Positions 1 through 43,643 of a DNA stretch of 43,643 bases are shown piece after piece. The stretch is from a virus. How positions within the stretch are numbered: the stretch's first letter is position 1; each line of letters opens with the position of its first letter. The stretch lies in IMG/VR virus record IMGVR_UViG_3300032163_001976, positions 1 through 43,643 of that record; one strand, written 5' to 3'. The translations under genes were made by a program, and so were the position numbers. The notes beneath the pieces were generated by a model. That model was given only the letters and a program-made list of their open reading frames with translations, was not told the origin of the DNA and did not search any database.

Positions 1-96
1 TTCTACCGGCTCGCCCAGCAGTCCGTCGAAGTCGAGCCCGTCCCGTACAAAACTATGGTTGGAGGGGATTCCAAAGGCAACCTCCACAACAGCTAG
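1..96 (+). CDS. C-terminal end of an unidentified protein (partial)
   Basis: The first frame is open from the first base to a TAG at 94-96, giving 31 residues that begin FYRLAQQSVEVE. The start lies outside the window. The composition is normal for a coding end, and the next gene follows after a short regulatory gap. The fragment is too short to assign a function, and it could be chance open frame. Confidence 0.35.
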   Translation, partial: FYRLAQQSVEVEPVPYKTMVGGDSKGNLHNS

Positions 97-101
97 AGCT
101 T

Positions 102-114
102 ACTTGAGTCAAGT
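102..114. promoter_or_regulatory. Palindrome upstream of the LexA-like gene, candidate operator
   Basis: ACTTGAGTCAAGT is a perfect 13-base palindrome (6-base arms around one G) ending 37 bases before the repressor start. LexA-family repressors normally bind a dyad in their own promoter, so position and symmetry suit an autoregulatory operator. A TTGAGT within it could act as a -35 box, but no convincing -10 follows. The motif differs from the classical E. coli CTG(N10)CAG box. Confidence 0.4.
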
Positions 115-151
115 GGATAACCATTTAAATGAATAGATGCTGGAGAACACA

Positions 152-760
152 ATGAGACCGCTGACCGACAAACAGGCGCGCATCCTAGAGTTCATCCGCC
201 GCCAGATCACCCGTCAGGGGCGCCCGCCCACGTTGCGCGAAATCGCCGCGAAGTTCCGTTTCGCGTCCATCTACGCCGCGCATTGCCATCTCGAAGCCCT
301 GGTGAAGAAGGGCTACATTGAGCGTTCCTCTTGCTCCTCGCGCGGCATCCGGCTGAGCGCCGCGATGCTGGAGCATTCCGGGATTCCCGTGGTCGGTCGC
401 GTTGCGGCCGGAACACCGATTCTGGCCGAACAAAACATCGAAGGTCATATCTCGCCCCAGACCCTTTGTCCGGACGATGGCAGCTGTTTCTACCTGCGCG
501 TCCAGGGCCATAGCATGAAAGAAGACGGCATCCTCGACGGCGACTTTGTGCTCGTGCGCAAGACGGGCGACTTCGAGGACGGGGAGATCGGCGTCGTCAC
601 CCTCGACGGCGAGGCGACCGTCAAACGCCTGCGCCGCAAAGGGCGGAAGATCGAATTGATCCCCGCCAACGATGAGTTCAAAACGAGGCTTGTCGACCCG
701 GCCGTGGTTCAATTCCGGTACGAAGGGAAGGTGATCAACACACATCGATACCCGAAGTAA
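152..760 (+). CDS. lexA: LexA-like SOS repressor (S24 peptidase)
   Basis: This 202-residue protein has LexA layout throughout. A winged-helix DNA-binding domain spans about residues 1-70, with RPPTLREIA at the turn leading into the HTH. The self-cleavage site Ala86-Gly87 lies in VAAGTP. The catalytic dyad is Ser121 (GHSMKEDGILDGD) and Lys158 (GEATVKRL). These match E. coli LexA closely (A84-G85, S119, K156). The start at 152 is preferred because TGGAG sits at 141-145 and MRPLTDKQ is the usual LexA beginning; an ATG at 137 has no ribosome site. It is probably the lysogeny or SOS switch: RecA-ssDNA triggers self-cleavage and derepression. A phage LexA homologue rather than the host copy is likely from context. 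Confidence 0.93.
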   Translation: MRPLTDKQARILEFIRRQITRQGRPPTLREIAAKFRFASIYAAHCHLEALVKKGYIERSSCSSRGIRLSAAMLEHSGIPVVGRVAAGTPILAEQNIEGHISPQTLCPDDGSCFYLRVQGHSMKEDGILDGDFVLVRKTGDFEDGEIGVVTLDGEATVKRLRRKGRKIELIPANDEFKTRLVDPAVVQFRYEGKVINTHRYPK

Positions 761-826
761 CGCCGCACCGACAGTTTGTCCCTAAAGGGTAGAGATACCT
801 TTACCGCCCGTGACGCGAATTATGGT

Positions 827-870
827 CCGCTCTCAAGGCTCTCGGCCTTGGGAGGCGGGCCTTTTCTTTT
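827..870 (+). terminator. Rho-independent terminator after the repressor gene
   Basis: CAAGGC (834-839) and GCCTTG (845-850) form a perfect stem with a 5-base loop, extended outward to about 827/858 with one bulge. It is followed by CCTTTTCTTTT. A second small hairpin with a GAGA loop (783-803) lies just upstream. Together they separate the repressor transcript from the operon starting at 914. The T-run is interrupted by one C, so strength is uncertain. Confidence 0.6.
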
Positions 871-913
871 GTCGGGGAGTCCGTTCGCGCCGCCGTGGCA
901 AGGAGGTTTTCCA

Positions 914-1246
914 ATGAAGACGATGCCGACAAAAATGGCTCTCACGCCGCCGTGCAGGAGGCTGGTCGAACTCATGCAGCGGGTGAACCACGGGAAGATC
1001 AAGGGACTTCACTTCAGCGAGGGCGAACCCCTTTTCCATCCCCGGCCGCGCCTCATCCGGAAGATCAAGATCGCCGGCGCCAACGGGCCGAGGCCGGAAG
1101 CGGTTTCCAACGATTTCACGCTCAGAAAGGAGGTCACCGAATTTCTCGAACACCTCAAACGGCAAGGGACGGGCGTCGTGAAGTGTATCGACGTCCAGCA
1201 CGGACTGCCGTTCAGCATGGAAATTGAGGAAGAGGACCGAGGATAG
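914..1246 (+). CDS. Hypothetical 110-residue protein
   Basis: The start is fixed by AGGAGG at 901-906. The protein is basic in its first half (KMALTPPCRRLVELMQR, then a stretch rich in Arg and Lys) and ends in an acidic tail (EIEEEDRG). I recognise no domain, signal peptide or membrane segment. It stands between two structured intergenic regions, so it may be transcribed separately from the sigma-like gene that follows. Placement next to the repressor suggests an early or regulatory protein, but the sequence shows no motif for that. Confidence 0.75.
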   Translation: MKTMPTKMALTPPCRRLVELMQRVNHGKIKGLHFSEGEPLFHPRPRLIRKIKIAGANGPRPEAVSNDFTLRKEVTEFLEHLKRQGTGVVKCIDVQHGLPFSMEIEEEDRG

Positions 1247-1289
1247 GCCTCGGCCCCTTCAGTAACACCAGACAACAGACTGGCCGCAA

Positions 1290-1356
1290 AGCGGAGGTCG
1301 TTGTGGGTGTCGCCGATTATCGGCGAACTCATGACGCCTCCGCTGTTTTCATTTTC
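1290..1356 (+). terminator. Long nested hairpin with T-rich tail
   Basis: An outer stem AGCGGAGG (1290-1297) pairs with CCTCCGCT (1337-1344), enclosing a second perfect palindrome CGCCGATTATCGGCG (1311-1325). The outer arm is followed by GTTTTCATTTT. This reads as an intrinsic terminator or attenuator in front of the sigma-like gene. The enclosed second stem is more than a simple terminator needs, so a structured leader or small RNA is possible. Confidence 0.5.
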
Positions 1357-1421
1357 GGCGCCACTGAAAGCCGGTTTTCGGCGACATCCACGCGACTTCC
1401 TCCCGGCCAGGGAGGAAGCGA

Positions 1422-2012
1422 ATGGATTCCACAAACCGATTCGAAGGGATTGACGAGTACGCCGCCGCCCTCATCCGCCACAAGGCCCGCCAACTGGCTC
1501 GCAGGCCGGAGTTCAGCCAGACCGACCAGGAAGACCTGGAGCAGGAGATGGTTCTCGACCTGCTCAAGCGGCTGCCGCAGTACGACCCGAAACGCGCCGG
1601 GCGCCACACCTTCATCGCCCGCGTCGTCGAACACAAGATCGCCGCGCTTCTGAAGCATCGTCGCGCGCGCAAACGCGACTCCGGGAGCCGAACGGAGTCC
1701 TTGCGCGACGAAAGTCCCAACGGCGACGGAAGGATCGCCGGCGAGATTCACGCCGTGGACGAGGGAGCGCATTCCAAGCGCATCGGCAGCGCCTCCAGAC
1801 TGCAATCAGACCGCTTTGAACAAACGCTCGACGTCGCAGCCACTGTCCGCGCCCTGCCGGACGACCTGCGTGCGCTGTGCAAACTCCTCCAGTCAAAGAC
1901 CGTCAGCGACATTTCGGCTGAAACCGGCATTCCACGCCCGACCCTCTATGACGCGATCAAGAAGATTCGAGCCAAATTCCGCGAAGGAGGTCTTGACGGA
2001 AAGTTTTTTTGA
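1422..2012 (+). CDS. Sigma-70-like RNA polymerase sigma factor (first paralogue)
   Basis: This 196-residue protein has the two-domain pattern of small sigma factors. Residues 5-85 resemble region 2 (an acidic DQEDLEQEMVLDLL helix, then FIARVVEHKIAALLKHRRARKRD). Residues 130-190 resemble region 4, with an HTH (VSDISAETGIPRPTLYDAIKKIRAKF). A Ser/Arg/Asp-rich linker joins them. GGGAGG precedes the start. It aligns in plan and motifs with the protein at 14864-15532, notably FIARV-EHK. It probably redirects host RNA polymerase to phage promoters. It could alternatively be a sigma-like HTH regulator that does not bind polymerase. Confidence 0.75.
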   Translation: MDSTNRFEGIDEYAAALIRHKARQLARRPEFSQTDQEDLEQEMVLDLLKRLPQYDPKRAGRHTFIARVVEHKIAALLKHRRARKRDSGSRTESLRDESPNGDGRIAGEIHAVDEGAHSKRIGSASRLQSDRFEQTLDVAATVRALPDDLRALCKLLQSKTVSDISAETGIPRPTLYDAIKKIRAKFREGGLDGKFF

Positions 2013-2093
2013 GAAACCGTCCGACACTTTGCCGACACCGGCGGTATGTAAGGGGTAGGGAGACTCGGACCTTACGAAGAGGAGACGCGAAAC

Positions 2094-2159
2094 GTGGAAC
2101 CGAACCGATGGTGCTGCCGATTTCTGAAATCGCCGCGTATGGCGGGGGACATCCGATGA
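2094..2159 (+). CDS. 21-codon leader peptide coupled to the nuclease gene
   Basis: A GTG at 2094 follows GAAGAGGAG (2076-2084) and opens a 21-codon frame containing NRWCCRFLKSPRM. Its TGA (2157-2159) overlaps the nuclease ATG at 2156 as ATGA. The nuclease start itself has only a poor site (GGGGG at 2144-2148), so this ORF may deliver ribosomes by translational coupling. The peptide's own sequence is not recognisable. It may be a pure coupling device or chance. Confidence 0.4.
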   Translation: MEPNRWCCRFLKSPRMAGDIR

Positions 2160-3226
2160 ATACGCCCGCCCCGCTTCGGCTTCTGACCCACAGTGCGATG
2201 TCGTGCGCGCGGCGCTGCCTGCGCCAGTATTTCTACCGGTATGAGCTCGCCCTGCGCAGCCGGCGCGAGGCGACCGCCCTGCGCCTCGGGACGGCCGTCC
2301 ACGTGGGGCTGGAATTGTGGAGCAAAGGGGCGACGCCGGAGGCCGCGATCTTGGCGGCGACGGAAGGATATACGACCTGCCCCGCCTGGGCCGAGCCGTA
2401 TGACTGGCAGATCGAACGCGAGACCGTCGCCAACCTCCTGGCCGGCTATTTCTGGCGGTACGGCAACGACGCGCTGGATTACATCGAGATCGAGAAGGCG
2501 TGGGTTATGCCGCTGGTCAATCCGCAGACCGGGCGCGAGAGCCGGACGTACCGGTTGGCCGGGAAGCGCGACGGACTTGTCCGCACCGAAGACGGGCGGC
2601 AGTTTGTCCTCGAGCGGAAAACGACCGGGGAAGATATCGGGCCGGACTCGGACTATTGGCTCCGTCTGCGATGCGACCAGCAGATTTCCCTCTACACCGT
2701 GTCGGCGCTCCATCAGGGGCATGATGTGGCCGGTGTCCTCTATGACGTGATTCGCAAGCCCACGATCCGCCCGCGGCAAATCCCCGTCTTGGACGACGAT
2801 GGCCAGAAGGTTGTCGTGGACGAACAGTCCGGCGAACGGGTCTTCAACAAGGATGGCAAGCCGCGCCAGAGCGCCGGCGCCGGGATGAAGCTGGCGACCC
2901 GACCTGAAAGCCCCGAGGAATTCGGCGCACGCCTTCTGGCCGACGTCGAGGAGCGCCCAGATTACTACTTCCAGCGCCGCGAGGTGCCTCGCCTGGAGGA
3001 TGATCTCCAGGCGTTCCGTCTGGAATGCTGGCAGCAGGCGCAGTTGCTGTCGGACTGCCGCCGCTGGGGGCGGTGGTTTAGAAACGTCGGCCGCAACACC
3101 TGCTCGTTCTGCGAGTACTCCAACCTCTGCCTGCACTCGATCACCGTGGACCCGAAGGCGCCTCCGGGCGGATTTGAGATTGTGACCGACGTCCATCCCG
3201 AGCTTTCGGAAGGAGATGAATCGTGA
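2156..3226 (+). CDS. PD-(D/E)XK nuclease, RecB/Cas4-like, with probable Fe-S cluster
   Basis: This 356-residue protein starts with SAMSCARRCLRQYFYRYELAL, the usual N-terminal Cys motif of RecB/AddB-type exonucleases. It has a catalytic core KRDGL...LERKTTG (Asp then E-x-K) near residues 135-160, a Q-motif region (DQQISLYTVSALH), and a C-terminal NTCSFCEYSNLCL. The N-terminal cysteine plus the three C-terminal cysteines fit a 4Fe-4S cluster as in Cas4 and AddB. It probably resects DNA ends for the recombination module. An upstream in-frame TTG at 2009 lacks a ribosome site and was not used. The gene overlaps its follower by GTGA. Confidence 0.85.
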   Translation: MNTPAPLRLLTHSAMSCARRCLRQYFYRYELALRSRREATALRLGTAVHVGLELWSKGATPEAAILAATEGYTTCPAWAEPYDWQIERETVANLLAGYFWRYGNDALDYIEIEKAWVMPLVNPQTGRESRTYRLAGKRDGLVRTEDGRQFVLERKTTGEDIGPDSDYWLRLRCDQQISLYTVSALHQGHDVAGVLYDVIRKPTIRPRQIPVLDDDGQKVVVDEQSGERVFNKDGKPRQSAGAGMKLATRPESPEEFGARLLADVEERPDYYFQRREVPRLEDDLQAFRLECWQQAQLLSDCRRWGRWFRNVGRNTCSFCEYSNLCLHSITVDPKAPPGGFEIVTDVHPELSEGDES

Positions 3227-3471
3227 CCACGGGATTGACGCCCTCTGCTTCACCCTCCGCTACTCGCGGCGAGGTTCTGGTCTGGTGCCCGGTCTGCGGC
3301 GACGCGCCGGCCACTGTTGAGCACAACGGCTTCTGCTCGCGCGAGTGCCGGGCCGCGTCGCTGGATTATCACAACGCACAGGCCGTCGCGGCGGACGAGG
3401 AATACGAACACCGGGGCAGCTACGTCCATGACAAGACCCATGACCGCAAAGGAAAAGGAACCCGATCATGA
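3223..3471 (+). CDS. Small zinc-ribbon-like protein
   Basis: An 82-residue protein from a GTG overlapping the preceding stop. Near residues 22-43 it has CPVCGD...GFCSREC, two CxxC/CxxxC pairs that would hold one zinc ion, similar to DNA-gyrase-inhibitor-like and other treble-clef knuckles. The C-terminus is charged (HDKTHDRKGKG). It overlaps the next gene by ATGA. The role is unknown; nucleic-acid or protein binding is a fair guess from the fold alone. Confidence 0.7.
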   Translation: MTTGLTPSASPSATRGEVLVWCPVCGDAPATVEHNGFCSRECRAASLDYHNAQAVAADEEYEHRGSYVHDKTHDRKGKGTRS

Positions 3472-4331
3472 CCGAGAAGAAAGGAGACCGCCGGCTCATG
3501 CAACTGGACCTGTCGCAACTGCACACCGACGGCGGGACGCAGCCGCGCGTGGCAATCAACAACCAGACCGTCACAGAGTACGCCGATGCGTTGAAGGAAG
3601 GGGCGAAGTTCCCGCCGGTCGTCGCTTTCCATGACGGTGCCACGTATTGGCTGGCCGATGGCTTTCATCGCTACCACGCACACAAGCAGGCCGTCCTGGA
3701 CAAGATCGAGGCAGACGTCCGCCAAGGGGCGCTGCGCGAGGCGATTCTGTACTCCGTCGGCGCCAATACCGAGCATGGTCTGCGGCGCACCAACGCGGAT
3801 AAACGCAAGGCCGTCATGACCATGCTTACAAGCGAGACGGTGGCGCGGAATGACGGCGCCGAATCGTGGTCGGACAACGAAATCGCAAGAACGTGCAAGG
3901 TGAGCCAGCCCTTCGTGGCGAAGATGCGAAGCTTTGCCGCGGGCGCGCTCACTTCAAACGTTAGAAGTGAGAAACGGTCCAAGTCTCGCGCCTATAACAC
4001 CAAACATGGCACCAAGGCAGTAATGAACACGGCGAAGATCGGACGATTCTCGCGCCCTTCTCTCGCTCCAAAGCCAGCCGATCCTTCGCCCGCCACGCCG
4101 CAGCCGGGCACCCGGCAGGGCAGATACTTCCCCAAGACTCCCATTGAAATGCCGCACGACGTGCGCTGGGCCGCTCGGGCGGTGCTCCATGCCATGGGGC
4201 GCGAATTCGCTGCCGGCCTGGTAAAGGAACTGACCGCCTGCTTGAACGCTCCGGAGCCGAAGCTGTGTCCGATCTGCTGCGACCCGAACTGCATCGGCGA
4301 CTGCGAACGCGACGAATCGGATGCAACGTAA
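3468..4331 (+). CDS. ParB-like domain protein with C-terminal Cys cluster
   Basis: In this 287-residue protein, residues 10-70 match the ParB/sulfiredoxin-like N-terminal fold, with LSQLHTDGGTQPR, then PPVVAFHDG and the signature LADGFHRYHA. A helical segment follows (NADKRKAVMTML, then an HTH-like DNEIARTCKVSQPFVAKMR). The C-terminus carries CPICCDPNCIGDC, a likely metal site. In phages such proteins are partition-like factors, nucleases or transcriptional regulators. Nothing here decides between them. It overlaps its upstream neighbour by ATGA. Confidence 0.75.
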   Translation: MTEKKGDRRLMQLDLSQLHTDGGTQPRVAINNQTVTEYADALKEGAKFPPVVAFHDGATYWLADGFHRYHAHKQAVLDKIEADVRQGALREAILYSVGANTEHGLRRTNADKRKAVMTMLTSETVARNDGAESWSDNEIARTCKVSQPFVAKMRSFAAGALTSNVRSEKRSKSRAYNTKHGTKAVMNTAKIGRFSRPSLAPKPADPSPATPQPGTRQGRYFPKTPIEMPHDVRWAARAVLHAMGREFAAGLVKELTACLNAPEPKLCPICCDPNCIGDCERDESDAT

Positions 4332-4335
4332 CAAT

Positions 4336-4365
4336 TCCGCTTGAGAGCGGAGTCAACCCCCTTTT
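4336..4365 (+). terminator. Weak hairpin between the two ParB-like genes
   Basis: TCCGCT (4336-4341) and AGCGGA (4346-4351) form a 6-bp stem with a TGAG loop. CCCCCTTTTC follows nine bases later, so the T-run is not adjacent. It may attenuate rather than terminate. Confidence 0.3.
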
Positions 4366-4381
4366 CTAAAGGAGCAGGTCG

Positions 4382-5212
4382 ATGAACGAATTGGTCAAGA
4401 AGAACGTCGTCGTACCCACCGTCACGAGGATGACGATTACCCCGGACATGGCGATCAACTGGCTGGAGAAGATCAACGCCAGCAACCGTCCCCTGAGCGA
4501 CGCGCACGTCGAGCGCCTTGCCCGCGACATGAAGGAAGGCCGCTGGCTTCTTACGCACCAGGGCATCGCTTTCGCTCCCGACGGCGCATTACTGGACGGC
4601 CAGCACCGTCTTTGGGCCATCGTGCAGGCCAACGTGCCCGTCGAGCTGCACGTCTGGTCCAACGTCCCCCCGGAATCGCTGATGAGCGTCGACACCGGAA
4701 AGACGCGAAGCCTGGCGGACGTCCTGCACCTGGGCGGCGGTTTCGGCAAAGTCACCATCAAGGAGGTCGCCGTGTTGCGCACGATGCTGGGCGGCATGAA
4801 AGGGCCGGCGGCGCTGTCTCCGGCGGAAGCGGCCGAGGCGCTGCAACGTTATCGCGTCGCCATTGCATTCTCGTTCAGCGCGCTGCCCGACGCGAAATAC
4901 ATCTCCAACGCAACCACGCGGGCGGTCATGGCCCGCGCCTCTTGTTGGGCAAACCGGTCGAAGCTGGCGGAATTCGGGCACATGCTCGCCAGCGGCATCG
5001 TGCCGAATGCCGGCCACACCAGTGTCATTCTGCTCCGGCAGCACCTTCAGTCCAACACCGGAGTGACCTGGCCGGAGCGGCGCGAGCGGTACGCGAAGAC
5101 CGAGCGCGCGCTGGTCGCATTTATCGAAGGCGACTCGATTACGAGGCTCTACGCCGCGACTCACGAGATGTTTCCGCTCAATGAGGACGCCAAGGAGGAA
5201 AGCCACGGGTGA
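4382..5212 (+). CDS. ParB-fold phage protein (DGQHR family)
   Basis: A 276-residue protein preceded by AAAGGAG. Residues 35-85 contain RPLSDAHVERLARDMKEGRW and the signature LLDGQHRLWAI, both typical of phage proteins with a ParB-like N-terminal fold. VDTGKTRSLADVL follows. The C-terminal half is helical and unassigned. It is a second, unrelated-in-detail ParB-type protein beside the one at 3468-4331. The family's activity is not established; some relatives bind or cut DNA. Confidence 0.7.
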   Translation: MNELVKKNVVVPTVTRMTITPDMAINWLEKINASNRPLSDAHVERLARDMKEGRWLLTHQGIAFAPDGALLDGQHRLWAIVQANVPVELHVWSNVPPESLMSVDTGKTRSLADVLHLGGGFGKVTIKEVAVLRTMLGGMKGPAALSPAEAAEALQRYRVAIAFSFSALPDAKYISNATTRAVMARASCWANRSKLAEFGHMLASGIVPNAGHTSVILLRQHLQSNTGVTWPERRERYAKTERALVAFIEGDSITRLYAATHEMFPLNEDAKEESHG

Positions 5213-5292
5213 ACCGACTGCCGTGGGCATTCTTACCTGCTTGTCGTCAACCATGACGCAGATACCCAGTGAACCTTGAAGGAGACACGAAA

Positions 5293-6057
5293 ATGCCGAC
5301 CGCACTGACGCGCCCGGCGCCGCGAGCGCCGCAACCGCCGACCACGCATCGCCGAACCCTGTCGTTCGAGAAGCCGCAATCCAACACCGGGCACCGGATC
5401 GTCCTGTATGGGCCGGGAGGAGTCGGAAAGACCAGCCTGGCCGACCTGGCCCCGGGGCCGGTCGCCGGCTTCGATCTGGACGAATCGCACGCCGTGCTTC
5501 AGCCGAAGCACACGCGCCGGATCGGCGGCGTGGAGTCATGGGACGACTTGCGCGCCGAGGAATTTGCCCTGGCGTGGACCGTTGCCAACGTCCCGCACGA
5601 GAAGGGCAACCGGATTCAGCGCATCGAGGACTACGGATTCGGGAAAGGATACCAGCACGTCTATGAAACTTTCCTGACGCTCCTGGGCGACCTCGACCGT
5701 CACGTGCGCGCCGGGCGCAACGTGATCCTGATCTGTCACGACTGCACCACCAACGTGCCCAATCCCCAGGGCGAGGACTGGCAGCGGTACGAGCCCCGGC
5801 TCCAGTCGCCGTCGAGTGGCAAGGCCAGTATCCGGCTGCGCGTGAGGGAGTGGGCCGACCACGTCTTCTTCCTCGGCTATGACGTGGACGTGAAGGACGG
5901 CAAGGGGCGCGGCAGCGGCACGCGCACCCTGTGGCCCGTGGAGATGCCGCACTGCATGGCGAAAAGCCGGCGCCTGGCCGATCCGATCCCCGTGTACCCC
6001 AGCGACCCTGCCGTGTGGAACGCGCTGTTTGGCACTCAACAGAAAAAGGAGGAATAG
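5293..6057 (+). CDS. Sak4-like RecA-fold ATPase (phage recombinase)
   Basis: The 254-residue protein carries Walker A GPGGVGKTS near residues 38-46 and a Walker B-like strand NVILICHD near 147-154. This matches the phage AAA_24/Sak4 group of RecA-core ATPases that promote single-strand annealing. The start at ATG 5293 has GAAGGAGA just upstream; an in-frame GTG at 5269 does not. It lies directly before an SSB-like gene, the usual partnership, since Sak4 proteins act with a cognate SSB. Basic, proline-rich residues fill the first 20 positions. Confidence 0.82.
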   Translation: MPTALTRPAPRAPQPPTTHRRTLSFEKPQSNTGHRIVLYGPGGVGKTSLADLAPGPVAGFDLDESHAVLQPKHTRRIGGVESWDDLRAEEFALAWTVANVPHEKGNRIQRIEDYGFGKGYQHVYETFLTLLGDLDRHVRAGRNVILICHDCTTNVPNPQGEDWQRYEPRLQSPSSGKASIRLRVREWADHVFFLGYDVDVKDGKGRGSGTRTLWPVEMPHCMAKSRRLADPIPVYPSDPAVWNALFGTQQKKEE

Positions 6058-6062
6058 GAATC

Positions 6063-6812
6063 ATGCAAGCCGACCGAGAAGGACGTTTTCGCGCCCGTGT
6101 CATGGACGTGGGGGTCAACGAGACCGGCCCCAACAAGCTCTGCACCGTCGTGCTGCGATTCGGTTTGACCGAGGAGTACGACAACGGCGAATGGCGCAAC
6201 GTCGAGTCCGAGGAACTCGACGCCGTGGCCTACTGTTACATCGAGAAACGCGACGGCGGTTTGAACGACTTCCAGGTCACGGCCTTGAAAGAAGCGTTCG
6301 GCTGGCCGGGAATGGACCCGTTCTGGTTCGAGGCGACGAAGGAACTGCCGCCCGTCCAGGTCACCCTCGAGACCGAGGAGTACAACGGCAAGGAACGCAT
6401 CAAGGTCCGGTTCATCAACTCCTATGACTCGGAGCCGGGCGGGATCACCCACGCCGATACCGATACGCGCCGGGCGTTGCTGGCCAGGCTGGGGCACAAG
6501 CTGCGCGCGCATTCGGGCGGCAAGCCCGCCCCGGCGCCGAAGCCGACCGGCGCTCCCAAACCGCCGCCGAAACCGGCTGCCGCTCCGCAGGCGGATGGCA
6601 CTCCCGCTCCGGCGGCCAAACCTACGTCCACGATGGACGCTGTCTGGGCGCTCTTCACCAAATGGGCCGAGACCAAGGGCGCGAATCAGGACGACCTGAA
6701 CAAGGCATGGTTCGCCGCCATCAAGGAAGTCTGCGGCCACGAGGACTCCGGGAAGGTGACGCCGGAACAGTGGCGCGAGGTCGCTAACAATCTGTCGGAT
6801 ATCCCTTTCTGA
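6063..6812 (+). CDS. SSB-like protein with acidic IPF tail
   Basis: A 249-residue protein with a beta-rich N-terminal domain (about 1-140), an Ala/Pro/Lys-rich linker (about 155-200), a short helical domain, and a terminus ending LSDIPF. That ending copies the DDIPF protein-docking tail of bacterial SSBs. With its position five bases after the Sak4-like ATPase, this points to a phage single-strand-binding protein. The OB fold itself is inferred, not seen as a motif. The helical part after the linker (TMDAVWALFTKWAETKG) is unusual for SSB. Confidence 0.65.
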   Translation: MQADREGRFRARVMDVGVNETGPNKLCTVVLRFGLTEEYDNGEWRNVESEELDAVAYCYIEKRDGGLNDFQVTALKEAFGWPGMDPFWFEATKELPPVQVTLETEEYNGKERIKVRFINSYDSEPGGITHADTDTRRALLARLGHKLRAHSGGKPAPAPKPTGAPKPPPKPAAAPQADGTPAPAAKPTSTMDAVWALFTKWAETKGANQDDLNKAWFAAIKEVCGHEDSGKVTPEQWREVANNLSDIPF

Positions 6813-6917
6813 TCCTGTCGGGTGCGGGCGGGTTGCCGATGCGCTGAAGCCATGGGCCAGGCCATCGGGACCCGCCCCGCCTACACCGCCGTGGAAGGGT
6901 CTGTAATAGCACTAAGT

Positions 6918-7042
6918 GGCATGGCTGGGCCCGGCCAGGCATGGCAAGGCTGGGCGCGGCATGGCATGGCGAGGTGGGGCATGGTGTGGCCCGGTGCGGC
7001 ATGGCATGGCTCGACGTGGTAAGGCAGGGCAAGGCATGGCTC
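6918..7042 (+). repeat. 25 in-phase GGNNN pentamers (period-5 tract)
   Basis: The 125 bases divide without a break into 25 five-base units. Every unit but one (GACGT) starts GG, and most are GGC; GGCAT is the commonest and recurs throughout. The tract lies in the 261-base gap between the SSB-like gene and the next gene, with strong purine bias on the plus strand. Five bases is half a helical turn, so GG doublets face the same side every second unit. Function is unknown: replication or recombination site, or slippage product. Confidence 0.8.
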
Positions 7043-7073
7043 AGATTTCTACAGACATGGAATGGAGAGGAAT

Positions 7074-7703
7074 ATGGCGAACGCGACGGCAATAGGGCCT
7101 GAAGTGACCAACGGCGCAAAACAGACGATCCAGGCAACGGCGCTCTACCAAGCGGCCGTGACCATACGGGGGTCTGCGGACCTCTTATTGCATCGCTGGA
7201 ACTGCGAAGCGGTGCAGGAGAAGGCCAATGCGGCCAAAGGCAGCAAGGCGAAGAAGAGCGACGACGTCGAGAGTTACGTCTATCGCAACGCCGAGGGATT
7301 CATCTGCCTGCCGGGCGAGTATCTCCGTCAGGCGATCATCGGCGCCGCGAAATTCAGGCAGGACCCGCGTTCTCCTCGTAAGAGCGCGCAAGACCTCTAC
7401 AAGGCGGGCATCGTGAGCCTGACGGAACTCGCACCGCTCGGCCCCAGGCCGCTCAAGGAATGGGAGTACCTGCACAAGTGCCGCGTCCAGGTGCAGCGAA
7501 ACGGAATAACCCGCATCAGACCGGCATTCCGCGCCGGCTGGCAAATCGAGGTTGTGCTGGTCTGCCTGGTGCCGGAATACATCAGGCCGGAAGACCTGAA
7601 CGAGACGCTGACGCAGGCCGGACGACTGATAGGCGTGGGCGATTTCCGACCGACGTACGGGCGGTTTCAAGCCGTTCGATTCGACGTGGGGTTTGAGAGG
7701 TAG
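7074..7703 (+). CDS. Conserved-looking phage protein, RAMP-like glycine loop
   Basis: This 209-residue protein uses ATG 7074, preceded by GGAGAGG; ATG at 7062 is less likely. I do not recognise a named family. The N-terminus has a strand-like segment (ALYQAAVTIRGSADLLLHRW), the centre GEYLRQAIIGAAKF, and the C-terminus TQAGRLIGVGDFRPTYGRFQ. That last run, a Gly-containing loop followed by a strand, recalls ferredoxin-like RAMP folds (Cas7-type RNA-binding backbones). This is only a motif resemblance. It sits among DNA recombination genes. Confidence 0.65.
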   Translation: MANATAIGPEVTNGAKQTIQATALYQAAVTIRGSADLLLHRWNCEAVQEKANAAKGSKAKKSDDVESYVYRNAEGFICLPGEYLRQAIIGAAKFRQDPRSPRKSAQDLYKAGIVSLTELAPLGPRPLKEWEYLHKCRVQVQRNGITRIRPAFRAGWQIEVVLVCLVPEYIRPEDLNETLTQAGRLIGVGDFRPTYGRFQAVRFDVGFER

Positions 7704-7759
7704 GTTGCACGTGGTCGCTTCGATCCTGCTCGATCACCGGGAAGTCACAGGAGGTCATC

Positions 7760-8017
7760 GTGAACAAGCGCAGAGCCAAGAAGGCCATACGCAAAGCTCT
7801 GGGACTGCGCAGGGGACGCATCTGCCCCAAGGAAGTGCCGGTCGCCCAATTCGCCAGATATCTGTTTGGCGCCGTGGCAAAGGCACTCAACTTGCCTTTC
7901 ACAATGGCGCTGGTGAATAGAAGTTTGCGGAAATACAACTACGCCCAAGGCCGACGTGATTACGAAGCCTACCGGCGTCTGGCCCTGTGCAACGCAGGCA
8001 GGGAGGCGCTCGCGTGA
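7760..8017 (+). CDS. Small basic protein, unknown
   Basis: An 85-residue, strongly basic protein from GTG 7760 after CAGGAGG. It opens NKRRAKKAIRKALGLRRGR and has a likely helix KALNLPFTMALVNRSLRKY. The stop overlaps the helicase GTG (GTGA at 8014), so it is translationally coupled to it. A nucleic-acid-binding accessory of the helicase is plausible from charge and context only. Confidence 0.65.
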   Translation: MNKRRAKKAIRKALGLRRGRICPKEVPVAQFARYLFGAVAKALNLPFTMALVNRSLRKYNYAQGRRDYEAYRRLALCNAGREALA

Positions 8018-9558
8018 TCCTGCGCGATTACCAGCGCAACGCGGTTGACCGGGTGAGAACCGTCCTCGACAGGCGGCCCATTCTGGTCGCGCCGACCGGA
8101 TCCGGAAAGACGGTAATGGCAGTCGCTCTGGTCGAGGAACTCGCGGCACCGACGCTCTGGCTGGCGCACCGCAAGGAACTCATCGACCAGGCGGCTTCGC
8201 ACCTGCAATCACTGGGCCTGTGGTGCGGCCGCATCATGTCCGGATATCCGAGCGAGCCGCTGGCGAAGGTGCAGGTCGCCAGCGTCCAGACACTCGTCCG
8301 GCGAACCATGCCGCCGGCGGAACTGATCGTTATCGATGAGAGCCATCATGCGACTGCGAACAGCTACGGGCGCGTCCTCGAGAGCTACCCGCATGCGCGC
8401 ATCGTCGGCCTGACCGCGACACCGTTCCGATTGGACGGTCGCGGATTGGGCGACGTCTTCAAGGAGATCGTCGTCGCGGCCTATACCGACGAACTCTGCA
8501 AAGCCGGCGTCCTTCACGACCCGAAGGTCTACGCCGGGAAATCGCCGGACCTGCGCCGCGTGAAGATCAGCATGGGCGACTACGCCCTCGGCGAACTCTC
8601 CCGCCGCACGAACACGGACGAGCAAAACGCCGACATCGTCAAGACCTGGCTGGAGAAATCGCCAGGCCGCAGGACAGTCGCCTTTGCCGTGGACGTGGAA
8701 CATAGCCGGGCCATCGTCGCGGCATTTCAGGCCGCCGGCGTTCCGGCGGAACATCTCGACGGCGCGACGCCTAAGGACGAGCGAGAGGCCATTCTGGGTC
8801 GGCTGCGAGACGCACGGACCCATGTCGTCAGCAATTGCATGGTACTGACGGAAGGCTGGGACCTGCCGGCGCTGGAGACAGCGATCATCGCGCGGCCGAC
8901 CGCGAGCCTGAACCTCCATCTCCAAATGCTGGGACGCATCATGCGTGCTTGCCCCGGCAAGGACGGGGCGACCGTACTTGATCACGCGGGCAACCACCAC
9001 GTCCACGGTCGCGTCACGCGGCGGATCGAGTATTCCCTCGACAGCAGCAAGCGCGTCGGTGAATGCGATCCCTTGCGGCTGAAGCGTTGCCAGGCATGCC
9101 AGCTCCTTTTCGATCCGGACGAACCGTGCTGCCCCGAAGGCGGCTGGAAACCGGAGGCTCCTGTGCAGCGTGAGCGTCTGGCGATCCACGGCGCCGGAAA
9201 TCTGGTCGAGTTCGACGACGGCGATTTCGGATATCGGGCGGAATTCTGGCGGCTGATCGAGGGCCAGCGCATGGCCGCCTTGTACCAATCCGGCTGGTCG
9301 GCCTACCGGTTCAAGGAGCGGTTCGGCGTCTGGCCGGTCGTCGCCGACGGCGAACTCGTGGACGTCGGCAATGCGACGTTCGAGGAGAAACGGGCAGTGT
9401 ACGTGGAGTTCGTGCGCCAGGCGGAGGCGAAGGGATTCAAGCCCGGTTGGGCGGCGTACCGATACAAGGACGCCTTCGGCTGCTGGCCGAAAGGGTTTGT
9501 CGAGGACGTGCGCCGCGAAGCGATGCGCGAGCGGGTAATGGAGAGCGCGTCCGCGTGA
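8014..9558 (+). CDS. SF2 DNA helicase (DEAD/ResIII type)
   Basis: A 514-residue protein with Walker A APTGSGKT (26-33), DESH box (108-111), TATPFR (134-139) and helicase C motif QMLGRIMRACPGK. Next comes a zinc-finger-like RCQACQLLF...CCPEGG. The C-terminus holds two copies of a motif G-W-(S/A)-A-Y-R-x-K-x-x-F-G-x-W-P about 50 residues apart, probably a small DNA- or protein-binding repeat. GGGAGG at 8001-8006 supports the GTG start. It overlaps the nuclease gene by GTGA, suggesting joint action in replication or recombination. Confidence 0.9.
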   Translation: MILRDYQRNAVDRVRTVLDRRPILVAPTGSGKTVMAVALVEELAAPTLWLAHRKELIDQAASHLQSLGLWCGRIMSGYPSEPLAKVQVASVQTLVRRTMPPAELIVIDESHHATANSYGRVLESYPHARIVGLTATPFRLDGRGLGDVFKEIVVAAYTDELCKAGVLHDPKVYAGKSPDLRRVKISMGDYALGELSRRTNTDEQNADIVKTWLEKSPGRRTVAFAVDVEHSRAIVAAFQAAGVPAEHLDGATPKDEREAILGRLRDARTHVVSNCMVLTEGWDLPALETAIIARPTASLNLHLQMLGRIMRACPGKDGATVLDHAGNHHVHGRVTRRIEYSLDSSKRVGECDPLRLKRCQACQLLFDPDEPCCPEGGWKPEAPVQRERLAIHGAGNLVEFDDGDFGYRAEFWRLIEGQRMAALYQSGWSAYRFKERFGVWPVVADGELVDVGNATFEEKRAVYVEFVRQAEAKGFKPGWAAYRYKDAFGCWPKGFVEDVRREAMRERVMESASA

Positions 9559-9884
9559 AAGAACGGGAAATTCAGAATGCGATTCTGCGGGAGTTCGGGA
9601 CCCGGCGCGGTCTTCGAATATGGCGCGCGAATTGTGGTGTGGCCTGGATCGGCAATCGCGTGGTCCGGTTCGGCGTTCCGGGCCAGGCCGACCTGACCGG
9701 CATCCTGCCGGACGGCAGACGGCTTGAGATCGAAGCCAAGTCGCCCGACGGAAGGCAAACCGAAGATCAGCGCAACTACCACCGAATGATCGAGCGGTTC
9801 GGCGGGGTCTATGTTCTGGCACGGTCGGCGGAAGACGTCACTCGCGCACTGAAACAGGCCGGTTATGAGGTGGATGAACTGTGA
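9555..9884 (+). CDS. VRR-NUC domain nuclease
   Basis: The 109-residue protein is a stand-alone VRR-NUC (PD-(D/E)XK) domain. It begins KEREIQNAILREFG, has GVPGQADLTGILPDGR, then the active-site run LEIEAKSPDGRQTEDQ (Glu-x-Lys) and a final helix. Phage VRR-NUC proteins are structure-specific nucleases often next to SF2 helicases, as here. The GTG start overlaps the helicase stop, and the stop overlaps the methyltransferase start. Confidence 0.88.
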   Translation: MKEREIQNAILREFGTRRGLRIWRANCGVAWIGNRVVRFGVPGQADLTGILPDGRRLEIEAKSPDGRQTEDQRNYHRMIERFGGVYVLARSAEDVTRALKQAGYEVDEL

Positions 9885-11158
9885 CCACACGGTTGACGCT
9901 CGGCAGCCTTTTCCGTGGCGTGGGTGGCTTCGACAAGGGATTCAAAGACGCCGGGATCGAGGTGCGCTGGTCGGTCGAAATTGACGATCAGTGCAACGCC
10001 GTCGCGCGGCGTCACTGGCCGCACGTGCCCATCGTCAAAGACGTGCGCGAGGCGGGGAAACACAACCTTGAGCCGGTGGACATCATCGCATTCGGGTCGC
10101 CTTGCCAGGATTTCTCGCTGGCGGGCAAACGCAAAGGACTGGAGGGTGAACGCAGTGGATTGTTCTATCAGGCAGGCCGGATTATTCGAGAAGTCCGCCC
10201 TCAACTGGCCGTCTGGGAAAACGTTCCCGGCGTCTTCAGCAGCTTTACGCCGACAGACGTGCCGCCGAGCGATCTACCGGTTGGAGCCGAATGGGAAGTG
10301 GAAGAGGAAAGCGATTTTGCGACCGTCCTCGCTGAAATGGAAAAGTGCGGGGCGCTGGACGTTGCATGGAGAGTGCTGGACGCGCAATTCTTCTCTGTGG
10401 CCCAAAGACGGCGTCGCGTGTTCCTTGTCGCGGATTTTGGAGCGCGACGCGCCTCGGAAATACTGGCTCTCGCCGAAAGCCTGTCAGGGCATCCTGCGCC
10501 GCGCCGAGAAACGTGGCAAGCAGTTGCCGGCACACTTGAAAGCCGCCCTGGGGGCGGTGGCTTCCCAGGCACCGACGGTGCCTCTGCCGGTCACGTCGTC
10601 CCCGCCCTTGCAGGCAAGCCGGCCAACTACGCGCGGGGCGCGCCCGCTTTGCCGGCGGTCTGCGGAGCGCTCAAGGCGTGCGCAGGCTGCGGCTGGCCGA
10701 ACGGAGCAGAAGAAGCCAGCCGGCTGATTCCGGTGGCCGTGCGTACCGCGCAGACCGGCGCGAACGGACACGGCATTTCAGCAGGCGTTAGCCACACTCT
10801 GGATGCTGCCAACGGACAGGCCGTGGCGTTCCAGACGCGCATCGCGCGCAACGGACGGGGTACGCCGTCGGAGGTGGCGTATCCGCTGACCGCCGAAGCA
10901 GGGACGAGCGGCAAGGGCGACAGCACGAATGCCGTGTTGCTTCCGGCGTGCGGAGTGCGCCGTTTGACGCCGACAGAGTGCGAGCGATTGCAGGGGTTCC
11001 CGGACGATTGGACGGCCTGGGGCGTGGACAAGACAGACAAGCGGGTTGAAACGTCCGACTCGGCCCGCTACCGGATGCTCGGCAACGCCGTGACGCGCAC
11101 GGTCGCGTTTTGGATCGGAAAACGAATTGTGAAGGCCATGCAGGGAGGATCCCAATGA
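9881..11158 (+). CDS. DNA (cytosine-5) methyltransferase
   Basis: A 425-residue protein with ordered C5-MTase motifs: motif I GSLFRGVGGFDKGF, motif IV FGSPCQDFS with catalytic Cys75, motif VI ENVPG, motif VIII AQRRRRVFLV, then a target-recognition region of low complexity, and motifs IX-X (RRLTPTECERLQGFPDDW, RMLGNAVT). No restriction enzyme partner is adjacent, so it is probably an orphan methylase protecting phage DNA from host restriction. Its recognition sequence cannot be read from the protein. It overlaps the VRR-NUC gene by GTGA. Confidence 0.93.
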   Translation: MTTRLTLGSLFRGVGGFDKGFKDAGIEVRWSVEIDDQCNAVARRHWPHVPIVKDVREAGKHNLEPVDIIAFGSPCQDFSLAGKRKGLEGERSGLFYQAGRIIREVRPQLAVWENVPGVFSSFTPTDVPPSDLPVGAEWEVEEESDFATVLAEMEKCGALDVAWRVLDAQFFSVAQRRRRVFLVADFGARRASEILALAESLSGHPAPRRETWQAVAGTLESRPGGGGFPGTDGASAGHVVPALAGKPANYARGAPALPAVCGALKACAGCGWPNGAEEASRLIPVAVRTAQTGANGHGISAGVSHTLDAANGQAVAFQTRIARNGRGTPSEVAYPLTAEAGTSGKGDSTNAVLLPACGVRRLTPTECERLQGFPDDWTAWGVDKTDKRVETSDSARYRMLGNAVTRTVAFWIGKRIVKAMQGGSQ

Positions 11159-11361
11159 GGAAGGCAAGACAAATTGGCCGCACGGCGTTGCTTGCGTATG
11201 CCGACTCGCTGGCGGCCAGGCTGGAAGAGTTGTGCCGGGTGTGCGACCAGTCGGATATCGCCGGAGATTTGCCGCTGGAGATTTCCGGGACAATGCTGAA
11301 TCGCGCCCGCTCCACCGTACCGCGCTATCGTCGCGCCGTGTGCGGAGAAAACTATGAGTAG
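11155..11361 (+). CDS. Small unknown protein (68 aa)
   Basis: The ATG at 11155 overlaps the methyltransferase stop, and GGGAGG lies ten bases upstream. The product is basic and helical (ALLAYADSLAARLEELCRVCDQ), with three cysteines. No known domain is visible. It overlaps the next ORF by eight bases, so it is in the same translation chain. Confidence 0.6.
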   Translation: MRKARQIGRTALLAYADSLAARLEELCRVCDQSDIAGDLPLEISGTMLNRARSTVPRYRRAVCGENYE

Positions 11362-11560
11362 TCGCCCCAACATCTCGAGTCGGCAGGACCGTCCGATGCA
11401 AACGTACCGCCAGGAACGAGATCTGGTGCGGACGCTGCGCCGCATAGAGACCTGGCTACAGCGATTTCACGACCACGGCGACGCAGGCGTTGCCGAGGTC
11501 CCCGAACTCCTCACGGCGCTTCGGCGCGTGTTGCGACATCGGGAAGAGGAGAACACATGA
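11354..11560 (+). CDS. Small helical protein (68 aa)
   Basis: An Arg/Glu-rich protein, with a coiled-coil-like run (DLVRTLRRIETWLQRFH) and a second helix (LLTALRRVLRHREEEN). No domain is recognised. It overlaps both neighbours (ATG inside the preceding stop region; ATGA with the following gene). Confidence 0.6.
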   Translation: MSSRPNISSRQDRPMQTYRQERDLVRTLRRIETWLQRFHDHGDAGVAEVPELLTALRRVLRHREEENT

Positions 11561-11871
11561 GCGGATTTTCCGGTTGCCCCTGGTGTTATGGCAAGGGATG
11601 CATCTGCTGTCCCGCGGAGTTGAAGAAGGCGGCCGAGCGCGCGCTCGAGCCGCTGATTGTCGCCCGGCGCGACGATCCGGACGACATGGCCGACCTCAAG
11701 GAACTCTTTGGCATGGATGCCCTGAGACACGCCTTCGGTCCCGATGGAGAGGGGCTGGCCGAAGTTCACCGCAATGCGGCTGTGTTCAACGTGAAGCAAG
11801 CATTGCGGAAACAATTCCGTAAGCAGAACGCCGGGAAGGATCAGCGCGAAGACGGAGAATCTGATGCCTGA
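11557..11871 (+). CDS. Cys-rich small protein (104 aa)
   Basis: The first 20 residues carry CPWCYGKGCICCPAE, five cysteines that suggest a metal knuckle. A helical, acidic body (DDPDDMADLKELFGMDAL) follows. It overlaps the primase gene by eight bases (ATGCCTGA), so it is translated just ahead of it. The role is unknown; a replication accessory is suggested by position only. Confidence 0.65.
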   Translation: MSGFSGCPWCYGKGCICCPAELKKAAERALEPLIVARRDDPDDMADLKELFGMDALRHAFGPDGEGLAEVHRNAAVFNVKQALRKQFRKQNAGKDQREDGESDA

Positions 11872-14302
11872 ACAAGCCGCACCTCAATCCAACTCGTTGC
11901 TTGACGCCGCCCTCGCCTATGCCGCGCGGGGATGGCCAGTCTTCCCGCTGACGCCGGGCGGGCGCGTTCCGTTGCCCGGCACGCATGGATTCAAAGACGC
12001 CAGCGTTGACCCGGAGCAGGTACGCGCCTGGTGGGCGGAACATCCCGGCGCCAACATTGGCATCCGCACGGGTAAAGATTCCATCATCGCGTTAGATGTG
12101 GATCGCCACGGCAAGGGGGACGGCGAGGCGTCACTGGCCGCGCTTGAATTAGAGCATGGGCCCTTGCCGGGCACGTGGGAATCCATAACCCCGCGCGAGG
12201 GGCGACATCTCTACTTCGACGCCCCGACGACCGAGGTCAAGACCCGAAACGGCATCCGGCCCGGTCTCGACATCAAGGGAGAGAGCGGTTATGTGGTGGC
12301 GCCGCCCTCTGTCGTGGCCGGATTTGACCGGCCGTACACCCGCCGCAACGGACAAGCGACCTGTCCGCTGCCGCAGTGGATTGCGGACTTGGCGAATGCG
12401 CAGCCCGCCACGGCGGGCAAGCCGGAGAAGCTGCCCGCGAAACCGCCAATGAAGCCGGCAGCCCCGACTCGTTCGTCACGCGCCGCCGGTTCGCATTACG
12501 CCGACGTGGCGCTCAAGCTCGAACTCAAGAACCTTCGCCAAGCCGCCGAGGGGACGCGTAACGACACGCTCAACAAGGCCGCGTTCAACCTCGGCCAGCT
12601 TGTGGGCGGCGGATATCTCGACCGCCAGCACGTCGAATCCGAACTCGCTTCCACTGCCGCACTCATTGGCTTGGGCGAGGGCGAGGCGGCCGCCACGATC
12701 CGTAGCGGCGTCGAGGCGGGGATGAAGGAGCCTCGGACGATTCAGCCGCGTCCGTTACGCAGCTCGCTCGCATCGTCAGATGACACGCCTGCGTCAGACG
12801 CCGAAACTTCCGCCCCGGCAACAGCGACGGAGGTCATTCTCATCCCCGGCCCGCACACCGACGACATGGGCCGGTACGTCGAGCAATCCAGCAAGGATTT
12901 TGCCGATCAGGTCATCGCGGCGCTGCCGGTGGACCTGGTCTATCGCAAGAGCCACATCCCCGGCGAGCTCATCGGCCAGCCCGGACGCCGTCGCTGGAGC
13001 GAACTCATCGCCGACCGCGTGCGGCTTCTCGTGGACCAGCGTCTGAAGCTCGGCGCATGGCATCAGCGCAAGAACGACGAGGCCGTCCTGGTCTACAAGC
13101 CGTGCAACCGCGACAACGCCGGACTCGTGATCGCCGGCGCGCAGCAGGATGCCCGCGTTCGAGACCTGGACCTGCTCGTCCATTACCCGGTCTACGGCCC
13201 AGGCTTTGTGCGCGTCCGACCCGGCTGGCATGACGGGGTCTACTACGATGAACCGGAAGAGCTTTACGGCCTTGAGCCTGAAACGGACATCCAGCAGATT
13301 CAGGACGAGCTTCACGAACTGCTGATTGATTTCCCGTTCAAGGACGAGGCCTCCCGCCAGAACTTCATCGGCCTGCTGCTTACGCCCTTGCTGGCGCCGG
13401 CGATTGACGGCAACCGCCCCTTGCATCTTCTGCTGTCGCCGCTCGAACGCACCGGCAAGACGAAACTGGCTGAAGAGGTCTTCGGCGGCGTGATCCTCGG
13501 CCGTGAGACGCCGGCGTTGCAGATCACCGACCGCGACGAGGAGCGCGATAAGCGGCTTCTTGCCCTCCTGCTCCAGGGCGAGACCATCGTCCACCTCGAC
13601 AACCTGCCGCCGACGGTCGACAGCGCGGCGTTGGCTTCGATTCTCACGGCAACGACCTACCAGGGCCGTATCCTGGGCGCCTCCCGCATCGTCTGCCTCC
13701 TGAACACGCTGACGGTGGTCGGATCCGGCAACAACACGGAGTGCAGCGGAGAGATCGCCAAGCGCACGGTGCCGATTCAGTTGCAGCCGCGCACAGCTCA
13801 TCCCGAGGCTCGGAAGGACTTCCTCCATCCGAACCTTCGCGCGCACGTGAAGCAGAGCCGCAGGCGCATCCTCTCCGTGCTGCTCGGCATGATCGAGAAC
13901 TGGCTGACCCAAGGCCGCAAGCCGCACAAGAACCGGTTCGGCGGGTTTGAGACGTGGTCGGAAACGATCGGCGGCATCCTCCACACGAACTGCTTTAACA
14001 AATGGCGCACGAACGAGGAGGAATGGCGCAAGTCGGCAAATCCTGCGGGGCAGGAATGGGAGGCCTTCGTGCAGACGTGGTGGGCGCGGCACAGTACCGC
14101 CCCCGTTTCAGTCTCGGAGTTGATGGGTATGGCCGACGAAATGGGCGTCTTTCAGGGAGCGATGAGTCACAAGACTACACGCGGACGCACGACGTCGTTC
14201 GGAACGCTTCTTCGGCGAAGGACCGGCACCCCCATCGGCTCGATCCTGATTCGGCGCGAAGGCTGCGGCACACATTCGAGCTATTACCTGGAGGCACACT
14301 GA
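11864..14302 (+). CDS. Primase-polymerase fused to a P-loop helicase-like domain
   Basis: This 812-residue protein has an N-terminal bifunctional primase-polymerase domain (about 10-170), with WPVFPL, the metal-binding pair D78-x-D80 in IIALDVDRHG, and a His motif REGRHLYFD. An Ala/Pro-rich linker runs about 185-330. The C-terminal ATPase has a P-loop-like LERTGKTKLAEE near 527 and a Walker B strand ETIVHLDNLP. This primase-helicase plan serves phage DNA replication initiation. The iteron cluster just downstream fits as its origin. The P-loop is slightly atypical (E-R-T before GKT). Confidence 0.85.
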   Translation: MPEQAAPQSNSLLDAALAYAARGWPVFPLTPGGRVPLPGTHGFKDASVDPEQVRAWWAEHPGANIGIRTGKDSIIALDVDRHGKGDGEASLAALELEHGPLPGTWESITPREGRHLYFDAPTTEVKTRNGIRPGLDIKGESGYVVAPPSVVAGFDRPYTRRNGQATCPLPQWIADLANAQPATAGKPEKLPAKPPMKPAAPTRSSRAAGSHYADVALKLELKNLRQAAEGTRNDTLNKAAFNLGQLVGGGYLDRQHVESELASTAALIGLGEGEAAATIRSGVEAGMKEPRTIQPRPLRSSLASSDDTPASDAETSAPATATEVILIPGPHTDDMGRYVEQSSKDFADQVIAALPVDLVYRKSHIPGELIGQPGRRRWSELIADRVRLLVDQRLKLGAWHQRKNDEAVLVYKPCNRDNAGLVIAGAQQDARVRDLDLLVHYPVYGPGFVRVRPGWHDGVYYDEPEELYGLEPETDIQQIQDELHELLIDFPFKDEASRQNFIGLLLTPLLAPAIDGNRPLHLLLSPLERTGKTKLAEEVFGGVILGRETPALQITDRDEERDKRLLALLLQGETIVHLDNLPPTVDSAALASILTATTYQGRILGASRIVCLLNTLTVVGSGNNTECSGEIAKRTVPIQLQPRTAHPEARKDFLHPNLRAHVKQSRRRILSVLLGMIENWLTQGRKPHKNRFGGFETWSETIGGILHTNCFNKWRTNEEEWRKSANPAGQEWEAFVQTWWARHSTAPVSVSELMGMADEMGVFQGAMSHKTTRGRTTSFGTLLRRRTGTPIGSILIRREGCGTHSSYYLEAH

Positions 14303-14322
14303 TGTGGAAATGTGGAAAACCC

Positions 14323-14593
14323 CGCAACCTCGCAACCTCCGCGCAACCTTTTTTCATGAGGTTGCGGGCGTGTAACTCGAATGCGTTCGGCATTTTCGGA
14401 CAAGAAATCGCAACCTCGCAACCTTTTTCACTGCTTAACACATGCGTGCGCGCGCATGTGTGCGCGCGTGCACGTGTATGAGAACCCACAAAAAGGTTGC
14501 GAGGTTGCGCGAAAAGTCAGAACCACAAGTGAAGCTGCCAGTTGCGATGCGCAACCTCTGATTTCGAGGTTGCGGTGAGGTTGCGAGGTTGCG
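14323..14593. repeat. Putative replication origin: twelve CGCAACCT iterons
   Basis: Six plus-strand CGCAACCT copies start at 14323, 14331, 14342, 14409, 14417 and 14550. Six inverted AGGTTGCG copies start at 14359, 14494, 14502, 14567, 14578 and 14586. Four head-to-tail doublets begin at 14323, 14409, 14494 and 14578, so about 84-86 bases apart. The first two doublets point right and the last two left, giving mirror symmetry about position 14458. Iteron arrays after a primase/helicase gene are typical phage origins. This entry accounts for the gene-free stretch 14303-14618. Confidence 0.8.
14438..14480. other. 43-base alternating purine-pyrimidine tract with dyad
   Basis: Every step from 14438 to 14480 alternates purine and pyrimidine, mostly GC and GT/AC, the classic Z-DNA-prone pattern. 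Its left part is a 9-base inverted repeat (14438-14446 with 14453-14461, arms ACACATGCG). It sits almost exactly at the mirror centre of the iteron array. It could absorb supercoiling, extrude a cruciform or serve as the melting or nick region. Confidence 0.75.
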
Positions 14594-14618
14594 CGACCGA
14601 CTCAGGAGGAATCGAAGT

Positions 14619-14867
14619 ATGCAGTTTACGAGACCGATAAGCAGCGGCGGAACGCCGCTCGTGCTTCCCCACTCGCAGGCGTCATTGCGGGATCGTATGG
14701 CGGCGCAATTCCTCTCCCGCGCCCTTCCGACCATGACGCCCGACGAACGTTTCGCTTTCGAGGAGCGCACTGCCATCTGCATGTTCGACGGCAACCTGAC
14801 CGAGACCGAAGCGACCCGCGTGGCGCTGAACGATTTCGCCGCCCAACGGGCAAGGAGTAAGCAATGA
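14619..14867 (+). CDS. Small unknown protein (82 aa)
   Basis: The start is fixed by AGGAGG at 14604-14609. The protein has a proline/serine-rich beginning and a helical, acidic second half (MTPDERFAFEERTAICMF, ETEATRVALNDFAAQRAR). It overlaps the second sigma-like gene by ATGA. No domain is recognised. Confidence 0.65.
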   Translation: MQFTRPISSGGTPLVLPHSQASLRDRMAAQFLSRALPTMTPDERFAFEERTAICMFDGNLTETEATRVALNDFAAQRARSKQ

Positions 14868-15532
14868 CCCAGAAATCTCACGCGCCAGTTTCAGTAACCC
14901 AGGCACTTCTTGAACCAGTCTCCGTGCCGCAGGCGCCGACCCCGCCGGCATCCGTGCTGCCGGCATTCGACGGAGAGATCGAGCGAGCCGTTCGCATCTA
15001 TTCTCGCAGGCTGATCGGGATCGCCGGGTTCGTCGAACACAACCTGGACGACATCCGCCAGGAAATGCGCCTCGAATTACTGGCGCGGTTTTCGTCATTC
15101 GATCCGCGTCGCGCCCAACGCAGCACGTTCATCGCGCGCGTACTCGAACATAAGGCCGGTCAGATCGTCCGACATCGCATCGCGGAGAAACGCGATTACC
15201 GCCGCGAGGAATACTCACTCAACGACGCCATCCGCGATCCCGACGGACGCAAGATCATGCGCGTGCAGAATCTGACCGACGCAGATTGCTCGGGGCGACT
15301 GAACCCTTCGGTTCGGCCGCCCGTTGATCACGGCGCTCAACGCGAAACTCTCGCCCTCGCGATGGCGCGCCTGACCGAACCGCAGCGCGCAATCTGCATG
15401 CGGTTGATGCACGTCAGCCAGAAGCAACTGTGCCGCGAGACGGGGATGTCCGTACGCGCGCTTCAGCGGCATCTGCGCGAAATACGGCAGTGCATGAAAC
15501 ATGCCGGACTGCGCGCCGACTTGGAGGAATAG
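14864..15532 (+). CDS. Sigma-70-like RNA polymerase sigma factor (second paralogue)
   Basis: In this 222-residue protein, after a Pro/Val-rich N-terminus, residues 40-115 resemble sigma region 2 (HNLDDIRQEMRLELLARF, then STFIARVLEHKAGQIVRHR). Residues 160-215 resemble region 4 with an HTH (QKQLCRETGMSVRALQRHL). The protein shares its plan with the one at 1422-2012, so the phage carries a diverged sigma pair. One may serve early and one late transcription. Binding to host core polymerase is inferred from family likeness only. Confidence 0.75.
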   Translation: MTQKSHAPVSVTQALLEPVSVPQAPTPPASVLPAFDGEIERAVRIYSRRLIGIAGFVEHNLDDIRQEMRLELLARFSSFDPRRAQRSTFIARVLEHKAGQIVRHRIAEKRDYRREEYSLNDAIRDPDGRKIMRVQNLTDADCSGRLNPSVRPPVDHGAQRETLALAMARLTEPQRAICMRLMHVSQKQLCRETGMSVRALQRHLREIRQCMKHAGLRADLEE

Positions 15533-15585
15533 ACGATGCACGCAGCAGTGGACAACCGTTTATTCACAGACGTGCCTGTCGCACC

Positions 15586-15617
15586 GTGCGCGGCGCCCCA
15601 CGCACGCACCGGTGCGC
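15586..15617. repeat. Left imperfect direct repeat flanking the toxin-antitoxin pair
   Basis: This GC-rich segment, starting GTGCGCGGCGCCCCACGC, aligns with small gaps to 16403-16430, starting GTGCGGCGCCCACGCGC; both run on to GGTGCG. The two copies bracket the reverse-strand PIN cassette. They may mark the edges of an inserted cassette or be independent GTGCGC-rich sequence. Confidence 0.4.
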
Positions 15618-15628
15618 GTGTTGAACAA

Positions 15629-16048
15629 TCAGGCGGGTTCCGTCTTGAGGAACTCTTCCGGCGTCAGCACTGGGATTTTCCCGCGCTTGGGGAAATCGGA
15701 CGCATTGCGCGTAACGATGCAATCGGCCCCGGCCAGCGTGGCAACGGCGTACTGCAGCGCATCTTCGAAGTCGGCCATGTGACTCTGCAATGCCATGTGA
15801 CCGGCCTGCCCTGGACTGTCGACGATCTGCAAGACCCGGCATATCGTGTGGACGGCCTGACGGGCGGTGTCTGCGTCGGTGCGTTTTTGGACCAGGTAAA
15901 AGACCGTTCCCAGGGATTGGAGCGATACGAGTCCCTGCATCTCCCGCGACTCGAACTTCAACCAGATCGTCGCCGCAGTGGCATAGAAGGGATCGCGTCT
16001 GAGGAGGATGTCCAGGAGAATGTTCGTATCGAGAAAAACCCGCTTCAA
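15629..16048 (-). CDS. PIN-domain RNase toxin (VapC-like)
   Basis: This 139-residue protein is a single PIN domain: VFLDTNILLDILL at the N-terminus with acidic Asp7, HMADFEDALQYAVA with the middle acidic cluster, and DCIVTRNASDFPK with the last acidic residues. PIN toxins cleave tRNA or rRNA in a Mg-dependent way. It overlaps the upstream antitoxin gene by four bases on the reverse strand. It lies opposite to all surrounding replication genes and is probably a moron-type cassette for maintenance or exclusion. Confidence 0.88.
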   Translation of the reverse strand: MKRVFLDTNILLDILLRRDPFYATAATIWLKFESREMQGLVSLQSLGTVFYLVQKRTDADTARQAVHTICRVLQIVDSPGQAGHMALQSHMADFEDALQYAVATLAGADCIVTRNASDFPKRGKIPVLTPEEFLKTEPA

Positions 16049-16329
16049 TGTCCCCTCCTCGGTGATTCTTCCAACCCGTACTTCTCGGTCAGGGCCTCGA
16101 ACAGGACATCGTCAGCAGTCTTGCCCTTCGGCAGCGTGATGATACCGGAGAGCTTCTCCAAGGCCGATCCGGAAGGAACGGTTACGGTCCGGTTCTGCTC
16201 GCTGCCAGCGAGCGCGCGAATGACCCGCGAGAACGTGGCCGACACGCTTGTGTTGTGTTTGCGCGCGTACTGCTTGGCCATCCTGACGACCTCGGGTTTC
16301 ACGGTCAGCGTCAGTTTCGTGCTAGGCAT
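16045..16329 (-). CDS. Antitoxin of the PIN pair (DUF6364/ribbon-helix-helix type)
   Basis: The 94-residue protein begins STKLTLTVKPEVVRMAKQYA and continues KHNTSVSATFSRVIRALAG, the strand-helix-helix pattern of DUF6364-like antitoxins. Its second half (KTADDVLFEALTEKYGLEE) is the likely toxin-binding tail. GGAGG precedes the start. It should neutralise the PIN toxin and repress the pair's promoter; the dyad at 16344-16375 fits as its operator. Confidence 0.82.
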   Translation of the reverse strand: MPSTKLTLTVKPEVVRMAKQYARKHNTSVSATFSRVIRALAGSEQNRTVTVPSGSALEKLSGIITLPKGKTADDVLFEALTEKYGLEESPRRGH

Positions 16330-16343
16330 CTGCCTTCCTCCAA

Positions 16344-16392
16344 GACACGTGCTCTACACAAGCATTATACGTGTCGCCTCTTGCCGAGTCAA
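16344..16392 (-). promoter_or_regulatory. Sigma-70 promoter and operator of toxin-antitoxin pair 1
   Basis: On the reverse strand, TTGACT (plus 16387-16392) and TATAAT (plus 16364-16369) are separated by exactly 17 bases, a near-consensus promoter reading into the antitoxin. An inverted repeat GACACGT (16344-16350) / ACGTGTC (16369-16375) flanks the -10 and start region, placed to let antitoxin binding block transcription. Confidence 0.8.
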
Positions 16393-16402
16393 CCGCCGTC
16401 CA

Positions 16403-16430
16403 GTGCGGCGCCCACGCGCGCACAGGTGCG
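16403..16430. repeat. Right imperfect direct repeat flanking the toxin-antitoxin pair
   Basis: Counterpart of 15586-15617. The remainder of the gene-poor stretch 16330-16751 is rich in GTGCGC/GCGCAC words to about 16510, then holds two identical palindromes at 16566-16631. I see no gene in it. Confidence 0.4.
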
Positions 16431-16565
16431 TTCAGTGCGCAACGGGCCGCGTCGTGCGCGTCAACGTACCACGTCGCCGCCGTCGCGCAACGTACGCGAA
16501 CTGTGCGCGTCGTGGGCGAACGGTCGGGAGCGCTGCATCCTGGAGCGGCGTTCGCCATGCGCCAG

Positions 16566-16631
16566 TGTTCATTCTGTGAACATACTCGTCATGCGCCATT
16601 CCGTAACGCGAGAATGTTCATTCTGTGAACA
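16566..16631. promoter_or_regulatory. Two identical 17-base palindromic operators
   Basis: TGTTCATTCTGTGAACA occurs exactly at 16566-16582 and again at 16615-16631, 49 bases apart. Each has TGTTCA/TGAACA arms around five bases. They lie 120-190 bases upstream of the gene at 16752. The shape suits a dimeric repressor. Some LexA boxes use GTTC/GAAC arms, so the phage LexA-like protein is one candidate binder. Confidence 0.55.
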
Positions 16632-16751
16632 TTTCAATAGGTACTCCAGCGCGACGGTTTTTTCGACCCGCGCGGGAACCAGCCGCAGTATTAGTCTGTC
16701 TTTCTTCCGTGTGCAGATGTTCTCTCGTGAAGTTCTAAGGAGGTGCGTTGT

Positions 16752-17042
16752 ATGGACTTGAAGCATGAAGGCGGATGTCGAAGCGGCGTCGCAGAGCCGC
16801 ACTCGCCGCAAGACGGCAATTCTCAGCCGGCTGTCCACAACACGCCGCTATCGCCAGCGTGGGGCGCGGCCCTTCGCAGGGAACTGGCGAAGATCGGGCG
16901 AGGGTTCGGAGTATTGGCGCACCGTCAGGGAGGAAAGCCGAAGCCGCTGCCGCCGCAGACGTGGAAGGAGTGGGCGCGCCGCACCGTCGCATCGTGGAGC
17001 CGCAAGGTCAGGGCATACAAACGCTCAAGAACCCAGAATTGA
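16752..17042 (+). CDS. Basic hypothetical protein (96 aa)
   Basis: ATG 16752 follows TAAGGAGG at a spacing of seven bases. The N-terminal half is low-complexity and polar. The C-terminal half is strongly basic (KEWARRTVASWSRKVRAYKR). There is no recognisable domain. It leads the operon that continues with the ParB-methyltransferase and radical SAM genes, and lies downstream of the paired palindromes. Confidence 0.6.
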   Translation: MDLKHEGGCRSGVAEPHSPQDGNSQPAVHNTPLSPAWGAALRRELAKIGRGFGVLAHRQGGKPKPLPPQTWKEWARRTVASWSRKVRAYKRSRTQN

Positions 17043-17053
17043 AGGAGGTCGTC

Positions 17054-18475
17054 ATGCAAATCGAGATGCGCAAGCTGAGCGAGATCAAGCCGTACGAGAA
17101 GAACCCGCGCCAGAACGACGGCGCTGTGGACGCCGTGGCGCGCAGCATCCAGGAGTTCGGGTTCCGGCAGCCGATCGTGGTGGACGCCGAAGGCGTCATC
17201 ATCTGCGGACATACCCGCTGGAAAGCGGCGCAAAAGCTCGGTTTAGAGGAGGTGCCCGTCCACGTAGCGCGTGACCTGGCGCCCGAAAAGGTACGAGCCT
17301 ACAGGATCGCCGATAACAAGCTCTCGGAACTCGCCTCCTGGGACATGGACCTGCTACCCGTCGAGCTATCCGAACTCCAATCCGCCGGCATGGACCTGTC
17401 GTTGATGGGGTTTGACGAGGAAGACCTGGCCAGAATCATGGAGCCGGAGGTCAGGCCCGGCCAGACCGACCCGGATTCCGTGCCGGAGCCTCCGGATGCG
17501 GCCATGTCCAAGCGCGGCGAGGTCTACCAGCTCGGCAACCACAGGTTGATGTGCGGGGACTCCGGTTCCGTGGCCGATTTGGATTTGCTCCTTGGCGGCC
17601 AGTCGATCCATCTGGTGAATACAGATCCTCCCTATAACGTGCGCGTCGAACCGCGCAGCAACAATGCCATCGCGGCGGGATTATCGTCCTTCGGCGACAA
17701 CGGTCCCGCGAAGCGGCGCCACCTCTACAAGACCATGCGTGACCCGGAGCACGAGCAGGGCGCCGCAGGACTGCATCACCACCAGGCGTTCGACCTGGCG
17801 CGCGGCCACAGCAAGGCCAGGGCGACCACGAAGAAGCTCCGGCCCAAGGACCGTCCCCTTGAAAACGACTTCGTGTCCGGCGAGGAGTTCGACAAGCTGT
17901 TGAAGGCATGGTTCGGCAACATCGCCCGCGTCCTCCTGCCCGGCCACATCCTGTACGTCTGGGGCGGATACGCCAACTGCGGCAATTATCCCCCCGTGCT
18001 GAAGGCGTGTGGGCTGTACTTCAGTCAGGCGATCATCTGGGTGAAGCAGCACCCCGTCCTGACCCGCAAGGATTACATGGGAAACCACGAGTGGGCATTC
18101 TATTGCTGGCGCGAAGGGGCTGCGCACCGCTTCTTCGGGCCGAACAACGCTGTGGACGTCTGGCCCATCAAGAAAGTCAACCCGCAGAGCATGGTTCATT
18201 TAACCGAAAAGCCTGTGGAACTCGCGGTGCGCGCCATCCAGTATTCCTCTCTGACCGGCGAGAACATCCTCGACCTTTTCGGCGGGTCAGGAAGCACGCT
18301 CATCGGCTGCGAGCAGACTGGGCGGCATGCCTATCTCATGGAACTTGATGGCCTCTACTGTGACGTGATCCGAAAGCGTTGGGCCGAATTCGTTCACGGC
18401 GAAGGATGCGCGTGGCAGGAACTGACGCCCGCCTGCAACCAGTCCCACCCAGTCGCAACGGGGAGCGCTGAATGA
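17054..18475 (+). CDS. ParB-domain-fused DNA N6-adenine methyltransferase
   Basis: The 473-residue protein has an N-terminal ParB-like domain (about 1-100: IKPYEKNPRQND, GFRQPIVVDAEGVIICGHTRWKAA) joined to a beta-class amino-methyltransferase. Catalytic motif IV is NTDPPYN near 190, and SAM-binding motif I, FGGSGSTLIG, comes after it near 408. This fusion is common in phages. It modifies adenine, probably to evade host restriction or mark DNA for packaging. GGAGG precedes the start, and the stop overlaps the radical SAM gene by ATGA. Confidence 0.92.
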   Translation: MQIEMRKLSEIKPYEKNPRQNDGAVDAVARSIQEFGFRQPIVVDAEGVIICGHTRWKAAQKLGLEEVPVHVARDLAPEKVRAYRIADNKLSELASWDMDLLPVELSELQSAGMDLSLMGFDEEDLARIMEPEVRPGQTDPDSVPEPPDAAMSKRGEVYQLGNHRLMCGDSGSVADLDLLLGGQSIHLVNTDPPYNVRVEPRSNNAIAAGLSSFGDNGPAKRRHLYKTMRDPEHEQGAAGLHHHQAFDLARGHSKARATTKKLRPKDRPLENDFVSGEEFDKLLKAWFGNIARVLLPGHILYVWGGYANCGNYPPVLKACGLYFSQAIIWVKQHPVLTRKDYMGNHEWAFYCWREGAAHRFFGPNNAVDVWPIKKVNPQSMVHLTEKPVELAVRAIQYSSLTGENILDLFGGSGSTLIGCEQTGRHAYLMELDGLYCDVIRKRWAEFVHGEGCAWQELTPACNQSHPVATGSAE

Positions 18476-19362
18476 ATACCTGGCGCAAGGGGATAGCATC
18501 CTGGAAGTGCGGCGGCACGCTGTACCTGAGCGTCCCGTTCACCTGGCTACTGTCGGAAGCCGAGGCGTTGTCCAGCCAGCACAAGGGCAAGGTCATCGCC
18601 GGCGGCCCGGCGGTGGCCTTGCTGGGAGCGCCGTGGGCGGACGAGACGCCGGGAGAATGTCCGTTCGACGTACTGGCGACGCACAATCCCTGCGCCACGT
18701 TCACGACGCGCGGTTGTCCGAACCGTTGTGCATTCTGCGCCGTGCCCCGGATCGAGGGCGACTTTCGGGAGATGCCATCGTGGAGACCTGCGCCGGTAGT
18801 CTGTGACAACAATCTCCTGGCGGCGAGCAAACGACACTTCCGGCGGGTCATCAATTCCCTGGCGGCATTCCCGGAGGTGGACTTCAATCAGGGTCTCGAC
18901 GCTCGGCGGTTCACCCGATGGCATGCTGACCAGATCGCCTGGCTGCGACGCGCCAAGGTGCGCTTTTCGCTGGATCACGTCGGCATGATCGGCGTGGTGG
19001 ACGACGCCATCGCCACGGCGCGGGCGGCGGGGCTGAAAAACTTCGGCGTGTACGTCCTGATCGGGTTTCAGGACACGGCGGAGGACGCCCTTGCCCGTCT
19101 GGAGCACGTCCGATCGATGGGCATCCGGCCCAACCCGATGCGATACCAGCCGTTGGACACGTTGGAGCGAGATTCATATGTCGCCCCGGGCTGGACCGAC
19201 TTCGAGTTGAAGCGGATGACGCGCTACTACAGTCGGCTGCGCTGGCTTGAGCACATCCCATATGAGGACTACCAGCCCTCGGACCAACCGCTGTTTGCCG
19301 GTCTGCCCATCCGTGAGGACGCCCCGGTCGCTGCCGGGGCGTCGGAAGGAGGTGCGGCGTGA
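18472..19362 (+). CDS. Phage radical SAM protein (no SPASM domain)
   Basis: A 296-residue protein with the cluster motif GCPNRCAFC (Cys82, Cys86, Cys89), preceded by a short alpha/beta region (KVIAGGPAVALL) that may be a remnant B12-binding-like fold. Later strands include VRFSLDHVGMIG and a NPMRYQPLD motif. No C-terminal auxiliary-cluster cysteines are visible, unlike the enzyme at 42510. Its place right after an adenine methyltransferase hints at nucleic-acid modification, but the substrate is unknown. It is coupled to the methyltransferase by ATGA. Confidence 0.85.
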   Translation: MNTWRKGIASWKCGGTLYLSVPFTWLLSEAEALSSQHKGKVIAGGPAVALLGAPWADETPGECPFDVLATHNPCATFTTRGCPNRCAFCAVPRIEGDFREMPSWRPAPVVCDNNLLAASKRHFRRVINSLAAFPEVDFNQGLDARRFTRWHADQIAWLRRAKVRFSLDHVGMIGVVDDAIATARAAGLKNFGVYVLIGFQDTAEDALARLEHVRSMGIRPNPMRYQPLDTLERDSYVAPGWTDFELKRMTRYYSRLRWLEHIPYEDYQPSDQPLFAGLPIREDAPVAAGASEGGAA

Positions 19363-19367
19363 TGGGG

Positions 19368-20120
19368 TCAGGACTTCAACGAGAACTTCCCGCGTTCGGC
19401 TTTCACAAAGCGGGCGTCCTCGCCCTTCTTCTGAATCTCCCGCAAGATCGAGGAGTAGAGCGTTGCGGCGGGCGTCTTGCCGTCGCTCTTCCAGAGGCCC
19501 TTGGCCAGGACCGCCTCCACCACCTCCTTGGTGTTCATCGGCTGACCGGTCTCACGCAAGACCTGGATCGCGGCGTCCAGGAGGCCCGTCTTACGGGCGT
19601 TGCCCGTCTCTTGCGCCTGGGGCGCGCCTTCTTGCCTCGTGGCGCGTTCCGGAGCGGCGGTCGTGCCCTTGGACGCTCGGCCACGGCGTTTGGGCGCGGG
19701 CGCGGCGGGGGCGCGCTCGGCGGCATGAGGCGCGTCGGCGCCGGAGATGAGCCTGAGGCGCTCCGGGGCGGCGACCTTGAACGTCTTCTTCGTGGCCAGG
19801 CTCCTGACAGTGACCGGCCCGTCAACCGGGACCGACACCAGCGTCACGCGAACGTCGTTCCTGCCGACCTTCAGCAGGTACTGCTCTCCAACCTTCACGC
19901 TGCTCTTCGACATGGTACGGCTCCCTTCGATTCCGAGGAACATTGCAACCGCCCTGTCCACCGCCTCGTCGGTGGAGGCGTCCGCGACGACCATGTCGCG
20001 GAAGTAATGACCTTCCGAAACTCTAATCCTGCAAACGCGCGCACCTTCCCTGCACGACTGCACTCGCGCCACAACTCGAAGGCGCCTTCCGTTGACCTCG
20101 ACCGTTCTTTCAATACGCAT
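19368..20120 (-). CDS. HARE-HTH winged-helix protein with possible internal start
   Basis: A 250-residue reading frame. The C-terminal 60 residues (MNTKEVVEAVLAKGLWKS...TLYSSILREIQKKGEDARF) match the HARE-HTH domain, a DNA-binding winged helix. An Ala/Pro/Arg linker precedes it, and before that a beta domain (SKSSVKVGEQYLLKVGRNDV). The first 69 residues form a separate-looking small domain. ATG at 20120 has GGAGG, and an in-frame ATG at 19913 has its own GGGAG, so a 181-residue short form may also be made or may be the true protein. It is the last gene of the reverse operon. Confidence 0.75.
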   Translation of the reverse strand: MRIERTVEVNGRRLRVVARVQSCREGARVCRIRVSEGHYFRDMVVADASTDEAVDRAVAMFLGIEGSRTMSKSSVKVGEQYLLKVGRNDVRVTLVSVPVDGPVTVRSLATKKTFKVAAPERLRLISGADAPHAAERAPAAPAPKRRGRASKGTTAAPERATRQEGAPQAQETGNARKTGLLDAAIQVLRETGQPMNTKEVVEAVLAKGLWKSDGKTPAATLYSSILREIQKKGEDARFVKAERGKFSLKS

Positions 20121-20141
20121 ATCGGACCTCCAGTTGCCGTC

Positions 20142-20444
20142 TCAGTTTCCTCGTCCATCTGCCCACGACACGATGTATGGTCTGTGCGTAGGATGGATCG
20201 TGCGGTACTCGACCACGTCGCCTCGCGCCGGCTGGTCTCCGTTCAGGGAAACGATGTTGGACAGAAGAATCCCGATGCCCGCGTTCTGATCGCCGTCGGC
20301 AATCAGAACCCATACACCCTCGCTCATGCTCTCCGCGTCGCCCGGCCGCTCGAAGAGCAGCACCTTCACGATGCGGTCGGCACCGAGGCTGTTCATGCGC
20401 TTCACGATCTCGTCCTTCGTCATATGCGGCCATGCTTTCTTCAT
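20142..20444 (-). CDS. Hypothetical protein (100 aa)
   Basis: It has a helix at the N-terminus (HMTKDEIVKRMNSLGADRIVKVLLF), then beta-rich sequence (GVWVLIADGDQNAGIGILLS). No family is recognised. The opening resembles a short SAP-like or dimerisation helix only superficially. It is part of a reverse-strand run with gaps under 25 bases. Confidence 0.65.
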   Translation of the reverse strand: MKKAWPHMTKDEIVKRMNSLGADRIVKVLLFERPGDAESMSEGVWVLIADGDQNAGIGILLSNIVSLNGDQPARGDVVEYRTIHPTHRPYIVSWADGRGN

Positions 20445-20447
20445 CGC

Positions 20448-20675
20448 TCACTCGCCTTTCGTTCTGAGGGTCACCTTGCGGACCTCGTACCGGCGGAAGG
20501 ACCTGCCTGTCCTGGTGTAGAAGCCTTCAACGCGGACAAGGCCCGCCACCGCGCCCTCGGCGCGCAGTTCGCGCAGGCAGGCGAGGGCCTCCTTGCGGCT
20601 CTTCGTCGTCAACACGGTCTTCACCACGGGCATCTCCTTTCCGGCTTGTCTGTCCATGATCGCGTTTATCTGCAT
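20448..20675 (-). CDS. Hypothetical basic protein (75 aa)
   Basis: A pattern of strand (VVKTVLTTK), helix (SRKEALACLRELRAEGAV) and strands (LVRVEGFYTR, YEVRKVTLR), a small alpha/beta unit without a name. GAGAGGAAG precedes ATG 20675. It starts three bases after the upstream gene and ends three bases before the next, so it is cotranscribed. Confidence 0.65.
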   Translation of the reverse strand: MQINAIMDRQAGKEMPVVKTVLTTKSRKEALACLRELRAEGAVAGLVRVEGFYTRTGRSFRRYEVRKVTLRTKGE

Positions 20676-20678
20676 GAT

Positions 20679-20930
20679 CTACTTCCTCTCCGCGCGCATC
20701 TCGTCCAGATGTTTCTCGATGAACGCCTCGTCCTGCTGGGCGAGCTGGGCCAGGACCTCCAACAAGCCTTTCCTTACGGCCCCGAGGTCTCCCGTATGCC
20801 CCCAGTGAAGGTCGCCCGTCTTCGCAAATTCAGCGTGGTGCTTAAGCTCCTGCGAAATGAGATCGAGCAGCGCCCCGATGTCGTTCTGGCGCTCTTCGTA
20901 AGCCTGTGCGGCGGTCTGCTTAGTCTTCAT
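20679..20930 (-). CDS. Hypothetical helical protein (83 aa)
   Basis: Almost wholly helical and charged: QAYEERQNDIGALLDLISQEL, then GAVRKGLLEVLAQLAQQDEAF and KHLDEMRAERK. A short His/Gly turn (HWGHTGDLG) joins the two halves, suggesting a helical hairpin. There is no known domain. It belongs to the reverse-strand small-gene operon. Confidence 0.65.
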   Translation of the reverse strand: MKTKQTAAQAYEERQNDIGALLDLISQELKHHAEFAKTGDLHWGHTGDLGAVRKGLLEVLAQLAQQDEAFIEKHLDEMRAERK

Positions 20931-20939
20931 GGCATCCTC

Positions 20940-21209
20940 CTATTCCGGGATCGTAACCCACACCTCGCGGCCGTCCTTCGTGATGTGCCGGTACGTTGCG
21001 ACCCAGTACTCGCGCCGGGCGAGGTCGGCCAGGGCGTCCATCGTCCCGGCTGTGGCGATTACGCCCTTCAGCGAGCGCATGGCGTACAGGCGCGTCATGC
21101 GCGCCGGACCCTTGGCAATGGGCCGGTAGATGCGGACCGTCATCCCCAGGTGGCCCCAAGGGGCACGCTGGTACTCGCCATTCACGTGCAGGTCACTCCG
21201 CGTCGCCAT
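20940..21209 (-). CDS. Hypothetical protein (89 aa)
   Basis: ATG at 21209 is chosen because AAGGAG lies six bases upstream; the ATG at 21215 overlaps that site. The protein is beta-rich at both ends (MTVRIYRPIAKG, WVATYRHITKDGREVWVTI) around a helix (TMDALADLARREY). No family is recognised. It sits second in the reverse operon. Confidence 0.65.
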   Translation of the reverse strand: MATRSDLHVNGEYQRAPWGHLGMTVRIYRPIAKGPARMTRLYAMRSLKGVIATAGTMDALADLARREYWVATYRHITKDGREVWVTIPE

Positions 21210-21233
21210 CGTCATCTCCTTCTTGTAAACGGG

Positions 21234-21392
21234 TTAGCGAATGTGGTGCTTATGAAGCGTCGTGGCCAGGGCCAGGCCGGCCTTCTCCGAAATGCGCTTG
21301 CCGTTGATACGGATCACTGTGATGCAGCGGTCTTCGCCGCGCACGTCGACCTCCATCTTCAGCCTGATCGTTCGTTTTGCGTTCTTACTCAT
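21234..21392 (-). CDS. Small protein (52 aa), first gene of the reverse operon
   Basis: ATG 21392 follows AAAGGAG. The product is basic and two-part: strands RTIRLKMEVDV and RCITVIRING, then helix SEKAGLALATTLHKHH. It begins exactly 38 bases after the conserved 73-bp upstream element, the same distance as the amidoligase gene. The role is unknown. Confidence 0.65.
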   Translation of the reverse strand: MSKNAKRTIRLKMEVDVRGEDRCITVIRINGKRISEKAGLALATTLHKHHIR

Positions 21393-21430
21393 CTGCGTCT
21401 CCTTTCTGTAATCCGCTGCGCACCAACGCC

Positions 21431-21503
21431 TTACATGACACATGAAGCCATTCTTTTCGCCACAGCTCAAGGGAAATCCGAGAAATTCCGCATGCCACAT
21501 GTC
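21431..21503 (-). promoter_or_regulatory. Conserved 73-bp upstream element, copy 1
   Basis: This block matches 22604-22676 at about 58 of 73 positions without gaps. Differences are clustered in one 12-base and one 3-base spacer. Conserved reverse-strand words include GGCATGCGGAATT, TTCCCTTGAGCT and ATGTGTCATGTAA. It ends 38 bases before the ATG at 21392. TTGAGC may act as a -35, but no consensus -10 follows, so a phage-specific sigma or activator is possible. Confidence 0.65.
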
Positions 21504-21536
21504 TGCCCCTGGGCGCAACTTACGTGCATGGCGAAA

Positions 21537-21587
21537 GAATCCCGAAGGATTCCCTTAGGCCAGCCCCGCTCACACGGCGGGGCTGGC
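21537..21587 (-). terminator. Tandem hairpins ending the amidoligase transcript
   Basis: An 11-bp perfect stem (21559-21569 with 21577-21587) holds the amidoligase stop codon in its loop. A second hairpin follows downstream on the reverse strand, GAATCC-TTCG-GGATTC (21537-21552), then TTTC. The U-run is short, but two stacked GC-rich or UUCG-capped stems make termination or 3' end protection likely. Confidence 0.65.
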
Positions 21588-22565
21588 GTCGAACTTCTTC
21601 GCCAGGCGCATCAGTTCCTTCTTCACCGGCTTGAGGTCGGCCATATCGGCAACCCAACCCTCGACCAGGCAGGTGGGCTTGTAGTAGTCCTTGCGGCCTT
21701 TCGTCCAGCCCATCAGGTAGAAGAATCGCTTCATCGCGCCGCGCGCCCCGTTGCTCGCGTAGCGCGCGTCCGCGCCTTCGAAGTCGGCGGTGTGGTCGAG
21801 CGCGCGCGTGGCGAGCGCCAGGCACATCTGGACCCATGCGATCATCTTCCGGCTCTCCATCGTTCCGCTGAAGACCCTGAACTCCACCGTCTGCTTCGAC
21901 CCAAAAAGGTTCTGGACGTTCAGCAATTGGTAGCGGTCGATCCCCGACGCCTGGAGGCGCAACTCGTCGGCTGTCATGTCGCGCTTCTTCAGGGATTCCT
22001 TCTTCTGCGACCAGCGCCCCCGGCGCAGGCTCGCGCAGTAGCGCCCGTTGTACCGGCGGCGCGCGCCCGACGCCCCGTAGAGCGCCATCTCGTGGTGGGC
22101 GGTCAGGAGGAGCAGCCTGCGCACCCAGTCGGCGACCTTGTTGTAGTCCTCGCCGGCGGCGCTCTTCGCGCCCACGTGGACGTGGAAGCCGCAGGTGGGA
22201 TTCACTCGCGCGTCGAGGCGCGCCAGCAACTCGCCGACCTTCTTGATCTGCGCGATACCGTCCGCGCCCTTGAGGATCGGGCTGACGATTTCGACGGGCA
22301 TGTAGTTGGGCACCCCGCTGGTGAGGCTGCCGTCGCTCTCGGCCTTCCACCCCGCCGGCCATTCGCCGCCTATCTCGATTCCGAGGTGACGGCCGCCGAC
22401 TCGCATGGACCCGCGCGGCACCAGGCACTCGATTTCCACTCCGAAAGTCAGTTCGACCGCCTTGGGGTTCGGGGTCTGCGTCTGGCGGATCGCGGGCACG
22501 CTCGGTGCTGCATCGGGCGTCGTCTCAGCGGGCATCGTTTCGTTCGTCGTCATCTCGTCCGTCAT
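21570..22565 (-). CDS. Amidoligase-family enzyme
   Basis: The 331-residue protein matches the phage/bacterial amidoligase family, relatives of glutamine synthetase and ATP-grasp peptide ligases: TFGVEIECL (about 40-48), WKAESDGSL, the His motif CGFHVHVGAK, and TVEFRVFSGT. The acidic Glu pair and histidines fit Mg-ATP binding. Such enzymes join amines to carboxylates on peptides or cell-wall precursors; the substrate here is unknown. The gene is alone on its transcript, with its own 73-bp upstream element and tandem terminator. The first 35 residues are low-complexity Thr/Pro. Confidence 0.85.
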   Translation of the reverse strand: MTDEMTTNETMPAETTPDAAPSVPAIRQTQTPNPKAVELTFGVEIECLVPRGSMRVGGRHLGIEIGGEWPAGWKAESDGSLTSGVPNYMPVEIVSPILKGADGIAQIKKVGELLARLDARVNPTCGFHVHVGAKSAAGEDYNKVADWVRRLLLLTAHHEMALYGASGARRRYNGRYCASLRRGRWSQKKESLKKRDMTADELRLQASGIDRYQLLNVQNLFGSKQTVEFRVFSGTMESRKMIAWVQMCLALATRALDHTADFEGADARYASNGARGAMKRFFYLMGWTKGRKDYYKPTCLVEGWVADMADLKPVKKELMRLAKKFDASPAV

Positions 22566-22603
22566 GGTCTTCCCTTCTTTGTAAGTCGTGTACCATCAAT
22601 GCG

Positions 22604-22676
22604 TTACATGACACATCAAGCCATGATTCCGCACGAAGCTCAAGGGAATTCCGGACAATTCCGCATGCCGCATGTC
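22604..22676 (-). promoter_or_regulatory. Conserved 73-bp upstream element, copy 2
   Basis: Same element as 21431-21503, again ending 38 bases before its gene's ATG (22565). It lies in the divergent gap to the packaging operon. Copy 1 has no divergent gene, so the element serves the reverse-strand genes. A separate GGAGT/ACTCC dyad at 22689-22702 lies closer to the forward gene. Confidence 0.65.
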
Positions 22677-22735
22677 GCGCATTCCTTTGGAGTTATGACT
22701 CCGGCGCAAGATTCTTTTTCGGGAGTTCCGCGGCC

Positions 22736-22945
22736 ATGACCGAAAAACTGCAACCCACGTCCCTGAGCATCGAGCATGCGGCGCGGATTCTGACCGCCGT
22801 CGGCGGCAGGCCGGTGTCTGCCGCTATGATCGCATGCGACACTGACAACGGCGCGCCGGTGAATACGGACGGCACGATCAACCTGATTTACTACGCTGCA
22901 TGGCTCGTGAATGAAAGAGCGCGGGAGAGAGCGCGTGGCGATTGA
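22736..22945 (+). CDS. Small protein related to the terminase N-terminus
   Basis: A 69-residue protein at the usual place of a small terminase. Its end, TDGTINLIYYAAWLVNERA, mirrors GDGKTVDLFRYVAWLVWERH in the first 60 residues of the next protein. Its beginning (SLSIEHAARILTAVGGRP) parallels LRPSELVGLLNSTPLGE there. So it is a one-domain paralogue of the terminase N-terminal domain, probably a small-terminase-like or DNA-recognition HTH unit. It overlaps the next gene by 11 bases. Confidence 0.65.
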   Translation: MTEKLQPTSLSIEHAARILTAVGGRPVSAAMIACDTDNGAPVNTDGTINLIYYAAWLVNERARERARGD

Positions 22946-25250
22946 TTCAAGACAACTGAGACCTTCCGAACTGGTCGGCCTTCTGAATTCCACCCCCTTG
23001 GGCGAGGTCATCGGGGAGCCGCAGCTCCGGCGCCACCGCATGCAAGCGGGATTCCGGATCGGCGACGGAAAAACGGTGGACCTGTTCCGGTACGTCGCCT
23101 GGCTCGTCTGGGAGCGGCACAATCCTGCGCCGGAGAAACCGCCGCGCGACTATGAGGCGATCAAGGAGGCCGCGCGGGCGCGAAGTGACGCTCTTTCCGA
23201 GGCCGGACGCGACATCGGCGAACTGCCGGACGTGGTGGAGCCGGATCGAAGGGAAAAGGCGAGGACAGATTTCCGGTTCTTCTGCGAGCAGTATTTCCCG
23301 GAGACCTTTCATCTGGAATGGTCGCCCGACCACCTGCGCGTGATTCACAAGATCGAGGAGGCCGTGCTGCACGGCGGGCTGTTTGCGATGGCCATGCCCC
23401 GCGGCAGCGGCAAGACCAGCCTGTGCGAGACGGCCTGCCTGTGGGCGATCCTGTTTGGGCACCGGGAGTTTGTGTGCCTCATCGGGTCAGACGAGAAGTC
23501 GGCGCTGGAGATGCTCGACAGCGTCAAGATGGAACTGGACTCGAACGACTCGCTCCTCGACGATTTCCCCGAAGCGGTCTGTCCGATTCAGAAACTCGAC
23601 GGCATCGCGCATCGCGCCAACGGGCAGCTCTACAACCTGGAGCGCACACACATCGGGTGGACAGCCAAGGAGATCATCCTGCCCACGATACGGCCCACTG
23701 AAACGTGGCGGGTCCGAAACGCGGCCTGGGTCAGGCCCGACGGTCAGACCTTCGCCTCCGGCGCGATCATCCGCGTGGCCGGGATTACAGGCCGAATTCG
23801 CGGGATGAAGTACAAGCGGCCCGATGGTCGCAGCGTTCGCCCGTCACTGGTCGTCATTGACGATCCGCAGACGGACGAGTCCGCGCGGTCGCCCTCGCAA
23901 TGCCAGAATCGGGAGGCCGTCCTCGCCGGCGCCGTGCTCGGACTGGCGGGCCCGGGGCAGAAAATCGCCGGGGTCATGCCCTGCACCGTGATCTCCCGTC
24001 ACGACATGGCCGACAACATCCTCGACCGCGACAAACACCCGGAGTGGCAGGGCGAGCGGACGAAGATGCTCTACGCCTTCCCGAAAAACGACAAGCTGTG
24101 GTCCGAGTACGAGCAGATTCGGTCTGCCGAACTGAAGGCTGAACGCGGCCTGGCGAAGGCGACCGCATTCTACGTGGCCCACAGGGAAGCGATGGACGAA
24201 GGCGCCGTCGTCGCCTGGCCTGCGCGCCACAACCCGGACGAGGCGTCCGCCCTCCAGCACGCCATGAATTTGAAGTATCAGGACGAAGGGGCTTTCTTCG
24301 CCGAGTACCAGAATGAGCCTATGGATGCCGTCATCGAGGACGGCATGCTCACCGCCGACCAGATCGCCGGGAAGACCAACGGCATGGAGCGAGGAATTCT
24401 CTCCATCGGCTGCACGCATCTGACCGCCTTCATCGACGTGCAGCAGAAGCTCCTTTTCTGGGTCGTGACGGCGTGGGACGACGAGTTCACGGGGTTCGTG
24501 GCGGACTACGGCGCGTGGCCTGACCCTGGGAAAGGCTATTTTACGCTGCGCGACACGCGGCGCACGCTGGAGCGCGCAGCGCCCAGAGCGGGGATGGAAG
24601 GCGCGATCTACGCCGGCTTGGAAAATCTGACGGATGTCATCCTCGGCAGGGAATGGCGCCGCGACGACGGCGCGATGATGCGCGTGGAACGTTGCCTCAT
24701 TGACGCCAACTGGGGACAGAGCACCGACGTGGTGTACCAGTTCTGCCGGCAGAGCCGGTTCGCCCCTATCCTGCTGCCGAGCCATGGGAAGTACGTCGGT
24801 GCCAGCAGCGTTCCGTTCTCCGAATACACCCGGAAGAAGGGAGAGCGAGTCGGCCATAACTGGCGCATCCCCAGCGTTAAAGGCAAGCGCGCTGTGCGCC
24901 ACGTCGTCTATGACACAAATTTCTGGAAGTCCTTTATCCACGCGCGACTGGCCGTCCCGATGGGCGATCCGGGCTGTCTGTCCCTCTTCGGCCGCAACCC
25001 GGAAATACACCGGCTCTTCTCCGAGCACCTGACGGCCGAGTACAAGGTCCGCACCGAAGGCCGTGGGCGCGTGGTGGACGAATGGAAGGCCAAGCCAAAT
25101 CAACTCGACAACCACTGGCTCGACGGAATCGTCGGCTGCGCCGTGGCGGCGTCAGTTCAGGGAGTCTCGTTGCCCGGCACCCAGGAGAAAGCCGCGCGAC
25201 CGAACCGCCCCATTCGCTTGAGCGAGTTGAGAAACCATAGGAGGCAATAG
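22935..25250 (+). CDS. terL: Terminase large subunit
   Basis: This 771-residue protein packages DNA into the prohead. The N-terminal 60 residues resemble the preceding small protein. The ATPase has Walker A MPRGSGKTS (about 155-162) and Walker B LVVIDDPQTD (about 305). The nuclease domain starts with AFIDVQQKLLFWVV (about 498) and ends with DNHWLDGIVGCAVAAS. GTG 22935 is preferred, with GGGAGAG upstream; ATG 22911 is possible. The length exceeds most TerL proteins (450-650), mainly because of the added N-terminal domain. Confidence 0.9.
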   Translation: MAIDSRQLRPSELVGLLNSTPLGEVIGEPQLRRHRMQAGFRIGDGKTVDLFRYVAWLVWERHNPAPEKPPRDYEAIKEAARARSDALSEAGRDIGELPDVVEPDRREKARTDFRFFCEQYFPETFHLEWSPDHLRVIHKIEEAVLHGGLFAMAMPRGSGKTSLCETACLWAILFGHREFVCLIGSDEKSALEMLDSVKMELDSNDSLLDDFPEAVCPIQKLDGIAHRANGQLYNLERTHIGWTAKEIILPTIRPTETWRVRNAAWVRPDGQTFASGAIIRVAGITGRIRGMKYKRPDGRSVRPSLVVIDDPQTDESARSPSQCQNREAVLAGAVLGLAGPGQKIAGVMPCTVISRHDMADNILDRDKHPEWQGERTKMLYAFPKNDKLWSEYEQIRSAELKAERGLAKATAFYVAHREAMDEGAVVAWPARHNPDEASALQHAMNLKYQDEGAFFAEYQNEPMDAVIEDGMLTADQIAGKTNGMERGILSIGCTHLTAFIDVQQKLLFWVVTAWDDEFTGFVADYGAWPDPGKGYFTLRDTRRTLERAAPRAGMEGAIYAGLENLTDVILGREWRRDDGAMMRVERCLIDANWGQSTDVVYQFCRQSRFAPILLPSHGKYVGASSVPFSEYTRKKGERVGHNWRIPSVKGKRAVRHVVYDTNFWKSFIHARLAVPMGDPGCLSLFGRNPEIHRLFSEHLTAEYKVRTEGRGRVVDEWKAKPNQLDNHWLDGIVGCAVAASVQGVSLPGTQEKAARPNRPIRLSELRNHRRQ

Positions 25251-25454
25251 ATGAAGCAGGAAACGGCCGACGAGACGCCTGTGTCCCGCGAGACGGGGCA
25301 GACGGACAAACGCGGACTGGAATGCCCGAAGTGCGGATGCCGGCATTTCCGAGTGCTTCACACGCGTTCCGTCACACCCAGCCGCATCCGGCGCAGGCGC
25401 GAGTGCCGCAACTGCGGGCGCCGGGTCACGACGTATGAGCGATTCTCCATGTAG
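25251..25454 (+). CDS. NrdR-type zinc ribbon protein without ATP-cone
   Basis: The 67-residue protein contains CPKCGCRHFRVLHTR, then RIRRRRECRNCGRRVTTYERF, which is the N-terminal zinc-ribbon of NrdR (Cx2C...Cx2C plus the RRRREC...TTYERF signature). NrdR's ATP-cone domain is absent. It lies directly after terL. It may bind NrdR boxes and perturb host ribonucleotide reductase control, or be recruited as a general DNA-binding ribbon. Confidence 0.8.
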   Translation: MKQETADETPVSRETGQTDKRGLECPKCGCRHFRVLHTRSVTPSRIRRRRECRNCGRRVTTYERFSM

Positions 25455-25504
25455 TTTCTCCACCTCTGCCCGCCGCAGCCAGGCGAAACTCAGGAGATGA
25501 GGCG

Positions 25505-25526
25505 GGTACTACGGGCGTACCTTTTT
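25505..25526 (+). terminator. Short hairpin with T5 tail after the zinc-ribbon gene
   Basis: GGTAC (25505-25509) pairs with GTACC (25517-25521), followed at once by TTTTT. The stem is only 5 bp, so it may be partial. It sits in a 195-base gap that separates the terminase genes from the head operon. Confidence 0.45.
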
Positions 25527-25603
25527 GCGTCCCCCATGCTACCGGTGTAACGAGTTTTCCTTCCGCCCGGATTTTCCGTTTCGCCTTGCTTTCCGCTGCA
25601 TAT

Positions 25604-25629
25604 GTTCACAGTAAGAGGACAGTGTGAAC
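25604..25629. promoter_or_regulatory. Dyad GTTCACA-N12-TGTGAAC upstream of the head operon
   Basis: Perfect 7-base inverted arms lie 21-46 bases before the ATG at 25650. The half-site TGTGAAC also occurs in the paired palindromes at 16566-16631, so one regulator may bind both places. No clear -35/-10 pair is seen beside it. Confidence 0.45.
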
Positions 25630-25649
25630 GCCGATTCATCGGGAGCGAC

Positions 25650-25847
25650 ATGGCCAAGGAAACGCAGGATGCAATTTCTCAGAATCTCCAGGGGCCTTCG
25701 GAAGCATCCGGCGACGGCCAGGCCATGCGCCAGCACAACCTGCGCGACCAGGTCGTGGCGGACCGGTACCTGAGTTCCCGCGACGCCACGCGGCGCAGGC
25801 GCCGTGGCTTGAACCTCGCAAAACTGTCTCCTCCAGGAGCCGTCTGA
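25650..25847 (+). CDS. Small protein preceding the portal (65 aa)
   Basis: ATG 25650 follows GGGAG. Basic, with an end (NLRDQVVADRYLSSRDATRRRRRGL, read in parts) rich in Arg and a final LNLAKLSPPGAV. In lambda-like phages this slot holds a small head-tail joining protein (gpW), but I see no gpW motif. It overlaps the portal gene by one base. Confidence 0.65.
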   Translation: MAKETQDAISQNLQGPSEASGDGQAMRQHNLRDQVVADRYLSSRDATRRRRRGLNLAKLSPPGAV

Positions 25848-27430
25848 TGGTCGTTGCTGCCGACAAACGAAGGCCGACGCATTTGAGCGCCATGCGCTCA
25901 CAGGGCCGCCGCGCCGTGCTCGTCCGCCGCCCGTCGTTGCGCGGGCGCGACTCTGCCCACCGAAGCCTCGGCGAAGGCGGGTGGCCAGCGGTGCGCGCCC
26001 GGTTCGATTCGGCCGCAACGACCGAGGACAACCGCCGGCACTGGATCAATGCGGACGCGCTTTCCGCCGATGCCGCCACAAACATCCAGGTGCGTCGGAC
26101 GCTCCGCAACCGCGCCCGGTACGAGGTCGCCAATAACTCCTATGCGCGGGGCATGGTGCTGACGTTGGCCAACGACACCATCGGCACGGGGCCGAGGCTC
26201 CAGATGCTGACCGCGAGGAATTCCCTCAACCGCGAAATCGAGCAGGAATTCGGTTACTGGGCCGATGAAGTGTCGCTGCCGGAGAAATTGCGGACGATGC
26301 GCATGGCCAGGTGCCAGGACGGGGAAGCGTTCGCCATTCTCGTCAACAATCCGGTTCTGGATCACCCGGTGAAGCTCGACTTGCGCCTTATCGAGGCCGA
26401 CCAGGTCGCCAGCCCTTTCGGGTATCTGGTCGAGAATCAGGAAGTCGACGGGATCATCCTCGACTCGCACGGGAACCCGGAAACATACCAGGTTCTGCGC
26501 AACCATCCGGGCGGAATGGTGTGGTATCTGGTGAACCAGTTTCTGACGATCCCGGCCTCGCACATGATCCACGTCTTCCGGCAGGAGCGTCCCGGCCAGC
26601 ACCGGGGAATCCCAGAGATTACTCCGGCCCTGCCGCTGTTCGCTCAACTGCGGCGGTTCACCTTGGCGGTGCTGGCCGCCGCTGAAGCCGCCGCAGACTT
26701 CGCCGGCATCCTTTACACCGATGCCCCCGCGAATGGAGAAGCCGATTCCGTCGAACCGATGGACCTGATCGAGCTGGAGCGCAACATGCTCCTGACGATG
26801 CCCGGCGGCTGGAAGATGAGCCAGGTCGAGCCGATGCAGCCGGCGACGACCTACGCGGAGTTCAAGAAGGAAATCCTGAACGAGATCGCCCGTTGTCTCA
26901 ACATGCCCTACAACGTCGCGGCCAACAATTCTTCGGGCTACAACTACGCCTCCGGCAGGCTCGACCACCAGGTCTATTACAAAGCCATTCGCGTGGACCA
27001 GGACTTCTTCGCGGCGAAGGTGCTCGACCGGATCCTGGCGGCGTGGCTCTGGGAGTATGTCCTCGTTCGCCAGGGCTACCCACGATACGGGCTGCCGACG
27101 GAGACAGCGTACGGCGCGGGTCGCCTGCCGGCGCACCAGTGGTTCTGGGACGGGCAGGAGCACGTGGACCCGGCGAAAGAGGCCAATGCTCAGGCGACCC
27201 GCCTGAAAAACTACACCACCACGCTGGCGCAGGAATACGCGCGCCAGGGGAAGGATTGGGAATCCGAGCTTCGCCAGCGCGCGCGGGAAAAGGACCTCAT
27301 GGAGCAACTCGGCCTCGATGACCCCTACGTCTCGGAACGCGAGACGCTGACCGGCCCGGCGCCGGCGGAAAAGAAGCCCGTGGGGCCCGGCCCCGAAGCG
27401 GCGCTGGCGGTCGATTCGGAGGACGAGTGA
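25847..27430 (+). CDS. Portal protein, lambda gpB family
   Basis: A 527-residue protein. Typical lambda-portal segments appear: RARYEVANNSYARGMVLTLA, the GTGP motif, LIEADQV, IPASHMIHVFR, RRFTLAVLAAAEAA in the long stem helix, and NMPYNVAANNSSGYNYASGR. It forms the dodecameric DNA gate at the capsid vertex and docks the terminase. Its first 50 residues are basic and probably disordered. It overlaps the next gene by GTGA. Confidence 0.92.
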   Translation: MVVAADKRRPTHLSAMRSQGRRAVLVRRPSLRGRDSAHRSLGEGGWPAVRARFDSAATTEDNRRHWINADALSADAATNIQVRRTLRNRARYEVANNSYARGMVLTLANDTIGTGPRLQMLTARNSLNREIEQEFGYWADEVSLPEKLRTMRMARCQDGEAFAILVNNPVLDHPVKLDLRLIEADQVASPFGYLVENQEVDGIILDSHGNPETYQVLRNHPGGMVWYLVNQFLTIPASHMIHVFRQERPGQHRGIPEITPALPLFAQLRRFTLAVLAAAEAAADFAGILYTDAPANGEADSVEPMDLIELERNMLLTMPGGWKMSQVEPMQPATTYAEFKKEILNEIARCLNMPYNVAANNSSGYNYASGRLDHQVYYKAIRVDQDFFAAKVLDRILAAWLWEYVLVRQGYPRYGLPTETAYGAGRLPAHQWFWDGQEHVDPAKEANAQATRLKNYTTTLAQEYARQGKDWESELRQRAREKDLMEQLGLDDPYVSERETLTGPAPAEKKPVGPGPEAALAVDSEDE

Positions 27431-29622
27431 AGGAAGAAACCCTGAGAATCGAAGCGATTGCCAAGCCGGACGGAAAGACATCTTTCCGCGTTATCGGCTT
27501 GGCCTATAACGGGGGCAAGATGTCGCTCCCCGGCTGGCGGCATCAGGTCGTGGTGGACCTGTCGGGCCTGGAGGTCCCAGAAAACTCGGTGCCGCTGCTG
27601 GCCAATCACGAGAACCGGACCGGAAGCCGAATCGGACTGGTGAAGCCGCGAATGGAGGACGGCGCCCTTCACATCGAGGGCGAAATCCTTTCTTCGAGCG
27701 GAGTCGCCGGCGGGATCGTCGAGCAAGCACAAGCCGGAGCCGAATGGCAGCTTTCCATCGGGGCGGACGTGCTCGATTCGGAGCTTGTGCCTGGCCAGCG
27801 GCTCGTGAACGGCCAGATGCAGCAAGGACCGTTCTTCCACGTGAAGAAAGCAGTGCTCAGGGAAGTATCCGTAGTGGCCGTCGGGGCCGACGGCGGGACG
27901 CATATGCGGCTGGCGGCGAAGTTCGTTTTGTATGCCCGCCTTGACGGGCAAGGAGGAGAGACGATGGAGTTCGATAAGTGGCTCGAAGCGAAGGGCATTG
28001 ACCCGAAGACGCTCGATGATGAGAAGCGGGCGCAGTTGACGACGGAGTTCGAGAAAGAGTCTGAGACGCCTCGGCAAGACGTGGCGAACACGCCCCCGCC
28101 CAGGCCGCCGAAGCCGCACGTCCCGAAGCAGGAGCCCGCCCCGGCGGGCAAGCCGGCGATGCCGTCGCCTGCGCCGGCCCCGCGCATGCCGAGCAAGCCT
28201 TCAGCGCCGCCGGCCCAGCCGCCCAATGCTCCGCAAGACCCGGCGCAGCCCAGTGCCGGCGCCGAAGGCAGCACGCCGTCGAAAGCGCGCGTGGAAGCCG
28301 AGAAGGCGGTGAAGGCCGAGCGTGACCGCGTCGCGGCGATCCAGGAAATCTGCGCCGGCGAATACCCGCAGATCGAGCGCGAGGCCATCAAGGCCGGATG
28401 GGACCGCGAGCAGACCAGCCAGAAGGTCCTGAAAGCCATGCGGGGCGACCGGCCCCAGGCGGACGCCGACCTCTCGATCAACCGCGACCAGGGCCGGGAG
28501 CACGAGACGCACGTCATCGAGGCGGCGCTCTGTCTCCGAGCGGGCATCTCCGAGGACACGCTCCTGAAGACCTACGGCGAGCCGGTCCTCGAGGCCGCGT
28601 GGGGCAACCGCGACATGAGCATCCAGCAGTTCTTCGTCGAGTGCGCCCGGATCGAGGGGAAGACCCTCCCGCGCTCCTTCAGCAACGACTCCATCCGCGC
28701 GGCGTTCTCGACCCTGTCCGTGCCGGGCATCCTCAACAACGTGGCGAACAAGCGGCTGATGAAGAGCTTCGCCGCGCAGCCGATCGCCGCCACGCAGCTC
28801 TGCTCGGAAGGCGAGTTGAACGACTTCAAGGAGTCCCAGCGCTACCGCCTGACCGACGTGGGCGACCTGGAGCCGGTCGCGCAGGACGGCGAGCTCAAGC
28901 ACGGCAGCCAGAAGGAGGAGAAGGCCACCAACCAGCTCGGCACCTTCGGGAAGCTTTTCACCCTCACGCGCCAGATGATCTACAACGACGACCTCGGCGC
29001 GTTCCTGAAGGTGCCCGAAGGGATGGGCGCCAGGGCCGCTCGGAAGATCGACCAACTCTTCTTCACCCGGCTCCTGCTCAACGAGAATATGGGCGACGAG
29101 TTCGCTCTCTTCAGCACGCAGCACGGCAACTACCAGGAAGGCGCCGACTCGGCGCTCGCCGGCGACTCGCTCGCGCAGGCGGTGCAGATGTTCCTCGACC
29201 AGACCGACGCGGACAAGCAGCCGATCAACGTCTCGCCCAAGTTCCTGCTCGTGCCGACGGCTCTCAAGATGACCGGGCGGGAACTCCTGCGCAGCACGAT
29301 GTTCATCGCGGTCGGCAGCACCAACAAGCAGCGCATCCCGACGTACAACGCGCTGGCCGAGGAGGAGATCACCGTCCTCGCCAGCCCGTACCTGTCGAAC
29401 AAGAATTACACCGGCGCCTCGTCGAAGGCGTGGTATCTCTTCGCCGACCCGGCCATCGTGGACACGTTCGAGATCGGCTACCTCAAGGGCCGCCGCACCC
29501 CGACCGTCGAGCGCGGTGAAACGGACTTCGACACGCTGGGGATAAAGTTCCGGGTGTACTTCGATCTGGGCGTGCGCGAGCAGGACTACCGCGGGATGCT
29601 GAAGTTCAAAGGCGAGGCGTAA
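27427..29622 (+). CDS. Prohead protease fused to major capsid protein
   Basis: This 731-residue protein joins parts that are usually separate. Residues 1-175 resemble an HK97-type prohead protease, with LLANHEN carrying the His, WQLSIGADV carrying the Ser, and LREVSVVAVGADGG. Residues 180-300 are a Pro/Ala-rich then charged helical linker, a likely scaffold or delta region. Residues about 390-731 are the capsid subunit, beginning near IRAAFSTLSVPG and ending RVYFDLGVREQDYRG. The protease would cut itself and the linker away on maturation. No internal ribosome site with a start was evident at the junction. Confidence 0.85.
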   Translation: MKEETLRIEAIAKPDGKTSFRVIGLAYNGGKMSLPGWRHQVVVDLSGLEVPENSVPLLANHENRTGSRIGLVKPRMEDGALHIEGEILSSSGVAGGIVEQAQAGAEWQLSIGADVLDSELVPGQRLVNGQMQQGPFFHVKKAVLREVSVVAVGADGGTHMRLAAKFVLYARLDGQGGETMEFDKWLEAKGIDPKTLDDEKRAQLTTEFEKESETPRQDVANTPPPRPPKPHVPKQEPAPAGKPAMPSPAPAPRMPSKPSAPPAQPPNAPQDPAQPSAGAEGSTPSKARVEAEKAVKAERDRVAAIQEICAGEYPQIEREAIKAGWDREQTSQKVLKAMRGDRPQADADLSINRDQGREHETHVIEAALCLRAGISEDTLLKTYGEPVLEAAWGNRDMSIQQFFVECARIEGKTLPRSFSNDSIRAAFSTLSVPGILNNVANKRLMKSFAAQPIAATQLCSEGELNDFKESQRYRLTDVGDLEPVAQDGELKHGSQKEEKATNQLGTFGKLFTLTRQMIYNDDLGAFLKVPEGMGARAARKIDQLFFTRLLLNENMGDEFALFSTQHGNYQEGADSALAGDSLAQAVQMFLDQTDADKQPINVSPKFLLVPTALKMTGRELLRSTMFIAVGSTNKQRIPTYNALAEEEITVLASPYLSNKNYTGASSKAWYLFADPAIVDTFEIGYLKGRRTPTVERGETDFDTLGIKFRVYFDLGVREQDYRGMLKFKGEA

Positions 29623-29680
29623 CGCTCGGCTCACGGTTGACCGGATCACAGGACAATAGTTTCCAGACAGGAGGCGCGAC

Positions 29681-30034
29681 ATGACGGTTCCATATGTGCA
29701 GGACGACGATGTTATCGACTTCACCCCCGACGCGGACACGCCCGCAGGCTCCGTGGTGGTCCTCGGCGACCTGGTGGGCGTCACGAAGTTGGACATCCGT
29801 GCCGGCAAACTCGGCGCTGTGGCAGTCGAGGGCATCTTCGACTTCCCGAAGGCGGCAGGCGTGGGAAGCGGGATCGCCGCCGGCACGAAGTTGTACTGGA
29901 ACGCCACCGCCGGCGTGGCCACGGCCAGCGCCAACGACGGCGGAACGCCACCCGTGAATTACCCGTACATCGGCAAGGCCACGGCAGCGGCGGCCGACGG
30001 CGATGCGACCGTTCGCACGAGGCTGTGCCCGTAA
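29681..30034 (+). CDS. Capsid decoration protein, DUF2190-like
   Basis: The 117-residue beta-rich protein has DUF2190 features: VIDFTPDADTPAGSVVVLGDLVGV, a central GAVAVEGIFDFPKA and GTKLYWNATAGVAT, then IGKATAAAADGDATVRTRL. DUF2190 proteins coat capsids or stabilise them. Its place directly after the capsid gene supports this. GGAGG precedes ATG. Confidence 0.82.
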   Translation: MTVPYVQDDDVIDFTPDADTPAGSVVVLGDLVGVTKLDIRAGKLGAVAVEGIFDFPKAAGVGSGIAAGTKLYWNATAGVATASANDGGTPPVNYPYIGKATAAAADGDATVRTRLCP

Positions 30035-30409
30035 GTGGCTGATCTCCTGGAAGACTCCAGCGCGTGGCTGGCCGGCATGAACCGCCGTTATCGGGGCCGG
30101 TCGGTGGTTTATGCGCGGGCCGGCACGTCAGCCGAAGTGACCGCCACGGTCGGAAAGACGGCGTTTGAGGTGCCGAGCGACTACGGTATTCCGGAAACGC
30201 TGGAAACTCGTGACTACCTCATCGCCGTCTCCGACCTGGCGGCATTTGGAGAGCCGGCGCCCGGCGACCAGGTACAGGAAACGTTGAACGGTCAGGTGGA
30301 AATCTTCGAGGTCATGGCACCGGCGAGCCAGCCGCACTTCGTGTTCAGCGATCCGTACCGGCAAACGTTTCGCATCCACACCAAGCATGTGGGGACTTGT
30401 CCTCCATAG
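30035..30409 (+). CDS. Probable head-completion / head-tail joining protein
   Basis: A 124-residue protein from a GTG immediately after the preceding stop. It opens with a helix (DLLEDSSAWLAGMNRRYRG) and continues with strands (VVYARAG, AEVTATVGKTAFEV, GDQVQETLNGQVEIFEVM). Position between decoration and neck genes, size and beta content fit a neck protein; there is no diagnostic motif. Confidence 0.6.
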   Translation: MADLLEDSSAWLAGMNRRYRGRSVVYARAGTSAEVTATVGKTAFEVPSDYGIPETLETRDYLIAVSDLAAFGEPAPGDQVQETLNGQVEIFEVMAPASQPHFVFSDPYRQTFRIHTKHVGTCPP

Positions 30410-30430
30410 CTTCAGCGAAGGCAGGACTGA

Positions 30431-30658
30431 ATGATGAGCGTTGAAACCGAGCAGTACAAGGAAATCTGCAAGGGCGAATTTGCCGCTGTCCACGGGAAAC
30501 TCGACAAGCTCGACGAGGCGATTCGTGGCAATGGCAAGCCGGGGATTCAAACGCGCCTCGACCGGCTGGAACGGTTCCAGCACTTCATCTGGTTCATCTG
30601 CGGCGCGGCGGTCAGCGCGGGGATAGTAGAGGCGGTTCACTGGATTGGAGGGAGATGA
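30431..30658 (+). CDS. Small membrane protein with coiled-coil start (75 aa)
   Basis: A charged helix (EQYKEICKGEFAAVHGKLDKLDEAI) is followed by RLDRLERFQHFIWF and one membrane segment (FICGAAVSAGIVEAVHW). This resembles XhlA-like hemolysin/holin accessory proteins by topology. A second ATG lies three bases downstream. It overlaps its follower by ATGA. Confidence 0.6.
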   Translation: MMSVETEQYKEICKGEFAAVHGKLDKLDEAIRGNGKPGIQTRLDRLERFQHFIWFICGAAVSAGIVEAVHWIGGR

Positions 30659-31077
30659 TGCACGCGGTTGTCCAGGTCGCACAGGCCGTGACGGATGCGC
30701 TCAATTCGCACGAATTCTCGATGCCGTTCACGGCGCAGCGGATGGCGCTGCCAGCGTTCACGCTGGAGGAGATGAGCGCACTTCACGTGACGGTGGTGCC
30801 GCGCGAGATCGTCAGCGCCGTCTTCGACCGCGCGAACGATGAAGACGAGATCAAGGTCGACGTGGGCGTTCAGAAGAGAGTCGCGTCGGCCGCCGTGGAG
30901 GACGTTGACCCGCTTCTCTCGCTCGTCCAGGAAATCGCCGACTTCCTCAACCGGCAGGAAATGGGCGATGCGATGTGGAAGAAGACCGAGAACAAGCCGG
31001 TGTACGTGCCGGAGCATCTGCGGGAGAAACAGCAGTTCACGAGCGTGCTGACGGTCACTTACAAGGTGGTGCGTTAA
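30655..31077 (+). CDS. Tail completion-type protein (140 aa)
   Basis: It starts AVVQVAQAVTDALNSHEFS and has beta segments (LHVTVVPREIVSAVF, EIKVDVGVQKRV) with a C-terminal strand (FTSVLTVTYKVVR). This matches the general pattern of tail terminator or completion proteins (gpU-like): helix, acidic strand, VDVGVQ. The assignment rests on gene order (before an HK97 gp10-like gene) as much as on sequence. It overlaps the next gene by one base. Confidence 0.55.
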   Translation: MMHAVVQVAQAVTDALNSHEFSMPFTAQRMALPAFTLEEMSALHVTVVPREIVSAVFDRANDEDEIKVDVGVQKRVASAAVEDVDPLLSLVQEIADFLNRQEMGDAMWKKTENKPVYVPEHLREKQQFTSVLTVTYKVVR

Positions 31078-31469
31078 TGATCGGCGCGACGGTCAAGACG
31101 ATGTTCGACAGCCTGACGGTCCAGCGCAAGGCGGCCGACGGCAATATTCAGGCGCTTGAACATGCCGCTGCCGCGATCCGGTTGACGGCCCGGCGCAGCA
31201 TCCGGCGGAGCGACAAGTACAGCGATCCGGGCACGCCGCCGAATACCCGCAAGGGCCAACTGCGGGAGGCGATCCTCTACGCCGTGGAGAAAGAAAACGC
31301 CTCGGCAGTGATTGGGCCGACTTATGAGGCGGTCGGCGTCAGCGCGACTGCGCACGAATTCGGCGGCGAGTACATGGGGTCCCATTACCCAGTGCGTGCG
31401 TTCATGGGGCCGGCGCTTGAGGCGATCCGGCCCCGTTTGCCGGAGTTCTGGCTGGCTTCGGTGAAATGA
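31077..31469 (+). CDS. HK97 gp10-like neck/tail component
   Basis: This 130-residue protein has a basic helical beginning (LEHAAAAIRLTARRSIRRSD), then SDPGTPPNTRKGQLREAILYAV and an end typical of gp10-like proteins: ATAHEFGGEYMGSHYPVRAFMGPALE. Such proteins connect neck and tail. Gene order (tail completion before, tail tube after) agrees. Confidence 0.75.
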   Translation: MIGATVKTMFDSLTVQRKAADGNIQALEHAAAAIRLTARRSIRRSDKYSDPGTPPNTRKGQLREAILYAVEKENASAVIGPTYEAVGVSATAHEFGGEYMGSHYPVRAFMGPALEAIRPRLPEFWLASVK

Positions 31470-31506
31470 CGGAAGGCCCTGACATCCACAGAACGGAGAT
31501 GGCGAC

Positions 31507-31968
31507 ATGAGCGTTCGCACAGGCATGCAGGCAAAGCTGTACTACAAGGTCGGCGGCGTGGCCGCCCAAGGCAACTGGGTGGAACTCACCGACATCAAGG
31601 ACAACACCCTGAACCTCGAGAAAGGCGAGGCGGACGTGACCACGCGCGCGAACTCCGGCTGGAAGGCGACCGTGGGCGCCGCGAAATCCGGCGCAGTGGA
31701 GTTCGAGATGGTCTGGAACCCCGATGACGCGGGGTTCACGGCGCTCTGCAACGCCTTCATCGGCGACAGCGTGATCGGGCTGGCGGTTCTCGACGGGCCG
31801 AAAGAGACGGGCACCGGCCTCGTGGCCGACTTCGCCGTCACCAAGTTCGCACGCAACGAGAAGCTGGAGGAGGCTCTAACGGCCAACGTGGCCTGTAAGC
31901 CCACATATTCGGCGACGGCACCCGTCTGGATGGTGGCCGGCACGCCCGCCCTCGGCGGCGGAACGTAA
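31507..31968 (+). CDS. Major tail tube protein
   Basis: A 153-residue, beta-rich protein: AKLYYKVGG, WVELTDIKDNTLNLEKGEAD, VTTRANSGWKATVGAAKSG, VEFEMVWNPDDAGFTAL. The strand order and the loop TTRANSGW resemble siphovirus tail tube subunits. It is followed, after the inserted toxin-antitoxin pair, by the tail assembly chaperone and tape measure, the canonical order. Confidence 0.78.
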   Translation: MSVRTGMQAKLYYKVGGVAAQGNWVELTDIKDNTLNLEKGEADVTTRANSGWKATVGAAKSGAVEFEMVWNPDDAGFTALCNAFIGDSVIGLAVLDGPKETGTGLVADFAVTKFARNEKLEEALTANVACKPTYSATAPVWMVAGTPALGGGT

Positions 31969-31980
31969 ACGCCACGGGGG

Positions 31981-32403
31981 TCAGGCAATGAGCCGGTGCT
32001 TCACGCCGAAATGTCTGGCCGATTCGGCGAGAACCTTGTCGGCGGTCACGACCGCAAGTCCATTGGAAAAGGCCACGGCCAGGTGAATCGCATCGAGCGT
32101 CCGCAACGGAGTATGAAACGTGGCGAGCCAGTCGCGCGCCAACGCATAGTTGCGCGGCTCAACAGGAATCATCCGGTAAAGGGCGTCATCCACGTGAACC
32201 TTGAATTGCGAGAGAACTTCCAGGCCATCGTCCTTCGTCAGTTCATTCATGCGGACGCGCCGCGCGATGGCGGAATGGAATTCAACCTCCGAAAGGCTGC
32301 TGATCGCGATCTCCCCGGTTCCGGAGAAAAGTTTCCGGACTTCCGCATTCCTCGGTTCGGGCAGATAGAAGGCGATGACCACGCTGGTGTCGAGGTAGGG
32401 CAT
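31981..32403 (-). CDS. PIN-domain RNase toxin (VapC-like), second pair
   Basis: The 140-residue PIN domain has YLDTSVVIAFYLPE (Asp5), SLSEVEFHSAIARR (Glu), LRTLDAIHLAVA (Asp) and VVTADKVLAESARHFG (Asp), so all four acidic positions are present. It is distinct in sequence from the PIN protein at 15629-16048. It shares one base with the antitoxin gene. It lies reversed inside the tail operon. Confidence 0.88.
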   Translation of the reverse strand: MPYLDTSVVIAFYLPEPRNAEVRKLFSGTGEIAISSLSEVEFHSAIARRVRMNELTKDDGLEVLSQFKVHVDDALYRMIPVEPRNYALARDWLATFHTPLRTLDAIHLAVAFSNGLAVVTADKVLAESARHFGVKHRLIA

Positions 32404-32642
32404 CAGTATCGCGCCTCGCGGCGCATCTCGATGACGGTTTCGCTCATCGGCTTGCCTTTGAGCTTGATCGACTTGCGGAATTCCGTGAGGTCGGGGAACC
32501 GCTTGAGAGGCTTGCGTTCAATCGGTCCGATCTGGGCGGTCTCCTTGCCGTGCACCGTGATGACGACGGATTCGCCGCGCGCGGCGGCGCGCACCAGCAC
32601 GCCCAGACTTTTTCGCGCGTCTTTCAGGTTGACGGGTCCCAT
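32403..32642 (-). CDS. Phd/YefM-type antitoxin, second pair
   Basis: A 79-residue protein starting GPVNLKDARKSLGVLVRAA, followed by GESVVITVHGKETAQIGPIE, the Phd/YefM fold signature. The C-terminal toxin-binding tail is basic (SETVIEMRREARY). GGAGG precedes ATG 32642. Phd proteins repress their own promoter; a candidate promoter lies just upstream. Confidence 0.85.
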   Translation of the reverse strand: MGPVNLKDARKSLGVLVRAAARGESVVITVHGKETAQIGPIERKPLKRFPDLTEFRKSIKLKGKPMSETVIEMRREARY

Positions 32643-32671
32643 GTCCTGTTCCTCCAATTAAGTACACTCAT

Positions 32672-32700
32672 AGATTACACAATATTCTGAGCATCGTCAA
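32672..32700 (-). promoter_or_regulatory. Candidate promoter of toxin-antitoxin pair 2
   Basis: On the reverse strand TTGACG (plus 32695-32700) is 17 bases from TAATCT (plus 32672-32677). The -35 is good and the -10 weak. The segment is clearly more AT-rich than its surroundings, in keeping with an imported promoter. Confidence 0.5.
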
Positions 32701-32722
32701 GTCTTGGGAAAGGACTCTCGAA

Positions 32723-33238
32723 ATGAAGACTTTCACCGACAACGCCGGCCGCACGTGGACGGTCGCCCTCAACGTCACGACGCTCAAGCGCGTCAAGTCG
32801 CTCTGCGGCGTGGACGTTCTCGACTCGGTCAATGACGGCGGAAAGCTGCTCAACCGCTTGTCGTCGGATCCGGTGCTGCTTTGCGACGTGATCTTCGCGC
32901 TCTGCAAGGACCAGGCCGTGGCGAAAGAGATCAGCGACCAGGACTTCGGCTGCGCGATGGCCGGCGACTCCATCGAGTCGGCGACGACGGCATTCTTGGA
33001 GGAACTCGTGGATTTTTTCCGGGGGGAGAAGCGCAAGACGCTTCAGCGGTCCATCGCACGGGTGGCCAGGTACGAGGAGAAGTTTCTGAAGGCGGTGCAA
33101 TTGAAACTGGAGGACCCGAAGATGGACGAGGCGGTGGATCGGGTCATCGAGAGGATGAACGCGCGGATGGATCAGGCTGTCGAGCGCGTGCTCGACTCGA
33201 CCCCTGGCGATTCATCTGGCAGTGCGCCGGCATCATAG
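32723..33238 (+). CDS. Tail assembly chaperone (gpG-like)
   Basis: A 171-residue protein starting TFTDNAGRTWTVALNVTTLK, with helical GVDVLDSVNDGGKLLNRLS and DSIESATTAFLEELVDFF, ending in a Ser/Gly/Pro-rich tail. Its place just before the tape measure region and the open -1 frame across its end match the lambda G/GT arrangement. It would coat the tape measure during tail assembly. Confidence 0.75.
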   Translation: MKTFTDNAGRTWTVALNVTTLKRVKSLCGVDVLDSVNDGGKLLNRLSSDPVLLCDVIFALCKDQAVAKEISDQDFGCAMAGDSIESATTAFLEELVDFFRGEKRKTLQRSIARVARYEEKFLKAVQLKLEDPKMDEAVDRVIERMNARMDQAVERVLDSTPGDSSGSAPAS

Positions 33239-33540
33239 GCGTCGATCCGGGGCCGCTGACGTTGCGCGAGTTGACGGCAATGGCCGAGGCGCGGGTGGAC
33301 GCCGAGTGGAACCACACATCAGCGGTCCTGGCGATGCTGGCCAACGTCAACCGCGATCCGAAGAAGCAAAGCCTGTATCACCCGGAAGATTTTCATCCCT
33401 TGAAACGGTGCCGGAGCAGCAGTACCGGCATTCCCATTACGCGGGACAACATCGGTCTGTTGAAGAAGGTTTTTTGTTCCTCCGGCGGCCCGGCAATTAC
33501 GCCCGGCGCCGCGAGGACAGTGAAAGGAGGAGGCGTATGA
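33205..33540 (+). CDS. T-like extension reached by -1 frameshift (gpGT-like)
   Basis: The -1 frame across the end of the chaperone gene is coding-like. It has IGVDPGPLTLRELTAMAEA, then AEWNHTSAVLAMLANVNRD and ITRDNIGLLKKVF, ending at 33540. It has no start with a ribosome site. The likely slip is at ACC-CCT (33200-33205), where tRNA-Pro can move from CCT to CCC; it is not a textbook heptamer. The stop overlaps the next gene by ATGA. Confidence 0.55.
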   Translation, partial: WRFIWQCAGIIGVDPGPLTLRELTAMAEARVDAEWNHTSAVLAMLANVNRDPKKQSLYHPEDFHPLKRCRSSSTGIPITRDNIGLLKKVFCSSGGPAITPGAARTVKGGGV

Positions 33541-34041
33541 GACGGAAGGCGGCGAATCGGATTGTGGTTGGCGTCGTGGCGCTGGCGCTGGTCGGGATCG
33601 TGGTGGTGACGGGCGGATGCGCCGGCGCGCCGAGCGCGGCGCAAAGCAGCCAGGTGCAGGTGCAGCCGGCATCTGACCTCTCCGGCTCGCTGAAAGACAT
33701 CCACGCGGAGATGGTGACGCTGCGCCAGCAGAACCAGCAGTTGACCGATACGGTCAACTCGATGGTTCAGGAGACCGGCAACCTGCGCGCCAGAGTGGAG
33801 GAGGTGAGAGGCGACCTGAACCAGGTCACCCAGTCCTTTCGCGCTCGACCCGGAGCGGAGGAAGGAGGAACAGGGCAACCGGATCGTGGACGTGCTGGTG
33901 CTGCTGATCGTGTTCAGCCTGGGAGTACTCCTGCCGCTGCCGGAGCAGTGGTGGGCGAAGACGCTGGTGATCGTTCTAGGGATCGTGGCGCCGCTGGCGG
34001 CGCTGGTCACGATGGGAAGACTGGCCTTTCTTGGAGGATGA
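33537..34041 (+). CDS. Lipoprotein with coiled coil and C-terminal membrane segments, +1 frameshift (u-spanin-like)
   Basis: From ATG 33537, residues 1-27 form a lipoprotein signal (VVGVVALALVGIVVVTGGC, lipobox TGGC). A coiled coil (LKDIHAEMVTLRQQNQQLTD, then VEEVRGDLNQVTQ) runs to TTT at 33837. There the coding character moves to the +1 frame. Third-position GC is high in the new frame and drops in the old one. The new frame (ALDPERRKEEQGNRIVD) continues into two membrane helices and ends at 34041. Lipoprotein plus C-terminal membrane anchor is the unimolecular spanin plan. The shift could be programmed (TTT slipping to TTC) or an indel. If unshifted, the frame runs to 34226. Confidence 0.55.
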
Positions 34042-34226
34042 AGGCGGTGTGGTACTGCATCTGTCTTGTCGCAGGATTTGTCGGCGGCGTCGTGACGGCG
34101 CTCCTCGTGGCCGCGAGGAACAAGGCCAAGGCCGACCAGTTGCTGGATCGGACTGCCGGCATCGAGAAGTCGGTTGTTGACGCAGCCGAGAACGTGTCGC
34201 AGGCGGCAACGGGCGCAAAGCAGTAA
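34038..34226 (+). CDS. Small membrane protein (62 aa), holin-like topology
   Basis: ATG 34038 overlaps the preceding TGA as ATGA. One membrane helix (YCICLVAGFVGGVVTALLVAA) is followed by a charged helix (KADQLLDRTAGIEKSVVDAAENV). It could be a small holin or membrane partner of the spanin-like protein. No family is recognised, and no endolysin gene is seen nearby. Confidence 0.55.
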   Translation: MKAVWYCICLVAGFVGGVVTALLVAARNKAKADQLLDRTAGIEKSVVDAAENVSQAATGAKQ

Positions 34227-34248
34227 GGGCTACTCGGGGGAAATCACG

Positions 34249-34572
34249 ATGTTCACCCGGAGTGATCGCAGGAAGTTGGACCGGATTCTCTTTTTACTCG
34301 AAGGAGCGAAAGACATGGCCGTGGACCTGACGATCCTGAAGCAAGCCGTGACCGACATGACGACCGTCGAGAAGTCGGCGGTGACGCTCATCGGCGGGCT
34401 GGCCGCGCAGATCAACGCGCTGGCGCAGCAGGACACCGTGGACCCGTCGGACCTTCAGGCGCTGGCCGACCAGCTCGAAGCGGACAAGGCGGACCTGGCG
34501 GCGGCGATCACCGCCAACACGCCGGCTTCGGCGGACGCCCCGGCCTCGGCGGATGAGCCGACGGTGCAGTAA
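34249..34572 (+). CDS. Small coiled-coil protein before the tape measure (107 aa)
   Basis: It has a basic N-terminus (FTRSDRRKLDRILFLLEGAKD), a helical core (LTILKQAVTDMTTVEKSAVT, DLQALADQLEADKADLAAAI) and an Ala/Asp/Pro tail. The pattern is that of phage minor structural coiled coils. An alternative start at 34315 also has AAGGAG. Function is not assigned. Confidence 0.6.
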   Translation: MFTRSDRRKLDRILFLLEGAKDMAVDLTILKQAVTDMTTVEKSAVTLIGGLAAQINALAQQDTVDPSDLQALADQLEADKADLAAAITANTPASADAPASADEPTVQ

Positions 34573-34595
34573 GAGGCAGCGGATAAGGACGGCTT

Positions 34596-34641
34596 GCGGG
34601 CAAGGGGTTTTCTCCCTTGCCCGCAGGCGCCTTTCTTCTTT
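34596..34641 (+). terminator. 11-bp perfect hairpin before the tape measure gene
   Basis: GCGGGCAAGGG (34596-34606) and CCCTTGCCCGC (34614-34624) pair fully around a 7-base loop. CTTTCTTCTTT follows seven bases later. It could be a leaky terminator lowering tape measure expression relative to tail tube genes, or an RNA-stability element. Confidence 0.6.
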
Positions 34642-34658
34642 GACGGGAAATCTCACAC

Positions 34659-37115
34659 ATGGCAGCGGGCAGCAGCATTCGCGCCGGCGCCGCGTATGTC
34701 GAACTCACTGTCGACAATACGCTCCTCATGCGCGGGCTGAAGCAGGCCCAGTCGCAGCTGAAGGCGTTCGGCAGCACGGTGTCCTCGTGGGGCCGCGACT
34801 TGGCCAAGATATCGGCCGTCGCCCTTGCGCCTCTGGCGCTATCGGCGCACACCTTTTCCGAGGCGTCGAGCGCAATGGCGCGAGTGCGCGGGATCACCGG
34901 CGCGACGGCAGAAGAGTTTCAGGCGCTTTACGAGCAGGCCAAACGCCTCGCGCGCGACGGCTTCTTCTCGGTCAAGGACATCGCAGCCGGGATGGAAGCC
35001 CTGGGCAAATCGGGTCTGGCGGCCAGGGACATCATGGGCGCCATCGGGCCGGTCATGGGCCTGGCGAGGATCGCGGGATCGGAACTCCCTGAGGCGGCGG
35101 AGATGGCCACGCATGCCATGCGCGCTTTCGGCCTGGAGGCGGGCGACGTAGGCCACGTCATCGACGTGACGGCGGCGGCCGCGCGGGCCGGGAAGACCGA
35201 CGTGGCCTCCGTCTCCGAGGCGCTGGCGGCGGCAGGACCCGCCGCGCGCGCGGCTGGCGCGTCCTTCGAGGACACGGCGGCGGCCATCGCCGTCCTCTCC
35301 CAAAACGGGATCGCAGGCGCCCGCGCCGGCCAGGCGCTGGCGATGGCGTACCGCAGGCTGGCGTCCGAGAGCATCCAGGACAAACTTGGGGGCGTCGATA
35401 CGTCGAGGCCGCACGCGACGCACTCCGGGCACGGCGAAAGCCCAAGACAGATGGAGAGCCGGGTGGACCTGAGCGCCCCCGCGGCGGGCGCGAAGAAGGC
35501 GCTCGACGACCTCAACATCTCCGTCGCCGACACCAAGGGCAACATGCGTTCGCTCGGCGACATCCTGGCGGAGCTCATGAAGAAGACCAAGGACATGACC
35601 CAGCCGCAGCGCGCCGCCGTGTTCTCGGCGCTCTTCGGAAGGAGCCAGGTCGCCATGCTGGCCCTGATGAACGGGAAGTTCGCGGAGACGCAGAAAGCCC
35701 TGCGGAATACCGAAGGCGCCGCCAAGACAATGGCCACCAGCATGGCCGACCCGCTGACCCAGGCGTTCGGCAGAGTGAAGACGGCGGCAGAAGAGGTGCG
35801 GATCGCCATCGGCGAGGCCATCGGGCCGACCTTGGAAAAATGGTTCAACGAGCTGGTCCGCGTTCTGGAGGGCGTCCGGCGGTTCGTCGCCGAGCACAAA
35901 GAGCTTGTGGTCTCCATCCTCAAGTGGGCGGTGATCATCGGGACAGTCGCGGCGGCGCTGATCGGCCTCGGCACGGCGGCGCGCATCGCAGCCGGCGTGA
36001 TCGGTGGGCTGCACAGCATCGTCACGGGCGTCATCTCGATCTTCACCACGCTCGCCTCGGCAGTCACGGCACTGGCGGTCTGGATCACCACGCCGGTCGG
36101 GGCGATCATCGCGATCTTCGGAGCGTTCGCGGTCACGATGTTCGTCGTGAGCGGACAGGCCGGCCAGGCGTTGAGCTGGTTGGGCGGCGTGTTCGGCCAG
36201 TTGGGGCGGGATGCCGAGACGACCTTCCAGGGGATCAAGGATGCCATGATCGCCGGCGACTTCGGCCTGGCTGCGAAAATCCTCTGGTTGGGCCTCAAGA
36301 TGGAATGGCAGAGGGGCATCTTCTGGCTGACGGAATGGTGGGTCGCGTTCAAGGAGGTTTTCGTAGGCACGGCGACCGAGGCATTCTATGGCGCGGTCAA
36401 AGTCCTGGCGGGCGCGTGGGATGGATTGCGCGCGCTGTGGGTCATCATCGTCGGGTTTCTCTCCAACGTCTGGCAGACCTTCACCGGCGGGATCATCAAG
36501 GCGTGGAACGTCGTGGCCGGCGCGCTGTTGAAAGCGTGGACGCAGCTGAAGGGCCTCTTCAGCGACAAAGTGGACGTGAAGCTGGAGACGGCGCGCATTG
36601 ATTCTGAGACGCAACAGAAGAATCAGACCGTGGACGCCGACCGCCGGAGGTCGCAGCAGGAATACGACGAGCGGCTGGGGAAGATCGGCCAGGACTACGA
36701 TTCCACCGCCTCCGAGCTGGACAAGGAGAGCGCGCAGTCCAAGGCCGACCGGCAGGCCCGCTACCAGAAGCAGTTGCAGGACGCCCAGGCCGAACGCGAC
36801 CAGGCCGAGCAGGAATGGCACGACGCCATTTCCAAGGCAGCCCAGGAGCGCGCGGCGGCGGAAAAGAAGGACAAGGCGCCGGAGGCGCCCACGATGCCGG
36901 CGCAGAAGAAAATTGAGGCGTCGGTGCCGGCGATGCAGGTGGCGCAGCAGCGGAACCTCGAAGCCCGGGGCACGTTCAGCGCCGTTGCGACCTGGGGCAT
37001 GGGGGTAGGCTCCACGGCGGAGCGGACGGCAAAAGCGGCTGAGGACACTTCGAAGAACACCTACAGGATCATGCACGACATCGAGGACGGCGACTACGGC
37101 GCGGTGTTCGATTAA
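34659..37115 (+). CDS. Tape measure protein
   Basis: The 818-residue protein fits TP901-type tape measures. An N-terminal helical domain has ARVRGITGATAEEFQALYEQ and AGMEALGKSGLAARDIMGAI. A conserved middle has MTQPQRAAVFSALFGRSQVA. Several hydrophobic helices follow between about 420 and 500 (IGTVAAALIGLGTAARIAAG, VGAIIAIFGAFAVTMFVV). The C-terminus is charged and coiled (DQAEQEWHDAISKAAQERAA). It sets tail length and is ejected with DNA. The segment near residues 245-270 (RPHATHSGHGESPRQ) is unusually polar and may be a flexible insert. Confidence 0.9.
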   Translation: MAAGSSIRAGAAYVELTVDNTLLMRGLKQAQSQLKAFGSTVSSWGRDLAKISAVALAPLALSAHTFSEASSAMARVRGITGATAEEFQALYEQAKRLARDGFFSVKDIAAGMEALGKSGLAARDIMGAIGPVMGLARIAGSELPEAAEMATHAMRAFGLEAGDVGHVIDVTAAAARAGKTDVASVSEALAAAGPAARAAGASFEDTAAAIAVLSQNGIAGARAGQALAMAYRRLASESIQDKLGGVDTSRPHATHSGHGESPRQMESRVDLSAPAAGAKKALDDLNISVADTKGNMRSLGDILAELMKKTKDMTQPQRAAVFSALFGRSQVAMLALMNGKFAETQKALRNTEGAAKTMATSMADPLTQAFGRVKTAAEEVRIAIGEAIGPTLEKWFNELVRVLEGVRRFVAEHKELVVSILKWAVIIGTVAAALIGLGTAARIAAGVIGGLHSIVTGVISIFTTLASAVTALAVWITTPVGAIIAIFGAFAVTMFVVSGQAGQALSWLGGVFGQLGRDAETTFQGIKDAMIAGDFGLAAKILWLGLKMEWQRGIFWLTEWWVAFKEVFVGTATEAFYGAVKVLAGAWDGLRALWVIIVGFLSNVWQTFTGGIIKAWNVVAGALLKAWTQLKGLFSDKVDVKLETARIDSETQQKNQTVDADRRRSQQEYDERLGKIGQDYDSTASELDKESAQSKADRQARYQKQLQDAQAERDQAEQEWHDAISKAAQERAAAEKKDKAPEAPTMPAQKKIEASVPAMQVAQQRNLEARGTFSAVATWGMGVGSTAERTAKAAEDTSKNTYRIMHDIEDGDYGAVFD

Positions 37116-37130
37116 AGGGCAAGAAAAACT

Positions 37131-37949
37131 GTGACGGCGACATTGTCAGAGAGCTTTTCCGGGCGGCGCGAAGAGGTCCTCAGGACCCTCGAAGTGCAAT
37201 ACTTCGTCTTCGACGCCGCCGACGAAGACGCTGTAAGACTCACGTGCGCCCAGGCGCCTGCCGCTGGCGGGCTGCCGGCGTCCGTTGACGGGTATCTGTT
37301 CGACTACTACTCCATCGAAGAGCGGCTCAACGACACGACCTGGCGGCTCCTGGCTCATTACAAGATGCCGCCGTGGCCGAACAACCCGCCGCCGGAAGGC
37401 CACTTTTCCTTCGATACGTCGGGCGGGACTCAGCACGTCACGCAGTCGCGCTCAACGGTCGGCCGTTACGGGCCGAAAGCGACGGACAAGCTTCAGGGCG
37501 CCATCGGGTTCGACGGGCGGAATGTCCAGGGTGCGGACATCACCGTGCCGGTGTTCAACTTCACGGAGTTGCACTGGTTTACGCCCGATGTGGTCACCCA
37601 GGCGTACAAGCTGCTGCTCTTCAATAAGACCGGCTGCTACAACACCGACTCGTTCCGGGGGTTCGATCCGGGATCGGTGCTCTTCCTGGGCGCTGCCGGC
37701 GACCGGACGGGTGACGATCCGACTGATCAATGGCAAGTCACCTTCCGGTTCGCTGCGATGCCCAACCGCACGAATTTTCAGGTCGGCAATATCACCGTCG
37801 CCTCGAAGCTGGGATGGCAGTACATGTGGGTCCAATACGACGACGCGGCGGACGATGACAACCAGCAGATCGTCAAGACGCCGGTCGCGGTCTATATCGA
37901 GGAAGTTTATCAAAGCACGCTTTTCGCGGAACTGGGGATAGGCACATGA
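37131..37949 (+). CDS. Distal tail-type protein (272 aa)
   Basis: It directly follows the tape measure, the usual distal-tail slot. It is beta-rich and aromatic: VQYFVFDAADEDAVRLT, YLFDYYSIEERLNDTTWRLL, GFDGRNVQGADITVPVFNF, WQVTFRFAAMPNR. I find no motif naming a family, so the call rests on position and composition. GTG start. It overlaps the next gene by ATGA. Confidence 0.6.
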   Translation: MTATLSESFSGRREEVLRTLEVQYFVFDAADEDAVRLTCAQAPAAGGLPASVDGYLFDYYSIEERLNDTTWRLLAHYKMPPWPNNPPPEGHFSFDTSGGTQHVTQSRSTVGRYGPKATDKLQGAIGFDGRNVQGADITVPVFNFTELHWFTPDVVTQAYKLLLFNKTGCYNTDSFRGFDPGSVLFLGAAGDRTGDDPTDQWQVTFRFAAMPNRTNFQVGNITVASKLGWQYMWVQYDDAADDDNQQIVKTPVAVYIEEVYQSTLFAELGIGT

Positions 37950-38155
37950 AGAAGCCGGCAATGACCGTCGGGCGTATTCGCAGGGGGAACGCGTGGGTGG
38001 ACGTACCCATGCCGATGAAGATCGCGGACCTGGTGAGCGCGTTGAACCGGGCGTACTGCGAAGTGGTGGGCGTCACCGACGATCTTTCGATCACGCTCGT
38101 AGACGGCCGTATCCTCCGCGTTTCCTTGCCGCCAGAGAAAGCCGGGAGAGCGTGA
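37946..38155 (+). CDS. Small tail-region protein (69 aa)
   Basis: Strands TVGRIRRGNAWVDVPM and ITLVDGRILRVSLPPE surround a helix (IADLVSALNRAYCEV). No family is recognised. It is coupled to the upstream gene and ends one base before the next start. Confidence 0.65.
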   Translation: MKKPAMTVGRIRRGNAWVDVPMPMKIADLVSALNRAYCEVVGVTDDLSITLVDGRILRVSLPPEKAGRA

Positions 38156-38156
38156 T

Positions 38157-38771
38157 ATGGCCGACCTGACGAAGGTCAATAAGGGAGACGCGCTCCGGAT
38201 CCCGGCCGACACGTGGAACGCGTTCGTTGACGTGGCGAACTTCGTCCGCCAGCGGATGATGAACCAGGGTTCGTCGGTCTCCGTGCCGCCGAGCGACGTG
38301 ATCTCCTTCCGGAACGAAGACACGTCGAACATGCCGCAGTATGGCGTCGGCTGGCTGACGGACGCGGCGTTTCAAGGGTTGTCGGTCGTCAAGCAGCCGG
38401 CGTATCCGGGCATCTCGCGCATCATCGTCGCGTCGAAGCCGGCGGCCGCCAGCGCATTGGGCGCGGGCTGGACGAGCGGCCTGCGGCCCGTGCAGGTGAA
38501 CAACTGGAACGCGATCTCGGTCGGCCAGCGGATCGGCGCACAGGCGGGTTCGTGGATCGCCGGCTTGGACCCGCTCGGCCCCATGCTCGTCATCGGCAAA
38601 CTGAATTCTCCGCTCGTCGCCGCGCTGATCACCGGGCCGCGCGGCGGCTGCAAGATGATCCGCACTGGCCCTGGCGCCACGGCCGGCAGGCCGGTCAGAG
38701 TGCTCGTTTTCAGCAGCCGTTTCACGCTGACGCAGACCGCCCCGGGCGACGTGACCGTGAGCGGAGGTTAA
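38157..38771 (+). CDS. Tail-region structural protein (204 aa)
   Basis: It begins with a helix (IPADTWNAFVDVANFVRQRM), then is beta-rich (VISFRNEDTSNMPQYGVGWL, RPVQVNNWNAISVGQRIGAQ), ending FTLTQTAPGDVTVSG. Repeated Gly-containing turns and the position before the tip protein suggest a virion component such as a baseplate or fibre-attachment protein. No named domain is seen. Confidence 0.6.
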   Translation: MADLTKVNKGDALRIPADTWNAFVDVANFVRQRMMNQGSSVSVPPSDVISFRNEDTSNMPQYGVGWLTDAAFQGLSVVKQPAYPGISRIIVASKPAAASALGAGWTSGLRPVQVNNWNAISVGQRIGAQAGSWIAGLDPLGPMLVIGKLNSPLVAALITGPRGGCKMIRTGPGATAGRPVRVLVFSSRFTLTQTAPGDVTVSGG

Positions 38772-38775
38772 TTAC

Positions 38776-38928
38776 GTGATCCTGCTGGTCGACAGCAACG
38801 GCAACGTTTACGAGGCCGTCAACATCATTCCCGGCGCCGGCGCGACCTTCATGAACCTCGACGGGATTCTGGACTTGTCGGCGTACACGACGCAGGACTA
38901 CGGCGATGAAATCACCTATGTGGAATGA
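38776..38928 (+). CDS. Small tail-region protein (50 aa)
   Basis: GTG 38776 follows GGAGG at eight bases. The frame gives a beta-rich peptide with ILLVDSNGNVYEAVNIIPG and an acidic end (TQDYGDEITYVE). It fills the gap between its neighbours with only 4- and 6-base spacers, and its codon use matches them. Function is unknown. Confidence 0.65.
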   Translation: MILLVDSNGNVYEAVNIIPGAGATFMNLDGILDLSAYTTQDYGDEITYVE

Positions 38929-38934
38929 TTTGCC

Positions 38935-41900
38935 ATGCAAGCTTTGTTTCTGGTGCTGCTCATGTCCCTGAGCACTGATTTCTGGCAGCGCGTTCCGGTG
39001 CCGGCTTTCGGCGATCTGGGGCTGAACTGGACGCAGTACCAGTTGCAGGGGCAAGGCTCGTTCTTCGTGGTGGAGACGGGGACGCTGAACTTCGGCGTCG
39101 GCACGATCCCCGGCGCGCACGAGACAGTCGCGCTTTACTTCCGCCAGGCGCAGACCGGGGCACAGCATGCCGACTTCACGTCGTCCAGTCCCGGCTACAA
39201 CTCGGACGGGAGCGCCGCCCCGATCTTCGGCTTCAGCGGCCCGGTCATTCGCGGCCAGGACAAGGACAATTTTTATTTCGGCGGGACGCGATGGACGTTT
39301 TCGTATTCCATGATCCAGCAGACAGTGGCCACGACATGGTCGCTCTACTTGCAGCAAGGCAGGAACGCCTGGTATCTGGGGTACAACTGCACATATCCCC
39401 CGGCTGGCTTTACCTGCTGGAACGGGCACGCCTCCCAGAATCTGAACGACCCCACGTCCGGGAACGATTTCGATTACGACGTGGACAGCGGGGAACAGTT
39501 GTATGACTTCTACATTAAATCATGGACGCCCGGAGGCCTGATCGTCAACGGCGGCTCGGTCGTCATCGGCAAGCGCTCCGATCCAAGTTTCAGCAAGACG
39601 CTGTATCAGAACATCCTTGACCCCTACGCCTATGAGGAGAGCCAGCGGAGCATAATCCAGATCCCGGGGCCGCCGACTCTCGCCATCACGTTCGAGATCT
39701 GGAAGCGCGTCGGCGGCGTCGAGACGAAGCTCGCGTCCATGCCCGCGGGCGGTGGGCAGGTGGCGACGCGGTTGAGCTACGAGGCCGGCGTCCTGAAGCT
39801 ATGGATGCACAACGAGTCGACCGACACGGTCCTGCTCCAGGTCGCCGACTCTTCGCTCCAGACCGGCGACCTGGTCGGGATGATCGCGTCGCTGCAATTG
39901 AGCGCGACCAGTGTGACGACCGCGATGCTATGCACCGGTTGGGAAGCCAGCGGCGGCGACGAGCCGGTGTTCCTCGCGGTGGACAGCTATGGCCGCGCTT
40001 TCCCCGTTCAAAACCTGCGCAGCCAACCTGACATTGGCGCCCTGGCGAACGACGGCGCGGTCTTCTTCACCGAAGACGGCGGCGTCATCAATCTCAATGG
40101 CTTCCAGACGGCCGACCTCGGCGACCAGATCACGAATGTCATTTCAGGCGCCACGTTCTGCCGATCGGGCTGTCAGGCCGGATGCGAAATGGGCTGTGAA
40201 GGGACCTGCGAACTCGGTTGCCAGTCCGTTTGCCAGATGAGCTGCCAGGCCGGGGGATGTCAAAACGGTTGTCAGGCGGGCTGCGAAGCTGGATGCCAGG
40301 CGACGTGCGAGCTCGGCTGCCAGTCGGCTTGCCAACTGAATTGTCAGGCGGGTTGCCAGCACGGATGCGAGACCGGATGCGAAACAGGTTGCCAAGGAGC
40401 GTGTCAGACAGCCTGCCAGGGCGCCTGTCAGAGCTCATGCCAGGCCGGTTGTCAATCCGGATGCGAAACGGGCTGCGAGACCGGCTGCGAAGCGACCTGT
40501 GAACTCGCCTGCCAGTCCGCTTGCCAACTGAATTGTCAGGCCGGATGCCAGCACGGGTGTGAGACGGCGTGCGAAACGGGGTGCCAAGCGACCTGCGAAC
40601 ACGCGTGCCAGTCCGCTTGCCAACTGAACTGCCAGACGGGATGCCAGCACGGATGCGAAACGGCGTGTCAAACGTCATGCCAGGGCGCGTGTCAGGGCGC
40701 GTGCCAAGGCTCTTGTCAGGGCACTTGCCAGGGTGATTGCCAAGCCGGCTGCGAGTCCATCTGTCAGACGGGTTGTGAAGCCGCAGGTTGCGAGACCAGT
40801 TGCGAAACTGGTTGTGAAGCCGATTGCCAGACGGCGTGCGAGGCCGCCTGCCAAACCGGCTGCGAGGTTCAGACCTGTCAGACTGCGTGCGAGGTCACCT
40901 GTGAAACCGGGTGTGAAACCCACACGTGCCAGACGGCATGTGAGGTCGCTTGCGAAACCGGCTGCGAGACTCAGACTTGCCAGACCGCTTGTGAGGTCAG
41001 TTGCGAGACGGGCTGCGAAACTCAGACTTGCCAGACGGCTTGCGAAGTTGGGTGCGAGACCGGGTGCGAAACTCAAGCCTGCCAGACCGCTTGCGAAGTC
41101 GGTTGCGAGACCGGCTGTGAAACTCACGCATGCCAGACAGCCTGTGAAGTGGCCTGTGAGACGGCCTGCGAAACTCAGACCTGTCAGACGGCTTGCGAAA
41201 TCGGCTGCGAAACGGGCTGCGAAACCCAGACTTGCCAAACGGCCTGCGAAATTGCCTGCGAGACTGCTTGTGAAACTCACGCCTGCCAGATAGTTTGCGA
41301 AGTCGAATGCGAAACCGGTTGTGAGACGCACACCTGCCAGACCGCATGCGAGGTCGGGTGCGAGACCGGCTGTGAGACTCAGACTTGCCAGACGGCCTGT
41401 GAGGTAAGCTGTGAGACTGCCTGCGAAACTCATGCTTGCCAGACTGCATGCGAGGTGGGCTGTGAAACCGCCTGCGAGACCCACGCCTGTCAAACGGCTT
41501 GCGAAGTCGGGTGCGAAACCGGCTGCGAAACTCATGCTTGCCAGACTGCATGCGAGGTGGGCTGTGAAACGGCCTGCGAGACCCACGCCTGTCAGACGGC
41601 TTGCGAAGTCGGGTGCGAAACTGGCTGCGAAACTCATGCGTGCCAGACGGCCTGCGAGGTCGGATGTGAGACCGCCTGCGAAACCCACGCTTGTCAGACT
41701 TCCTGCGAGGTCGGCTGCGAAACTGGCTGCGAAACACATGCGTGTCAGACCGCCTGCGAAGTCGGGTGTGAAACTAGCTGCGAAGTGGCGTGCGAGACCG
41801 GGTGTCAGGTCGCGTGCGAAACCGGATGCGAGGTTGCATGCGAAACCGGCTGCGAAGTCGCCTGTGAAACCGGCTGCCAGGTCGTGTGTGAAACCGGCTG

Positions 41901-42513
41901 TCAGATCGCGTGTGAAACCGGATGCGAGGTCGCCTGCGAAACCGGCTGCCAGACGCAGCCGTGCCAGACAGGTTGCCAGGTCGCGTGCGAGACCGGCTGT
42001 CAGACTCACGCTTGCCAGACCGCCTGTGAAGTAGCCTGCGAGACTGGATGTGAGGTCACCTGTGAGACCGGCTGCCAGGTCATCTGTGAAACGGGCTGTG
42101 AGGTCGCCTGCGAAACCGGTTGCCAGACGCACACGTGTCAGACGGCGTGCGAAACCCAGGCGTGCCAGACGGCCTGTCAAACGCACACGTGTCAGACAGC
42201 CTGCGAAACTCAGGCTTGCCAGACGGCTTGCCAGACGCACACGTGCCAGACTGCCTGCGAAACTCAGGCGTGCCAAACGGCTTGTCAGACTCACCCATGC
42301 CAGACGGCCTGTCAGACGCAGGCCTGCCAGACCGCGTGCCAGACTCAGGCCTGTCAGACGGCTTGCCAGACGCAGAGCTGTCAGACCGCGTGCCAAACTC
42401 AGACCTGTCAAACGTCCTGCCAGACCGCATGCCAGACCGGTTGCCAGACGGCGTGTCAAACGGCCTGCCAGACGGCGTGCCAGGCGACCTGCACAGTGGC
42501 GGGGTGCCGATGA
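38935..42513 (+). CDS. Giant tail-tip protein with 188-cysteine C-(E/Q)-x-x repeat domain
   Basis: A 1192-residue protein. Residues 1-408 are beta-rich and aromatic, like a tail-tip or binding domain (FYFGGTRWTFSYSMIQQ, LAITFEIWKRVGGVE). Residues 409-1192 consist almost only of four- or five-residue units C-(E/Q)-x-x(-x), 188 cysteines by hand count, with Thr, Gly, Ala and Val at the other sites. Three zones follow each other. First come varied tetrads (CQAG, CELG, CQLN). Next are seventeen copies of a 17-residue unit like CQTACEVGCETGCETHA. Last are CETG/CEVA tetrads and nine-residue CQTHTCQTA pairs. The stop overlaps the SPASM enzyme start as ATGA. It is a probable modification substrate; disulfide- or metal-rich fibre is the alternative. 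Confidence 0.85.
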   Translation: MQALFLVLLMSLSTDFWQRVPVPAFGDLGLNWTQYQLQGQGSFFVVETGTLNFGVGTIPGAHETVALYFRQAQTGAQHADFTSSSPGYNSDGSAAPIFGFSGPVIRGQDKDNFYFGGTRWTFSYSMIQQTVATTWSLYLQQGRNAWYLGYNCTYPPAGFTCWNGHASQNLNDPTSGNDFDYDVDSGEQLYDFYIKSWTPGGLIVNGGSVVIGKRSDPSFSKTLYQNILDPYAYEESQRSIIQIPGPPTLAITFEIWKRVGGVETKLASMPAGGGQVATRLSYEAGVLKLWMHNESTDTVLLQVADSSLQTGDLVGMIASLQLSATSVTTAMLCTGWEASGGDEPVFLAVDSYGRAFPVQNLRSQPDIGALANDGAVFFTEDGGVINLNGFQTADLGDQITNVISGATFCRSGCQAGCEMGCEGTCELGCQSVCQMSCQAGGCQNGCQAGCEAGCQATCELGCQSACQLNCQAGCQHGCETGCETGCQGACQTACQGACQSSCQAGCQSGCETGCETGCEATCELACQSACQLNCQAGCQHGCETACETGCQATCEHACQSACQLNCQTGCQHGCETACQTSCQGACQGACQGSCQGTCQGDCQAGCESICQTGCEAAGCETSCETGCEADCQTACEAACQTGCEVQTCQTACEVTCETGCETHTCQTACEVACETGCETQTCQTACEVSCETGCETQTCQTACEVGCETGCETQACQTACEVGCETGCETHACQTACEVACETACETQTCQTACEIGCETGCETQTCQTACEIACETACETHACQIVCEVECETGCETHTCQTACEVGCETGCETQTCQTACEVSCETACETHACQTACEVGCETACETHACQTACEVGCETGCETHACQTACEVGCETACETHACQTACEVGCETGCETHACQTACEVGCETACETHACQTSCEVGCETGCETHACQTACEVGCETSCEVACETGCQVACETGCEVACETGCEVACETGCQVVCETGCQIACETGCEVACETGCQTQPCQTGCQVACETGCQTHACQTACEVACETGCEVTCETGCQVICETGCEVACETGCQTHTCQTACETQACQTACQTHTCQTACETQACQTACQTHTCQTACETQACQTACQTHPCQTACQTQACQTACQTQACQTACQTQSCQTACQTQTCQTSCQTACQTGCQTACQTACQTACQATCTVAGCR
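40159..42513 (+). repeat. Cysteine-repeat coding tract with nested periods
   Basis: Base periods of 12, 27 and 51 correspond to 4-, 9- and 17-residue units. Cys (TGC/TGT), Gly and Thr codons vary freely between copies, so most units are old and kept by selection on protein. One recent event is visible: 41422-41523 and 41524-41625 are 102-base tandem copies with three differences, all synonymous. The reverse strand is also open here, a by-product of composition. Confidence 0.9.
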
Positions 42514-43643
42514 CCGAGAGAATTCCGACATTGCAGATGGTCTGCATCAGCGATTCCCGACAGTGCAATGCGGGCTGCTCGTACTGCCCGTCGCGGGGCC
42601 TGCCAGTGAAGGAGCGGCTGCCCCTGCCCAACCTGAAGCGGGTGGTCGATTACTTCGTGGCGCACACCAACCGCGCCGCGACGAAGCCCCGCGAGCTGTC
42701 GTTCGTCCTGAACACGCTGGGAGAACCGACGCTCGGGATCGACAACGTGACGGGCATCGCCGATTACGTGGCCTACATTAATAGTAGCGGCGGCTGCGCC
42801 GTCCCTGTCTACTTCTTCATGTCCTCGACCAACCTCATGGACGTGCCGGACGGCGTGGTGAACTACGCGGATCGCCTCGGATACCTGACCGTGTCATTGC
42901 ACGGCCGACCGGCGGCAGAGTTCGTGGAGCGCCTCAGCCGGTTCGCCGACCGCGTCACGACGGAAGGTTCGCAGGTCATCCTCAAGCGCCCGATGAACCT
43001 CCTGGCCCGATACCGCGAGATCATGGAGCGCTTCGATCTGGCCTCGCTGTACCCGGTCAAGGCGGCGGACATGACGCTGGCGGATGCCGCTCTCTGGGTC
43101 GAGGAATTCTCCGAGTGCTTCCGGGCGCTCGAGCCGCTTTCCGACGCGGACCTTTCGGACTTCCTCTCCCGGCTCTCCTTCAACGACACGATCATGAACG
43201 AGCTGCGCCTTCTCGTCGTCGACGCGAAACTGACCCACAAGTGCGGCGCTGGAATCTTCTCTCTCCAGGTCACGCCGGAGATGGAGTTCTACCCCTGCAT
43301 GTTCACGCAGTATCCCGACCTGCGCATGGGCGACATGGAAACGGGGATTGACCCGGCCTGGTTCCAGCGTTTCGAGTCGCGTCGGCGCGCCGGCGCGGAA
43401 CCGGAATGCGCCGGCTGCGAGATCGTATCCGTCTGCGGCGGCTGCTGCCTGGACTGGGCGCGCAAGGACCCTCGTGGGAACGGATGGTTCAGTCCAACGG
43501 AATGCGCCTATCGGCGCGGCCTGGTCAAGGCGGCGAAGGAGTTCCTCGAGCGCGTCAAGGGCAGGCCGCTGATTATGAGCGCCATCAGGGACCGCCTCGA
43601 CCTGTGTAATCGGGAATGGCACCCAAAGAGAAAAGGAGAATAA
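42510..43643 (+). CDS. Radical SAM enzyme with SPASM domain, probable maturase of the Cys-repeat protein
   Basis: A 377-residue protein complete to the last base of the window. The SAM-cluster motif is CNAGCSYC (Cys19, Cys23, Cys26). The C-terminus has a full SPASM set: Cys245, Cys263, then CAGCEIVSVCGGCC (Cys300, 303, 309, 312/313) and Cys332, able to hold two auxiliary 4Fe-4S clusters. The body has LNTLGEPTLG, akin to the SAM-binding GGEP motif. SPASM enzymes install thioether, C-C or other crosslinks on ribosomal peptides, or oxidise Cys/Ser in sulfatases. The ATGA overlap with the 188-Cys gene points to that protein as substrate. No peptide-recognition RRE domain is evident. Confidence 0.9.
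   Translation: MTERIPTLQMVCISDSRQCNAGCSYCPSRGLPVKERLPLPNLKRVVDYFVAHTNRAATKPRELSFVLNTLGEPTLGIDNVTGIADYVAYINSSGGCAVPVYFFMSSTNLMDVPDGVVNYADRLGYLTVSLHGRPAAEFVERLSRFADRVTTEGSQVILKRPMNLLARYREIMERFDLASLYPVKAADMTLADAALWVEEFSECFRALEPLSDADLSDFLSRLSFNDTIMNELRLLVVDAKLTHKCGAGIFSLQVTPEMEFYPCMFTQYPDLRMGDMETGIDPAWFQRFESRRRAGAEPECAGCEIVSVCGGCCLDWARKDPRGNGWFSPTECAYRRGLVKAAKEFLERVKGRPLIMSAIRDRLDLCNREWHPKRKGE

Follow-up and report, generated by a model that had tools for sequence, protein, structure and literature searches.

The Cys-rich repeat protein encoded near the end of the viral record IMGVR_UViG_3300032163_001976 is probably a tail-tip or baseplate protein and the substrate of the radical SAM/SPASM enzyme encoded next to it, which, judging from the sequences, would introduce ranthipeptide-like staples between Cys and Glu or Gln at i,i+5. 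The window, that is, the whole stretch of DNA analyzed, is linear and 43,643 bases long, and the contig ends at the stop codon of the enzyme gene.

The repeat protein (1192 aa, positions 38935 to 42513, plus strand) consists of a non-repeat N-terminal region of about 408 residues (38935 to 40158, plus strand) and a C[EQ]xx array (40159 to 42507, plus strand), whose 188 Cys occupy residues 409 to 1191, a span of about 784 residues. As a sequence-only reading of the window had pointed out, Cys is followed by E or Q except at the ends, which applies to 185 of the 188, the exceptions being the first (followed by R) and the last two (T and R). Consecutive Cys are four residues apart in 153 cases and five in 34, and 185 Cys fit a rule linking Cys(i) to Glu/Gln(i+5 or i+6), with the last three having no E/Q partner. 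In shuffles of the same residues, 79 Cys (maximum 96) had another Cys at +4 or +5 and 48 C[EQ] pairs (maximum 67) were formed, versus 187 and 185 observed. Family searches with the N-terminal region gave no match, no relative of it was found in viral contigs, and NCBIfam has no match for the whole repeat protein or for its counterpart in L002.

The repeat gene is joined to the enzyme gene by an ATGA stop/start overlap (42510 to 42513, plus strand). The enzyme (377 aa, 42510 to 43643, plus strand), hereafter the window type or type "a," carries the CX3CX2C radical SAM cluster motif (CNAGCSYC, residues 19 to 26, 42564 to 42587, plus strand), which is invariant in three window-type and 21 phage enzymes, and the SPASM cysteines C245, C263, C300, C303, C309, C313, and C332 (43242 to 43505, plus strand). 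These conserved motifs, a TIGR04085 score of 37.2 bits (cut-off 27), and a predicted-fold match to 5why confirm the radical SAM/SPASM class, so that the overlap with a complete enzyme of this kind, also described in the sequence-only reading, stands.

Relatives were sought by protein search and then by scanning viral contigs with a DNA-level pattern of six C[EQ]xx units, which located C[EQ]xx-repeat proteins in about 25 viral contigs beyond the window. Low-complexity or wrong-frame arrays (CQCQ, CESN, CQGR) were split off by their diversity, leaving 26 viral records with genuine arrays, and the contigs split off served as controls. The sequence-only reading had named homologues that consistently lack a neighboring SPASM gene as evidence against it; the search was run and did not refute the coupling, with a PF04055 match in 21 of the 26 array records, a few of which are close relatives of one another, versus 4 of 50 controls from the same scan, taken without matching for host or contig size. 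PF04055 is too weak for the window type (E 0.0016 for G001), and therefore our own enzyme profile was added. According to the gene maps, nearly all array records have the enzyme gene immediately behind the array or within a few genes of it. Among the five PF04055-negative records, three contigs (G003, G007, and G014) break off within the array or at its edge, and in G013 a divergent radical SAM-like gene lies upstream, with the motif CSGGCVYC and QhpD-like at 2.7e-07. In the fifth, the 54-kb record G016, which holds three array proteins (L254 and L268), no radical SAM gene was detected.

The phage nearest to the window (L245) encodes a protein of 613 aa with 135 Cys and an enzyme 59% identical to that of the window. 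The protein search yielded one close relative, L002/L242, in which the gene for a 615-aa protein with 125 Cys immediately precedes that for a 62% identical enzyme; the gene for another radical SAM enzyme comes right after it, and baseplate genes surround this locus. The window, L242, and L245 thus share the gene order of repeat gene followed by SPASM gene.

The opposite search direction started from an alignment of nine phage enzymes (A6), with which 80 loci were fetched. Arrays were found beside nearly all A6 relatives of at least about 34% identity that had enough upstream DNA, including arrays at L300, L302, L304, and L306 and a short one at L307, loci that the repeat pattern had missed; the clear exception is L299, an enzyme relative without an array. 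Since the pairing recurs across unrelated phages in both search directions, the sequences support the view, already put forward for the window alone, that repeat protein and enzyme are coupled in one system.

Several further loci were encountered in these searches. The array protein at L300 (2 to 7975) comprises at least 2658 aa and is open at the locus edge, and two different array proteins lie near each other in one tail locus in L249, L253, L256, L257, L041, L081, L247, and L248. The planctomycete genome G331 encodes an enzyme relative scoring 310 bits, and the repeat pattern matches on a different one of its contigs. An initial genome scan with the enzyme alignment had given zero relatives. 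Two candidates were rejected: H1/MT835472 (L003, MT835472.1), which looks bacterial, with a SCIFF-type maturase among chromosomal genes, and Enterococcus phage 156, for which the match was short and of 26% identity. L004 (MT837480.1), listed in a phage collection, also looks bacterial and has a CXXX-repeat system beside a TatC-like gene.

The repeat gene of the window follows the gene for the tail tape measure protein (34659 to 37115, plus strand; 40% identical to that of L245) and two conserved tail-region genes (37131 to 37949 and 38157 to 38771, both plus strand; 56% and 64% identical in L245), and its protein has no tail domain match. Across the array proteins, at least five kinds of N-terminal region precede the array, with no similarity detected between them: the window type, a 700-aa type (L244, L251, L054, and L261), a type of 900 to 1300 aa (L094, L100, and L250), a 178-aa type (L255 and L258), and a large type with the motif LLPxIIRxxD. 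The gene of this last type follows a baseplate wedge gene in L249; the region has a weak match to tail protein I (E 0.0054, under the cut-off), and the best-ranked structures for its model of moderate quality (pLDDT 69) are phage baseplate proteins, at low TM-scores. L261, from a planctomycete metagenome-assembled genome (G027:C138), combines a 1390-aa array protein with a radical SAM gene and is probably a prophage locus, its neighbors being read as tail-tube and head-tail connector genes. The tail-tip assignment made in the sequence-only reading is partly supported, through relatives that are tail or baseplate proteins; the window's own protein, whose N-terminal region has no detectable family, is a candidate virion protein.

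The arrangement of Cys and Glu/Gln was counted in 39 proteins with 2106 array Cys. Because the pattern scan selects E/Q after Cys, the E/Q frequency inside its runs is partly built in; the register test and the enzyme-first search are free of this bias. E/Q occupies the position after Cys in 88% of cases (1718/1949) when another Cys lies three to seven residues upstream and in 21% (33/155) when none does. Conversely, where a run ends and the following seven residues are free of Cys, its last Cys has E/Q at +5 in 83% (65/78), versus 8% (31/390) at offsets 2, 3, 4, 6, and 7. Because the sequences are partly related, these counts lack full independence, and P values would exaggerate the case. The enzyme-found set behaves alike, with E/Q at +1 in 356 of 449 Cys with and 10 of 56 without an upstream Cys, and after run-final Cys in 25 of 43 at +5 versus 21 of 215 at the other offsets. 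Typical arrays start with CVSSCQ or CTSACE and end in CQTAFQ, CEVQQE, or CELQTQ. At array breaks, a missing Cys makes the E/Q five residues on dispensable, and the E/Q expected right after the absent Cys persists.

The register thus indicates that E/Q pairs with the Cys located five positions before it, or six (i+6) where neighboring Cys are five apart, a rule kept within most of the separate N-terminal families. As E/Q is missing right after the first Cys of a run and present at +5 of the last, the unit would be Cys(i)-Glu/Gln(i+5), repeated as a ladder of overlapping rings. The sequence-only reading had named the residues next to each Cys as possible thioether partners; E/Q remain the likely partners, but the pairing with the immediate neighbor has to be replaced by the i,i+5 register. 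E/Q dominate the partner site, from which D and N are nearly absent, and this points to Cgamma as the carbon attacked.

The best NCBIfam relatives of the phage array enzymes are the PapB, QhpD, and SCIFF maturases. The window enzyme scores 52.4 bits against the PapB family (NF047865, cut-off 340), 52.4 bits against QhpD (TIGR03906, cut-off 453), 40.4 bits against the SCIFF maturase (TIGR03974, cut-off 425), and 41.2 bits against TIGR04115 (cut-off 350), all far under the equivalog cut-offs, and the reaction is therefore not assignable by family membership. A sulfatase-type modification was set aside on a far weaker family score. Both by sequence profile and by predicted fold, the nearest solved enzyme is 5wgg/5why, which we take to be CteB and whose entry title concerns thioether formation. 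In the enzyme tree, the window enzyme groups with L242a and L245 in a separate clade (100/100), which is weakly placed, and ten other phage enzymes, including L242b, form a second clade beside a SCIFF-type maturase, with less than strong support (87/81). An N-terminal extension present in L242b and several other phage enzymes is missing from the window type. Both enzyme types are present in L242, where two tandem radical SAM genes with an ATGA overlap lie 3' of the array (L242:3482-6024); the window contig stops right after the first, and a second enzyme may lie beyond its end, as in L242.

Compared with known systems, the window system is best filed, on sequence features, closest to the NCBIfam pair of a CXXX-repeat target (TIGR04114) and its radical SAM maturase (TIGR04115), which has a similar plan but a different partner residue and enzyme family, the window system being far larger. 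In both, the target has Cys at every fourth residue and a radical SAM/SPASM gene nearby, and both occur in phage tail or baseplate loci: two gut phage or prophage loci of the enzyme-first set, L339 (512.9 bits) and L364 (654 bits), exceed the TIGR04115 cut-off of 350, the L364 target belongs to TIGR04114, and L364 lies beside baseplate genes. TIGR04114/04115 arrays have S, T, or G after Cys, whereas the window has E/Q, and in arrays of the CXXX class T is found at +5 of the run-final Cys in 10 of 22. A second phage class with Cxxx arrays of this S/T/G kind and a radical SAM gene was seen at L336, L338 to L341, L346 to L353, L357 and L358, L360, and L363 to L368, some apparently in prophages of isolates, and here R often follows the first Cys. 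The functionally unannotated PHROG phrog_6085 has a profile that matches Cys arrays of both classes (seen in L242, L250, L255, and L339). The RiPP-like system proposed in the sequence-only reading is hence less isolated than was thought, because NCBIfam already holds such a target and enzyme pair.

The SCIFF system (CteA/CteB) supplies the solved enzyme nearest to that of the window, presumably CteB, but its target is a small leader-bearing peptide with six Cys and a Thr partner. CefB (NF038107), a radical SAM/SPASM maturase also named after a regularly spaced target with Cys at every fifth residue, matches the phage enzymes weakly. For SCIFF, a Cys32-Thr37 bond spanning five residues was reported and initially considered an alpha thioether, whereas later work points to Thr34, the ring size being disputed (PMC8326336). 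PapB joins Cys to Asp Cbeta or Glu Cgamma, tolerating zero to six intervening residues and nested rings (PMC9413430), so that the PapA/PapB pair (freyrasin) resembles the window in its several Cys-Asp/Glu thioethers and possible nesting but differs in its CX3D spacing, small peptide, and six bonds. QhpD makes Cys-Glu S-Cgamma bonds in QhpC, a functional protein subunit and no peptide antibiotic (PMC8326336), although these are few and lie in a dehydrogenase subunit without an array. By comparison of these systems, the nearest enzyme relatives (SCIFF/CteB, PapB, and QhpD) all make non-alpha Cys thioethers. Ranthipeptide precursors are short and have a leader, unlike the window target with 1192 aa and its array at the C-terminus.

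Radical SAM/SPASM enzymes differ in the carbon they attack, and the disputed history of the SCIFF bond (PMC8326336) is a reminder that the enzyme could modify the array via another bond, be it a sactionine or a different ring distance, with the Glu/Gln at i+5 being a recognition or positioning residue. We consider this unlikely, though the strongest of the alternatives, as the nearest enzyme families are all non-alpha and a strict two-methylene acid or amide at i+5, retained past the last Cys, better fits a bonding partner. Other Cys-rich repeats are usually disulfide or metal sites, and the array might be a disulfide-bonded or metal-binding fiber, with the radical SAM enzyme having a different target; this is improbable given the recurrence of enzyme and array across unrelated N-terminal regions in both search directions, and it leaves unexplained why the first Cys is free of E/Q and the last keeps one at +5. 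Repeats this regular could also fold so that the Glu/Gln at i+5 is a structural trait, for example, of a solenoid side-chain ladder with only occasional modifications. The Cys spacing, however, ranges from three to six across the arrays and the E/Q moves along with each shift, which a rigid solenoid would tolerate poorly, making this a very improbable reading.

Regarding the DNA itself, the array Cys of the window are encoded by 129 TGC and 59 TGT codons, and codons 17 residues apart differ 24, 31, and 177 times at the first, second, and third positions, with 143 synonymous versus 52 non-synonymous changes. Because third-position differences dominate and Cys is kept while its codon varies, the array is, by its codon pattern, under selection at the protein level. 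Long repeats assemble poorly, several contigs end inside arrays, and low-complexity arrays elsewhere do fit the DNA pattern, but an assembly or reading-frame artefact from a tandem DNA repeat has hardly any probability left in view of this synonymous drift with fixed Cys, the preserved order of the genes around the arrays of L242 and L245, the homologous arrays in independent assemblies, and the relatives that keep the protein frame with different DNA, the exact copy number alone staying uncertain.

Returning to Cys-Glu/Gln thioethers, non-alpha bonds of this kind are the most likely product because of the enzyme kinship and the i,i+5 rule. From the observed pairing, register, kinship, and baseplate context of the relatives, we infer the bond and the carbon attacked, as well as the rod with its mechanical role, as follows. 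The repeat protein would serve as a structural component of the tail tip or baseplate, and its Cys array would be modified by the radical SAM/SPASM enzyme encoded next to it, perhaps together with a second enzyme whose gene lies past the contig end. SAM would be cleaved and a hydrogen abstracted from the Glu/Gln side chain, most likely at Cgamma, next to the carboxyl or amide, whereupon the Cys located five positions earlier would close the thioether with its thiol, bound to a SPASM cluster. As many as 185 i,i+5 rings would overlap along the array, with the next Cys lying inside each ring, and the stapled array could form a stiff, reduction-proof, and protease-resistant rod.

As arrays with E/Q five residues on adjoin a radical SAM enzyme of a Cys-joining type, parts of the virion are probably covalently stapled along their length in many unrelated phages. 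It appears reasonably likely that several unrelated phage lineages staple a baseplate or tail-fiber protein of the virion with a ladder of overlapping Cys-Glu/Gln thioethers, numbering from some tens to almost two hundred. Such a ladder would be a radical SAM modification of the RiPP type applied to a structural protein of a virus, and it would far exceed any other crosslink array of this sort in length. In the literature that we searched, no paper names a link between phage radical SAM enzymes and Cys repeats, and papers outside that set may exist. The i,i+5 rule makes the system testable with a short array. If the reading is true, one or two enzymes would suffice for a long covalently stapled protein rod, offering a repetitive crosslinking system for protein materials. 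It would also account for a group of phage radical SAM genes that have so far been without explanation and help in understanding the CXXX-repeat families, and it would mean that radical SAM peptide chemistry builds virus particles besides small peptides.
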